IMG/VR virus record: IMGVR_UViG_3300036985_010036
Location: 1 to 49,594 of that record
Direction: 5' to 3' (one strand)
DNA: 49,594 nt
Source of the DNA: a virus
Below the pieces are notes generated by a model. That model searched no databases, was not told the origin of the DNA, and saw nothing but the letters and a program-made list of their open reading frames with translations. Below, piece by piece: positions 1 to 49,594 of this stretch. The position numbers and the translations under genes were made by a program. Position 1 is the first letter of the stretch. Each line of letters begins with the position of its first letter.

Positions 1-210
1 AAAGGAGATTACCTATGGATAAAAGTAAAGTTAAGCCTTTAGAGCGAGCCGAAATATACCGGCGTGTTTTAAAGAAAATCGGTATGAGCAAGGCAAAGAA
101 AAGTCCAGAATGCCAAGCATACTTTACAACAGATCACCTTCGCAAACTATATACGATGTTAGTTGAAGGAGTTAACGAATGTCAATCGGGCAAAATCCAC
201 TAACAGTTTT
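1..210. repeat. left copy of 210-bp terminal redundancy
   Basis: Bases 1-210 recur at 49385-49594 in the same orientation. The copies differ only at position 77 (a, against g at 49461) and position 83 (t, against c at 49467); both are silent third-codon positions (Lys, Gly) in the small gene they contain. The repeat lies inside coding DNA joining the polymerase gene to the primase gene, so the window is best read as a circular or circularly permuted genome of about 49,384 bp. Confidence 0.95.
15..203 (+). CDS. small basic hypothetical protein between polymerase and primase
   Basis: Encodes 62 residues, rich in Lys and Arg, with no recognised domain. AAAGGAG lies just before the ATG. Across the circle junction the gene begins inside the end of the DNA polymerase gene (stop at 49406, ATG at 49399), and its own end overlaps the primase start by 25 bases, so the three genes are translationally coupled. 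That position suggests a replication accessory role, but the sequence itself does not show one. The identical protein is encoded by the duplicated right end. Confidence 0.8.
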   Translation: MDKSKVKPLERAEIYRRVLKKIGMSKAKKSPECQAYFTTDHLRKLYTMLVEGVNECQSGKIH

Positions 211-2221
211 TCAGCAGTACGGCTTTAAAGAAGAAACAAAAAATACCGATGGACACTCTATTGGTACTTGTCCATTTTGTCAAAAGAAGGATAGCGAAGG
301 AAAGGGAAAATTTTTCGTAAACACAAAACATGAGAATAAGACTTGGGATTGCAAAATATGTGGTCGAAGTGGGGGATACCATAAGTTTTTACAAACAATG
401 GTTGAATTGTCAACTAAAAATCCTGACTTTGAACCCTTGGCGAAGGACCGCAGATTAAAAGAAGAAACCTTAAAATATATGGGAATCGGCTTCACTCCCA
501 GTGATGACTATATTGTTCCGGTTTATTCATGGGACAAGAGTCAAATATTAAACATTAAAATTTATGATGGTGCTTCTTTCAAAAATACAGCTGGGTGCCA
601 AGCAGCAATGTATGGATTGTGGTTGCTACCAAGAAAAGAAATAGACTATGATACTATATTCGTGACCGAAGGAGAGTGGGATACAATTGCCTTAATTGAA
701 ATATTTAGATCCCTCAAAATTAATAATGCTGCGGTAATTGGTGTGCCAGGTGCGGGTACCTTTAAGAATGAAGCAATCCAATATTTTATAGGAAAACATG
801 TTTACCTTTTATATGATAACGATCTTGCCGGTAAGAATGGTTCAAAAAAAGCTATTTCTATCTTAGCAAGTGTTGCCTCAAAAATTGATGAACTGGCTTG
901 GCCAGAGGGCACTCCTCCCGGGTTTGATGTCAGGGATGTTTATACAAAACAATTCAAATGTAATCCTAAGCAAGCATTCGATTGGCTAAAAGCACATTGC
1001 CAGACAATATCATTGCAACAGCAAGACGCATCTGTCTCGGTAGAATCATCTGTGAAGGTAGACCCTATCCCGGTGAAGGAAGTTTATGATACTTTTCGGA
1101 AATGGATTCTGTTAGGAGACAATAAAAGCAAACATCAAAAAGGTACCGATATTTACGATATAGTTTTTGGTACTATACTTGCCAATAGAATCCCGGGGTC
1201 ACCGGTTTGGATGTATATAGTAGCACCGCCAGGAGGATATAAAACAGAACCTTTACTTGCGTGCTCTGGGGGAAAACTAATTGAAATGGTCGAGAGCGTT
1301 ACTCCTGCTGCTTTAATTAGTGGCTTGAGTGTTGCAGGTCATGCGGATCCCAGCTTGATTGCCAAAATACATAGAAAAACTTTGATTGTAAAAGATTGGA
1401 CGATTCTCTTAGGGTTACCAGAACATGAAGTCCGGGAAATTATGGGAATTCTCCGCGGTTCTTTTGATGGTGAATGCGGACGTAATTTCGGAAATGGCAT
1501 TCGTCGAGTTATAAAGAGTACCTTTGGAATACTTGCCGCGGTTACCCCAGTGATTGAACAATACATTGAACAAACTTCGGCGGTGGGAGAACGTTTTGTC
1601 TCTTGGCGCAATTGGATTTCAGAAGATCAAAATGTTCGGAAGGAACATATTCGTCGAGCTTTATCTAATGTGATGCATGAAACAACGATGAAAACAGAAC
1701 TTAATACAATAGCCAAAAAAGTTTTATTGGCACAATATCCAGAGCCGCCAAGACCGAATGAGGCAGTTACCGAACAGATAATAAGCATGTCTGAATGGAT
1801 AGCAGCAATGCGAGGTGCTGTTTCACGAGATAAGTATTCAAAAGCTATTACCCATAGACCTTGCACTGAGATAGGGACCCGGGTTTCAAAAGAAATAATG
1901 AAATGGCTTATGGGAGTATCATTATTTAAAGGTGAAAAGGTAATCTCTTCTGACTCACTTAGAGTGGCGGAAGGGATCGCCAGAAGTTCTGTTTCTCAAC
2001 GAAATTTTTCTATACTCCAGGCAATGTGGAAAGATAAAGAAAAGTGGTTAAATAAGTCAGATGTTGAGAAAGAAATACATTTACCAAGTGAAACTAGTGC
2101 AATATTACTTGGTAATATGGTTGCCTTAAATATCCTTGAAAGAGATGTTCAGCAGAATAAATCAGTATATAGAATAAAGAAACAATTCATCACTTTAACA
2201 GAGGAGAGTAAAGTATTATGA
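179..2221 (+). CDS. DNA primase/helicase-like replication protein
   Basis: A 680-residue protein that should prime and possibly unwind DNA during phage replication. Residues 31-61 form a CHC2-like zinc finger (CPFC at 31-34, CKIC at 58-61). A TOPRIM domain follows, with its acidic glutamate motif (FVTEGEWD, about 161-168) and the YDNDLAG metal-binding motif near 210-217. The C-terminal half has a P-loop-like APPGGYKTE near 349-357 and a hydrophobic strand ending in KDW that may be Walker B. The P-loop is atypical, so helicase activity is less certain than primase activity. AAGGAG precedes the ATG. The stop overlaps the next start as ATGA. Confidence 0.85.
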   Translation: MSIGQNPLTVFQQYGFKEETKNTDGHSIGTCPFCQKKDSEGKGKFFVNTKHENKTWDCKICGRSGGYHKFLQTMVELSTKNPDFEPLAKDRRLKEETLKYMGIGFTPSDDYIVPVYSWDKSQILNIKIYDGASFKNTAGCQAAMYGLWLLPRKEIDYDTIFVTEGEWDTIALIEIFRSLKINNAAVIGVPGAGTFKNEAIQYFIGKHVYLLYDNDLAGKNGSKKAISILASVASKIDELAWPEGTPPGFDVRDVYTKQFKCNPKQAFDWLKAHCQTISLQQQDASVSVESSVKVDPIPVKEVYDTFRKWILLGDNKSKHQKGTDIYDIVFGTILANRIPGSPVWMYIVAPPGGYKTEPLLACSGGKLIEMVESVTPAALISGLSVAGHADPSLIAKIHRKTLIVKDWTILLGLPEHEVREIMGILRGSFDGECGRNFGNGIRRVIKSTFGILAAVTPVIEQYIEQTSAVGERFVSWRNWISEDQNVRKEHIRRALSNVMHETTMKTELNTIAKKVLLAQYPEPPRPNEAVTEQIISMSEWIAAMRGAVSRDKYSKAITHRPCTEIGTRVSKEIMKWLMGVSLFKGEKVISSDSLRVAEGIARSSVSQRNFSILQAMWKDKEKWLNKSDVEKEIHLPSETSAILLGNMVALNILERDVQQNKSVYRIKKQFITLTEESKVL

Positions 2222-2829
2222 TTCAAATAACCAGAAGAGAAATACCTAAAAAGACAATGGTCATCGGGGTTCCCGTTAAGGTGGATGATAAAATCGTTGA
2301 GGTGCCTATTGGTGATGTTATCCCTTGGAAAAACAATCCAAGGAAAAATGACGCGGCAGCACCGAAGCTTGCCGAGGTTATTTCTGCCCGGGGACAAATA
2401 ACACCAATTGTCGTTTGGCGTAAAAATATGGTGGCTTATAAGGGAAATACCACTATCAAAGCTATGCAACTTCTTAATCAGAAAACCATAAGGGTTTTAT
2501 TCGCTGATTTTCCCAGTGAAGCGGCTGCTGTGGCTTATGGTATTGCCGATAATAAATCGAGTGAATGGGCAGAGTGGGACGAAGCGGTATTGCAAAAGTT
2601 CTTTACCACACCGGAAATAGTCAAGTCTTCTGGATTTTCTGAAATAGAGCGGCGCGCATTATTCTTTGAACCGGAGCCGGAGAATATTAAAAAAATCAAT
2701 GCGGCTAATATCGGGCTTAAAGATAAGATCGTAGTTGTGGTTCTTGATGTTGCTAAAAAAGATTTATTTAAAGATATGCTTACACAGTGGGTAAAATCCA
2801 TCGGATTTGAAGGGATAGAAATACGATGA
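2218..2829 (+). CDS. ParB/Srx-like domain protein at the head of the DNA-modification operon
   Basis: A 203-residue protein whose N-terminal ~130 residues match the ParB-like domain often found fused to phage DNA methyltransferases: an IPWKNNPRKND segment, a VAYKGNTT motif corresponding to the usual dGnhR box, and GIADNKSSEWAEWD. No methyltransferase domain follows; the last ~65 residues are unassigned. It overlaps the primase upstream and dpdA downstream by ATGA junctions, so it is translated with both. I infer a DNA-binding or targeting role connected with modification or replication; plasmid-type partitioning is unlikely because there is no ParA. Confidence 0.75.
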   Translation: MIQITRREIPKKTMVIGVPVKVDDKIVEVPIGDVIPWKNNPRKNDAAAPKLAEVISARGQITPIVVWRKNMVAYKGNTTIKAMQLLNQKTIRVLFADFPSEAAAVAYGIADNKSSEWAEWDEAVLQKFFTTPEIVKSSGFSEIERRALFFEPEPENIKKINAANIGLKDKIVVVVLDVAKKDLFKDMLTQWVKSIGFEGIEIR

Positions 2830-3632
2830 ACCACCTAATTTCTTACGCATATTTGTCGGCGTATAAAGCACATTTTGCTGAAATAAACAAACTCAATATT
2901 CTCCTTGACTCCGGTGCCTTTACGGCATTCAAGCTTAATCGGGATATTGATTTACAGGAATATTGCGCCTTTGTAAAAAATCCTCCTTTTAAAATATGGC
3001 GCTACTTTTCTTTGGATAAAATTGGGGATCCCGAAGTAACCGATAGAAACCTACAAATTATGCTTGATAAAGGATTACATCCTATCCCTGTTTATCAAAG
3101 AGGTCAACCTATTGACAAACTTTATGAATTGATTGAAAAGTTTAATTTTGTAGGGATAGGTGGGGTTGCTGGAACGAACGATAGAAATGCTTATTTGAAA
3201 TGGATACTAGAGCGTTCCGATATTGATGCACAAAAATTACATTTGTTGGGCGTAATGAACTTAGACATCCTTCGGCAATACCGGCCTTATTCTTGTGATT
3301 CAAGTTTTATAGTAGACTCTACAAAATTTGGGCAGATAGTCTACTTTGATCCGATAAAGAATAAGATCGGAAAAATTGGCAGAGAGATTGTAAAAAATGC
3401 TTTATTAATGAAACAATTACCAGTTAAGATTCAAGAGGGATTATATACAAAAGATGGTTGGGTTCATTCTTACAAAGCAGGAGGGATGTATAATTACCAC
3501 TTGAAAGCGTCGATAATTTTTGCGGATCGGTTGAGTCAGCGTTTAAGTACCATAGGGTGTAAGTTTTTTATGATTATACCTTATCAATCTTTCCCTACAC
3601 TTATTAACTTAATGAAAGAGGGGTTAGTATGA
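2826..3632 (+). CDS. dpdA: DpdA-like DNA 7-deazaguanine transglycosylase
   Basis: A 268-residue member of the tRNA-guanine transglycosylase superfamily, of the short phage DpdA type. DpdA enzymes swap guanine in DNA for a 7-deazaguanine base such as preQ0. Visible motifs correspond to TGT: LLDSGAF at 27-32 (general acid/base Asp28), VGIGGVAG near 109-116 (the GG(L/V)A base-binding loop), HLLGV at 139-143, and SCDSS at 156-160, whose Asp158 is the expected nucleophile. The zinc site and RNA-binding parts of bacterial TGT are absent, as in phage DpdA. The preQ0 genes follow immediately, which makes the assignment strong. Confidence 0.88.
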   Translation: MNHLISYAYLSAYKAHFAEINKLNILLDSGAFTAFKLNRDIDLQEYCAFVKNPPFKIWRYFSLDKIGDPEVTDRNLQIMLDKGLHPIPVYQRGQPIDKLYELIEKFNFVGIGGVAGTNDRNAYLKWILERSDIDAQKLHLLGVMNLDILRQYRPYSCDSSFIVDSTKFGQIVYFDPIKNKIGKIGREIVKNALLMKQLPVKIQEGLYTKDGWVHSYKAGGMYNYHLKASIIFADRLSQRLSTIGCKFFMIIPYQSFPTLINLMKEGLV

Positions 3633-4312
3633 AAGACTCAGGAAAGCGGGTTGTTCTAAGTTTATCCGGGGGACTAGACAGCACCTGTTTATTATTCGAT
3701 TTATTGAAAACAGGTTATTCTGTTGAATGTATCAATTTTCAATACGGGTCGAAGCACAATCAGCGTGAAAGAGCTTTTGCCATTTCTTCCGCTTTCGCAT
3801 CACAGACCACGTTAATTTCAATTAATATGGATTTTATGGTAAAGCTGTTCAAGTCCAGTCTACTTTTAACCGGTGAGACCATACCAAAGGGGCATTACGC
3901 AGAACCTAATATGAAAAAGACCGTTGTGCCTTTTCGCAATGCTATTATGTTATCCATTGCAGGCGGATATGCCGCTTCTATCGGTGCCAACTTTGTCGCT
4001 GCTGGTACCCATCATGGAGACCATACGATTTATCCTGATTGCCGTCCCGAATTTATGGAGGCAATGCGGGATACTTTTCGCACGGGACTCTGGGAAGATA
4101 TAAGACTTTTAACCCCGTACACTTGGTTTGATAAAGGAGATATTGCTATCCGGGGTTATGAAGTCAAGGCACCTATATTCAGGACCTATTCGTGTTATAC
4201 CGGAGAAGAAATACATTGCGGAGTTTGTGGGGCGTGTACCGAAAGAAAAGAAGCATTCAAAAAACTCTATGATAAGCATGGGGTGAAGGATGAAACAGAC
4301 TACAAACAGTGA
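3629..4312 (+). CDS. queC: 7-cyano-7-deazaguanine (preQ0) synthase QueC
   Basis: A 227-residue ATP-dependent enzyme converting 7-carboxy-7-deazaguanine to preQ0 using ammonia and ATP. The PP-loop SGGLDST is at 13-19. The conserved FRNAIML segment is at 102-108 and GDHTIYPDCRPEF near 130-142. The zinc site has all four expected cysteines (189, 197, 200, 203; CGVCGAC). Length is typical of a free-standing QueC, so this is not the Gat-QueC fusion linked to archaeosine-type DNA. The start overlaps the dpdA stop as ATGA. Confidence 0.95.
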   Translation: MKDSGKRVVLSLSGGLDSTCLLFDLLKTGYSVECINFQYGSKHNQRERAFAISSAFASQTTLISINMDFMVKLFKSSLLLTGETIPKGHYAEPNMKKTVVPFRNAIMLSIAGGYAASIGANFVAAGTHHGDHTIYPDCRPEFMEAMRDTFRTGLWEDIRLLTPYTWFDKGDIAIRGYEVKAPIFRTYSCYTGEEIHCGVCGACTERKEAFKKLYDKHGVKDETDYKQ

Positions 4313-4346
4313 TAGTTGGTTCTATATTCAACGCTGGAGGAAAAAG

Positions 4347-4754
4347 ATGCGGGTAACGAAAATTATTAAAACAGAAACAGCCCATCGTCTCTTTGGGTAC
4401 AAAGGGGCATGCTCGAATATTCACGGGCATAGTTATGTATTTGAAGTAACCATGGAGAGTGAGGAATTATCTGAGGACGGTATGGTAATTGATTTTAAAA
4501 CGATCAAAGAAAAAGTGGGGGCTATTATCAATACCGCTTATGACCATGCCATTATCCTTAATGCTGAGGACCCTTTGGTCAGAGTATTAAGGAGTCATCC
4601 GTTCATGTTTAATGTATATACCATGGCAAGGAATCCTACCGTCGAAAATATGCTATTAGATGTAAACAGTCTAATATGCAAAGTATTCCCGGGAATGTTG
4701 CGTTCAATCAAAATATGGGAAACAGCTACCTCTAACGCGGAGCTTATCCTATGA
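4347..4754 (+). CDS. queD: 6-carboxytetrahydropterin synthase QueD
   Basis: A 135-residue enzyme of the PTPS fold that turns dihydroneopterin triphosphate into 6-carboxytetrahydropterin. Visible signature residues are His13 (TAHRL), Cys22, and the zinc histidines in HGH (26-28), followed by MVIDF, DHAIIL (Asp66-His67) and PTVEN. I chose the ATG at 4347 because GGAGG lies just upstream and the first residues then match the family start; the open frame extends back to 4290 but adds a non-homologous tail. It lies 34 bases after queC, and its stop overlaps queE. Confidence 0.93.
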   Translation: MRVTKIIKTETAHRLFGYKGACSNIHGHSYVFEVTMESEELSEDGMVIDFKTIKEKVGAIINTAYDHAIILNAEDPLVRVLRSHPFMFNVYTMARNPTVENMLLDVNSLICKVFPGMLRSIKIWETATSNAELIL

Positions 4755-5359
4755 TACACACTAACACATATATGGTCAATGAAATATTTGAGTCAATCCA
4801 AGGGGAAGGTATTGACACCGGTAGACTCGTAACCTTTGTACGATTTTCCGGTTGTAACTTAGCTTGCTCTTTCTGTGATACTGACTCTACCATTGGGGAA
4901 ACTATGACTGTAGAGCAAATAGCGAAACGTTGTTCTAAATCAGTGGTTTTTACTGGAGGAGAACCACTGATGCAACCGGTACAACATTTAGCTAGGTACC
5001 TATGGAATACGCATTATTTAGCTCTTGAAACAAATGGCACGATTAAGTTGGAGAAAGAGCATGCGCTTATGTATTCATCCATCACCTTATCTCCCAAGGT
5101 ACCGATAGAAAAGTGTGGCCTTACTCATTGTGATTCCTTGAAAATATTATTCCCTTATTTGAAAGGAATTACTGCAGAGAGCTATGCTTGCTTTGAGGCG
5201 GAACACAGAACATTACAGGTCATAGATCCGGTATTTGAGGGAAAACCTTGGGATCGCCATATAACCGATGCAATAAAAGAATTGAAGCGTTTGGAGAGTA
5301 TCGGTTTAACCGAATGGAGACTTGGTATTCAACTTCATAAACTTATAGGAGTGAAATAA
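4751..5359 (+). CDS. queE: 7-carboxy-7-deazaguanine synthase QueE (radical SAM)
   Basis: A 202-residue radical SAM enzyme that contracts 6-carboxytetrahydropterin to the 7-deazaguanine skeleton. The family signature SIQGEG (15-20) precedes the iron-sulfur motif CNLACSFC (Cys35, Cys39, Cys42; CX3CX2C), and FTGGEPLMQP provides the SAM-binding GGE segment. The total length is within the usual range. ATGA overlap with queD indicates coupled translation, placing the enzymes of consecutive steps in order. Confidence 0.95.
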   Translation: MIHTNTYMVNEIFESIQGEGIDTGRLVTFVRFSGCNLACSFCDTDSTIGETMTVEQIAKRCSKSVVFTGGEPLMQPVQHLARYLWNTHYLALETNGTIKLEKEHALMYSSITLSPKVPIEKCGLTHCDSLKILFPYLKGITAESYACFEAEHRTLQVIDPVFEGKPWDRHITDAIKELKRLESIGLTEWRLGIQLHKLIGVK

Positions 5360-5360
5360 T

Positions 5361-6257
5361 ATGGAAAAGAAATTTTTGAATAATGCCCAGGTGGCAGATA
5401 TAACCCGTGTTTTAGCAGCATTCCTCCTTGCCAAGCATGGCAATTGTTTTTCGGTCTACGGAATTCCTCGAGGAGGGATCCCGGTAGCATATATGCTGAA
5501 AGCTTTTTTGCCTGAAATCACTATTGTCGATCTTCCCGAGCTTGCCACCGTTTTTGTCGACGATCTTGCAGATAGTGGGGCAACAGAAGCTAAATATGAG
5601 ACGAAGTACCAAACCCCACTTTATGTACTCATTGATAAGCGCCTAGAAAGTCCTTATCATGGGAAGTGGATAGTCTTTCCATGGGAGAATGCAGAAGAGG
5701 AGGACAAAAGCGCTGAGGATATACCGCTTCGGTTTTTGCAATTTATTGGCGAGGATCCGGAGCGAGACGGATTAAAAGATACTCCCCAGCGAATGCTTCG
5801 GGCTTGGCAAGAAATTTATTCTGGATACAATATGAACCCGGAAAAAATACTTGGGCGAGTATTTGAAAATGATAAGGACTATGACGAAATGGTTGTCCTT
5901 AAGGATATTGAATTCTATTCAACCTGTGAGCACCATGCTCTTCCCTTCTTTGGCAAGGCACACATTGCCTACATACCTAATGGTACTATTGTCGGTATAT
6001 CAAAACTCGCCCGACTTGTAGATTGTTTTTCTAAACGGCTACAAGTACAGGAACGCCTTACGAAACAGATTGTCGATACCATCGAAGGAGTCCTGAAACC
6101 GCATGGCGCTGGATGTATCATAGAGGCACAGCACCTTTGTATGAAATCAAGAGGCGTTGCTAAACAGGAGTCTACCATGGTTACTTCGGCATTAACCGGG
6201 GTGTTTAAAAAACACGAGACTCGGGCGGAATTCTTAGCGATTATCGGAAGGAAGTGA
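5361..6257 (+). CDS. folE: fusion: guanine/xanthine phosphoribosyltransferase-like domain + GTP cyclohydrolase I
   Basis: A 298-residue two-domain protein. Residues ~1-112 resemble xanthine-guanine phosphoribosyltransferase: YGIPRGGIPVA (33-43), the PRPP loop FVDDLADSGAT (65-75, with Asp67, Asp68, Asp71), and KWIVFPWEN (102-110), the counterpart of the purine-stacking TWIEQPWD segment of E. coli Gpt. Residues ~118-298 are GTP cyclohydrolase I, with zinc ligands Cys189, His192 and Cys260 in STCEHH and HLCMKSRG. GTP cyclohydrolase makes dihydroneopterin triphosphate, the first step to preQ0. The gene begins two bases after queE. The N-terminal domain is shorter than a normal PRTase, so its activity needs testing. 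Confidence 0.9.
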   Translation: MEKKFLNNAQVADITRVLAAFLLAKHGNCFSVYGIPRGGIPVAYMLKAFLPEITIVDLPELATVFVDDLADSGATEAKYETKYQTPLYVLIDKRLESPYHGKWIVFPWENAEEEDKSAEDIPLRFLQFIGEDPERDGLKDTPQRMLRAWQEIYSGYNMNPEKILGRVFENDKDYDEMVVLKDIEFYSTCEHHALPFFGKAHIAYIPNGTIVGISKLARLVDCFSKRLQVQERLTKQIVDTIEGVLKPHGAGCIIEAQHLCMKSRGVAKQESTMVTSALTGVFKKHETRAEFLAIIGRK

Positions 6258-6261
6258 TCTT

Positions 6262-6693
6262 ATGGTTAAATCCTATAAGACTTCCGTACCCTTATCTCTT
6301 GATAGGCACCATATTGAATTTATAGAGAGAGCGGGTATTGGAAAGAACTTTTCCGATAAAGCAAGAAATATCTTTGACAGAGCTATAAAACTTTTCGATG
6401 TTATCGCCGAGTATGATGGCATAGCGGCGCATCCTCTCAGCGCTGACGCTATTCTTATTTATGAAGAGACTGAGGAAGAGCGTCGTTGGGCGGATGACCT
6501 TCCCTTTGTCTTTAATAAAAAAGAAGGGTGGCAAAAATTAGTAGCTTGTGCCGAAAAGAATAAATTCATCTGTCAAAGTATTATTGATGAGTCCCGGGGA
6601 TACATCGCTATTTTCATTGCACCACCTAAAGGTAAAAGAGATTGCCAGGATTGCATAAAAAAGATTGGTGAGGTAATAGCACAACATGTCTAA
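6262..6693 (+). CDS. hypothetical protein following the modification operon
   Basis: Encodes 143 residues with no family I recognise. The start (ATG after AAGGAAGTGATCTT) lies four bases after folE, so it is probably co-transcribed with the deazaguanine genes. The N-terminal ~50 residues are basic and amphipathic; the middle is acidic (EETEEERRWADD); the C-terminal third has a CQDC pair. It overlaps the next gene by 8 bases. A link to DNA modification is suggested only by position. Confidence 0.75.
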   Translation: MVKSYKTSVPLSLDRHHIEFIERAGIGKNFSDKARNIFDRAIKLFDVIAEYDGIAAHPLSADAILIYEETEEERRWADDLPFVFNKKEGWQKLVACAEKNKFICQSIIDESRGYIAIFIAPPKGKRDCQDCIKKIGEVIAQHV

Positions 6694-6898
6694 ATTTTCA
6701 AAGACTCGCTGGGAGAGTGTTCGGGATTCTATCAAAGTTTATAGCTTAGACACTATAATACACTTTGGTAAGTACCGGGGAGTTACCCTTCAAAACATTA
6801 TCGAGTCTGATTGTGAATATGTTCGCTATTTAATCAATCAATGTAATAAAGAACTTGATAATCCAGCCTATGAATATTTAGAAAGGTTTGAACAATGA
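6686..6898 (+). CDS. small ExoX-C/DUF3820-like protein
   Basis: A 70-residue protein with the compact motif IHFGKYRGVTLQNIIESD and a following EYVRYLI helix. This resembles the FGKYKGKxL...DPxYLxWL module found at the C-terminus of exodeoxyribonuclease X-like proteins and in stand-alone DUF3820 proteins. No nuclease domain accompanies it, so at most a DNA- or protein-binding role can be suggested. It overlaps both neighbours, ending ATGA into the next gene. Confidence 0.7.
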   Translation: MSKFSKTRWESVRDSIKVYSLDTIIHFGKYRGVTLQNIIESDCEYVRYLINQCNKELDNPAYEYLERFEQ

Positions 6899-7623
6899 GC
6901 ATATACCTAAAAGCAATGTTAGCAGGGGCTTGTGAAATAGCTCATGTTGAAAAGGCGAGCCCTATCGTTCTTTTAGAACCTGACGGTTCAATTGCGTCTA
7001 TCTGTTCATGGGCAATTTATGCTTCTGAACCGACGCCCCTAGGGATTATCAGGTCATTACCCTTTCACAATGATAAACCCCTGGAGAGTCCTTCTGCTGT
7101 TTCGGTCGAACAATTGACGACCTTAATTAAGGCGATCCCACCGGATAGGCAGTTTAAGGGTAAATTAGAAAATGTTTCTATCACGAATGATGGTGCTTAT
7201 TTACATTGTGAAATCAATGGCGGAAAAGGCGTTATAAGCCAGAAAATACGAGCGGTTAAAGCTTCGCCTATGCTTTTGACCTGGCGCGAGCGTTTGCGAG
7301 CTTTAATGGCAGGAAACGAAGCTTCCGAACAATCTATGACCTTGAAAAGTTTTGTTTTTAATCGAAAAAGGCTTATGGCTGCGGTTTGTGCCATTGAAGC
7401 GGCGTGTAAATACGATGGTGAATTTTCTTATGTCTCACAATCGGTCATTCCGAACGGTTATTTATGGAAATCATTAAACGAATTAAACGGCAATCAAACG
7501 GTATTATTGGCGCACATCTTACCAGCGGGAAAACCCCCGGAAAATAGTCCGTGGGAAAAAAGTATTTTTAATGTATTATTAAAGAGAAAACAACCAATAA
7601 TTTTAAAAGGAAGGAATAAGTAG
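6895..7623 (+). CDS. hypothetical protein, possible sliding-clamp-like fold
   Basis: A 242-residue protein. I see no firm family motif, but the alternation of strands (GKLENVSITNDGAYLHCEI), the SVEQLTTLIKAIP segment, and a C-terminal NGYLWKSLNELNGNQTVLLA pattern ending in a hydrophobic strand recall divergent DnaN-type clamps carried by phages. No other candidate clamp was seen in this genome, which has its own family A polymerase. The idea is weak and rests on strand pattern only. It is coupled to the preceding gene by ATGA. Confidence 0.7.
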   Translation: MSIYLKAMLAGACEIAHVEKASPIVLLEPDGSIASICSWAIYASEPTPLGIIRSLPFHNDKPLESPSAVSVEQLTTLIKAIPPDRQFKGKLENVSITNDGAYLHCEINGGKGVISQKIRAVKASPMLLTWRERLRALMAGNEASEQSMTLKSFVFNRKRLMAAVCAIEAACKYDGEFSYVSQSVIPNGYLWKSLNELNGNQTVLLAHILPAGKPPENSPWEKSIFNVLLKRKQPIILKGRNK

Positions 7624-7627
7624 TTCT

Positions 7628-7957
7628 ATGAAAAACCACCAGCATTCAACGAAGCATTTAATCCGTTCGACCGATTCCATTCAGGAAGAGAAAGAGAATT
7701 TAAGACTATGTGCCGAAATCATGGGTTTTAAAAATGAGTATCAGGTGACAAGGCACCATCTTTATCGGCAAGTGAGGATGCAACATGAAACCGTGAACGA
7801 TTTGGTCTTGGAACTTTATGCGCAGAATCCTAACCATATTCTTTTCAGCGAGTGCCCAAAAGAAGTAAAGGCAAATATGGCTAAGGAAATCAGTAAACGG
7901 GAAAACAGAAACAATTGGGGATTCGGTAAAACTACCCGAAATAAATTAACTTTTTGA
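7628..7957 (+). CDS. hypothetical basic protein
   Basis: Encodes 109 residues, basic and rich in His, Asn and Arg, predicted largely helical, with no recognised motif. The start lies five bases after the previous stop, with AAGGAATAAG upstream. It belongs to the run of accessory genes after the modification operon. Its function is unknown. Confidence 0.7.
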   Translation: MKNHQHSTKHLIRSTDSIQEEKENLRLCAEIMGFKNEYQVTRHHLYRQVRMQHETVNDLVLELYAQNPNHILFSECPKEVKANMAKEISKRENRNNWGFGKTTRNKLTF

Positions 7958-7969
7958 AAGGGGTACTTT

Positions 7970-8584
7970 ATGAGGATTATTAATGGAATCATCGGCGTAT
8001 TACTCTTTGCATCTGTTTCTTGTGCAGATTTATTTTTACCAAGAGATACCTTGATTATGTCAGAACGGGAAGTCCTCGTTAATGTACATATTATCTCTAC
8101 AACGGCAACGATGCAAAAATGTATTATTACGGGCTATTATAATAAGGTTCAAGACCAATCGTTACAATATGCCATTGATACCTTAATAATCCAAAAGACT
8201 CTGACCATTCCTATGGGAGATTATTGGCATAAAGCAAATGATTCTTTATGGCAAAATTACTTCTATTATTCTAAGACCGGGGTAAAGTATAAAGGTACTT
8301 TCATTAAAAAAGACTCTTTTAGTTTATACGTAAATAATCAGGTTTCATTGGATACAATCAACACCTGGCTGTTCTTCAATTTATATGCCAAGCTCGGAAT
8401 TCATCTTTCAAATATTTATCAAAGCAGATTAGCCAAGCATGAAGTAAAAGTTAATACTCAAAAAGCATGCGCACCATTATCTCGGGTACCAACTAACAAA
8501 TTATTTTTACTTAATGGTAAAATTGTAAAAGGCAAGATAGGAGTTAAAAATGTATCTTTGCCCGTATTTCATGGTAATAAATAA
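7970..8584 (+). CDS. secreted hypothetical protein with signal peptide
   Basis: A 204-residue protein starting with a clear signal peptide: short basic start (MR), hydrophobic core IINGIIGVLLFASVS, then a likely signal peptidase I site before Asp20 (SCA-D). The position before Cys18 is not a good lipobox, so a lipoprotein is less likely. The mature part is rich in Thr, Tyr and Asn and looks beta-stranded. Its C-terminus has a LLNGKIVKGKIGVKN segment. AAAGGGG precedes the ATG. A phage protein exported to the envelope may affect adsorption, exclusion or lysis, but no family is recognised. Confidence 0.75.
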   Translation: MRIINGIIGVLLFASVSCADLFLPRDTLIMSEREVLVNVHIISTTATMQKCIITGYYNKVQDQSLQYAIDTLIIQKTLTIPMGDYWHKANDSLWQNYFYYSKTGVKYKGTFIKKDSFSLYVNNQVSLDTINTWLFFNLYAKLGIHLSNIYQSRLAKHEVKVNTQKACAPLSRVPTNKLFLLNGKIVKGKIGVKNVSLPVFHGNK

Positions 8585-8777
8585 ATGTCTAAGAAGCAAA
8601 AAAGAAAAGACCTGTTCTTTAGATGGTGACAGTGATCTTTGTGCTCTTATTGATAAAGTACCTTTTGATCGTCTTTGCAAACAACTAGATAAAATTGCCA
8701 AGGAGGAAACACAGAACATGAAAGCTGGCCAGCTATTTTTACAGAATCGCTGGGGAGAATATTTCACTAAAGTTTAA
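8550..8777 (+). CDS. small hypothetical protein
   Basis: Encodes 75 residues, overlapping the end of the secreted-protein gene by 35 bases. The ATG at 8550 has AGGAG at a good distance; an internal ATG at 8571 is possible. Charged, with three cysteines and no recognised domain; the C-terminal part looks helical. Confidence 0.6.
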   Translation: MYLCPYFMVINKCLRSKKEKTCSLDGDSDLCALIDKVPFDRLCKQLDKIAKEETQNMKAGQLFLQNRWGEYFTKV

Positions 8778-8788
8778 AGGAGGATAAG

Positions 8789-9181
8789 ATGTTACAAGTA
8801 ATAACAGTCAAGTTGGATCTTGAAAAAATCACAGAATTCGGTTCACTTATCATTCGGGTTGTTCCCCCAAGGGAGGATTTGCCGGGAGGAACTATTCTGC
8901 TTCACGATCCCCTCTCATTGCCGGGATTCAAAATCAAAGACAATTCCAAGACCACACCGGCAATCGCAATCACATCGGTCACGGTGAATGAGCCAATGCC
9001 ACAATTCGGTAATCCTGTACCGATTAATCCTCCGGTAACACCAGTGCCGAATCCGGTTCCCGCACCCTTTAATGCAATTCCGAACGAAATGCTGGAAAGC
9101 CTTGTAGCGAAGGCAAAAGAGCAAGAATCGGTTCCGCTTCCCGATAAAAAGCCAAGCAAAGGTTTCTTTAAGAAAAGGTAA
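8789..9181 (+). CDS. proline-rich hypothetical protein
   Basis: A 130-residue protein with a strong AAAGGAGG site. The N-terminal ~60 residues look beta-stranded. A proline-rich linker follows (PVPINPPVTPVPNPVPAPF, about 75-93), and the C-terminus is basic (DKKPSKGFFKKR). This layout suggests a small folded domain with a flexible basic tail that could bind nucleic acid or a partner. No family is recognised. Confidence 0.7.
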   Translation: MLQVITVKLDLEKITEFGSLIIRVVPPREDLPGGTILLHDPLSLPGFKIKDNSKTTPAIAITSVTVNEPMPQFGNPVPINPPVTPVPNPVPAPFNAIPNEMLESLVAKAKEQESVPLPDKKPSKGFFKKR

Positions 9182-9187
9182 GGGATT

Positions 9188-9406
9188 ATGCAAACAGGGA
9201 AATTTCTAACTCCAGAGCTATATGGTGTTATGTGGTACATGCGGAGAATGAAGCTTTTAAAACCGGAGTGTGCTGATTGTGATTTATTTCCCTGTATTAA
9301 ACAAGATCCCATAACCAAGAAATTTATTCATATACCGGAAAAGCAAGGTCCTGTTATTGAAGATGCGGACTGGCAACCTTTGGGTGATCACAATAGGGAT
9401 GGTTAA
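9188..9406 (+). CDS. small cysteine-containing hypothetical protein
   Basis: Encodes 72 residues; CADCDLFPC (three cysteines within nine residues) is the only distinctive element and could take part in metal binding. It starts six bases after the preceding stop with AAGGGATT upstream. Function unknown. Confidence 0.65.
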   Translation: MQTGKFLTPELYGVMWYMRRMKLLKPECADCDLFPCIKQDPITKKFIHIPEKQGPVIEDADWQPLGDHNRDG

Positions 9407-9484
9407 TAACTATGCAGTGGAGTGGTGGTGTCGATGATGGCATAGATTGCATCCTTGCCCAATTATAAGAAAGGGTTTTATTTA

Positions 9485-9670
9485 ATGGATAATGTAAAAT
9501 GTCCTATTTGTGCTGGATTAGGTAGAGCCGGCAGGAAGGTGGGGAATATTGATTTACCTTGCTCCGTTTGTTTAGGGAAAAAGGAGATTGCCAATGACCC
9601 ATGGTGGGTTAATTATTACATTACTCAATTCGGAACACCTGATGGCGTTCAACTGGAGCTAAAATTATGA
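9485..9670 (+). CDS. small DnaJ-type zinc-finger protein
   Basis: A 61-residue protein with two cysteine pairs, CPICAGLGRAG and CSVCLGKKE, the CXXCXGXG layout of the DnaJ cysteine-rich zinc centre. One four-cysteine unit is present, enough for one zinc. I chose ATG 9485, which has AAGAAAGGG upstream, over a TTG further back. No J-domain is present, so this is a stand-alone zinc ribbon. Its stop overlaps the next start as ATGA. Confidence 0.75.
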   Translation: MDNVKCPICAGLGRAGRKVGNIDLPCSVCLGKKEIANDPWWVNYYITQFGTPDGVQLELKL

Positions 9671-9780
9671 AAGCAATTTGTCCTCGTTGTGGCACGCATT
9701 CTTTTGAACATTGGTCTATGGGATATATGCACCGATGTCACGTATGTGGTAAGGTATTTTCAACCAAAGAGTCTTGCTGA
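9667..9780 (+). CDS. 37-residue zinc-ribbon microprotein
   Basis: A very short gene whose product has CPRC near the start and CHVC about 20 residues later, with His residues between: a minimal zinc-ribbon. It is tightly packed, with ATGA overlaps at both ends (start on the stop of the DnaJ-type gene, stop on the start of the next), supporting real translation by coupling. Confidence 0.65.
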   Translation: MKAICPRCGTHSFEHWSMGYMHRCHVCGKVFSTKESC

Positions 9781-9935
9781 TGGAAACACCACAATTCGGT
9801 TATCGTTATCCTTGGCTTGGTTGGCTTAATTTTTTTATATTGCGCTGGTTCTTTATTCGTCTTGCGTATGAAGTCTGTTGTGGTAATCGACTAATAAAGT
9901 GGAGTATTATTTTTTGTGTTCCTTGGAGGTGGTAA
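9780..9935 (+). CDS. small hydrophobic, probably membrane-associated protein
   Basis: Encodes 51 residues dominated by Trp, Phe, Leu and Ile (for example PWLGWLNFFILRWFFI at 11-26), with a second hydrophobic stretch near 41-48. One or two membrane passes are likely. The start overlaps the preceding stop (TGATGG), and the stop lies just before the next gene. It might be a small envelope-acting or holin-like protein; nothing identifies a family. Confidence 0.5.
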   Translation: METPQFGYRYPWLGWLNFFILRWFFIRLAYEVCCGNRLIKWSIIFCVPWRW

Positions 9936-9938
9936 ATT

Positions 9939-10133
9939 ATGATTGACCCGAAAGAACAACCTGTTGGCTGGACTGATGAGTCAGACCCTTGTGGCATTGG
10001 GTATAGGATTATGACCGAAAAGGGTTTGGAGACCTACGATATTGGTGAATACATAGATTACCGTGCGGCGGTAGAAAGGGTTCAAAAGTATATTGAGTCA
10101 AAGGAGATATATGGAACTACAATTAAAAATTAA
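9939..10133 (+). CDS. small hypothetical protein
   Basis: A 64-residue acidic protein with TTGGAGGTGG upstream of the ATG. No domain is recognised; the C-terminal half should form an amphipathic helix (YRAAVERVQKYIESKEI). Overlaps the following gene by 23 bases. Confidence 0.65.
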   Translation: MIDPKEQPVGWTDESDPCGIGYRIMTEKGLETYDIGEYIDYRAAVERVQKYIESKEIYGTTIKN

Positions 10134-10464
10134 AGGAACTGTTGGAAAAGTTCTTCATTGGCATTCTTATAAGGGCGATATTATTGCTTTAGTAGACCCA
10201 GGAAATGGCGCTTTAGTTAATTGGAAAGCTACGGATTGTCGAGTCTTTAAGGTAGAATTATTCCCGGAAAATAATCAGGCTTTAAAAGACTTAATTAAAT
10301 GCTTAGACGGTTTGGCAGAAGGGCAAGACGCTTTTGTGTTGTCAAAGCAATCCTATAGTATTATAAGGGACGCACTAGTTAGGAGAAGTACCGAAGATCA
10401 CCGAGACTTGAGTGAAAGAACTCGATGGACTGATAGAAACAGAAACCTTAGCAAAATGGGTTAG
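10111..10464 (+). CDS. hypothetical protein
   Basis: A 117-residue protein. I start it at ATG 10111 because AAGGAGATAT sits directly upstream; a TTG 18 bases earlier lacks a site. The N-terminal half is predicted beta-stranded (GTVGKVLHWHSYKGDIIALV), resembling small barrel proteins; the C-terminal ~40 residues are charged. No family is recognised. Confidence 0.6.
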   Translation: MELQLKIKGTVGKVLHWHSYKGDIIALVDPGNGALVNWKATDCRVFKVELFPENNQALKDLIKCLDGLAEGQDAFVLSKQSYSIIRDALVRRSTEDHRDLSERTRWTDRNRNLSKMG

Positions 10465-10467
10465 ATT

Positions 10468-10743
10468 ATGGCAATATTTTGTGGGGATTGTGATTTTGTT
10501 CATCCTAAAGAAAGTCATCCTGAAGCACATTACCATGAGTGTACAAAGTATAAGGTCCGCTTGTACCATTATAGAAGCCACCCCAATTTATATCGTGCTC
10601 CAGAATGTTGTTTAATGAAAATACCTACACCACCATTGAAAGGAATTAAATTATGGCAATGGAATGTACCGACAAGTCATGTACCTTTCACGACAAAGAC
10701 GAACCTTTCTGTCACGAAAAGGAATGCTGGAAAAAGACCTTAA
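10468..10743 (+). CDS. possible zinc-binding small protein (uncertain gene)
   Basis: An open frame of 91 residues in the same frame as the preceding gene, four bases after its stop. CGDC (5-8) followed by His and Cys (HPEAHYHEC) and a later CC pair suggests zinc binding in the first ~50 residues. The ribosome site is weak and the last ~30 residues overlap the next gene, so the true product might be shorter. A different frame (10412-10615) encodes a hydrophobic segment and cannot be fully excluded. Confidence 0.4.
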   Translation: MAIFCGDCDFVHPKESHPEAHYHECTKYKVRLYHYRSHPNLYRAPECCLMKIPTPPLKGIKLWQWNVPTSHVPFTTKTNLSVTKRNAGKRP

Positions 10744-11207
10744 ATCTATGTGATACTTGCAAAAAGAATATAGCAAGTTGTGATGGCGTTCCTGAATTCG
10801 GCACTGGAAAAGAGAATGATAATGTCTATGCTTGTTGTGAACATGTCTATGTGATGGAAGATATGGTAGCTTTTAAGCCGAAAAATAATGGCAGAAAACC
10901 GGCTGTACTTAATGAAAATTATGACTGGGACTATGATATTGAAGACCCGAATAGCTGGCTTGAAACCGGGGAGCCGAGTACGTACACCTTCCTAAGTGAA
11001 GAAAATAAGCATGAACATAGGAGAAAAGTTTTGTTTGAAAAAGCACGTGCTGTTAAAGAATTTACGTTATTTGTTATTGCCGTACCGGTGATTACCATAT
11101 TTGCTGTGGTGATATGTGTAGTTCCATGGCTGCTGCTTGAGCTACTTGATTTTATGGAACGTATGAGGTGGAGGATATGTTCATTATTTTGTGGTACCAA
11201 GCGATAA
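10653..11207 (+). CDS. cysteine-rich protein with C-terminal membrane segment
   Basis: A 184-residue protein. The first ~65 residues contain nine cysteines (5, 10, 20, 25, 33, 36, 43, 61, 62), including CDTC, which probably bind zinc. An acidic middle follows (NYDWDYDIEDPNSW). Residues ~136-166 form a long hydrophobic segment (VIAVPVITIFAVVICVV), then an amphipathic, basic end. The layout suggests a membrane-anchored cytoplasmic zinc domain. AAAGGAAT precedes the ATG. No known family. Confidence 0.7.
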   Translation: MAMECTDKSCTFHDKDEPFCHEKECWKKTLNLCDTCKKNIASCDGVPEFGTGKENDNVYACCEHVYVMEDMVAFKPKNNGRKPAVLNENYDWDYDIEDPNSWLETGEPSTYTFLSEENKHEHRRKVLFEKARAVKEFTLFVIAVPVITIFAVVICVVPWLLLELLDFMERMRWRICSLFCGTKR

Positions 11208-11222
11208 GAGGTTGATTTTATT

Positions 11223-11393
11223 ATGAAAACAAAGATTGTAATTAAGAAAAAGACTCCGATAAAAGTGGAAGGGGATCCCCATATTTCTGTCTGGATGAGT
11301 GCGCATTGTAGCTGTGGTTGTAGATTAAGAACGGATAAAATTTTGATTTGGTGCTCTCGCCCTTCATGTAATTATTATAGCAGGGTCAAATAA
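11223..11393 (+). CDS. 56-residue zinc-ribbon microprotein
   Basis: A short gene not overlapping its neighbours, with AGAGGTTG upstream. Its product has a basic N-terminus (KIVIKKKTPIK), then CSCGC and, after 14 residues, CSRPSC: a compact four- or five-cysteine zinc-ribbon. It is the last of the run of small cysteine-rich genes before the non-coding control region. Confidence 0.65.
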   Translation: MKTKIVIKKKTPIKVEGDPHISVWMSAHCSCGCRLRTDKILIWCSRPSCNYYSRVK

Positions 11394-11412
11394 TTCACTA
11401 TTTTATGTATTA

Positions 11413-11486
11413 TTGTTGATTTTAAATAAGTTATGACTGGTACTTTTCAGAAAAAAAAGTACAGGTTGTTGATTCTAAAGAAGTTA
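11413..11486 (+). repeat. 21-base direct repeat pair
   Basis: TTGTTGATTTTAAATAAGTT begins at 11413 and TTGTTGATTCTAAAGAAGTT at 11466, each followed by A. The repeat unit is 21 bases with two mismatches, starts 53 bases apart, and flanks the GTACTTTT/AAAAGTAC inverted repeat. This looks like a pair of protein-binding sites. Confidence 0.7.
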
Positions 11487-11504
11487 GCTCTAAAACCTAG
11501 TCTC

Positions 11505-11574
11505 TATATATAGGGAGATATAAAATATTATAATAATCTAAATATTATAATATGATTCATATCTTAAGGTATAT
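11505..11574 (+). repeat. AT-rich element, inverted relative to copy at 39759-39828
   Basis: Read on the + strand, this 70-base element matches the reverse complement of 39759-39828 with roughly 8-10 mismatches and one short gap. The least AT-biased shared parts are TATAGGGA at one end and ATTCATATCTTAAG at the other, so the match is not only low complexity. See the findings. Confidence 0.7.
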
Positions 11575-11780
11575 AGACGACCATATATATATAATAGGTG
11601 AAAGGATGTGCTGAAAAGGTACGTATTAAATGGTACGTATAGAAAAGTACGTTAGGATGGGTACATATACATATAGGGAATAGGTACAATTATTTATTAT
11701 AGAAATGGCAGCTCTCTTTGAAGTATATTTAAAGTATACATGATAATAACAAAATTACAATCTTAATACCAAGGTGGACC

Positions 11781-12311
11781 ATGAAAGTACAAACAGGTAA
11801 GAGTAAAATACAAATACGTAAGTCTACACCAAAAAAGAAAGTGCCAGAAGAGATAGTACCGGAGGAGATAGTACCAAAGAAGAGAGTATACTTCGGAGGC
11901 AAGCAAGGTATTAATGGGGCGAAACCGGGAGAAGTCAGAAATCCTTATGGTAGACCTCCAACCGCAAAATGTATCCCCGACATACTTCGTCGAATAGGTG
12001 ACGACCCCATACCAGAAGTATTCCTAGACCAATTAAAATTTATCAATCCAAAGATTAGAATAGAACCCAAGAATAATAATATGCGCTTCGGTATGCTTCT
12101 CAGGACTTATTATGATGCAATAAGAGGAGATAAAGACGCACGTCATTTTATTGCAGAACGTACCGAAGGAAAAGTAACCGAAAAAGGATTAGGTGAAGGT
12201 AAGGGAGAAATATTGGAGGCCATTGATAGAATACTCGATACTCCTCTAATTGAGGCCAAAGAAGAAATGGCACCCCTTGACTCCTCTTCTCCCAGCGACA
12301 AGGAAAAATAA
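11781..12311 (+). CDS. putative terminase small subunit
   Basis: A 176-residue basic protein directly before the large terminase. After a Lys/Pro/Glu-rich N-terminus with a short repeat (PEEIVPEEIVP), residues ~36-55 contain the GKPGEVRNPYGRPP-type segment typical of DUF5681-like phage proteins encoded beside terminases. The middle is helical, and the C-terminus acidic. It should recognise packaging DNA and recruit the motor. AAGGTGG is upstream. The family match is by motif and position. Confidence 0.7.
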   Translation: MKVQTGKSKIQIRKSTPKKKVPEEIVPEEIVPKKRVYFGGKQGINGAKPGEVRNPYGRPPTAKCIPDILRRIGDDPIPEVFLDQLKFINPKIRIEPKNNNMRFGMLLRTYYDAIRGDKDARHFIAERTEGKVTEKGLGEGKGEILEAIDRILDTPLIEAKEEMAPLDSSSPSDKEK

Positions 12312-12315
12312 CATC

Positions 12316-13539
12316 ATGGCAGTATCTGAAATACAGGCACGTTCTATTAGAGCAGCGAATTCCCGGCTTAATATATGGGAAGGTGCTGTTCGATCTTCAA
12401 AAACCATTGCTAGTCTATACCGCTGGATTCAATTCTGCGGATCCCCCAAAACACCAAAGGATGACTTATTAATAGTTGGAAGAACCGAACGTTCGACGGT
12501 TCGTAATGTTGTACGTCCTCTTGAACGTATGTTAGGTAATAACTGCAATTATCTTCCTGGCAAAGCAGAATGCTGGATTTTTGATCGTTGTTGCCATGTG
12601 ATAGGTGCGAGTGATGAACGCTCCGAGGGTAAAATACGAGGAATGACTGCAGGAGGTGCTTACGGTGATGAAATAACATTATGGCCAGAGTCTTTTTGGG
12701 TAATGTTACTTTCTCGACTATCTCCCGATGACGCAGCATTCTTTGGAAGTACCAACCCGGACAATCCCTACCATTATTTAAAGAAAGGATTTTTGAATAG
12801 GCGTGCTGAACTAGACATGTCTGTTTTTAAGTTTAAGTTAGATGATAATCCTTTCTTATCAAAACGATTTAAGGATAATCTAAAGAAGGAATATTTAGGT
12901 CTATGGTACAAGCGTTTTATTCTTGGACTATGGGTAATGGCAGAAGGTGCCATATATGATTTCTTTGACGAAGACGAGCATACAATTATAAAACCACCTG
13001 GGATTGCCAAGCAATACTATGTAGGTATTGACTATGGTACCGGTAATCCAACCTGCTTTCTATTGTTCGGGGTACATCCTCTATTAAATCCAAGAATATG
13101 GTGTGAGCGGGAGTATTACTACGATAGTCAGAATGCCGGAAGGCAAAAGGACGATGCAGAGTATGCGGATGATTTTGTTAAATGGCTTGGAAATATAAAA
13201 CCTACAGCACTTATTATAGATCCCTCTGCTGCTTCGTTCAAAGTTGCATTGGCAAAGAAAGGGATGTTTAATATTGTCGATGCAGATAACGAAGTCTTGA
13301 CCGGTATAAGGACTCAAAGCAGACTTCTTGGCAGTGGAGAATATAAAATATGTTCCTGTTGTAATCATACTATTGAGGATTATGGTGCTTATCTATGGGA
13401 TAAAAATGCCGCTAAGAAAGGGGAAGATAAACCCTTAAAACAAAACGACCATAGTAAAGACCCCGAAAGGTATATTTTAAATACGCTTGAGGGCCCGGAG
13501 TCCTCATTGGTATACTATAAAATGCTTACAAAAACATAA
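12316..13539 (+). CDS. terL: terminase large subunit (ATPase/nuclease)
   Basis: A 407-residue packaging motor. The N-terminal ATPase has a Walker A variant GAVRSSKT (about residues 20-27) and Walker B GAYGDE near 117-122, followed by the GSTNPD coupling segment. The C-terminal RNase H-like nuclease begins VGIDYGTGNPT, with the first catalytic Asp, and continues to ALIIDPSAAS. I start at ATG 12316, after AAGGAAAA; the open frame reaches back to 12250 but overlaps the previous gene. The size and motifs fit PBSX/terminase_3-type enzymes. Confidence 0.92.
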   Translation: MAVSEIQARSIRAANSRLNIWEGAVRSSKTIASLYRWIQFCGSPKTPKDDLLIVGRTERSTVRNVVRPLERMLGNNCNYLPGKAECWIFDRCCHVIGASDERSEGKIRGMTAGGAYGDEITLWPESFWVMLLSRLSPDDAAFFGSTNPDNPYHYLKKGFLNRRAELDMSVFKFKLDDNPFLSKRFKDNLKKEYLGLWYKRFILGLWVMAEGAIYDFFDEDEHTIIKPPGIAKQYYVGIDYGTGNPTCFLLFGVHPLLNPRIWCEREYYYDSQNAGRQKDDAEYADDFVKWLGNIKPTALIIDPSAASFKVALAKKGMFNIVDADNEVLTGIRTQSRLLGSGEYKICSCCNHTIEDYGAYLWDKNAAKKGEDKPLKQNDHSKDPERYILNTLEGPESSLVYYKMLTKT

Positions 13540-13550
13540 GGAGTAAAAAG

Positions 13551-14915
13551 ATGACCATCAAATTAACAAAACGAGAAGTGGTACCAATTAAGAAAGTGAC
13601 TTCAAGTATGCCAGTGAAGTTGACAAGGGCGGATGGTGGCTGGACTAATATCTTTTCAGGTGCAGGGATCAGAGGACAGGACCGAAAGGCAAGTACCACT
13701 TTCACCGCTAAAGTATTTATGACGGAACAGGAATTGATTGACTTGTATGTCGACGATGGGTTTGCTAAACGAGTCGTGAACCTTCTCCCGGGGTACATGC
13801 TTCGGTCTGGCTTCACCATAGAGGGGGATCCCGATGAAGCAGTCATGGCAAGGTTGGAAGAGATAAAGGCAATTATTGAAATCGACCGCTTGCTTCGCTG
13901 GAACAGATTGTTCGGCGGAGCTATTTGTGTTATGGGTATTGATGACGGTTCTGTAGATATGGCCATTCCCGTGAATACTTCCCAAATTAGAAACGTTATT
14001 TTTCTACGAACCTACGATCGCTATAGGGTAAACTGGACGACCAGTGATTTGTATACGGATCCAAGAAGTCCTAAGTATGGAAAGGTACAATTCTATAACG
14101 TTTTTCCTTTGGGAGGAATGAAGTCTTTTAGGGTACATGAGACTCGTTGCCTAGTTATGGATGGTGTAGATATACCGGACATGGCTCGTTCTATGAACAA
14201 TAGCTGGGGTGCTTCTGCTCTACAGCATTGCTACGAGCAGATTAGATCACTTGGTGGGATCTATAATGGCTTAGAAAGTATTGTAGAGGAATTCGTAACA
14301 GGTTCCTTGGCAATAAAGAATTTAGCCGGATTGATTAATTCGGACCAAGAAGAGTTAGTTAGGAGACGTTTAGAATTACTTGATTTATCCAAGCACATAA
14401 TTAATACAATGCTTCTTGATGCAGATAATGAAAAATATGAGAAGCACGCAAGTTCTGTTGCAGGTCTCGGGGAAATAGTCGATAAGTTCTTTACGGCACT
14501 TTCAATCGTTACCGGAATTCCTCAAAGAATATTCCTTGGACAGCAAGCTGGAGGATTGAATAATGAGGGCAAAGGGGAGACAGACGATTGGAATAATGTT
14601 GTAGAGGTAGCACAAGTTACCGAATTGCAACCACTTCTTGAAACATTAGTGAAGTATATAATGCTCTCAAAAGAAGGTGCTTTCCGTGGGGTAGAACCTG
14701 ATGACTGGGGTATTAAGTTCAATCCTCTTGAAGTGATGAATGATAAACAAGTGGCAGAGATACGCCAGATTAATTCAGTGACTGATAAGAATTACATAGA
14801 CGCTGCTGTATTAGATCCAGCCGAAGTGGCAACATCACGTTTCGGAGGAGAAGTCTATGGAAAAGAAATCGAATTAATGGGTACAAGAGCACTTCCTGAA
14901 CCGGTAGATGAATAA
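13551..14915 (+). CDS. portal protein (DUF1073-like)
   Basis: A 454-residue protein in the standard position after terL. DUF1073-type portal features are visible: an N-terminal MTEQELIDLYVDDGFAKRVV segment, GGAICVMGIDDG, a long helix (EDQ/EEL-rich, ~270-300) and the IPQRIFLGQQAGGLNNEG segment typical of portal crowns. A ring of twelve would form the DNA channel at one capsid vertex. AAGGAG lies upstream. Confidence 0.9.
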   Translation: MTIKLTKREVVPIKKVTSSMPVKLTRADGGWTNIFSGAGIRGQDRKASTTFTAKVFMTEQELIDLYVDDGFAKRVVNLLPGYMLRSGFTIEGDPDEAVMARLEEIKAIIEIDRLLRWNRLFGGAICVMGIDDGSVDMAIPVNTSQIRNVIFLRTYDRYRVNWTTSDLYTDPRSPKYGKVQFYNVFPLGGMKSFRVHETRCLVMDGVDIPDMARSMNNSWGASALQHCYEQIRSLGGIYNGLESIVEEFVTGSLAIKNLAGLINSDQEELVRRRLELLDLSKHIINTMLLDADNEKYEKHASSVAGLGEIVDKFFTALSIVTGIPQRIFLGQQAGGLNNEGKGETDDWNNVVEVAQVTELQPLLETLVKYIMLSKEGAFRGVEPDDWGIKFNPLEVMNDKQVAEIRQINSVTDKNYIDAAVLDPAEVATSRFGGEVYGKEIELMGTRALPEPVDE

Positions 14916-14942
14916 GACAACTAAAAAGAAAGTGAGCTGATT

Positions 14943-15413
14943 ATGGAAAAAATTGTACAGTTCTTAAGGGTAAAGCCCCCGAGCATTATTGGCTATATGG
15001 ATCCGGTCTCCGTAATAAATGCAGAAGACCAATTGCTTGATTCCTTCAATGGCAGGTCAACGCCGAATCCGAAGCATTCTAAGACAGGTCAGGTATGGGA
15101 TATTTGCTACGGTTGCCTTTCCGAAGGATGGTATACCGGGGTATGGGGGGCTAATTCCCGGGGGAGATACTGTATAATTCTAAACGAAGGAAAAGAACTT
15201 CCGGCGATATTACCTAATAAGAACAATGGCTGGCGAGCTGTAGTCAAAGGTGTTGAAGTCCATAGTGGTTACATAAATGATGAAACCGGTGAAGCTTGGT
15301 CCGGGAGTGCCGGGTGCTTAACAATACAACCTTCGCAATGGGACAAATTTTGTTCTTTCTTTGTTCCTGGGGAGAAAGTAAAAATACTCGTAAAGGGATT
15401 GACTGGAGTCTAA
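14943..15413 (+). CDS. candidate peptidoglycan-active protein (YkuD/DUF5675-like)
   Basis: A 156-residue protein between portal and minor head genes. The C-terminal half has a VEVHSGY ... GSAGCLTI arrangement: a His followed about 18 residues later by a GC pair. This recalls the HXG/GC catalytic layout of L,D-transpeptidase-like and DUF5675 domains carried by phages. An NSRGRYCIIL strand precedes it. It may be the endolysin or a virion-associated wall-opening enzyme; no other lysozyme, amidase or peptidase candidate was seen in the genome. The assignment rests on motif spacing only. Confidence 0.6.
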   Translation: MEKIVQFLRVKPPSIIGYMDPVSVINAEDQLLDSFNGRSTPNPKHSKTGQVWDICYGCLSEGWYTGVWGANSRGRYCIILNEGKELPAILPNKNNGWRAVVKGVEVHSGYINDETGEAWSGSAGCLTIQPSQWDKFCSFFVPGEKVKILVKGLTGV

Positions 15414-15414
15414 T

Positions 15415-16335
15415 ATGCCAAGTGCACAAATGCTTGTTCTTTACGAGAAAAGAAAAAGGCTGGCAAGCCAAGCTAAGAAGTTTAGGTCTAAGCCACCTAA
15501 AATGTTATACCCTTCTTCTATCGAAAGGGAATACCTTGCCGAACTCTTAGGGTATATCAAGTCTATCCAAGACCAAGTCAAGCTAACTCTTTTCCCAGCG
15601 CTACCGGGTTTGGCTCACGATGCAAGAGAAACACATCCGGTCTTAGATGGCATTCGGGTAGATGATTATTCGGATGCATTCAATAACTTGATGAATGCTT
15701 TAGCTATTCAATTAGAAAAGAATCCATTGTCTTTTAAGACACTTGCTTTGAATATTGGACAAAAGGTTTATAAGTGGAATAATACTCAATGGCAAAAGGT
15801 ACTTAAAAAGGTAATGGGAGTCAATACCATTAATTACGCTCCTTGGGTACAGAGCAGTCTTAACTCTTTTGCGGTAGATAATGTAGCATTGATTAAATCC
15901 ATAAAAGATAAAACATTGACCAGTATCCAAACCATGGCTGGTAATGCTTTGCGTATGGGTACTCGCCATGAAGTTATTGCCAAACAAATACAAGAGCAAT
16001 TTAATACAACGAAGAAAGGGGCAAAATTAATTGCCCGGGATCAAGTATCTAAGCTTAATGGTCAACTGGCAATGATGCGTCAAAAGGATATTGGCTTAAC
16101 AGAATACATTTTTAGAACATCGGGGGATGATAGGGTACGTCATTCTCACGCGGTAATGGAAGGAAAGAAGTGTCGTTGGGATAATGAGAAGGTTTATTGG
16201 AACGGAAAAACTTGGGCTTCTCGTAAGGCTATAGGAGGTGTTGAGAAGCACCCAGGACAAGATTATCAATGTAGATGTTGGCCAGAACCAGTGTTCGACC
16301 CTATTTATGAGGCGATTGATAAGGGGTACAAATGA
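15415..16335 (+). CDS. minor head / head morphogenesis protein (Mu gpF-like)
   Basis: A 306-residue protein with the Phage_Mu_F domain in its C-terminal half: helices ending AKLIARDQVSKLNGQL, then EYIFRTSGDDRVRHSHAVM and the cysteine-containing end HPGQDYQCRCWPEPV. The N-terminal half is basic and helical. Such proteins sit at the portal vertex and are needed for head assembly or ejection. It starts two bases after the previous stop and ends with an ATGA overlap. Confidence 0.88.
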   Translation: MPSAQMLVLYEKRKRLASQAKKFRSKPPKMLYPSSIEREYLAELLGYIKSIQDQVKLTLFPALPGLAHDARETHPVLDGIRVDDYSDAFNNLMNALAIQLEKNPLSFKTLALNIGQKVYKWNNTQWQKVLKKVMGVNTINYAPWVQSSLNSFAVDNVALIKSIKDKTLTSIQTMAGNALRMGTRHEVIAKQIQEQFNTTKKGAKLIARDQVSKLNGQLAMMRQKDIGLTEYIFRTSGDDRVRHSHAVMEGKKCRWDNEKVYWNGKTWASRKAIGGVEKHPGQDYQCRCWPEPVFDPIYEAIDKGYK

Positions 16336-16490
16336 GTCTTAAAGAATTTGTGGAAGTAGTTACGCGTTATGTTGCAAAGGTTCTGGCAGAACGCTTTACC
16401 GGCAAGCTTGTTTTAACTATCAATATTCATCAAGGAGGGATAGGAAACGTACAGGTATCAGTTAATCACGAATTAAATAAAGATACTTGA
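16332..16490 (+). CDS. 52-residue hypothetical protein
   Basis: Overlaps the end of the minor head gene as ATGA, suggesting coupled translation. The product has an N-terminal helix (EFVEVVTRYVAKVLAERF) followed by two beta-strands, a possible small alpha-beta fold. No family is recognised. It is the last gene before an intrinsic terminator. Confidence 0.55.
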   Translation: MSLKEFVEVVTRYVAKVLAERFTGKLVLTINIHQGGIGNVQVSVNHELNKDT

Positions 16491-16577
16491 ATTATACTTT
16501 ATTTAATTAGTGTTTTTTGATAGAAACAAAGGTATATTATTGGTATCTGCTTTGGTTGCTTTTCGGTCTACTTACCC

Positions 16578-16617
16578 AAAAGCCCATTGTCCTGATGCTG
16601 GACAGTGGGCTTTTTTA
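16578..16617 (+). terminator. intrinsic terminator inside the head module
   Basis: AAAAGCCCATTGTCC (16578-16592), loop TGATGCT, then GGACAGTGGGCTTTT (16600-16614) and more T. The 15-base arms pair with one wobble, followed by a T-run: a classic Rho-independent terminator. It lies between the minor head gene group and the protease/scaffold gene. Confidence 0.9.
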
Positions 16618-16638
16618 TTTTAGATGAGGAAATAAAAA

Positions 16639-17988
16639 ATGATAGTACGAAGGTTTGATAACGGTACAGTAGTGTCAATGGAGAAGACCCCCGAAGGATT
16701 CTTAAAAGGTATTGCTCGGGTGACTAGAACCGGAGTCTTTACCTACCGAAACGCAGACGGTACCCTTCGTAGAGAGCTTCGACATCCTGATGAAGTCTTT
16801 TCTCGCGCCTCCTTAGATTCAATGCGAATGATTCCCATTACAAATTTACATCCTATGGATAAACTGGTTAGTGCCGATACTGCCAAAGCATTGTCTATAG
16901 GTATGACCGGTGAGAATGTAATACCGGATGGTAAATTCGTTTTGGTTCCTATAGCGATTACCACCCAAGACGGGGTCAGTGCGGTAGAAGCCGGTAGAGA
17001 GGAATTGTCTCTAGGTTATGAAACCGAACTTGAGGAAAAATCCGGGAACTATGACGGCGAGGAATTCGATTTTATACAAAGGGGTATTATGTATAATCAC
17101 CTGGCAATTGTGGATCGCGGGAGGGCTGGTGTAGATGTTCGTTTGAATATGGATGCAGCAGACGCCATTGAAGTACCAGAGGAGGAGGTAGAGTTAGATG
17201 CAAACGGTTTGCCTTGTCTTAAAAAGAAAGATGGTGGGCCCGGGAGTGGTCCTCAAGGCGGTGGATCTAAAGGAGGGGTAAATCCGTCAGATAAATACGG
17301 TGCCAGCTATGCAAGACAAAAAGTACAGTCAAAGAATGAAAAGAATCAAAGGGAGAATGCTCGCCTTGGCCTTGGCAAACGAAATTTAAAGGACTCAATA
17401 GATAACGATGGTACAAACAATCAACATTCAACAAGGAGTGATAGTATGGTGAAAGTGCGTTTGGATAACGGTCTGGAGTACGATGCGGCACCGGAAGTTG
17501 TTGTGGCTTTTGCAGCCATTCAAACGAAGCTTGACGGCTTGTCGGCGGATAACAAAAGTCTTCTGACGAATGCGGATAAACTACGTGCCGATGCAGATAC
17601 GGCAAAAGAGACCAATGCACAACTTCAAAGCAAGCTCGATGCAATGCCAGCAGCAATCGACGCCGCGGTGAAAACCCGGGTTTCTCTCGTCAAGGTGGCG
17701 AACGATACACTTGGTGCCGAAACGATCGTGAAGCTTGATGGCATGACCAATTCCGAAATAAAGAAAGCGATTATCTTGTCCCGTTTCCCCAGTGCTAAGC
17801 TCGACGGCGTATCCGAGGAATATATCCAGGCGCGGTTTGACTCGGCACTTGAAGTTAAACTGGACGATTCCGCATCGGCAGCACAGCGAGAAACGGCACT
17901 TCCTCGTAATGATGGAAAAGGTGCGACAACGGCACAGGCTCGGCGTGATGCAATGATACTTGCAATGAAAGAACGTAGTACGAAATAG
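16639..17988 (+). CDS. prohead protease (DUF2213-like) with C-terminal scaffold region
   Basis: A 449-residue protein. Residues ~1-170 match DUF2213-type capsid maturation proteases: GVFTYRNADGTLRRELRHPDE and NHLAIVDRGRAGVDVRLN segments are characteristic. A GGPGSGPQGGGSKGG linker follows near 200-214, common in such protease fusions. Residues ~270-449 are a charged coiled region rich in Ala, Asp and Lys, the likely scaffold, which would be cleaved after assembly. The second half uses GC-richer codons than the first. Confidence 0.82.
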   Translation: MIVRRFDNGTVVSMEKTPEGFLKGIARVTRTGVFTYRNADGTLRRELRHPDEVFSRASLDSMRMIPITNLHPMDKLVSADTAKALSIGMTGENVIPDGKFVLVPIAITTQDGVSAVEAGREELSLGYETELEEKSGNYDGEEFDFIQRGIMYNHLAIVDRGRAGVDVRLNMDAADAIEVPEEEVELDANGLPCLKKKDGGPGSGPQGGGSKGGVNPSDKYGASYARQKVQSKNEKNQRENARLGLGKRNLKDSIDNDGTNNQHSTRSDSMVKVRLDNGLEYDAAPEVVVAFAAIQTKLDGLSADNKSLLTNADKLRADADTAKETNAQLQSKLDAMPAAIDAAVKTRVSLVKVANDTLGAETIVKLDGMTNSEIKKAIILSRFPSAKLDGVSEEYIQARFDSALEVKLDDSASAAQRETALPRNDGKGATTAQARRDAMILAMKERSTK

Positions 17989-18057
17989 CATGAAGTCTTA
18001 AACGGTCATTAACCAGAATAAATTTTTTAAAACTTAACTTTATCAAAAGAGGGAAAA

Positions 18058-18828
18058 ATGTCACAAACAGCTTACGCCCAAACGTTCGTTAAAGGTTTTG
18101 CGGGAATGCTCGCAGACTCACGAAAAAGTCTTTGCTCCAGCTTACAGGCTGCTGTAGCAATTCCTCCCGGTCGCGGGGTTGTAAAAATGTACGGATATGC
18201 AAACCAGTGTCGTTTGCCTGTGGAGAATCAATCGGTGCTTACCGATGACGCTGGAACCTTTACCGCGGGCACTATTTCCGTAACGGTAAATGGTACCGTA
18301 ATTACGCAAGCATGGGGTACCGATAAAAATACGACCTTGACCGCTCTTGCGGCAGCAATTCAAGCCGGAGTTACCGGGATCTACAGTGCCGTTTACAATA
18401 GCGGTGCACATACCATTACTCTTAAATCAAGGAACATTGATGTCGTTGCCGTGGCAGACCTTTCAGGAGTTACCGGTACGATGGCACTTATGCCGGCTGT
18501 TGCCACTTCTCTTGATGTTGCAGCAAACCTTATTGGTGTAGCGGTCAATCCCGGGGCAACCGAACAGGTATCTGATGTTGTCACCATTAAAGCAACTGAA
18601 GCGGTCTCAGTGCTTGAGGAAGGTACTATTTATGTAATACCAGAAGAGACCGTTACCGCAGACGATGATGTGTACTATCGTATTCAGGATAATGGAACCA
18701 AATTGCGGGGAATGTTCGGCACATCTTCCGACAGTAGCAAATGTATTTTGCTTGCCGGTGCCCGATGGGTTGAAGGTGGTACAGGTTTGACGACTGTCGC
18801 CAAGCTACAACTTAATCTGCCACAGTAA
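18058..18828 (+). CDS. capsid decoration/cement protein with inserted shared domain
   Basis: A 256-residue virion protein directly before the major capsid. The N-terminal ~60 and C-terminal ~100 residues resemble small cement proteins (AVNPGATEQVSD ... IPEETVTADDDVYYRI). Residues ~60-150 form an extra Thr/Val-rich beta domain starting LTDDAGTFTAGTISVTVNG. The same domain occurs in the tail sheath (23878-24153) and in the tail terminator (21605-21862). It probably covers the capsid surface. AGAGGG precedes the ATG. Confidence 0.72.
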   Translation: MSQTAYAQTFVKGFAGMLADSRKSLCSSLQAAVAIPPGRGVVKMYGYANQCRLPVENQSVLTDDAGTFTAGTISVTVNGTVITQAWGTDKNTTLTALAAAIQAGVTGIYSAVYNSGAHTITLKSRNIDVVAVADLSGVTGTMALMPAVATSLDVAANLIGVAVNPGATEQVSDVVTIKATEAVSVLEEGTIYVIPEETVTADDDVYYRIQDNGTKLRGMFGTSSDSSKCILLAGARWVEGGTGLTTVAKLQLNLPQ

Positions 18829-18895
18829 TGAATGGTAAGTAATAGAAACATTAACCTAAACTAACAATAATACAACTTTTTAAAGGACGGTTAAC

Positions 18896-19843
18896 ATGAA
18901 ATTTGTAAATCTCGACGCAAACGAATCAGTATTTTTTGCGCGTGAATTGGAGCACATTAAGGCACGGACGTACGACATCGTCTATCCGGAGCTTAAGGCA
19001 ACCATGCTTATCCCTGTTGCCACAGATGCAGGTCCCGGGGCAGAAACGATCACTTATACACAATTCGACGAAGTTGGTATGGCAAAAGTTATTGCCAATT
19101 ATGCCGACGACCTTCCGAGGGCAGATGTAAAAGGTAAGCAATTCTCCAGCCCTGTTCGATCAATCGGTGACTCCTTCGGATACAATCTCCAGGAAATCAG
19201 AGCGAGTGCCATGGCGAACAAGAACCTTCCGACACGTAAAGCCAATGCGGCTCGCCGGGCAATGGAACAAAAAGTCAATACTCTTGCATGGTCAGCACGG
19301 GCTGCTGATGGAGAAAATGGCGGACTTGTCGGTCTCATTTATCAGGCCAATATTACCAAAGGAACAGTTACCACTCGCGGTGGACATATTACCTTTGCCT
19401 CAAAAACCGCGGACGAAATCCTCCTTGACCTCAATAAAGGCGTTGATGACATTCTCACCTTGACCAAAGGTACTGAAATCCCGGACACACTCATTCTGCC
19501 AATTGCGCAGCATGGTATTATCACCAGCACCTATCGTTCAACAGGAAGTGATTTGACCATTCTGGAAGCATTCCTCAAGCAACGTCCGTACATTACCAAG
19601 GTGGAATGGGTTGCGGAACTCAAGGATGTAAACCCTGTACCATCTACAGGTGTCGCGGCAAATACAGACATAATGATTTTTTACAAACGTTCCTCTGACA
19701 AGCTTACGCTTGAAATACCGCAGCCTTTTGAGCAGCTTGAAGTTGAGAGACGCGGACTCGAGTACATAACTCCTTGCCATGAACGTTGTGGTGGTGTTAT
19801 CGTCTACTATCCCCTTTCAATCAACCTTGTAGAAGGTATCTAA
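18896..19843 (+). CDS. major capsid protein (DUF2184-like, HK97 fold)
   Basis: A 315-residue protein of the expected size and position, with a strong ribosome site (AAAGGACGG) and GC-richer codon choice than neighbours, as expected for the most abundant product. Segments characteristic of the DUF2184 capsid family are visible: TITYTQFDEVGMAKVI, NKNLPTRKANAARRAMEQK and a C-terminal PFEQLEVERRGLEY beta strand. It forms the icosahedral shell. Confidence 0.88.
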   Translation: MKFVNLDANESVFFARELEHIKARTYDIVYPELKATMLIPVATDAGPGAETITYTQFDEVGMAKVIANYADDLPRADVKGKQFSSPVRSIGDSFGYNLQEIRASAMANKNLPTRKANAARRAMEQKVNTLAWSARAADGENGGLVGLIYQANITKGTVTTRGGHITFASKTADEILLDLNKGVDDILTLTKGTEIPDTLILPIAQHGIITSTYRSTGSDLTILEAFLKQRPYITKVEWVAELKDVNPVPSTGVAANTDIMIFYKRSSDKLTLEIPQPFEQLEVERRGLEYITPCHERCGGVIVYYPLSINLVEGI

Positions 19844-19926
19844 GGGCTAGTGGCAGTCATCGGTTAGAGGGGGAGAAATTTTCCCTCTCTAACTCCTACA
19901 TCAAAAAATTATCTGGAGGATAAAAA

Positions 19927-20325
19927 ATGATAGTAAGGCAAACAAAACCGTTTATCACCTACGTAGGTTCAAAGTTCTTCTACCCCGGGATGAATACTTT
20001 TACTGAGCAAGAAGCGGCGGAACTCCTCGCCGATCCCTCTTTTACATCCAAGGTCAAGGATAAGCTTCTTGAAATCATCGGCAAGAATTCCGCGCCGGTA
20101 ATCAATATTTCCCCTTCCTCAGTGAAAGCGGCTGTGACTAAGATCAGCGTTGTTGGCTTGGCAAGTTCTGCTGCTATAAAGATTATAGAGAGTACCTTTA
20201 ATGTGGCAGCATTGAAAGACCTTGCCCTGACCGATCAAAGAAAAGGTATTCAAGATGCAATCGCTAAACAGCTGAAAAGAATTGATGACCAAAAGGTCGT
20301 TGTCGAAAAGAAAGAAGAGGAATAA
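19927..20325 (+). CDS. head-tail region hypothetical protein
   Basis: A 132-residue protein between the major capsid and connector genes, with CTGGAGG upstream. The N-terminus (MIVRQTKPFITYVGSKFFYPG) looks like a small beta unit; the C-terminal half is helical and ends in a charged tail (VVEKKEEE). By position it may belong to the head-tail interface. No family is recognised. Confidence 0.7.
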   Translation: MIVRQTKPFITYVGSKFFYPGMNTFTEQEAAELLADPSFTSKVKDKLLEIIGKNSAPVINISPSSVKAAVTKISVVGLASSAAIKIIESTFNVAALKDLALTDQRKGIQDAIAKQLKRIDDQKVVVEKKEEE

Positions 20326-20326
20326 T

Positions 20327-20725
20327 ATGTCTTTCACGGCACTGCAGACAATCCAATTGCGCGCTCCTCAGTGGGCTTTAGATCCAAGGCTTAGCGATCT
20401 TATCTCTTATGCACGAATAGGGTTGTCTGCAAGTGTCTTAGGGGAGCGTTATGAGATTGCCGTTGGATTAAAGGTTTGTCATATCTTAGCTGTAGAGCAG
20501 GCTAACGGTGGTAATCCTGGGACCGGGACATCAAGTGGCAGTGGAACTTCGGGTGCCATAACGTCAGAATCCGAGGGGGGATTATCACGTTCGTATGGTG
20601 CCGCCGGTTCCGGGATAAGTGGTAAAATGCTTTCGGTTACTGATCTGGATTCAACTGCTTTTGGTACCGAACTTTTAACGATATTACAAACATCTACATT
20701 GTTCCCCAGAACGAGGAGAATGTAA
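20327..20725 (+). CDS. head-tail adaptor (DUF4054-like)
   Basis: A 132-residue protein resembling DUF4054 adaptors: N-terminal helices with RLSDLISYARIGLS and YEIAVGLKVCHILAVEQ, a Gly/Ser-rich loop (GTGTSSGSGTSG), then SEGGLSRSYG and a final LL-rich helix before PRTRRM. Adaptors of this kind bind below the portal. I start at ATG 20327, two bases after the preceding stop, with GAGGAATA upstream. The stop overlaps the next ATG. Confidence 0.82.
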   Translation: MSFTALQTIQLRAPQWALDPRLSDLISYARIGLSASVLGERYEIAVGLKVCHILAVEQANGGNPGTGTSSGSGTSGAITSESEGGLSRSYGAAGSGISGKMLSVTDLDSTAFGTELLTILQTSTLFPRTRRM

Positions 20726-21213
20726 TGTCTCATGTTTCCGTATCTGATACCGATAAAGGTATGGCCTCTTTTTTGAAGACGATAAGAGGCGTAAGCGGAA
20801 ATAGTTATACTAAGGTCGGATTACCAGAAGAGAGTGAACCGGCAGTGGTTAGTGAAGGGCACAGCTCAACCCAAATAGATCTTATTCGTATTGGTGCTAT
20901 TCACGAATTTGGAGCACCAAATGCAAACATACCCGAGCGATCTTTTATTCGTTCTACCTTTGATGCGAATTCGGAGAAATTGAAAAAGATAAAAGAAGAG
21001 GAAGCTATTCGCATTATCGCTGGGCAAAGCACTCCTCAAAAATCATTGGCACGTATAGGGGAATGGATGGCAACAAAAATAAAGCTTAGGATAAAGGATA
21101 ATATTCCACCTAAGCTTTCACCTTATACGATCGCAAAAAAAGGCAGTGATGTCGCTTTGATTGATTCTGGACAATTGATACAATCCATTACCCATGTAGA
21201 GGTGATGGCATGA
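20725..21213 (+). CDS. neck / head-tail joining protein (gp10-like)
   Basis: A 162-residue protein carrying the signature of phage virion-morphogenesis/HK97 gp10-type proteins: IGAIHEFGAPNANIPERSFI (about 57-76), then long helices and the C-terminal LIDSGQLIQSITHVEV. These proteins link connector and tail. ATG overlaps the previous stop. Confidence 0.82.
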   Translation: MSHVSVSDTDKGMASFLKTIRGVSGNSYTKVGLPEESEPAVVSEGHSSTQIDLIRIGAIHEFGAPNANIPERSFIRSTFDANSEKLKKIKEEEAIRIIAGQSTPQKSLARIGEWMATKIKLRIKDNIPPKLSPYTIAKKGSDVALIDSGQLIQSITHVEVMA

Positions 21214-21536
21214 GCTCCTTTCGTAAACCGACTACGGTTATCTCCCGGGGAACGGGAGCTTATACCAATGGAACTTATAGCGAATCGGTAGGAGCTACGA
21301 GCACCATTCAAGCTTCGGTACAACCAACGAGTGCCGCCGAAGTCTTGACTTTACCAGAAGGTAGAAGAGAAAAGAAGTCCTTTAAATTATTTACAGACTC
21401 TTCTCTTTTATCACTAGATCAAACACAGAACCCGGATAGGGTGGTTATCTTTGGGGAAGAGTACGAAGTCATCAAAAAAGATCCCTGGCAAAATAACGTG
21501 ATTAATCATTACGAGTACATAGTGGTAAAAGTATGA
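21210..21536 (+). CDS. head closure-like protein
   Basis: A 108-residue, mostly beta protein between the gp10-like neck protein and the tail terminator. The pattern (IQASVQPTSAAEVLTLPEGR, then DRVVIFGEEYEVIKKDPW and a final YEYIVVKV strand) matches small beta-barrel head-closure/stopper proteins of contractile phages. ATGA overlaps at both ends. Family not named with certainty. Confidence 0.68.
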   Translation: MSSFRKPTTVISRGTGAYTNGTYSESVGATSTIQASVQPTSAAEVLTLPEGRREKKSFKLFTDSSLLSLDQTQNPDRVVIFGEEYEVIKKDPWQNNVINHYEYIVVKV

Positions 21537-23584
21537 ACTACGAAACAATGAAAACCGATCTTGCCAAGTGGATAATGGGGACTCAACCTATTGTCATATC
21601 TTGGAATGAAGGTGACTTCACGGATGGAATAATCTCTATTACTGTTAATACCACAACGGTAACAGAGACCTTCGGTGACGATCGTGATTACCTTACGGCA
21701 TTGGCAGATAAAATCAAGGCTATTCCCGAAGTAATGTTTTTTGAGTATGACGTAGAAAAAAGGACTTATACTTTTTTATGTCGATTCGTTAGTTCTTTGC
21801 CAATGGTAGTCTTGACAGACAATACTCAAATTATAGGGACACTTATTTTTACGGTAACACCTTCTATCCCGTTTATCTGGATGAACCCGAATGCGCCAAG
21901 ACCTTTACTGCCATATATCGCTGGAAAAATATCTCCTTTCGTACCTATTGGTGAAGACTATGTTAGTCGTTCCGATTCAAATGGAATAATCACCATCACT
22001 GGGAATAGAGAGTTTACCTTATCATTGCAGGCTTATGGTCCTGGAGCGTTCGAGTTATTACAAAATATTCAAAAAGCATTGCGCAGAAAAACTTCCCGGG
22101 ATCCCTTATATAGCATAGCTCTTGTTTTTGTAGATGATGTGGGTGGTATTATTGACATTACGCAACTATTAGAATCGCGTTTGGAAAATCGTTTTGCAAT
22201 TGACTTGCGTTTTAGGACAACTGATATAATAACAGATGTCCCGGAATTCATTGAACATGTAGAAATAGCGGGACAATTTATGGAAGAGGAAATACTCATT
22301 ACCTTAGATACCATAACAGTTCCGATAATTGTAGTGCCTCCAGTACCACCTGATATTATAGCAGCACCGGTATTATTGAGTGCCGTACCGCAAGATGCAG
22401 CCGTCCTCGTTTCTTGGGATAGTGTAGACGATGCCGATTATTACACTGTTTATTTCAATCAAGGCAGCACGGTAGATAAACTTGGAGCGAATTGGACTTA
22501 TGTAGATTCTCCTACATTGGTTGACTGGCTGACCAACGGGGAAGAGTATACTTTTGCGGTGACTGCTACGGACGTTTTAGGTGTTGAGTCCGAGCTATCA
22601 AATATCCTTTCAGCGACCCCGGTAGAACCTCCTCCGCCACCTTTACCAGACGCTCCTGTTTTAGGTAGTATTACCGTAGGAGATAATAGGGTAACGATTG
22701 CTTGGTCTCCTGTTACCGGTGCGGCCAGCTATAATATATACTGGAAACAAGGGGCGACGGTTACAAAACTAGACGGTACAAAAATTACTTCTGCCACTTC
22801 TCCCTATTTAAAGAAAGGTTTAGTTGATGGTACAGAATATGCTTTTGGGGTAACTTCTGTAAACATTGATGGTGAGTCTCTATTATCAAACGTCTTGACC
22901 GGTACTCCAGTAGACGCTACTTATTTAGTTCAAGGATGGTGGAAGGGTGAAGATGATACGGTTGACTCTGTTAATGGGAATAATGGGGTTTGGGTTTCTA
23001 ATGAAGCATACGATGTAGGTGCCGTGGGAGATTGTTTTAAATTCGGGTCAGCTACTGGACTTTTAAAATTACCAAATAGTGTGAATATAAATTTCTGTGA
23101 AACAGACCGATTTACCATATTAGAAAAACTTAGATTTACAACTGGAGAGTGGGGCTGGACAAGTAACTTTCAACTTCTACAAAAAAATTCGGTTCTTAAT
23201 GCATATCCGAATACAGGCTTTGTGATTGCTATTTATGAATGGTATGCTTGGGTACGTATTTCACTTCAAACGAATGCACCAGGTCTCCCGGGACAATGGT
23301 GGGAATTTACTAAGGTGGTTGAAGGAGAACCGGCTTGTGTAAATCCTTTCAATGAAGATGAAACGGTTTATGATTTTACGACCTGGCAAGATATTAAAAT
23401 TACTTATGATGACGGTCGCTGGGAAATTTATATCAATAATATAAAACAAAATCCAAATGCAGATGGGTACTTCAATTGTCAAATAGTTGAAAATAATTCC
23501 GATTACTTTTTATCAACATATAATGTTGGTGGTGCCGAAGCAATTTTTGTAGATGAATTCAAGATTGCAAGAGGAATAGAATAA
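21533..23584 (+). CDS. tail terminator with shared insert, two FN3 domains and a lectin-like C-terminus
   Basis: An unusually long 683-residue terminator. Residues ~25-110 are the beta domain shared with the decoration and sheath proteins. Residues ~120-250 match the LIC_12616-like terminator core (ITGNREFTLSLQAYGPGAFE ... FAIDLRFRTTD). Two FN3 domains follow near 280-370 (APVLLSAVPQDAAVLVSWDS) and 375-460 (APVLGSITVGDNRVTIAW), joined by a proline linker. Residues ~465-683 form a LamG/concanavalin-like sandwich ending IFVDEFKIARG. Normal terminators are 120-160 residues, so most of this protein should project from the neck and may bind sugars. Confidence 0.8.
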   Translation: MNYETMKTDLAKWIMGTQPIVISWNEGDFTDGIISITVNTTTVTETFGDDRDYLTALADKIKAIPEVMFFEYDVEKRTYTFLCRFVSSLPMVVLTDNTQIIGTLIFTVTPSIPFIWMNPNAPRPLLPYIAGKISPFVPIGEDYVSRSDSNGIITITGNREFTLSLQAYGPGAFELLQNIQKALRRKTSRDPLYSIALVFVDDVGGIIDITQLLESRLENRFAIDLRFRTTDIITDVPEFIEHVEIAGQFMEEEILITLDTITVPIIVVPPVPPDIIAAPVLLSAVPQDAAVLVSWDSVDDADYYTVYFNQGSTVDKLGANWTYVDSPTLVDWLTNGEEYTFAVTATDVLGVESELSNILSATPVEPPPPPLPDAPVLGSITVGDNRVTIAWSPVTGAASYNIYWKQGATVTKLDGTKITSATSPYLKKGLVDGTEYAFGVTSVNIDGESLLSNVLTGTPVDATYLVQGWWKGEDDTVDSVNGNNGVWVSNEAYDVGAVGDCFKFGSATGLLKLPNSVNINFCETDRFTILEKLRFTTGEWGWTSNFQLLQKNSVLNAYPNTGFVIAIYEWYAWVRISLQTNAPGLPGQWWEFTKVVEGEPACVNPFNEDETVYDFTTWQDIKITYDDGRWEIYINNIKQNPNADGYFNCQIVENNSDYFLSTYNVGGAEAIFVDEFKIARGIE

Positions 23585-23613
23585 TATAAATCACTTTTTA
23601 CAGGAGGGTTTTC

Positions 23614-24972
23614 ATGTCTCTAAAAGAAATCGTAAATGTTTCAATTTCTCGGGAAACTAAATCAGTGAGCCGAGCAGGGTTTGGTACTATTCTCATTCTG
23701 GGTCCGAATGGAAATTTCACCGGACAGACTCAGGAATTTACCGCCGTAGACTCTTCTATGGCAGCAATGCTTGTTGGAGGAAGCGGTGCTCCAGAGTACA
23801 AAGCGGCACAAGCAATTTTTTCACAGAATCCCAGTGTAGTAAAAATCAAGATAGGGCAGATATTGGGTACAAGGTCTCTAACCGATAATGCCGGAACTTG
23901 GTCTGCTGGCGGTTCAATATCCTGTAAAGTTAATGGCGTGCTTGTTACCCAGAACTTCTCCACTGACAAAGCTACGACTCTTACGGCTTTTGCAGTCAAG
24001 CTCGCCGCCGCTGATGGTGTGGCAACTGCCACCTATACTGATGGTACCCATATCATTCTAATAACCCCGGATGCAGGCGTTCCTCTGGCAATCACTGAAA
24101 TAACCTTGGCAGGTACGACCGGGACTTTAGTAGCGCCGATTCTCTCAGCGACCGCGACCGCGAGCTTTACCGATTCATTGGACGCTATCGTAGAAAGTGA
24201 CGATGACTGGTACGGTCTCTGTATCGTTTCACGGACTATTGCTAATCAGGAAGATGTTGCAGAATGGACCGAGACGAAGCGTAAAATATTTGCCATTGCG
24301 TCTGCGGATGCGGATATTGTTGATACTACAGACTCGGGAGACACGACAACTATTGCCGCAATAATTAAAGCTAATGCTTATACTCGTTCTTTCGTAGTGG
24401 CACTCTCCAGTGCAGGTACAGAGTACCCGGATGCAGCGACCTTAGGTAAATTATTACCTTACGATCCCGGAACATATACGATGAAGTTCAAGACCTTAGC
24501 CGGTATCACTGTTGATTATCTCACGGCAACACAGTCAACCAATGCCAGAGATAAACATGCCAATACTTATGAAGAGGTAGGAGCAGTTAATATATTACAA
24601 GAAGGTACTGTAGGTGAAGGAGAATACCTTGATGTAATTATTTTCATTGACTGGTTGCAGGCAAGGATTACCGAAGGAGTATATCAGCCTTTGGTCAATA
24701 ACCTTAAAATCCCATATACAGAAATCGGTATGGCAGCTATTAAAGGCGAGATAGAAAAAGTTCTTAAGATCGGTGTTGCTCGGGGTGGCATATCGGATTA
24801 TGCTCAGGATTCTGACAAGAACCAAATTGGTGGTTACACCGTTACTCTTCCTGCTTTTGAGGATATTACCACAGCAGACAAAGCGGCACGCCTCCTTACC
24901 GGCGTAAAATTTACCGCTTGGTTGGCCGGAGCAATTCACGCTGTAGAGATAGCAGGCGTAGTTACCCTTTAA
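23614..24972 (+). CDS. contractile tail sheath protein (DUF3383-like)
   Basis: A 452-residue sheath subunit, which defines the phage as a myovirus type. The N-terminal VNVSISRETKSVSRAGFGTI and C-terminal KFTAWLAGAIHAVEIAGVV segments are typical of DUF3383 sheaths. Residues ~89-180 are an inserted domain (LTDNAGTWSAGG...) homologous to ones in the decoration protein and the terminator. AGGAGGG precedes the ATG. The sheath contracts around the tube to drive injection. Confidence 0.88.
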   Translation: MSLKEIVNVSISRETKSVSRAGFGTILILGPNGNFTGQTQEFTAVDSSMAAMLVGGSGAPEYKAAQAIFSQNPSVVKIKIGQILGTRSLTDNAGTWSAGGSISCKVNGVLVTQNFSTDKATTLTAFAVKLAAADGVATATYTDGTHIILITPDAGVPLAITEITLAGTTGTLVAPILSATATASFTDSLDAIVESDDDWYGLCIVSRTIANQEDVAEWTETKRKIFAIASADADIVDTTDSGDTTTIAAIIKANAYTRSFVVALSSAGTEYPDAATLGKLLPYDPGTYTMKFKTLAGITVDYLTATQSTNARDKHANTYEEVGAVNILQEGTVGEGEYLDVIIFIDWLQARITEGVYQPLVNNLKIPYTEIGMAAIKGEIEKVLKIGVARGGISDYAQDSDKNQIGGYTVTLPAFEDITTADKAARLLTGVKFTAWLAGAIHAVEIAGVVTL

Positions 24973-25029
24973 TCTGGTGAATGAATTAAACTTAATTTGA
25001 CAAACCTTTAACTTGATAACGGAGGATTT

Positions 25030-25467
25030 ATGGGAGCACCTTACACTTACGATCCAAAGAAAGTTGCGGTCATCGTCGGCGGAGTACCGATAGGTGGTTT
25101 CGCAGACGGATCGTTCATCACTGCCGAACGGTCGAACGATACCTTTTCAAAAGTTTCTGGCGCGGATGGTATCGTGAGCCGAGCAAAAAGCAATGATAAA
25201 TCTGGCTCTATCAAAATTACCCTCCAGCAAACATCCCCGAGTAATGATATACTTGCCGGAATACAGTTGCTGGATGAAATTTCTAACGCTGGAGTAATCC
25301 CAATTGTCATTCAGGATTTTTCAGGAAGGACCACCTTGGTCTCTGCATTCGCATGGATCAAAAGGCCACCGTCTGCGGAATTCTCAAAAGAAATCGGAAA
25401 CAGGGAGTGGGAATTCGATTGCGCAGACCTGGATATAAAGCATGGTGGGAATGCCGGAGTCAATTAA
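25030..25467 (+). CDS. tail tube protein (DUF3277-like)
   Basis: A 145-residue protein directly after the sheath, with CGGAGG upstream. Segments FADGSFITAERSNDTFSKV, RAKSNDKSGSIKITLQQTSP and EFDCADLDIKHGGN match the DUF3277 tube family. It should stack as hexamers to form the inner tube. Gene order sheath-tube-chaperone is standard. Confidence 0.9.
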   Translation: MGAPYTYDPKKVAVIVGGVPIGGFADGSFITAERSNDTFSKVSGADGIVSRAKSNDKSGSIKITLQQTSPSNDILAGIQLLDEISNAGVIPIVIQDFSGRTTLVSAFAWIKRPPSAEFSKEIGNREWEFDCADLDIKHGGNAGVN

Positions 25468-25508
25468 GTAAGAGCTAAAACACTAACCATAATATCTGGA
25501 GGTATTAT

Positions 25509-25988
25509 ATGGTAAAGACAGAAAAAGTAGTAATCAATGACATCGCCGTAACGGTAGTACAATTACCGGCGCGCAAAGCGTTAGTCTTAAAAACCAAGCT
25601 TATAAAATTACTTGGTCCCGCTCTTGCTCAATTATTCGTCAATGACCCTTCCAGTGCTAAGGGGTTAACGAGTCTTGACCAAGAGATTGACCCGGTAGCA
25701 ATCTCTTCTGCAATGTCAATTCTCGTCAATAATTTGGAACCCGAAGCATTCTTATCCTTGGTTCTTGAGTGCTTAGTCAGTACCAGAATAGAAGTCAATG
25801 GTACCCCTATTGAAGTGACTAGGGATACTTTTGATGTAATCTTTTCTGGCAGTCTTTCGTTTATGTACAAAGTTTTATGGTTTTCTTTAAAGGTAAATTA
25901 TTCCGATTTTTTCGATTTAGTGGGTACTGGAAACCTTCTGAAATACAAGGAAAAGATCCAGGTACCCTTAGGGCCTTCGCACGCATAA
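25509..25988 (+). CDS. tail assembly chaperone, zero-frame product
   Basis: A 159-residue protein between tube and tape measure, where tail chaperones are found. It is mostly helical, with an N-terminal beta hairpin (EKVVINDIAVTVVQLP). Its last ~37 codons overlap a second reading frame shifted by -1, with two slippery heptamers (25886-25892 and 25907-25913) inside the overlap. This is the arrangement of chaperone pairs such as lambda G/GT and P2 E/E'. The short form and a 224-residue frameshift form are both expected. Confidence 0.82.
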   Translation: MVKTEKVVINDIAVTVVQLPARKALVLKTKLIKLLGPALAQLFVNDPSSAKGLTSLDQEIDPVAISSAMSILVNNLEPEAFLSLVLECLVSTRIEVNGTPIEVTRDTFDVIFSGSLSFMYKVLWFSLKVNYSDFFDLVGTGNLLKYKEKIQVPLGPSHA

Positions 25989-26182
25989 ATAATCTTTTAA
26001 AGGAAGTGAGTCCTAATTTATCGGACGAAGGCGAGGTGTGGAAGTTGGTAACCGAGCGGATTGCAACCTTAGAAGAACTTGAAACGACCTGGAGTTTTGA
26101 CGATATGATACGAGCACATACAACCTTGGCGATTGCCGAAAAGATTGATACGATATACACAGAGGAAAGGAATAAAAAGTGA
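25877..26182 (+). CDS. tail assembly chaperone, -1 frame extension
   Basis: An open frame of 101 codons in the -1 frame relative to the chaperone gene. The ATG at 25877 has no ribosome site, so this segment is more likely made as the C-terminal part of a frameshift product: slippage at 25913 would fuse 135 zero-frame residues to 89 residues of this frame. It is charged and helical (KLVTERIATLEELETTW). Its stop overlaps the GTG start of the tape measure, consistent with coupled expression. Confidence 0.7.
   Translation: MVFFKGKLFRFFRFSGYWKPSEIQGKDPGTLRAFARINNLLKEVSPNLSDEGEVWKLVTERIATLEELETTWSFDDMIRAHTTLAIAEKIDTIYTEERNKK
25886..25913 (+). other. -1 ribosomal frameshift sites
   Basis: In the zero frame, 25886-25892 reads T TTA AAG and 25907-25913 reads T TTT TTC. 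Both fit the X XXY YYZ pattern for -1 slippage. The second resembles the T TTT TTG site of the P2-type chaperones. The -1 frame is open from 25835 to 26182, so slippage at either site gives a fusion. Confidence 0.72.
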
Positions 26183-27837
26183 CTCTTCGTGAAATCGTAA
26201 CACGCATAGGTTTTAATGTCGATACTCGTTCATTGAACATATACGATAAGGCGATAGGTCGTATCCTCGAACAAGCCAGAGAATTGCAACGGGGTTTAAC
26301 TCATGCTGCTGACGCCATAGGAGACTTAGGTAAAAAACTCTTTATTGGCGTTTCCGCACCGCTCGCTATTATCGCAACGACATCTACCTTGGCAGCGGCA
26401 AAAGTGGAAGATATGCGCAAAGAGTGGGAAGTACTTATTGGTACCGCTCCTGAGGGAAAAGCCTTTGTAGATGCGATTGCTGGTATGGAAGATGCGGTAC
26501 CCTTTGAGAGGGAAGAACTTTTACAATACGCAAAAAGTCTACGTTCCCTAGGGATAGAGCAAGAAGATGTTTTACCCTCTCTTCAAAAATTTGCGGACAT
26601 ATCTTCTGGTTCTGGTTTACCAATGGAACAAATGATAACCCGTTTTTCCATGATGAAAAATATGGCTAAGGAATTAGGATACATCATGGGGCGTGATGTT
26701 AATCAATTGGTAAGACGTGGTATTTTAGATAGAAAGCAGTTAAGAACTTTGCTCGGGGTTGAGGATATTAAGAAAATACCTAATCAGGTAAAAATGACTG
26801 AAAAAGGTGTTGAGCGTCTTATGGATACCCTTGGGCAAAAGTATATGGGAGCTGCTGCCCGGCGAAGTGATACGCTAAAAAAGGCGTATGGTAACCTTAT
26901 AGATTCTCTGTTTGATCTTCGCGCAGAATTCGGTGCTTCAATCGTTTCTACTTTTCATCTTAAAGAAATTACGCTAAAGCTAATAAATGTCCTTAATAAT
27001 TTACGGGATCGTTGGAAAAAATTATCTCCTGAAGCAAAGAAATTGATTTTTGTTTTTGGTGCAATTGCCTTTGCCATAGGACCATTGCTCTTAGCTTTAA
27101 AAGGTTTATTGGTTTTATTAATCAGTCTTCGTACTGCCATGGCTTTCTTATCTCTTGCGGGAATCGCTGGAGGGATAGGCAAGCTAATTCCTTTGCTCTT
27201 GAAAATGAGCGGGGTATTATTAACAATATCTTTGCAGATTGCCTTATGGGCTGTGGCGTTAGCCTTGGTCTTTCTTCTTGTAGAGGACATAGTAGGTTTC
27301 TTTACTGGTAAGAATAGTTTAATTATCCCTATGTATATTGAAGCATGGAAAGAATTCCTCACTTGGTACCAAGGGTGGGGAGACAAATTGTATGGTTGGT
27401 GGAAATCGGGTGCAGACACAATTACATCATACTGGCGGAAAGCATGGGAAAGCTTTTTCCAGTGGTACACCGGAAATCCTATTGTGAAATTTTTTATGGG
27501 TGTTGGTGCTAAGATGGCACAGCAAGATAGAGAAGCAGAAGCCAGGAATCCTGGGCTTGCAAAAACGCCTTATGGTTCTGTAGATCAGATACTTGGTATT
27601 GATAGGCAAGGAGTCCCTCCACCTCCCCCGGGATACTCTCCCAGCCTTAAGCAAGGAGGGCAAGGAATACAAATATCAGTTAACACTGGAGACTTGACTA
27701 TTGGCGTACCAGAAGGTACTTCAGCAGAACAGAAACGGGCGCTTTCCTCCAGTGCTTCGGAAATTATTAAAACGGCTTTCATGGATGAAGTTACAAAAAA
27801 CCTAACAAAAGACTTACAGTCTGTAACGAGGCGATAA
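26179..27837 (+). CDS. tape measure protein
   Basis: A 552-residue protein with a GTG start overlapping the chaperone frame (GTGA). The N-terminal ~250 residues are helical and match tape-measure N-domains (KVEDMRKEWEVLIGTAPEG, then FEREELLQYAKSLRSLG and GRDVNQLVRRG). Residues ~290-380 hold several hydrophobic helices (FVFGAIAFAIGPLLLALKG), a usual tape-measure feature. A Trp-rich stretch follows. At about 1.5 angstroms per residue the tail would be roughly 80 nm, short for a myovirus. Confidence 0.85.
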   Translation: MTLREIVTRIGFNVDTRSLNIYDKAIGRILEQARELQRGLTHAADAIGDLGKKLFIGVSAPLAIIATTSTLAAAKVEDMRKEWEVLIGTAPEGKAFVDAIAGMEDAVPFEREELLQYAKSLRSLGIEQEDVLPSLQKFADISSGSGLPMEQMITRFSMMKNMAKELGYIMGRDVNQLVRRGILDRKQLRTLLGVEDIKKIPNQVKMTEKGVERLMDTLGQKYMGAAARRSDTLKKAYGNLIDSLFDLRAEFGASIVSTFHLKEITLKLINVLNNLRDRWKKLSPEAKKLIFVFGAIAFAIGPLLLALKGLLVLLISLRTAMAFLSLAGIAGGIGKLIPLLLKMSGVLLTISLQIALWAVALALVFLLVEDIVGFFTGKNSLIIPMYIEAWKEFLTWYQGWGDKLYGWWKSGADTITSYWRKAWESFFQWYTGNPIVKFFMGVGAKMAQQDREAEARNPGLAKTPYGSVDQILGIDRQGVPPPPPGYSPSLKQGGQGIQISVNTGDLTIGVPEGTSAEQKRALSSSASEIIKTAFMDEVTKNLTKDLQSVTRR

Positions 27838-28488
27838 GTGGCACTAGAACTTTTATTAGGACGCAAAAAAAGAGCACCGCAATTCTCTATTGCCGGATCT
27901 TCATTATTGCTTTTAGAGCTGGATGCATCTGTCTCCGAAACGCATGAATTCTCCAATGCCGTGACACACTTTCCTATTGAGGACGGGTCGGATATTACAG
28001 ACCATATAAAACTTGACCCGGATAAAATTACGATAGAAGGTTTTGTTACCAATTCTCCTATAAAAAATTTAATACAAATGCGAGATAATCCTACGATAAG
28101 CGCCGGTGGATTAGATCGGGTAACTAGTGCTTATGAAACACTTTTGGGTATCTCTGGGAGAAATGGTTCCAATCCTCCTTTGGTAGACATCTTTACCACG
28201 TTGCGTATTTTTACTGACATGGCTTTGGTTTCACTTTCTATTCCTAGGGATGGTGCTACAGGAGAAGCATTACGTTTTTCAGCAGAATTCGTTCATGTTA
28301 GAAAAGTATCATTGGCACAGGCAACTATCTTTTATACTAGTGGTAAAAAGTATGGTGCGGGAGGTGTTGAAGATGACGCACAACCTACATCTTCCCAAGG
28401 TAAGCAGATACCAGCGGAAGCACCACCAAATAAAGATACATTGTTAAAGAATCTTAGCCAATTATTGAATAAAACTTTATTGAAGTAA
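27838..28488 (+). CDS. Dit-like baseplate protein
   Basis: A 216-residue protein with a GTG start directly after the tape measure stop. The first ~140 residues have the Dit-like N-domain pattern (LDASVSETHEFSNAVTHFP ... DKITIEGFVTNSP), found in baseplate proteins of simple contractile tails. The C-terminal ~50 residues are a low-complexity Pro/Gln/Lys tail. It likely joins tube end and baseplate hub. Confidence 0.72.
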   Translation: MALELLLGRKKRAPQFSIAGSSLLLLELDASVSETHEFSNAVTHFPIEDGSDITDHIKLDPDKITIEGFVTNSPIKNLIQMRDNPTISAGGLDRVTSAYETLLGISGRNGSNPPLVDIFTTLRIFTDMALVSLSIPRDGATGEALRFSAEFVHVRKVSLAQATIFYTSGKKYGAGGVEDDAQPTSSQGKQIPAEAPPNKDTLLKNLSQLLNKTLLK

Positions 28489-28498
28489 ACGAGGAAAT

Positions 28499-28831
28499 AT
28501 GTCTCTAATTATTCCAATGCGTGATTATGCTGATTTTACTATTGAGGTAACGTTGGAAGGGAGACCATACATTCTACGTTTTCATTGGAATACTCGCGGT
28601 GCATTCTGGGTAATGGCAATATATGATCGCGATAATGTTTTATTGGCCGATGGGTTAAAACTTGTAATTGGTTTTCCAGTCAATAAAGGTATTATCAATG
28701 AATTGTTACCACCTGGAGAATTTATTTGTATGGACTCTAATATGGCAACACAATTTGTAGAGCCAGGCCGGTATGATTTTATCAGTGGTAGAAACATCTT
28801 TTTAGGATATGTACCAAAAAATGCCCTATAA
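28499..28831 (+). CDS. baseplate plug protein (Pam3 gp18-like)
   Basis: A 110-residue beta protein with the pattern of baseplate plug proteins of small contractile phages: VTLEGRPYILRFHWNTRGAF, IYDRDNVLLADGLKLVIGFP, then a closing RNIFLGYVP strand. GAGGAAAT precedes the ATG. The gene order Dit-like, plug, hub, spike matches the simplified Pam3-type baseplate. Confidence 0.78.
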   Translation: MSLIIPMRDYADFTIEVTLEGRPYILRFHWNTRGAFWVMAIYDRDNVLLADGLKLVIGFPVNKGIINELLPPGEFICMDSNMATQFVEPGRYDFISGRNIFLGYVPKNAL

Positions 28832-29678
28832 CTTTTTTAATAGAATTGCTGTTCTCAACATCGGGGAGTCAAATACTTCCGGTTTTAGTATTTCTGGATT
28901 GCGTATTAATTTTGAAATATTGAAAACAGCTACGTCAGAAAGTAATACCTGTAAGGTAATCATAAATAATTTGTCAAAAAATACACAGAACAAAATCCGA
29001 GCGGATTCAAAATTACTTTTAGAGTTAAAGGTAGGCTATACCGAGGGATCCCCTATTGAAACGATTTTTGTTGGGGATATTGTGAATGTTAATCATTCCA
29101 ATGCTTCTCCTGAAATCGAAACTACTATTGAAATAGCCGATGGAGCACGTGCTATAAAGACCAGTTTATTTTCCGAGTCTTTTGCCAAGGGTTCTACCCT
29201 TCGTCAGGTAATAGAGAAAGCAGTTAAGAAATTTGGATTACCTGAAAAGACTCGATTATCTTTACTTGATATACCAAATGTTTCTTTCTTATCTGGATAC
29301 GCTTTTGAAGGTTATACGGCTGACCTTTTAGATCAGTTATGTCTTGATAATGGATTACAATGGAGTGTTCAGAATAACGAGTTAAAGATATACCTAAAAA
29401 ACGCCACTGATAAAAGCAAGATTGTAAAAACGATTCTTATCGGGTCTCCAAAACATGTAGTGGCAAAAGAAACAAAAAGTTCAAGTGATACCGCAAAGAA
29501 TTTTACGGGTTGGGAATTCAAAACATTATTACTTCCTCAAGCCGAACCAGGAGGCAGTATTTTGTTGAGTTCCAAAGATGTATTTCCCGAGGTTGAACTA
29601 AAGGTTGTAGAGGTCAAGCATACCGGCGATACTCATGGAGAAGACTGGACTACTTCAATTAAAGGGGAAGTGCTATGA
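28821..29678 (+). CDS. baseplate hub protein (gp27-like)
   Basis: A 285-residue protein from ATG 28821, favoured because TTAGGAT lies ten bases upstream; ATG 28809 in the same frame would add four residues. Beta-rich N-terminal domain (GLRINFEILKTATSESNTCK, then KLLLELKVGYTEGSPIETIF) and a middle domain (AFEGYTADLLDQLCLDNGLQ) match hub proteins of the gp27/late-control D type. It should form the trimeric hub carrying the spike. ATGA overlap with the spike gene. Confidence 0.78.
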   Translation: MPYNFFNRIAVLNIGESNTSGFSISGLRINFEILKTATSESNTCKVIINNLSKNTQNKIRADSKLLLELKVGYTEGSPIETIFVGDIVNVNHSNASPEIETTIEIADGARAIKTSLFSESFAKGSTLRQVIEKAVKKFGLPEKTRLSLLDIPNVSFLSGYAFEGYTADLLDQLCLDNGLQWSVQNNELKIYLKNATDKSKIVKTILIGSPKHVVAKETKSSSDTAKNFTGWEFKTLLLPQAEPGGSILLSSKDVFPEVELKVVEVKHTGDTHGEDWTTSIKGEVL

Positions 29679-30304
29679 GTGTTGCCAATGCAATAAAAGA
29701 TTTAGTAAAAGGTATGCTCGCTGGGGTACATACTTGTATGCCGGGAAAGATTGAGTCTTACGACCATACAAAACAAAAAGCGTCCGTGAAACCTTTATTA
29801 AAAAGAAAATACATCGACGGATCCGAGACTTCTTTTCCGGTAATATCAGAAGTACCGGTCATTTTCCTTCGGTCTGGAGACGCAAGTTTAACTTTCCCGG
29901 TTAGTGTCGGTGACTCAGTTCTGCTTCTTTTTAGTGAGAGAACCATGGACCAATGGTTGTCCCGCGGGGTTGAGTCCTCTTCTCTGGTTGAAAGGCAATT
30001 TAGTCTTAATGATGCAATTGCCATACCGGGATTAATCCCCTTCTCCAGTGATAGTGAATCGAGCAATAATACGGATGTAGAATTGATTTTTAAGGGTCAA
30101 AAAATTGTAATTAAACCTAATGGTAATATTGAAATAGGTAGTTCGTCTTTGCAGTCTCTAATGACTAAGGCAGCAATGGACGCCTTTAATACTCATGTGC
30201 ATGTGGTAACGATTGCTTCTTTAAATACACCAACACCATCGGCAATCCCTACGGTACCGATGACAGAAATACTTCACTGTACAGCAAAGGTTAAAGCACA
30301 ATGA
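29675..30304 (+). CDS. baseplate spike protein (Gp138 N-terminal domain)
   Basis: A 209-residue spike. Residues ~1-130 match the Gp138_N oligonucleotide-binding-like domain: PGKIESYDHTKQKASVKPLL, FPVSVGDSVLLLFSERTMDQW and SLNDAIAIPGLIPF. The C-terminal part has a short beta region (GQKIVIKPNGNIEIGS) and an HVHV pair that could bind a metal at the tip. The trimer should pierce the outer surface of the host. Confidence 0.85.
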   Translation: MSVANAIKDLVKGMLAGVHTCMPGKIESYDHTKQKASVKPLLKRKYIDGSETSFPVISEVPVIFLRSGDASLTFPVSVGDSVLLLFSERTMDQWLSRGVESSSLVERQFSLNDAIAIPGLIPFSSDSESSNNTDVELIFKGQKIVIKPNGNIEIGSSSLQSLMTKAAMDAFNTHVHVVTIASLNTPTPSAIPTVPMTEILHCTAKVKAQ

Positions 30305-30660
30305 TTGACCTATTTTTAGATACAGTTGAACACGATCTTGTCATTGCCAATTATGATTTGGTATTGGTATCAGGAATAGATCAAGTAAGACAAGCGGTAA
30401 AGATGCGCTTGCTTACCATATTCTCAGAATGGTTTCTTGATACTCGGGTTGGCATACAATACTTCGATGTAGTATGTACCAAAAATCCGAACCTTTCTTT
30501 GATAGATAGTATAATGAAGGCTACTATTATTGAGACTCCCGGGATCCAAAGCATTTTAACCTATGTATCGGAACTTGATAAAGGACTTAGAAAGTTAAAA
30601 ATAACTTTTGAAGCAAATACAATATATGGTAATATAAACCTTTCATTAGGAGTCCCATAA
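30301..30660 (+). CDS. baseplate wedge protein (gp25/W-like)
   Basis: A 119-residue protein whose pattern LVSGIDQVRQAVKMRLLTIF and SEWFLDTRVGIQYF matches gp25-like wedge or sheath-initiator proteins, which share a fold with the sheath C-terminus. It overlaps the spike (ATGA) and ends exactly where baseplate J begins (TAATG). Confidence 0.82.
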   Translation: MIDLFLDTVEHDLVIANYDLVLVSGIDQVRQAVKMRLLTIFSEWFLDTRVGIQYFDVVCTKNPNLSLIDSIMKATIIETPGIQSILTYVSELDKGLRKLKITFEANTIYGNINLSLGVP

Positions 30661-31832
30661 TGGCTTATGGAATAACACCAGCAGGGTTCACCCCCATGCG
30701 TTTGCAGGATATAAAGCTTGCCCTTGAAACAGAATTGAAGACTGTTTTCGGGGATGTTAACCTAGAGCCGACATCTGTCTTTGGGCAATTCGTCGGGGTG
30801 CTATCAAAAGTTTTTGCCGATTGGTGGGCAGGACTTGAAGATGTTTATCTCAGTCAATATCCGGCAACCGCCGCGGGAGTGTCTTTGGATAATGTAGTTA
30901 TGCTGGTAGGAATAACTAGGTTACCTGCTATAAAAACAAGAGTCACTTGCCAGACAACGGGCACTGGTGGAACCACTATACCTGCTGGTAGTCAGGTGGC
31001 AAATACTAATGGGGACATCTTCAATTCCGAGGCCGATATTATTATCCCGGGGGAAGGCGTCTTCATTGCCAATGTTAGCGGACTTATTCCAGCGATTGCA
31101 GGTACAGTGACTAATATAGTTACCCCTATTAGTGGTTGGGATACGGTGGATAATGTAGATAATGGTACTCTCGGTAGAGAACAGGAAACCGATTCGGAAT
31201 TAAGAGTAAGAAGAGAGCTTAGTCTTGCCATAATAGGTGCTGGGACTGTTGAAGCGATTCGGTCTCGTATTAGCAATGATGTTTTGGATGTTGTAGATTG
31301 TTCTGTATTTGAGAATACAACCGATGTTGTAGATGCAGACGGTAGGCCTCCTCATTCGATTGAAGTAGTTGTCTCTGGAGGAGAGAATCAAGACATAGGT
31401 GATATGTTGTGGCAAATAAAACCTGGAGGTATTCAACTGTACCAGAACCCAATAAGTGGGCAAACGGTAACGGTCTTAGATTCCAACGGGGATAATCAAT
31501 TGGTATACTTCACTCGACCAATTGTTAAGTATTGCCACTTGGAAATAACTATCGTCGTTTTCTCAACAGAAGAAAATTTCCCCTTGGATGGTGTGTCTCA
31601 AATAGAAACTAAGGTCTTAGAATATGCTGCCAATTTTGCTATGGGTGAGGACATCAATATTCAAAAATGGAATATTCCAATTTATGCCGTGCCTGGCTTG
31701 AGTGATGTAACGATCAGACATGCCGTTACCGATAATCCGGGAGACACCCCAACTTGGGTGACCACAAATATTTTTATCTCAGCAGTAAATATCACTGAAC
31801 TAGCCTTGACTAGAATTACAGTGATTGCTTAA
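30660..31832 (+). CDS. baseplate J-like protein
   Basis: A 390-residue wedge protein. Characteristic baseplate_J segments: YPATAAGVSLDNVVMLVGI, TIPAGSQVANTNGDIFNSEA, REQETDSELRVRRELSLA and GAGTVEAIRSRISNDV. The C-terminal domain includes AAVNFAMGEDINI-like and GLSDVTI segments. It should form the iris-like ring around the hub with the DUF2612 protein encoded further on. Confidence 0.9.
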   Translation: MAYGITPAGFTPMRLQDIKLALETELKTVFGDVNLEPTSVFGQFVGVLSKVFADWWAGLEDVYLSQYPATAAGVSLDNVVMLVGITRLPAIKTRVTCQTTGTGGTTIPAGSQVANTNGDIFNSEADIIIPGEGVFIANVSGLIPAIAGTVTNIVTPISGWDTVDNVDNGTLGREQETDSELRVRRELSLAIIGAGTVEAIRSRISNDVLDVVDCSVFENTTDVVDADGRPPHSIEVVVSGGENQDIGDMLWQIKPGGIQLYQNPISGQTVTVLDSNGDNQLVYFTRPIVKYCHLEITIVVFSTEENFPLDGVSQIETKVLEYAANFAMGEDINIQKWNIPIYAVPGLSDVTIRHAVTDNPGDTPTWVTTNIFISAVNITELALTRITVIA

Positions 31833-31868
31833 AATTTTTATTTCTTTAAAAATGTACTAGGAGGAATT

Positions 31869-32162
31869 ATGCTTGAACAGTTGAATCCGGTAACACAAGT
31901 AGAATTGACGGCGAACTTGCGGAGTATCGCGAACGATCTATCAAAGAGCATGAAGAGGTACAGAGAATTTCATGCTTTTTTATTGTCATTGTTAGATCAG
32001 GACATGCTTGATATGGGGTATACTCAGACCTCAGTCAACTACATCCGATCTTTTCAAACGGCTTTATTGAATATGGACGAAGCATACAATAATCAAGTCA
32101 AGACCGGGGAAAGTTCTCCGGTATATTTCATTGAAATTTTAAAGTCAATGATAACCATCTAA
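31869..32162 (+). CDS. small helical tail-region protein
   Basis: A 97-residue protein with AGGAGGAATT upstream. Almost all helical, with heptad-like stretches (NLRSIANDLSKSMKRYREFH), so it probably forms a coiled coil. It lies between baseplate J and the fibre genes, which suggests a connector or assembly factor. No family recognised. Confidence 0.7.
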   Translation: MLEQLNPVTQVELTANLRSIANDLSKSMKRYREFHAFLLSLLDQDMLDMGYTQTSVNYIRSFQTALLNMDEAYNNQVKTGESSPVYFIEILKSMITI

Positions 32163-32171
32163 GGAGTAAGT

Positions 32172-32903
32172 GTGGCAATATCTGTTGGTAATACGGCAAC
32201 ATCGGCTGCATTGACTGCAGCTACCGGTACATCCTCAACCTTATCATTAAATAATAATAAGGAGGATGTTATTGTTTGCTTGTCGATTAGAGATACCGAG
32301 ACCGCGGCAACAGCCACAGTGACTTATGGTGGTGACGCGATGACTTCCGATATTACACGTATAAGAGAGGATACAGACTCAACTGCGGATCTAAGAACTT
32401 ATATTTTTAGAAAGACCGGAGCAAAAACCGGAGCGAATAATATTGTTGTAACTCTGAACGCCGCCGCTGATTATTGGGCTTTTAGTGGCATTGCTGTTGG
32501 AGGATTAAGTTCAACCGGGCAACCAGAAGTAACCGGTGGTGCTGATGCGGACTTGACCGCCGGGACAGATCCGTCAGTTGCCATTACCACTACATCTGCT
32601 AATACCATTCGTTTTGATAGTGTGTATAATAAGTCTGGTACATCAATGACGGCCGGCTCAAGTCAGACTATTGTAGGGCAAGTATCAGTTAATGGGGGAA
32701 GTGATAGAGCATTACATGGCTATATTATTTATACTTCTTCGGGAGCTAAAACATCAACATGGACTGAAACGACCGACGATGATTGGTGTATGGTATCTGC
32801 TGCGTATAAAATGGCAGCAGCAAGTGGTGCCGGTCTTATTGGCAATGATTCTGCTTTGGTGGGGGATTCTGTTCTCGTTGGTAAATCAGTTTTAATAGGA
32901 TAG
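32172..32903 (+). CDS. tail fibre-associated beta protein
   Basis: A 243-residue protein with a GTG start and AAGGAG upstream. It is rich in Thr, Ser, Ala and Gly and looks entirely beta-stranded (VGNTATSAALTAATGTSST; TATVTYGGDAM), typical of extracellular virion adhesion domains. The C-terminal ~20 residues are a short near-repeat (LIGNDSALVGDSVLVGKSVL). No catalytic motif. Likely a fibre or baseplate decoration. Confidence 0.65.
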   Translation: MAISVGNTATSAALTAATGTSSTLSLNNNKEDVIVCLSIRDTETAATATVTYGGDAMTSDITRIREDTDSTADLRTYIFRKTGAKTGANNIVVTLNAAADYWAFSGIAVGGLSSTGQPEVTGGADADLTAGTDPSVAITTTSANTIRFDSVYNKSGTSMTAGSSQTIVGQVSVNGGSDRALHGYIIYTSSGAKTSTWTETTDDDWCMVSAAYKMAAASGAGLIGNDSALVGDSVLVGKSVLIG

Positions 32904-32918
32904 AAATGGAGGACCGTT

Positions 32919-35900
32919 ATGATAAATTTAGGTGATAGAGCGGTAGGTACAACATTAGCGTTTGATTTTAATACACATCAAGCGGATGGCACCCCGATTA
33001 CATTAGCGGGAACCCCTGCTATATCGGTGTATAAAAACTCAACGACAGAAAGTACCAGTGGAGTCACCTTGACTGTTGACTATGATTCCAGGACCGGGAT
33101 GCATCATGTCGTGATAGATACTTCGGCTAATGGTACTTTCTATGCCACCGACAATGATTTTTCTGTAGTAGTAACTACTGGTACAGTCAATTCTATTTCC
33201 GTGGTGGGTACCGTAGTAGCACGGTTCTCTTTAGGAAGAGCGAATGTCAGTCATATAACCAGTACCGCACAGACAGCAAGAGACATCGGAGCGAGCGTTC
33301 TTCTCTCCAGTGGCACGGGTACCGGTCAACTTGATTTTACCAGTGGAGTAGTTAAAGCAAACGCAGTACAGATACTCGGCACTGCTGTTTCAACCCCGGC
33401 TACCGCGGGAATCCTCGATGTGAATTTAAAGAATATTGCCAATGCAGCAGTCAATACTTCAAGTGCTCAAATAGGTGTGAATGTTGTCTCCCAAGCCAAT
33501 ATTGATTTTGGAGCTTTACAAAAAACTTCTTTGAACGCAGCTACCCCGGCTTCTGTGGTTGGTGCTGTCGGATCGGTCACAGGTAATGTCGGTGGCTCTG
33601 TTGCTTCTGTTGCGGCTAATGGTATAACTTCTACGTCAATAGCAGCCGATGCGATTAATGCTGCTTCTGTAAAAGCCGATGCGGTAACAAAAATACAGAA
33701 TGGTCTCGCAACCCCAACCAATATAACCGCTGGGGTAATCACAACGGTTACCAATCTCACAAACGCTCCGACCGCAGGGGATTTTACCGCGACGATGAAA
33801 ACTTCAATTACTACCGCGGCGACAGCAGCCACTCCTACGGTAACAGTCGGGACAAATAATGATAAGACAGGTTATTCTTTGGCTGCGGACCAAGCGGTCA
33901 ATGTTACGAAATGGAATGGAACCGCGGTGGCTACCCCAGCGACAGCAGGGATCCCGGAAGTGAATGTTAAGAATATTAATAATGTCGCGACGACTTCTGT
34001 CACAACTATTAGTGCTTACCAAGGGCACACTCAACCTTTGAACTTTACAGGAACTGGTGTTTCTGCTCTTATTAAATCGGATACAGTCGATATTGCCGGT
34101 GCTGCTGTAAGTACTTCTCTTGCTCAAATAGGAGTGAATGTAGTTAATGTAGCAGGTACGGCGCAAACAGGTCGTGATCTTGGAGCAAGTGTTTTAGTAT
34201 CTTCTGGTACAGGAACAGGACAACTTTCTCTTAATGCTGGGGTAATTGCTTCTAATACAACACATGTTGATGGTATTGCCTTAAGCACACACTATGCCGG
34301 AATGTTACCGGCTGACCTAAGGTTTATAGTTGGTACAGCAGTCTCAACCACTATAGCACAATTAGGTGTTAATATGGTTCAATGCGGTACTACCCCGGTA
34401 ACAGCACGTGATATAGGAGCAAGTGTTCTTCTATCCGTAGGTGGAGGCACCGGTCAGGTAGATGTATCTGGTGGTGTTGTGAAATCTAATCTGGTTCAAG
34501 TTGATGGTATAACCTTAACTACTCATTCAGCAGGAAAGGTCCCCGCTGATATGAGAGATATTGCTGGTACAACGGTAAGTACCACAATAGCACAGATAGG
34601 TGTTAATGTCGTATCGTCAACCGGAGGAATTCCGGCAACTGGAGATATTGCCGATGCAGTGTGGGACGAAGCACTTTCAGGGCATAGCACAGCAGGCACA
34701 GCCGGTAAAGCTTTGACTGACGCAGGTGGTGGTGCTTCTGCGTCGACTATTGCAGACGCAGTTTGGGATGAGGCGTTAAGTGGTCATACCACAGCAGGTA
34801 CCGCAGGGAAAGCATTAACAGATGCAGGTGCCGGAGGGGATCCATGGTCAACCGCTCTCCCGGGAGCCTATGGGGCAGGTTCAGCAGGATATATTCTTGG
34901 AACTAATTTGAATGCTACTATTTCATCTGTTGCTGCGGGAGTCTGGACAAATGGCACAAGGACATTAACTGGAAGTGTTACCGTAGGAACTAATAATGAT
35001 AAGACCGGGTATTCAATATCAGGTACCAAACAGACTCTTGACGCTCTTAATGATGTTACAGCAGCCGGAGTTTGGGCTAGTGGTGCAAGAACCTTAACTT
35101 CATTCGGTACATTAGTTGCTGATACGGCTGACGCTGTTTGGGATGAAGCTACCAGTGGACACACAACAGGTGGTACCACTGGAAAAGCATTGGCAGACGC
35201 CGCTTCTATTACGCCACCTTCTTCCTCAGCTATAGCCGATGCGGTATGGGATGAAGCATTGAGTGGTCATACAACTGCCGGGACATCTGGAAAAGCATTA
35301 GGTGATGCAGGAGCAATTTCTGTACCGTCTGCTGCATCCGTCGCCGATGCCGTTTGGGACGAAGCTACGAGCGGACACACAACCGTAGGAACGACCGGTA
35401 AAGCTCTTACAGATGCAGGTGCAGCCGGAACCCCTCCCTCAGTGGCAGATATTGCGGATGGCGTTTGGGATGAAGCTATTTCTGGACACCTTACCGCAGG
35501 AAGTACCGGTGCTAAACTAAACAGTGCCGCTTCTGCTGGAGACCCTTGGTCAACATCTTTGCCAGGTTCTTATGGAGCCGGGACCGCAGGAAAAATCCTA
35601 GGCAGTACTCTTGCTGCGGATGTTGTGGCGATAAATGGTCAAGCTACCAATGGATACAATGCCACCCTTAAATTAAAAATGCTTGATATTAATAATACCA
35701 CTGGTGACGCGGTAACATTGACCTCTACCGATGACTATGGCTTACATGTAGTAAGTGGTTCTGATATAGCTATTTTTGTCGATGGAGCGTCAACCGGGAT
35801 CTATACCTCGGGTGGGACTTCAGGAATGACCTGTGAAGGTAAAGTATATGGTAAGGGAATAATATTTACCGGAGGAACAGATAGCGGTTCGGCAATGACT

Positions 35901-36902
35901 TTTTATGGACACGAATTAGGCGTTGACATCCAGGTAGAGGGAACCGGAGTGAGTATAGTCTCCGGAGTAAAAGGTATTGACATCGCTTCTGTAGGGGTAG
36001 GTCTAGCCGCATCCTCTTCCTCAGCGAGTGCCGTCTCCTTGAATAGCGATGTATCCAATGGCATTGATATTACCGCAGATGTAAATGGAATCACAATTGC
36101 TTCTGATACCAATGGAATAGATATTTCGACCGGAGGTAAAGGGATTAATATTGCCGCGGATGATTATGGAATATATGCCGTAGGAACAAGTGCCTATGGG
36201 GCGTATTTCCAAGGTGCCTTGGGATTTGGGATAAAAGGTACTAGTGGTGACGGTTTACAAAGCATTGGCGGTGGAGACGGTACCGGTGCTACATTTAATG
36301 GATATGGAAATGGGGCTGGTATAGGGATTAGAGGTGGTTCTGGTGGTGCAGGCGTGCTGATAAATGGTAGAGGTGGCAGTGATGCAATGACTCTAACCGC
36401 CGAGGCAAATGCCCATGGGTTAGCTATCTATGGTTATGGTGCCGGTAATGGGATATATGTCATAGGTGGTGCTACCAATGGAAACGGAATCTATGCGAAA
36501 GGCGATGGTACCAACGGAAGTGGTATGAAATTAAAACGAGGTGGTATCGGTGGACATGATTTAACTTTTGAGACTCCAGATTGTACTATTGATTCTAATA
36601 TAGTTTCCATTGATGGTGAAATAACATCCGCGGAATTACTGGCATTGTCATCTAAGACTATTGCTACGGATACCATTGATGATACCAGTTTTGTTCCAAC
36701 AGTAACCGAGTTTGAAGTCAGCACTCTTGATGACGCCGATACGGCTCACTGGAGAGATCGTTGGGTAATCTTTATTGATGGTCCATTAGCACGTCAAGCT
36801 CGGGTGATTCGTAACTACACTTTAGAAAGTGGTAAAGGTCACTTTGTTTGTGATGCATTAACACAAGCTCCTGCTGATGGAGATAGGTTCATAATTGTAT
36901 GA
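32919..36902 (+). CDS. long tail fibre protein with VWDE repeats
   Basis: A 1327-residue protein, the largest in the genome. An N-terminal beta domain (~1-110; GTTLAFDFNTHQADGTPI) probably anchors it. Long Thr/Val/Ala-rich repeats with recurrent QIGVNVV and RDIGASVLLSSGTGTGQ units follow, then six copies of an ADAVWDEA(L/T)SGH repeat (residues ~578-868), and a Gly-rich beta-helix-like region (~990-1210; GIDIASVG, GITIASDTNGIDIS). A C-terminal domain carries DRWVIFIDGPLARQARVI. This is the host-recognition fibre. TGGAGG precedes the ATG. Confidence 0.8.
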   Translation: MINLGDRAVGTTLAFDFNTHQADGTPITLAGTPAISVYKNSTTESTSGVTLTVDYDSRTGMHHVVIDTSANGTFYATDNDFSVVVTTGTVNSISVVGTVVARFSLGRANVSHITSTAQTARDIGASVLLSSGTGTGQLDFTSGVVKANAVQILGTAVSTPATAGILDVNLKNIANAAVNTSSAQIGVNVVSQANIDFGALQKTSLNAATPASVVGAVGSVTGNVGGSVASVAANGITSTSIAADAINAASVKADAVTKIQNGLATPTNITAGVITTVTNLTNAPTAGDFTATMKTSITTAATAATPTVTVGTNNDKTGYSLAADQAVNVTKWNGTAVATPATAGIPEVNVKNINNVATTSVTTISAYQGHTQPLNFTGTGVSALIKSDTVDIAGAAVSTSLAQIGVNVVNVAGTAQTGRDLGASVLVSSGTGTGQLSLNAGVIASNTTHVDGIALSTHYAGMLPADLRFIVGTAVSTTIAQLGVNMVQCGTTPVTARDIGASVLLSVGGGTGQVDVSGGVVKSNLVQVDGITLTTHSAGKVPADMRDIAGTTVSTTIAQIGVNVVSSTGGIPATGDIADAVWDEALSGHSTAGTAGKALTDAGGGASASTIADAVWDEALSGHTTAGTAGKALTDAGAGGDPWSTALPGAYGAGSAGYILGTNLNATISSVAAGVWTNGTRTLTGSVTVGTNNDKTGYSISGTKQTLDALNDVTAAGVWASGARTLTSFGTLVADTADAVWDEATSGHTTGGTTGKALADAASITPPSSSAIADAVWDEALSGHTTAGTSGKALGDAGAISVPSAASVADAVWDEATSGHTTVGTTGKALTDAGAAGTPPSVADIADGVWDEAISGHLTAGSTGAKLNSAASAGDPWSTSLPGSYGAGTAGKILGSTLAADVVAINGQATNGYNATLKLKMLDINNTTGDAVTLTSTDDYGLHVVSGSDIAIFVDGASTGIYTSGGTSGMTCEGKVYGKGIIFTGGTDSGSAMTFYGHELGVDIQVEGTGVSIVSGVKGIDIASVGVGLAASSSSASAVSLNSDVSNGIDITADVNGITIASDTNGIDISTGGKGINIAADDYGIYAVGTSAYGAYFQGALGFGIKGTSGDGLQSIGGGDGTGATFNGYGNGAGIGIRGGSGGAGVLINGRGGSDAMTLTAEANAHGLAIYGYGAGNGIYVIGGATNGNGIYAKGDGTNGSGMKLKRGGIGGHDLTFETPDCTIDSNIVSIDGEITSAELLALSSKTIATDTIDDTSFVPTVTEFEVSTLDDADTAHWRDRWVIFIDGPLARQARVIRNYTLESGKGHFVCDALTQAPADGDRFIIV
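34650..35520 (+). repeat. six coding repeats of ADAVWDEA-SGH-type unit
   Basis: Copies begin near 34650, 34752, 35127, 35235, 35343 and 35454. Each encodes ADxVWDEAxSGHxTxGTxGKAL with small changes. Nucleotide sequences have diverged at third positions while the protein is kept, so the repeat is old and selected. It should form repeated structural units of the fibre shaft. Confidence 0.85.
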
Positions 36903-37438
36903 GCATTGAAAAATTAAGTCCGGCTGCAATTCCGTTTGTTGGTGGCGGATCAGATATTACCGGTGATATTGATTTTTATGGAACACCACGTAGTATTTAC
37001 CAATACGGAATTGTTTCCTTTTTCCCTATTATAGATATTTCTCTTTCGGTACGTTCTGTTCTATGGGACTTCGGAGATAGTTTTACTTCAACAGAATTGG
37101 AAACTACCCATACTTACCGTGCTGTTGGTCTCTTCACGGTTACCTTAACGGTATATTTAACAGACAACAGTATTCTAGTCGAACAAAAATATTATTACAT
37201 TGAAGTATTAGATGGTAAGAATACTATTCCTGATTTGTCTGACCGAGCAAGTAATCTCTTAATTGAAGAAGTCCGTAGACAATATGGAATTAATAGAACA
37301 GAACCCTTATCACAAGCAGAAATCGCGCAGATAATCGTTCCACCAGTGATTGTTGTGGCAGAACCGTTAACTGATTTATCTGACCGAGCTGTGAATCTTT
37401 TGAATGAAAATGTAAGGAGAGTATATGGCAATCGGTGA
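36899..37438 (+). CDS. PKD-domain tail protein with duplicated C-terminal motif
   Basis: A 179-residue protein overlapping the fibre stop (ATGA). Residues ~50-105 form a PKD-type beta sandwich (VLWDFGDSFTSTE, THTYRAVGLFTVTLTV). The C-terminal part holds two copies of one motif, DLSDRASNLLIEEVRRQYG and DLSDRAVNLLNENVRRVYG. PKD domains mediate surface or carbohydrate contact; the helical repeat may dock on the fibre or baseplate. It overlaps the DUF2612 gene by 14 bases. Confidence 0.75.
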   Translation: MSIEKLSPAAIPFVGGGSDITGDIDFYGTPRSIYQYGIVSFFPIIDISLSVRSVLWDFGDSFTSTELETTHTYRAVGLFTVTLTVYLTDNSILVEQKYYYIEVLDGKNTIPDLSDRASNLLIEEVRRQYGINRTEPLSQAEIAQIIVPPVIVVAEPLTDLSDRAVNLLNENVRRVYGNR

Positions 37439-37913
37439 CCCGTCAAAGGTTTCAAAATTTGTTCGGATTTTTTCCGATCAAATACAAGTGCTTGAGGACA
37501 ATGCTGCGGATGTTAAATTCCTACGGCAATTCTCTTCTGCAGAAAATGCGCAATTAGATGAAATCGGTATTATGATTGGAGAGAATAGACAAGGAAAAAC
37601 AGACGCTAATTATCGTATAGCAATATTAGCACGAATCAATGCGAATGCAAGTAGAGGTGAACCAGAGAGAATCATTACTGCCTTACATCAAATACAAAAT
37701 ACTACTGTTATTCATTATACAGAAAAGTATCCGGCAACGATTAACTTAGCTTTTGCGGCACCGACCACAGTACCCGGATTGATCCCATATCTCCAAAAAG
37801 TTTGTCCTGGGGGAGTGAGTCTTGTTGTAGAGCAAATGCATCTAACGAAACCATTTCGTTTTGACATAGGTCCCGATGGATTTGATACAGGGCATTTAGC
37901 TGCATTACTATAA
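37425..37913 (+). CDS. baseplate protein (DUF2612-like, tail protein I role)
   Basis: A 162-residue protein matching DUF2612: LRQFSSAENAQLDEIGIMIG, NYRIAILARINANASRGEPE and a PGLIPYLQKVCPGGVSL segment. These proteins pair with baseplate J in the wedge. The gene is separated from J by the fibre genes, an uncommon placement. Strong AAGGAG site inside the previous gene. Confidence 0.82.
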   Translation: MAIGDPSKVSKFVRIFSDQIQVLEDNAADVKFLRQFSSAENAQLDEIGIMIGENRQGKTDANYRIAILARINANASRGEPERIITALHQIQNTTVIHYTEKYPATINLAFAAPTTVPGLIPYLQKVCPGGVSLVVEQMHLTKPFRFDIGPDGFDTGHLAALL

Positions 37914-37933
37914 CTTTAACTGGAGGAATTCTT

Positions 37934-38563
37934 ATGACAACTTTTACAGAACCCACAACATTACCAAAACTTGCTGGAGAAGATACGGCAAATATCGCGG
38001 CACCTATCGTAGGTTTGCAAGACGATGGTTGGGCTGACCAAGATATACCTACGGCAAAGAACTGGAATTGGTTTTCCCATTGGGTATATAAATGGGTCAA
38101 ATACTTCCAGGAAGCATTAGCCGCGGTTATCCCAGTAGAATCCGGGGCATTCGATATAACCTTAGTAGGAAATGGAGCGGGTACTATTTCTGTAGAATAT
38201 ATTAAATTCGCAAACGGTACCGTAACCTTAACAATCCCGGGTTGCTCTTCGTCATCCGATACCGGAGTAAATACTCTTTCCGCATCCGGTACCCCAGTGC
38301 CTGCAAGTATAAGACCATCAGGAAATAGTTATACAAAATATGCAATGATACCGGTAACTCTTATCTTAGGAGGAATTACTTTTTCAGCAGGTGCGTACCC
38401 CGGGGCATTATTTATTTTGGATACTGGTGCAATATTTTTTTCAAGATTGTACAGTGATGCAGGTCCCACAGGAATGCGATACAAAGAGGACTATTTTCCT
38501 TCGGACGCATCCGATAAAAAAGGCTGGTACCATATAGTAGGAACCTACAAGATGTCCGCTTAA
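37934..38563 (+). CDS. tail fibre or receptor-binding tip protein
   Basis: A 209-residue protein at the end of the tail module. Residues ~1-65 form a Trp-rich attachment-like domain (DGWADQDIPTAKNWNWFSHW), often seen at the start of fibre proteins that plug into the baseplate. The rest is a beta domain without motifs. CTGGAGGAATT lies upstream. A receptor-binding function is inferred from its position and the domain layout. Confidence 0.7.
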   Translation: MTTFTEPTTLPKLAGEDTANIAAPIVGLQDDGWADQDIPTAKNWNWFSHWVYKWVKYFQEALAAVIPVESGAFDITLVGNGAGTISVEYIKFANGTVTLTIPGCSSSSDTGVNTLSASGTPVPASIRPSGNSYTKYAMIPVTLILGGITFSAGAYPGALFILDTGAIFFSRLYSDAGPTGMRYKEDYFPSDASDKKGWYHIVGTYKMSA

Positions 38564-38603
38564 TATTTATGCTAATATTTTTACTTACGAAAGGATTGTT
38601 ATT

Positions 38604-38840
38604 ATGTCAGAATTGAATGAAGTATCAGAACATGGTCATCATCGAGCAACGGATACCCCAGTTTGTTCACAACATAGTGCCATGGAGGAATTTAAGGTAA
38701 CTGTAAAAGATGAAATTAAAACACAATGGCAAGCAATTAATGGTATTCGCCAAGCCGCATGGGTTTCAGCATTATCTACTATAGGTACATTAATTTCTGT
38801 AATAATTACGCTATTATTTGACAAGATGAAAGTACATTAA
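38604..38840 (+). CDS. XhlA/holin-like membrane protein
   Basis: A 78-residue protein: charged N-terminal half with an amphipathic helix (MEEFKVTVKDEIKTQWQAIN) followed by one membrane segment (SALSTIGTLISVIITLLF, ~54-71) and a short basic tail. This matches the haemolysin XhlA-like or single-pass holin layout. It is the last gene before a terminator, at the end of late genes, which fits lysis. Confidence 0.65.
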   Translation: MSELNEVSEHGHHRATDTPVCSQHSAMEEFKVTVKDEIKTQWQAINGIRQAAWVSALSTIGTLISVIITLLFDKMKVH

Positions 38841-38879
38841 TACCAAGCATATTTCCTCCAGAGTATGTTTTGGTTCCCC

Positions 38880-38915
38880 GGAAGGTTGTCTATTAATGGC
38901 AACCTTCTTTTTTTA
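38880..38915 (+). terminator. intrinsic terminator at end of late operon
   Basis: GAAGGTTGTC (38881-38890), loop TATTAAT, GGCAACCTTC (38898-38907), then a run of seven T from 38908. The arms pair with one wobble. It closes the tail/lysis operon. Confidence 0.92.
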
Positions 38916-38942
38916 CATAAATAATTATTTTAAAAATATTCG

Positions 38943-38970
38943 TTGAATTATTTTAAAATAATGATATATT
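38943..38970 (+). promoter_or_regulatory. candidate promoter overlapping a perfect palindrome
   Basis: TTGAAT (38943-38948), 16 bases, TATATT (38965-38970) resembles a sigma-70 promoter directly after a terminator and before a new gene group. The spacer is occupied by the perfect 16-base palindrome ATTATTTTAAAATAAT (38947-38962). A related imperfect copy sits at 38924-38940. This looks like a promoter with an operator, though AT-richness makes chance matches possible. Confidence 0.5.
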
Positions 38971-39014
38971 TAATACAAAGCTTAAAATATTAAAACCTTT
39001 CACTGGGAGGAAAT

Positions 39015-39266
39015 ATGTTTAAGATCATCGCCGGGAAATACAGTAATGCCAATGCTCTTAACTCAAGACTTCGTTTGATTGCTTCTATTCTTTATATAAG
39101 GGCAATCAGGAAGCATGGCGTCGATATACAATTAAGACCTATTGGAGGAAAGGAATCTTTTCTTAATGGAATTCATTGTGAAGATAATGTAGTTACTTTA
39201 TGGTACGAGTTTAAAGTAGATAATGAATGGTCTTCCGGAATAGTGGCCATTGCAGATAAAAACTAA
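39015..39266 (+). CDS. hypothetical protein
   Basis: An 83-residue protein, first gene after the late terminator, with TGGGAGG upstream. N-terminal helices (NSRLRLIASILYIRAIRKHG) are followed by beta-strands. No family recognised. Confidence 0.7.
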   Translation: MFKIIAGKYSNANALNSRLRLIASILYIRAIRKHGVDIQLRPIGGKESFLNGIHCEDNVVTLWYEFKVDNEWSSGIVAIADKN

Positions 39267-39284
39267 ATCACTGGAGAAATTAAT

Positions 39285-39587
39285 ATGTGGGTATCAAAAA
39301 AGAAGTACCGATTAGAAGCAGGCGTTGGGCACATCATCCAAATGGGTACAGGCTTTGTAATTGATGTTAATAATAGAAAGTTTTTGGTATCAAGTAAAAT
39401 TGGCGATTCAATTAAAGCTGTAGAAGAAGCGACCCCTTCTCCCGGGAGACCTACCCTTTTCAGTGAGCCGGGTTCCATGAAAGGAATTACATTGCCGGGA
39501 AGTACTTGGAAAAAGATAGGTGAACCTTTCTCATTAAATATAGCAATATTATTGGATAAAATATTCAAGGAGGATAATGTATGTTAA
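39285..39587 (+). CDS. hypothetical protein
   Basis: A 100-residue, probably beta-rich protein with CTGGAGAAAT upstream of the ATG. A GHIIQMGTGFVIDVNNRKFL stretch suggests a small barrel. No recognised family. Its end overlaps the next gene by seven bases. Confidence 0.7.
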   Translation: MWVSKKKYRLEAGVGHIIQMGTGFVIDVNNRKFLVSSKIGDSIKAVEEATPSPGRPTLFSEPGSMKGITLPGSTWKKIGEPFSLNIAILLDKIFKEDNVC

Positions 39588-39769
39588 CGGCAACAAAAGC
39601 ATGGACCTGTGAATGCGAGTGCTCCGATTGCAACCATAAAATACTTCCCGGAGATAATTTCAATATTAAGTCAGGAACTTTTTACAAAATTGGTCATTCT
39701 CCAGAAGAAAGAGTACTTACAAAACCTAAGATCGTGTTAACTCAGAAACGCTCGACCAATATATCTTAA
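39581..39769 (+). CDS. small cysteine-rich hypothetical protein
   Basis: A 62-residue protein with CECECSDCNHKILPGDNF near residues 10-27, a cluster of four cysteines and a histidine likely to bind zinc. AAGGAGG is upstream. Its last codons and stop lie inside the AT-rich inverted element B. Confidence 0.68.
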   Translation: MLTATKAWTCECECSDCNHKILPGDNFNIKSGTFYKIGHSPEERVLTKPKIVLTQKRSTNIS

Positions 39770-39828
39770 GATATGATTCTTATTATAATAATTAAAATAT
39801 TATAATATTTAATATATCCCTATATATT
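39759..39828 (-). repeat. AT-rich element, inverted copy of 11505-11574
   Basis: Reverse-complement match to 11505-11574, including CTTAAGATATGAT and TCCCTATA. It also contains the perfect 14-base palindrome ATATCTTAAGATAT at 39761-39774, which overlaps the stop codon of the preceding gene. Confidence 0.7.
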
Positions 39829-40042
39829 ATATGAGAAGCTAAGAGCATAGCTAAAAAGTACAGGTGATCCAATATGTGCCTGAAATTAGATAGGCTTTAA
39901 ATCGCCTCTCAGAGCGTTTCCATTTTATGTAGTTTACAAAGAGTAAAAAATTAAATAAAAAAGTACGTGATTTTATTAAATAAAAGACGTATATTTATAT
40001 ATTGATTTTTCTTTAACACAAAAACTTTTACAGGAGGCCAAG
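39770..40042. promoter_or_regulatory. non-coding control region B
   Basis: No gene is visible in these 273 bases. Besides the inverted AT-rich element it holds AAAAGTACAGGT (39854-39865) and AAAAGTACGT (39959-39968). The first is identical to 11455-11466 and the second to 11643-11652, both in the same orientation as in region A. A 15-base palindrome, TTTTATTAAATAAAA, is at 39971-39985. The shared set of elements suggests the same protein or machinery acts on both regions. Confidence 0.55.
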
Positions 40043-40252
40043 ATGAATAAAATACGCGTACCGAAGTCTATCGCAGCCATTCTTCGGGATCCGCAAATTA
40101 TGGCGACAATTCGTGATCTTAGCTCTGCATTAAAAATATCTTTGTGCAAGTCTGGCATTATCATTAAGGGTTATTTAGATGGTGGAATTCCTCTTGTACA
40201 GATTCGCAGAGAATTAAATCTTTTAAATCATGTTCAAAGCATGGAAAAATAA
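40043..40252 (+). CDS. hypothetical protein
   Basis: A 69-residue basic helical protein with an excellent CAGGAGGCC site. RDPQIMATIRDLSSALKISL could form part of a small DNA-binding domain, but no helix-turn-helix can be assigned with confidence. Its position right after control region B makes a regulator possible. Confidence 0.65.
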   Translation: MNKIRVPKSIAAILRDPQIMATIRDLSSALKISLCKSGIIIKGYLDGGIPLVQIRRELNLLNHVQSMEK

Positions 40253-40266
40253 GAAAGGATATATTT

Positions 40267-40488
40267 ATGAATAAGAAACAAAAAGTTAAGAAAATTGAAG
40301 AGCTGACTAAAGTAATCATGGACGCCATTGATACCGATGAAATATCTACCATAATTTTAGATGGTTTAAGAGAATTAAAAGTTAAAAGCGTATTATGTCA
40401 AGACTTAAATTCCCTTGATATTATAACGAAGGAAATTAAAATAGCTGTTGGTAAAAGTATATATTTTCAAAGTATTAAATACGAGTAA
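40267..40488 (+). CDS. hypothetical helical protein
   Basis: A 73-residue charged protein with GAAAGGATAT upstream. A Lys-rich start (MNKKQKVKKIEELTKVI) is followed by alternating helix and strand. No family recognised. Confidence 0.65.
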   Translation: MNKKQKVKKIEELTKVIMDAIDTDEISTIILDGLRELKVKSVLCQDLNSLDIITKEIKIAVGKSIYFQSIKYE

Positions 40489-40499
40489 GGGACCCCTCT

Positions 40500-40613
40500 A
40501 TGAATACTTACAAATTAATGGTATGCATTCAAAGAGCAATAATATTGAAATACGTTTCAGAAGAGTCCGATCATGCGATTATAGAAATGCTTGTTATCTT
40601 AAGTAAAAAATAA
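40500..40613 (+). CDS. 37-residue possible microprotein
   Basis: ATG at 40500 to TAA at 40613, 11 bases after the previous gene, with a weak AAGGG site. The product is an amphipathic helix pair (LMVCIQRAIILKYV). Short length and weak site make it uncertain. Confidence 0.4.
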   Translation: MNTYKLMVCIQRAIILKYVSEESDHAIIEMLVILSKK

Positions 40614-40628
40614 TTGAAATAAACGGTG

Positions 40629-40644
40629 TTTTTAAATTTAAAAA
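40629..40644. promoter_or_regulatory. perfect AT palindrome upstream of the DUF932 gene
   Basis: TTTTTAAATTTAAAAA is a perfect 16-base palindrome, 62 bases before the DUF932 gene. TTGAAA lies at 40614, but no good -10 box is visible at the proper distance. It resembles the palindromes at 38947 and 39971. Confidence 0.4.
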
Positions 40645-40706
40645 GAGTTATATTAAAAGAGTCCAGATTAATAATCAACCTTCACCCTTCTTAAAGGAGC
40701 CACCTT

Positions 40707-41726
40707 ATGTCTCACAACCTTTCAAAAAACGCAGCCGGAGAAGTTGAAATGTTCTGTGCCGGGAAGCCGGCTTGGCATGGTCTCGGTATCAATGTACAAG
40801 ACGCCCAAACATGGGAAAATGCCAGCAAGCTCGCAAAGCTCGATTGGACCATTTCAAAGGTACAGTTGACTAATCCGAGAACGTCCGCAGGGATCCCGAG
40901 TTATGCTCTTCTGCGCGATGACGATAACCGCTGGATCAGTACCGTAGGAGATAAGTACACGCCAATTCAAAACGCGCAAGCGTTTTCTTTTGTGGACGCT
41001 TTGCTTGAGGCAGGAAAAGCACATTATGAGTCCGCCGGCGCACTTGGCAATGGTGAAGTGATGTGGTGCATGGCAAGGTTAAATGCTCAAAGCTTTTCCC
41101 CAGTGAAAGGTGATGAACATCAAACCTATTTGCTTTTCTCGGAATTCCGCGATGGGCGAGCAGCACAGGTTCGGTTGACTCTGACGCGAGTGGTTTGCCA
41201 GAATACGTTAAATATCGCTCTTGGTTCAAAGGCAGTGAATGGTGCGGTTCTTAAACTTCGACACACGTCCGGGATTGATGAAAAAATAAAAGCGGCGAAA
41301 GATTTGCTCACAACGGTTGGTAGCGAAATAAGTTCCATTAAAACCAAGTTCCAGGCCCTGGCAACGAAGAAAATCACGCAGCCGCAATTTTTCACGATCA
41401 TGGAAAAGCTCTTCCCCGGGTTTGAGAAAAGTTCCCGATCCGAAAATAAAGCGGCGATGGTCGCCAGTAATTTCATGGCGAACGATGGTGGACAAATAAA
41501 AGGGATTGAAGGTTCCGCCTATGCTCTTCTCCAAGGCGTTACGCGATGGATTGACCACCAACGTGATGGTCTCCGGGTTGGTGACTCGAGTATTGAAGCG
41601 AAGCGCGCAGAATCGGCTATGTTCGGTTCGGGAGACCAATTTAAGACTTTCGCACTCGATACGATTTCCTCAGTGGTTGGCGTTGATGACATTGACAAGA
41701 TGTTAGCAGAAGTGGCGTTGGCGTAA
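40707..41726 (+). CDS. DUF932 family protein
   Basis: A 339-residue DUF932 protein, a family common in phages and plasmids with a proposed but unproven role in DNA metabolism. Characteristic segments: GKPAWHGLGINV near the start, VGDKYTPIQNAQAFSFVDAL, and RVVCQNTLNIAL. AAAGGAG is upstream. Codons are GC-richer than in adjacent genes (frequent GCG, CGC, CTC, AAG), similar to the capsid gene, hinting at high expression. It is monocistronic or paired with the next gene, before a terminator. Confidence 0.88.
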   Translation: MSHNLSKNAAGEVEMFCAGKPAWHGLGINVQDAQTWENASKLAKLDWTISKVQLTNPRTSAGIPSYALLRDDDNRWISTVGDKYTPIQNAQAFSFVDALLEAGKAHYESAGALGNGEVMWCMARLNAQSFSPVKGDEHQTYLLFSEFRDGRAAQVRLTLTRVVCQNTLNIALGSKAVNGAVLKLRHTSGIDEKIKAAKDLLTTVGSEISSIKTKFQALATKKITQPQFFTIMEKLFPGFEKSSRSENKAAMVASNFMANDGGQIKGIEGSAYALLQGVTRWIDHQRDGLRVGDSSIEAKRAESAMFGSGDQFKTFALDTISSVVGVDDIDKMLAEVALA

Positions 41727-41799
41727 GGTACCTATAATAATAATTTCATTCAATCAACCTAGGGGGATAAAATCCCCCACTTTAAAGGAGTTAAGTTTT

Positions 41800-42318
41800 A
41801 TGATTTCAACGAAAAAAGCAGTAGCAGCGCGCATTGCCGGAGCAAAGGTCACCGTTTCTTCAAAAAAGATACTTGTGAAAAAAGCGGGACTTCCTGATGT
41901 TCCTGACCAAGCACCGGTTATCCCGGGAAGCAAGACTGCAGGCAAAGCGAGTGCCGTAAAGGTCACGAAGACTGCAAAGACCCCGGCAGCGTCTTCCGAG
42001 CCGAAAGTACGGGCAATTACCCGCACCGGGCGGATGCGCATTCTCATTGAAGGAAGGCAACATACGGATGTTGAGATGTACGCGGAATTGGATAAAGAAT
42101 TCGGTCCGGGCAAAAAGTACCTTGCCACGTACCGACACAACCTGAACGTCATCGGCAAAGAAGCGGATCCCAAGTTCGTCCCGTACACACGCCTTATGCG
42201 CGGCCAGGATGGTACTCTTGCCGAATGGGTAGCGGGCGCTGCTCCCGGTAAGAAAGAAAAACGTGAGAAGATCAAAGCGAAGATCACGCTCGCGGTATCA
42301 AAATTGCCCAAAGAATAG
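41800..42318 (+). CDS. basic Lys/Ala-rich, probably nucleic-acid-binding protein
   Basis: A 172-residue protein. The first ~70 residues are a Lys/Ala/Val-rich tail (KTAGKASAVKVTKTAKTPAA), reminiscent of histone H1-like tails. A folded domain follows (TRTGRMRILIEGRQHTDVEM ... EFGPGKKYLATYRHNLNVIG). Strong AAAGGAG site and GC-rich codons like the capsid and DUF932 genes suggest abundance. It might coat or compact DNA; no family is recognised. Confidence 0.75.
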   Translation: MISTKKAVAARIAGAKVTVSSKKILVKKAGLPDVPDQAPVIPGSKTAGKASAVKVTKTAKTPAASSEPKVRAITRTGRMRILIEGRQHTDVEMYAELDKEFGPGKKYLATYRHNLNVIGKEADPKFVPYTRLMRGQDGTLAEWVAGAAPGKKEKREKIKAKITLAVSKLPKE

Positions 42319-42345
42319 CAAGGTTCTTGTGAAGGGAACTTTGCT
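42317..42345 (+). terminator. hairpin overlapping the stop codon
   Basis: AGCAAGGTTC (42317-42326) pairs with GAACTTTGCT (42336-42345), one wobble, nine-base loop. The left arm includes the last two bases of the TAG stop. No T-run follows, so it is not a terminator by itself; it precedes the terminator at 42356. Confidence 0.5.
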
Positions 42346-42355
42346 ATGTAGTAAA

Positions 42356-42393
42356 AGAAAGGTGACTGGGTGGCTCCATCACCTTTCTTTCTT
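42356..42393 (+). terminator. intrinsic terminator before the replication operon
   Basis: AGAAAGGTGA (42356-42365) pairs perfectly with TCACCTTTCT (42379-42388) around a 13-base loop, followed by TTCTTTTC. It ends transcription of the DUF932/basic-protein pair about 20 bases before the helicase gene. Confidence 0.85.
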
Positions 42394-42413
42394 TTCAATT
42401 CGCTAAATCCTCT

Positions 42414-43691
42414 ATGAATAACCTACCAAAAGTATTGCGATATTACCAATCGAATGGCGTGAGATATTTACGTAAAAATATGGGTGGTTGTCTTTTCTGG
42501 GAAATGCGTCTAGGTAAGACTATTACATCCATAAGATATTTATCGCAGGTTGCCAGGCGTATTTTAATAGTGGGGCCTTATTCGGTATTTGCCGGATGGT
42601 TATCTGAATTAGAAAATAAATCGGTATATGTGATTGAAGGGGTAACTCGGGCAAGATTCGATATGCTTGACCAGTTGCAGGACTCTTCTGGCTGGTTTCT
42701 TATTAATAAAGAAGCACATCTGCGCATTGATTTTCTCCGGTATCACTGGGACGCAATTGTAATAGACGAATGTTTCATTACCAATCCAAAAGCAGAAGTT
42801 ACAAAGTACTTCTTAAAACACACTAAAGCAAAAATAAGAATAGTCTTGACTGGTACTCCCGCCACAGAAGGTGAAGAACAATATTATTGTCCTCTTCACT
42901 GGGTGAACCCGATGATTTTAGGTTACAAGAATTATTACCATTTTAAAGTGGCAAGATTTCGTATGGAAGGTTTTGACTATGTAATGCCGGTCAAAGATAA
43001 ACGTTGGCTTGCCGGTAGATTGAATACTCACTGTAGTGTCTTAAAAAGAAAAGATGTAGGATTACAGAAAGAAAAGATTTACCAGGTAAGAAAAATAATT
43101 CTTTCAAATGAGAATAGGATTTTATATGATACCATTGAACGAGAGGCAATGCTTAATGGGGAAGTTTTGAAGTTCTCTGCCCAGCGCCGGAATGCCATGA
43201 GAAGGTTATGTACCGGAAAAGAAAAGATTGATGAACTACGGTATCTCCTTGAAGGTGAGCTAAAGCACCGGAGGGTAATTATATATGCTTGGTTCGTTGA
43301 TGAAATAATCCAGATAGCAAAAGAATTCAATTGCCCGGCGATATATGGTGATGTATCTGTTGAGCGAAGAGAAGAGGTTCGACTATCTTTTCAAAAGGGA
43401 ATATTCACAAGATTAGTGATTCAACCTGAAACGATCAAATACGGTTCTTGTTTTTCAATGGCAGACATGGCCGTATTTGTTTCAAGGCCAGAAAGTCTTT
43501 TGACCAATTTACAGGTCGAGGAAAGAACAGAAGACCTTTCAACACCCGAGAGTACCTTTATTTTAGATATAGTGGCAAAGGATACAGTCGAGGAAGACAT
43601 ACTTATTTCCATTAAAAATAAAGAAGATAGAGTACAACTGCTGGAGAGGATACGCCATGGCATTGAAACCAGATTACAGGTTCCTTTTTAA
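42414..43691 (+). CDS. SNF2-like superfamily 2 helicase
   Basis: A 425-residue ATP-dependent DNA translocase or helicase. Motif I FWEMRLGKT (~28-36), Ia LIVGPYSVFAGW (~51-62), motif II VIDECF (116-121) in place of the usual DEAH/DEXH, motif III LTGTPA (145-150). The C-terminal lobe contains RVIIYAWFVDEI and the motif V/VI area QVEERTEDLSTPE. No ribosome site is obvious in the short terminator-gene gap. It overlaps the resolvase gene by 35 bases and probably works in replication or recombination. Confidence 0.85.
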   Translation: MNNLPKVLRYYQSNGVRYLRKNMGGCLFWEMRLGKTITSIRYLSQVARRILIVGPYSVFAGWLSELENKSVYVIEGVTRARFDMLDQLQDSSGWFLINKEAHLRIDFLRYHWDAIVIDECFITNPKAEVTKYFLKHTKAKIRIVLTGTPATEGEEQYYCPLHWVNPMILGYKNYYHFKVARFRMEGFDYVMPVKDKRWLAGRLNTHCSVLKRKDVGLQKEKIYQVRKIILSNENRILYDTIEREAMLNGEVLKFSAQRRNAMRRLCTGKEKIDELRYLLEGELKHRRVIIYAWFVDEIIQIAKEFNCPAIYGDVSVERREEVRLSFQKGIFTRLVIQPETIKYGSCFSMADMAVFVSRPESLLTNLQVEERTEDLSTPESTFILDIVAKDTVEEDILISIKNKEDRVQLLERIRHGIETRLQVPF

Positions 43692-44151
43692 AAACTATCG
43701 GTTTGCAACCATAGATCCCGGGATGACCACCGCTATACAATACTGGAACAAAGGGATTCCCGGGAATAAAGCTATCCATAAAATTACCGAAGAGTACGCG
43801 GATTCCTTATTAGGAAAACGTTTATTTCATCTTACCGAAAAAATGGATTTTAGGGGTATTGACTATGCCATAATTGAGGCAATGGATTTTAGAATGGGTT
43901 CGGCCAAGTCTATGGCAAGTGCCGGAAGAGGAGACCTTTCCTCACTCGCTTATATTATCGGAGCTATTACCCAGCGCGCCAGCATGAGCAATACTTCTGT
44001 ATTAGAACCAGTCAAGTATTGTCAATGGGCAGGTCAGTTGAATTACAAACAATTGCGTATAATTCTTTTAAAGAAATTTGGGTTTATTTCAAAAAACAAC
44101 CATGAAGCAGCAGCCTATGGAATTGGTCTATGGGCGAAAGGGGAATTATGA
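43657..44151 (+). CDS. RuvC-like Holliday junction resolvase
   Basis: A 164-residue nuclease of the RNase H fold. The first strand gives ATIDPGMTTA with catalytic Asp20; YAIIEAMDF gives Glu74; and NNHEAAAYGIGL (147-158) is the C-terminal motif, with His149-Glu150 where RuvC has Asp residues. Such enzymes resolve junctions and debranch DNA before packaging. GGAGAGG site inside the helicase gene; ATGA overlap with the next gene. Confidence 0.82.
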   Translation: MALKPDYRFLFKNYRFATIDPGMTTAIQYWNKGIPGNKAIHKITEEYADSLLGKRLFHLTEKMDFRGIDYAIIEAMDFRMGSAKSMASAGRGDLSSLAYIIGAITQRASMSNTSVLEPVKYCQWAGQLNYKQLRIILLKKFGFISKNNHEAAAYGIGLWAKGEL

Positions 44152-44330
44152 CCAGCAAGGCGAAGGATAAGTGGAAAAAGTTGTTCCGTGTCAAAAAGAG
44201 TAACTTGCGAAAGGTAGACTACCATAAGTTTGAAATACAGGTGTTGACTATGGTAGCACCCGAGTGCCGGAAGTGTAACCGGACGAAACCTTGTGTATCT
44301 TGTGAACTTATGCAAAAGGCTGTACCATGA
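44148..44330 (+). CDS. small zinc-ribbon protein
   Basis: A 60-residue protein from ATG 44148, which follows AAAGGGGAATT and overlaps the resolvase stop (ATGA). Basic N-terminal half (KAKDKWKKLFRVKKSN) then CRKC and CVSC seven residues apart, a compact zinc site. Located among DNA-repair genes, it may bind DNA or join a repair complex. Stop overlaps the next start. Confidence 0.7.
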   Translation: MTSKAKDKWKKLFRVKKSNLRKVDYHKFEIQVLTMVAPECRKCNRTKPCVSCELMQKAVP

Positions 44331-44839
44331 ATATTTGTTTACGTTGCCCTTTGCATAAGACAAAAATTAATCGTATCACTGGGATAGGAATGATGACTGC
44401 GCGATTTCTTTTCCTCAGCGAGACTCCCTCAGTGAGTGAGGATTTAATCGGGAAGGGTTTTGTATCAGACTCTAATAAACTTTTACAGGAGATTATTTTA
44501 AAATCAGGTATTAAACTATCGGATTGTTATTTTAGCTATATGGTACAATGCCGGGCATGCGATAGCAAAAGAAGTACCAATAGGTTACCTACGGAGGAGG
44601 AGATATTAGCATGCATGCCAAATGTATTAAATGTCTTGGGTACTTTAAGGTTTCAAGGGGTAGTACTCATAGATTCTTTAGTTGATAAATATTACAGAAC
44701 AAGGGTTCATGTTCCTCATATAAAGATTACAAACCCGAACCTGATAAAAATAAAAGGTGGACGGGCAAGTAATCTATACATTGACACCATTCAAAAATTG
44801 GAGCGTTTCCATGATAAAATCATTAGCACCGGAATATAG
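44327..44839 (+). CDS. uracil-DNA glycosylase superfamily protein (divergent)
   Basis: A 170-residue protein related to family 4/5 uracil-DNA glycosylases: CLRCPLH at the start (an iron-sulfur-like cysteine pair), RFLFLSETPSVSED replacing the GE(A)PG..ED motif, GFVSDSNKLLQEIIL, and CYFSYMVQCRA. The usual C-terminal HPSP-type motif is replaced by ITNPN. It may remove uracil or another base, or have lost activity. Overlaps both neighbours. Confidence 0.72.
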   Translation: MNICLRCPLHKTKINRITGIGMMTARFLFLSETPSVSEDLIGKGFVSDSNKLLQEIILKSGIKLSDCYFSYMVQCRACDSKRSTNRLPTEEEILACMPNVLNVLGTLRFQGVVLIDSLVDKYYRTRVHVPHIKITNPNLIKIKGGRASNLYIDTIQKLERFHDKIISTGI

Positions 44840-45662
44840 TCTTTCTAAAGATGGTTTGACTCAATCTTTGTTTTCCGATTATATGATGTGCCCGAGGAAG
44901 TTTGCAATTGAAACACATAAACTAGCTCAACCATCTAAGTTCGTAATGGAGCTCGGTTCAGCAGGGCACTCGGCACTGGAGAACGGGGGGAAACTCGGAT
45001 TATATAAATTCGATCGGGTAATTACTAAAAATCAAAAGGAACAAATACATGCTATCTTAACGGCATTGATTCCCGCTTATCTGAAATATTATGCCAAGGA
45101 AGATAAGCATTGGAATAGTACCAAAGAATACGTATTTGATTTTATGTTTATGGGAGTAAGACTGAGGGGAAAGATTGATGGAATTATGTCCTTCAAATAC
45201 ATAACCAAAATACGGGAAACAAAGTTTAAGTCCCGTATTAGTGAGGATGGTTTAGAAAGAGGATTAGCTCTGGACTGGCAATCATTGTTCTACGTTTTTG
45301 CCTATGCGCAAGTTTTCAAAAAACATCCCATTGGTGGGGTAGAGTATGATGTCATAAGATACCCTACAGTGAAAGATAATAACTTACCAAAAGAATTACA
45401 TGAAAAAGTCTTGCAAGGGATTAATGATGAACCAGAAAATTGGTTCAAACGCTGGGAAACTAAATTTACCGAAGATGATATGTGTAATTTTAGGAACGAT
45501 CTTATTGCTAAGTTAACTGAAATTACCAATAGAAAAGTATGGTATAGGAATGAGTGCAGTTGCCACGGGGCATATCCTTGTAACTTCATAGATTATTGTA
45601 CTCAAGAGGACACATCCAATTTAATAAAGCGTGAGTTATTTAGTGAGCTAAGAAAACAATAA
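44811..45662 (+). CDS. PD-(D/E)XK nuclease with iron-sulfur-type cysteines
   Basis: A 283-residue Cas4/RecB-like nuclease from ATG 44811 (GGAG upstream). The core motif is GKIDGI (Asp123) followed by IRETKFK (Glu136, Lys138), then DWQSLFYVFAYA. Cys27 in MMCPRKF plus Cys249, 251, 257 and 263 near the end resemble the split iron-sulfur cluster of AddB/Cas4-type enzymes. It likely resects DNA ends for recombination with the Sak4-like protein downstream. Overlaps the UDG-like gene by 29 bases. Confidence 0.85.
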   Translation: MIKSLAPEYSLSKDGLTQSLFSDYMMCPRKFAIETHKLAQPSKFVMELGSAGHSALENGGKLGLYKFDRVITKNQKEQIHAILTALIPAYLKYYAKEDKHWNSTKEYVFDFMFMGVRLRGKIDGIMSFKYITKIRETKFKSRISEDGLERGLALDWQSLFYVFAYAQVFKKHPIGGVEYDVIRYPTVKDNNLPKELHEKVLQGINDEPENWFKRWETKFTEDDMCNFRNDLIAKLTEITNRKVWYRNECSCHGAYPCNFIDYCTQEDTSNLIKRELFSELRKQ

Positions 45663-45670
45663 GAATAACT

Positions 45671-45699
45671 TGCAAAGATCAAAATTATAAAGCATATTT
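45671..45699 (+). promoter_or_regulatory. candidate promoter for the Sak4/SSB/polymerase genes
   Basis: TTGCAA (45671-45676), 17 bases, CATATT (45694-45699) in the 89-base AT-rich gap before the Sak4-like gene. The -10 box is imperfect; support is position and spacing only. Confidence 0.3.
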
Positions 45700-45751
45700 A
45701 TATCATTCAATTTTAAATTTAAAACGTCATCATTAATCTGGAGGATTTAAA

Positions 45752-46663
45752 ATGGCAATGACGCTCAAGAAAAGGATTACTCCCAGGATTACCCTTGGAG
45801 TAAAACAAACAAAAGTTTCTAAAGTCTTTACGTTACCTTCTGCCCCTATCGAACCTGTTTCTGACCTTGGAGCTTATTCCTGGCTCATTTATGGTCAGAA
45901 AAAAATCGGAAAATCAACCCTGGCGAGTCTCTTCCCGGATGCGTTATTTATGATGTTTGAACCGGGAGCGAAAGCATTACGAATTTACAGGGTTGATTGT
46001 TCCACCTGGACTGACGCCTTAGGTTATTTGAGAGAACTTGAGAAGTCAAAAGAAGTGGGGCAATTTAGATTCAAAACGATTGTCCTGGATACCGGGTTTG
46101 AAATGCATAAGAAATGCCAGTCCCATATTTGTGAAACATTAAATATAGATTATCCAAGGGAAAATAATTATGGAAAAGACTGGAATGCCATTTCCGGAGA
46201 GCTAAGGAAATTTCACGACCGAATATTTAACCTAGGTGTTGGTCTGGTAATTCTATGCCATGAAGCAGTGAAGGAACAGCAAACCTACACCGGGAATAAA
46301 TATGACCAAGTGGTACCACTCCTTGCAAAAGCCAGCGATGACTATTACCGTGCGGTAATTGATAATGTAGCTTGGTATCATTATCGCGGAAAGCAAAGAT
46401 TTCTGCAAATAAGGGGGACAGATCACGCAATGGCAGGTCTGGCATTGAACGCCGATGACTTCTTTAAAACGCCAAAGGGCGAGCAAATATATGCGATTCC
46501 TATCTCCAGTGATCCCGGCCAAGGGATGAAAAATATTTTAGACGCCTTTATGAACAAACAACCACAAACATTTAAGGAGGAAACCGAGAAATTTTCTGAG
46601 ACCGCAATTAAAATTTCTATCAATGAGAAGCTTCGCAAGGCAGCGAGAAAGGGAGGGCGTTGA
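45752..46663 (+). CDS. Sak4-like RecA-fold ATPase (recombinase)
   Basis: A 303-residue ATPase with P-loop GQKKIGKST (48-56), Walker B KTIVLDT (~108-114), and FMMFEPGAKALR, the order seen in phage Sak4/AAA_24 proteins that promote single-strand annealing with a partner SSB. The partner is likely the DUF669 protein encoded next. CTGGAGG precedes the ATG. Confidence 0.82.
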   Translation: MAMTLKKRITPRITLGVKQTKVSKVFTLPSAPIEPVSDLGAYSWLIYGQKKIGKSTLASLFPDALFMMFEPGAKALRIYRVDCSTWTDALGYLRELEKSKEVGQFRFKTIVLDTGFEMHKKCQSHICETLNIDYPRENNYGKDWNAISGELRKFHDRIFNLGVGLVILCHEAVKEQQTYTGNKYDQVVPLLAKASDDYYRAVIDNVAWYHYRGKQRFLQIRGTDHAMAGLALNADDFFKTPKGEQIYAIPISSDPGQGMKNILDAFMNKQPQTFKEETEKFSETAIKISINEKLRKAARKGGR

Positions 46664-46700
46664 GGCAAAGGTCGCCTTAGAAAGATTAATGATTTTTAAT

Positions 46701-46737
46701 CGTGTAAACCGCTATAGTTCTGTTAACCGTGTAAACC
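46701..46737 (+). promoter_or_regulatory. perfect CGTGTAAACC direct repeat
   Basis: CGTGTAAACC occurs at 46701-46710 and 46728-46737 in the 104-base gap before the DUF669 gene, 27 bases apart start to start. Spacing near 2.5 helical turns and GC-richer content than surroundings suggest a regulatory site. Confidence 0.4.
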
Positions 46738-46767
46738 TATTTACTTTTAACCAAGAGGAGAGGCAGT

Positions 46768-47607
46768 ATGTCCTTCAAAGCAAGACTAAAAGGTATGCAG
46801 CAAAAGATGGAAGAGTTACAGGAAGGTTATGTTCCTGGGGGGAATTCTCAACAGATCCCTGACGACGACTATTCTTTACGTGTAAAGGCAACCATCAACG
46901 AAACGTCAAAGGCACCGGCCAGGATACAAATTTCTTTCTGCTTTGTTGTTGCTGAAGGGGAATACGAAGGAGTACAGGTTTGGAATAACTGCATTATCGA
47001 GGACAACAAAACAGGAGCACAGATCGCTCGCGGCGTCATTGAAGACCTTGGCTATACCTGGCCGGCCGATGAACTTGAATTGCTTGAGGATATTGTTAAC
47101 GATATTACCGAGCGTTCACCTTTGATTGAAGCTACAGTGCGGACAAAAGAAAACGCCCAAGGGTATATGAATTCAAAAATCAAAATCAACAATGTGCTTG
47201 AACTCCCGGAAGGTAGTGAAGGTGGAGAAGTACAAACGAATGAAGTTCCCGCAGGAGAAGAGACCCCGAGACCTGACGCTGGAGAGGAAAAGGATTTGCA
47301 GAAACAAGCATTGCTTGACCTTGCGGCTTCCTTGGGCATTGATGGTTTCACCGCCGAGAACGAACTCGCGGATATGATTGAAGCCTTGAAAGCTTGTGAT
47401 TTGAAGTACCCGAAAGAAAATTTCACCGAAGAGGAATTGGGTTTGGTAACCGCGCTTGATATTGCGAACCTTGTTGAAGAACCGAAAAAAGTGGCGGTCA
47501 AACCGGTTGTTTTGAAAAAGGCGACACCTCCCAGTGCTCCTGCTACTGCATCTAAAACGGTGACCAAACCCGCCGGCAAACTTTTTTCAAAGAAAGGGAA
47601 GAAATAA
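46768..47607 (+). CDS. DUF669-like single-stranded DNA-binding protein
   Basis: A 279-residue protein. Residues ~1-135 fit DUF669: YSLRVKATINETSKAPARIQ, EGEYEGVQVWNNCIIED and KTGAQIARGVIEDLGYTW. The rest is acidic and then Lys/Pro/Ala-rich, ending GKLFSKKGKK. DUF669 proteins accompany Sak4-type recombinases and are thought to bind single-stranded DNA. GC-rich codon choice like the capsid gene suggests high copy number. AGAGGAGAGG upstream. Confidence 0.78.
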   Translation: MSFKARLKGMQQKMEELQEGYVPGGNSQQIPDDDYSLRVKATINETSKAPARIQISFCFVVAEGEYEGVQVWNNCIIEDNKTGAQIARGVIEDLGYTWPADELELLEDIVNDITERSPLIEATVRTKENAQGYMNSKIKINNVLELPEGSEGGEVQTNEVPAGEETPRPDAGEEKDLQKQALLDLAASLGIDGFTAENELADMIEALKACDLKYPKENFTEEELGLVTALDIANLVEEPKKVAVKPVVLKKATPPSAPATASKTVTKPAGKLFSKKGKK

Positions 47608-47642
47608 TTTAAAGAACTATTCATTGGAGAAACGAGCAAATT

Positions 47643-49406
47643 ATGAAAACCCGTGCAATCAAAACTTCTGATAAGATCGTAGTCGACTATGAGACTACCG
47701 GTCTAACCGATGACCCGAATGCACGGGTTTTTTCATATTCATTAACTTGGTGTGATGATGGATACACCGAAGTTTATCGTAATGATACCCCTGATAAAAT
47801 ACCACTTTCTTTGTACGAAGATAAAATACAGGATTTTTGGCAATCATCTTGTGAAGGTGTTGCGCATAATTTTTCCTTTGAAAATCACATGTCTCTGCGT
47901 GAAGGTTGGGTTCGTAACCCAAATAAACAAATGCATGATACAATGATAATGCATCAATACATAAACAATTTATCAAGCTCAAACCAGTTAAAATATTTAG
48001 CTCCTTTATATGCGGGAATCACCCCGGAGTGGGAAAAGCCATGGAAAGCAGTTAAAGAAGCATTCAAGATATATGGTAGATATGATTTAATTCCCGAGTA
48101 CTTAATGCACCCTTACCAAATAGCTGATGGTGAAGCTACGGCAAGTTTATTCAACTTATTCTTACCATTGGTTAAACCATGGGAAGAGTACCTTAATGAA
48201 ATAAATCTAATCTATACGACAGTCCGAATGGAGCGTATAGGTTTTATGGTTGATAGAAAAAATGCTCAGGATTTGATTGATGTTATGGAAGGTGACCTTA
48301 CGAGTAATGAAATAGAAATGGAGGCAATAGTAGGCAGGAAATTAAACATGAATTCTCCGGCACAATTATCTCATTACCTTTATAAAGAGTTAGGTTTACC
48401 GGATCAGGGCTCGGTTGATATTGAGGCAATAGAATCTTTAAGAAAGATAAATGACCTTCCGGTACTCGACTGTATTTTAAAAAAGAGAGCGTACACCCGA
48501 GGAGTATCAACTATACAAAGTTATTTAACCTCTTCAATATTTGACGGAGCAATCCATCCGACCATCAATACCAATAAAGCACGTACCGGTAGAGAAACAT
48601 CTGAAAATCCGAATATGCAAAATGTATCGAAAGAATTTAAGGTCGATTCAAAATATACTGTAGCAGCGCGTAAATGCTTTAGGGCACGTCCAGGATACTT
48701 TTTATTACTGGCTGATTATGCCGGAATAGAAATGCGTCTTGGGGTTCAAGGAACCAAGAGTGAACGTCTGATAAAATTATGTCGTGAAAATTTTGACTTT
48801 CATGCTGCTATGGCAACTTCTTTTTATGGTAAGCGTTATACTGAGGAGCAAAATATAAAGATAAAAAAAGCACTGAGGAGTAAAGCTAAAAATGCCCGGT
48901 TTGCAATGTTCTACGGGGCAGGAATAAAACAAACAGCCGATACTCTTGGGTTATCTATAGAAGAAGTTACCGTAGGATATGAGCGTGATAAAAAGGATTT
49001 TCCTGAAATATATGCATTTATGGATGAATGTACCTTATTTGCAAAAAAGAATGGTTACATCGAAACATACTTCGGGAGGAAATTAAGGACAGAATCCGAT
49101 AGAGCTTATGTCGCCACAGACTATAAAATCCAAGGTAGTGCGGCGGCATTATTTAAGCATGCCCAGGTCGATGTAGATAATTACTTTATAAATGAGATTG
49201 GATACCCCTTAGCACGTTGTATATTACCGGTGCATGACGAATTAGTTATGGAACTACATCGTTCTCTTTTACCAGATTTGGACTCTATAATGGTAAACAC
49301 TAATAGAATAATGACCGATTATCCACAAATAACGGTACCAATAAAGGTGGAATTTAATAGGTCTATGTTGACTTGGGATGCAAAAAAGGAGATTACCTAT
49401 GGATAA
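47643..49406 (+). CDS. DNA polymerase, family A, with 3'-5' exonuclease
   Basis: A 587-residue replicative polymerase. Exonuclease motifs: VVDYETTG (Asp15, Glu17), AHNFSFENH and YQIADGEAT. Polymerase motif A LLADYAGIEMRLG (~356-368), motif B KNARFAMFYG (~416-425; Phe, not Tyr, at the ribose-discrimination position), motif C HDELV (531-535). No 5'-3' exonuclease domain. The stop overlaps the small gene that recurs at the start of the window, so polymerase and primase genes are adjacent on the circle. Confidence 0.95.
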   Translation: MKTRAIKTSDKIVVDYETTGLTDDPNARVFSYSLTWCDDGYTEVYRNDTPDKIPLSLYEDKIQDFWQSSCEGVAHNFSFENHMSLREGWVRNPNKQMHDTMIMHQYINNLSSSNQLKYLAPLYAGITPEWEKPWKAVKEAFKIYGRYDLIPEYLMHPYQIADGEATASLFNLFLPLVKPWEEYLNEINLIYTTVRMERIGFMVDRKNAQDLIDVMEGDLTSNEIEMEAIVGRKLNMNSPAQLSHYLYKELGLPDQGSVDIEAIESLRKINDLPVLDCILKKRAYTRGVSTIQSYLTSSIFDGAIHPTINTNKARTGRETSENPNMQNVSKEFKVDSKYTVAARKCFRARPGYFLLLADYAGIEMRLGVQGTKSERLIKLCRENFDFHAAMATSFYGKRYTEEQNIKIKKALRSKAKNARFAMFYGAGIKQTADTLGLSIEEVTVGYERDKKDFPEIYAFMDECTLFAKKNGYIETYFGRKLRTESDRAYVATDYKIQGSAAALFKHAQVDVDNYFINEIGYPLARCILPVHDELVMELHRSLLPDLDSIMVNTNRIMTDYPQITVPIKVEFNRSMLTWDAKKEITYG

Positions 49407-49594
49407 AAGTAAAGTTAAGCCTTTAGAGCGAGCCGAAATATACCGGCGTGTTTTAAAGAAGATCGGCATGAGCAAGGCAAAGAAAAGTCCAGAATGCCAA
49501 GCATACTTTACAACAGATCACCTTCGCAAACTATATACGATGTTAGTTGAAGGAGTTAACGAATGTCAATCGGGCAAAATCCACTAACAGTTTT
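49385..49594. repeat. right copy of 210-bp terminal redundancy
   Basis: Same sequence as 1-210 except g at 49461 and c at 49467. It includes the whole small gene and the first bases of the primase gene, showing how the ends join. Confidence 0.95.
49399..49587 (+). CDS. duplicate of the small gene at 15-203 (end redundancy)
   Basis: Encodes the same 62 residues as 15-203; the two base differences are silent. Its ATG lies within the last codons of the polymerase gene. This is one gene seen twice because the sequence wraps round, not a paralogue. Confidence 0.8.
   Translation: MDKSKVKPLERAEIYRRVLKKIGMSKAKKSPECQAYFTTDHLRKLYTMLVEGVNECQSGKIH

Follow-up and report, generated by a model that had tools for sequence, protein, structure and literature searches.

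The structural gene cluster and its three module copies

The DNA analysed here (the window) is a virus record of 49,594 bases with 238 open reading frames (ORFs). Positions 1-210 and 49385-49594 form a 210-bp terminal direct repeat with two mismatches, which suggests that the genome is complete, and either terminally redundant or circularly assembled. A contractile-tail structural cluster was found in the region, coding for portal, head protease, cement (PF22758), major capsid, DUF4054, neck, head completion, terminator (PF23961), DUF3383 sheath and tube proteins. Three of its genes, those for the decoration (cement) protein, the tail terminator and the tail sheath, each carry one copy of a domain that we refer to as the module, of type A in all three cases (Table 1). 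The cores of the three proteins scored above the respective family cut-offs, with 51.5 bits against 27 for the decoration core (PF22758), 74 bits against 27 for the terminator core (PF23961) and 117 bits against 34.9 for the sheath core (PF11863).

Table 1 Module copies and their host genes in the window; copy coordinates are those bounded by the profile hidden Markov model (HMM)
Feature	Position	Strand	Evidence
Decoration (cement) protein gene, 256 aa	18058..18828	+	Pfam PF22758 Phage_cement 1.6e-13; PHROG 563
Module copy 1 (type A), cement protein at about residue 61	18238..18486	+	HMM without window sequences 5.6e-27; AlphaFold pLDDT 91.8
Tail terminator (neck/gateway) gene, 683 aa	21533..23584	+	PF23961 1.4e-20, residues 114-248
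Module copy 2 (type A), between terminator N-terminal helix and first strand	21605..21847	+	HMM 3.1e-7
Terminator core	21872..22276	+	PF23961 residues 114-248
Fibronectin type III repeat, terminator extension	22673..22897	+	Pfam fn3, two stretches, about 1e-11 to 1.6e-10
Tail sheath gene (DUF3383), 452 aa	23614..24972	+	PF11863 1.2e-33; PHROG 205 3.2e-97; solved sheath 9zdk_S 1.1e-45
Module copy 3 (type A), sheath, where other DUF3383 sheaths have an extra domain	23878..24132	+	HMM 4.7e-23

The first-pass annotation had placed a shared domain of 85-90 residues in these three proteins. The segments were indeed present at the claimed positions and in frame, with a module core that measured 80-85 residues. 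The consensus motif that had been proposed proved slightly too strict, the sheath copy reading SCKVNG...LTAFA. Within the terminator protein, an N-terminal helix, the module, the terminator core, the fn3 repeats and a long C-terminal extension follow one another, and a second, weaker fn3 repeat lies upstream of the one tabulated. At 683 aa, as compared with the usual ~180, this terminator carries an extension that is unusually long for a neck ring. Its last 227 residues gave no match in PDB, Pfam or PHROG and looked LamG/ConA-like by eye.

Homology and predicted fold of the module

In Smith-Waterman comparisons every pair of the three copies scored above all 5000 shuffles, with z-scores of 16.6 for decoration/sheath, 15.3 for decoration/terminator and 5.6 for terminator/sheath. 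When the decoration copy was used as a tblastn query against the window, only the sheath (E 4e-13) and the terminator (E 5e-8) were matched. A profile was then built from relatives, excluding the window sequences and any terminator copy, and searched against the 238 window ORFs; it returned the three carriers with the E-values listed in Table 1, the next best ORF being at 1.3. The first-pass annotation had named the terminator copy as the one whose kinship a profile comparison might deny. This copy is the most diverged of the three, yet it is clearly related (E 3.1e-7), because the independent profile selects exactly the three ORFs; a two-sequence profile of terminator copies aligned to the remaining copies by hhalign gave P 1.1e-12. 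The profile-profile match between decoration and sheath copies reached 6.8e-33, and a reversed-sequence control gave nothing below E 0.15. Chance similarity was thus ruled out by the shuffles, the independent profiles and the reversed control. The best local alignments between full-length protein pairs were centred on the module, and the decoration, terminator and sheath cores therefore look unrelated. Judged from their sequences, the three segments are homologous copies of one domain, and the earlier proposal that otherwise unrelated proteins of head, neck and tail contain a single inserted domain is borne out by the shuffles, tblastn and the independent profile.

The profiles have a high content of Thr, Ala, Val and Gly, and terminator against sheath alone is just moderately significant (z 5.6), as might be expected if unrelated Thr/Ala-rich beta domains had converged or merely resembled each other in composition. 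We regard this as very improbable, given that profile E-values reach 5.6e-27 while the reversed control stays above 0.15, and in view of the decoration/sheath profile match and the identical DNA that module copies share in relatives (see below); for the decoration/sheath pair, convergence is refuted.

The first-pass annotation had also called for structure prediction of the segments, and this gave a confident model for one copy and a low-confidence model for another. From an alignment of 44 modules, AlphaFold returned a model of the decoration copy with a pLDDT of 91.8 and a pTM of 0.84, in which seven strands (each of at least three residues) and one 15-residue helix are arranged in the order b-b-b-alpha-b-b-b-b. 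The model of the terminator copy showed the same order of elements after the N-terminal helix, at a low-confidence pLDDT of 57. Foldseek comparison of the decoration model with solved structures gave as top match the A-1(L) sheath (8kee, E 6e-4), followed closely by Bxb1 capsid, Milano, Mu, 7-7-1, PhiTE and the D2/D3 domains of P. aeruginosa FliC; for 9khy, 8foy, 9cba and FliC D2/D3 (8erm) the probability was 0.98-0.99 and E 0.016-0.05. The viral library added baseplate J, major tail and minor capsid proteins as matches. The ten best PDB matches of the terminator model were all contractile-tail structures with chains of sheath length, at weak E-values of 0.2-0.7. The predicted structure thus places the decoration copy in the published lateral/FliD-like fold, a seven-stranded beta-sandwich with one helix. 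The terminator copy would share this fold, an assignment that draws mainly on sequence homology since the copy is diverged and its own model reaches only pLDDT 57.

Insertion sites, carriers and DNA shared between copies in relatives

Each module copy interrupts an unrelated core, and orthologs lacking the module show empty sites (related loci are designated by L numbers). The cement protein has 167 aa in L019 and 166 aa in Pam3, as compared with 256 aa in the window. Terminator ORFs without the module measure 178 aa (L019) and 187 aa (L009), and in both the N-terminal helix runs straight into the strand that in the window comes after the module. The 379-aa sheath of L080 lacks window residues 82-178, its alignment covering residues 3-81 and residues 179-452 and next to nothing in the interval, and the window sheath module was aligned with residues 90-162 of the solved sheath 9zdk_S. 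Insertion sites vary within a gene family: in the L047, L051 and L052 terminators the module lies after the first hairpin and in other terminators before it, while in cement proteins it is found close to residue 43, close to residue 60 or at the C-terminus. Tandem copies occur in both cement and sheath. In the E217 cement protein gp24, an omega loop at residues 58-75 packs against the neighbouring subunit (PMC10329688); the window insertion site is close to this loop in residue number and may map to it.

In scans of viral contigs combined with iterated profiles, 74 hits of type A and 81 of type B were obtained from 79 loci, a tally that counts redundant contigs. The two types are remotely related (hhalign P 1.4e-4; reversed control 0.1) and occupy the same position in the sheath. 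The first-pass annotation, in confining the module to decoration, terminator and sheath proteins, had underestimated its range, as relatives also carry it in head-completion and baseplate J proteins and in two other ORFs, one PHROG 5335-like (L017) and one of 641 aa without a family match (L023). Where the gene was in view, cement genes had the module in 37 of 44 cases, sheath genes in 44 of 51, terminator genes in 8 of 48, head-completion genes in 5 of 48 and baseplate J genes in 7 of 17. These counts are not prevalences, since the module itself served to retrieve the loci and a small number of near-duplicates were left in. Among the retrieved loci, ORFs for capsid, portal, tube and tape measure gave no module hit. 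A separate phage, L027, likewise carries the module in cement, terminator and sheath, and L031 combines type B modules in terminator and sheath with a type A module in cement. No match was obtained when isolated phage genomes were searched by tblastn with the decoration protein or its module, and the module query found no relatives in GTDB genomes; the sheath query returned three MAG contigs from GTDB.

Some loci showed further peculiarities of gene organisation. On L079 (1-2727), a contig filed under a Nanoarchaeota MAG but probably from a phage, a 909-aa ORF has a terminator domain that is confined to the C-terminal end (residues 760-901). L005 (2992-4737) has no terminator gene between its head-completion and sheath genes, the ORFs being 4 bp apart, and L081 (10257-11864), a Bacteroidota MAG contig, has three tube-like genes in tandem.

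Exact direct repeats of at least 22 bp were listed in 70 loci. Module copies of different genes had exact DNA in common over 114 bp in L033 (cement/sheath), 103 bp in L017 (cement/extra ORF) and 31 bp in L027 (cement/sheath), as read from assembled metagenome contigs. The other repeats were a tandem array in L020, the terminal repeat of the window, a contig-end repeat in L076, a close low-complexity pair in L052 and, outside any module, a 29-bp exact pair at 7320 and 14736 of L034. Apart from the non-module cases, all such repeats link module copies in different genes, with modules filling 4.2% of the bases. Outside the exact tracts identity drops to about 50-60%, and in the L033 cement copy similarity to the cement protein of L025 returns towards the C-terminal end. 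An exact tract with flanks of 50-60% identity is the trace expected from partial conversion between copies, and exact tracts within otherwise diverged modules indicate, at the level of DNA sequence, recent intragenomic exchange in these three relatives. Spread by intragenomic duplication, as suggested in the first-pass annotation, is therefore visible in the relatives but not in the window, where the longest exact DNA common to the copies is 9 bp and the duplications must be old. On the best module trees, changes of gene label numbered 12 for type A and 7 for type B, as against 24 and 20 under random labelling; much of the history would thus be vertical, vertical descent and transfer both having contributed.

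Proposed explanation and comparison with known systems

In the explanation that we favour, at a probability of about 0.8, a single domain of 80-85 residues would be a promiscuous insert copied between virion genes, most likely projecting as accessory outer surface. The module would be a self-contained domain, with a fold as in the outer domains of phage sheaths, FliD and flagellin D2/D3, that enters loops of virion proteins with an exposed side and does not disturb the assembly core, in contractile-tailed phages with E217/Pam3-like structural genes. Recombination would copy it between genes of one genome, sometimes converting part of a copy, and it would also be gained and lost across phages. 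Each copy would then most likely project from the particle on head, neck and tail. Carriage by cement, ring, sheath and wedge proteins, and by none of those of capsid, portal, tube and tape measure, fits outward-facing positions. In solved sheaths the extra domain sits at a distance from the tube (PMC9230969), and in the Mu sheath it is domain III that points outward (PMC11915804); by analogy the copies in the window phage would also face outward. Such a surface may be useful to the phage for weak binding, docking or shielding.

Three readings of its role were ranked. We tentatively place first a weak binding surface shared by head, neck and tail for host glycans or environmental polymers, which would raise encounter rates; adhesion to a host or mucus layer, as raised in the first-pass annotation, would be plausible. 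Exposed domains of flagella and virions are known to have this class of fold, a contribution to adhesion has been suggested for Ig-like sheath domains (PMC9230969), the window terminator also bears fn3 repeats and a long extra C-terminal part, and the capsid, portal, tube and tape-measure ORFs of the loci showed no copy. However, no binding motif was found, and the near-invariant columns (Gly/Asn/Thr and hydrophobic) look structural. A hypervariable surface is not supported either, since the module is no more variable than the core, with median identities of 0.53 against 0.33 in decoration and 0.45 against 0.42 in sheath, so that nothing points to a receptor site under fast evolution.

Ranked next, and rather doubtful, is a stabilising role in which the domain makes lateral contacts between subunits or forms pockets for fibre docking. 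An insertion domain of the A-1(L) wedge holds the long tail fibre (PMC10966104), which may offer an analogy in function if not in fold, and the E217 cement omega loop near the insertion site contacts its neighbours (PMC10329688), but patchy presence in orthologs, variable copy number and the use of several sites argue against an essential specific contact. We consider it less likely still that the module is an autonomously folding insert, tolerated in exposed loops and a good substrate for recombination, that spreads without benefit. Partial-tract DNA exchange, tandem expansions in sheath and decoration and the empty sites would suit such spread; the copies are nevertheless well conserved, those in decoration more so than the cores, and they recur in the same outward classes of proteins. 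Unlikely, finally, is concerted evolution of a virion-wide coat, in which conversion would keep one binding surface on head, neck, tail and baseplate; if this were true, a single change in the module could reach all parts of the particle.

Phage Ig-like domains (I-set, Fn3, Big_2) are accessory beta domains found in many virion proteins and exchanged between phages. The module resembles them as an accessory beta domain scattered over virion proteins but differs in the helix between strands 3 and 4. No convincing named Pfam, PHROG or NCBIfam domain was found for type A, and classical Ig membership was rejected as none of its 15 members matched an Ig Pfam family. Type B gave just sub-threshold Big_2 scores, in 7 of 25 members (best E 1.1e-4, with one bit score of 16.6 against a cut-off of 22.8), and Big_2 membership was likewise rejected. 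The strand-helix-strand pattern of Flagellin_IN (PF07196) is similar by eye and the fold search reaches flagellin, but the sequence scores were not significant (best E 0.033 for type B and 0.98 for type A), below the curated Pfam cut-off.

The FD domain of a crassvirus auxiliary capsid protein is also FliD/FliC-like (PMC10172136). The module shares with it the FliD/flagellin likeness and insertion in an auxiliary capsid protein, and their folds are probably related; the FD domain differs in being about 160 residues long and in having one described carrier, an unrelated protein of a podovirus. Also close is the lateral sheath domain described in 2025, a seven-stranded beta-sandwich with a helix that also occurs in nozzle and auxiliary capsid proteins, FliD and flagellin (PMC12846349); the 'additional domains' of sheaths had been described (PMC9230969) and the same fold noticed in the XM1 sheath as InD (PMC10457771). 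The module agrees with it in predicted strands and helix, in Foldseek sheath matches and in position within the sheath. Both the fold and its presence in several virion proteins of unrelated phages are thus already published. Whereas that work compared folds across unrelated phages, the copies described here are related at sequence level within one virion, and their carriers include terminator, head-completion and baseplate J proteins, with DNA exchange between copies.

A literature search of papers open without subscription found no previous description of a domain that cement, terminator and sheath of one phage have in common at sequence level. Such sharing across one virion, and among the cement, terminator, sheath, head-completion and baseplate proteins of one phage group, with recent DNA exchange, appears to be new. 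Descriptions of phage mosaicism usually take the whole gene as the unit; the module is a domain-sized unit common to unrelated structural genes of one genome, with recent copying evident in the DNA of relatives. It offers a directly testable case of how proteins of sheath, cement, neck and baseplate acquire extra domains, and it gives one target on which the role of such domains could be studied.
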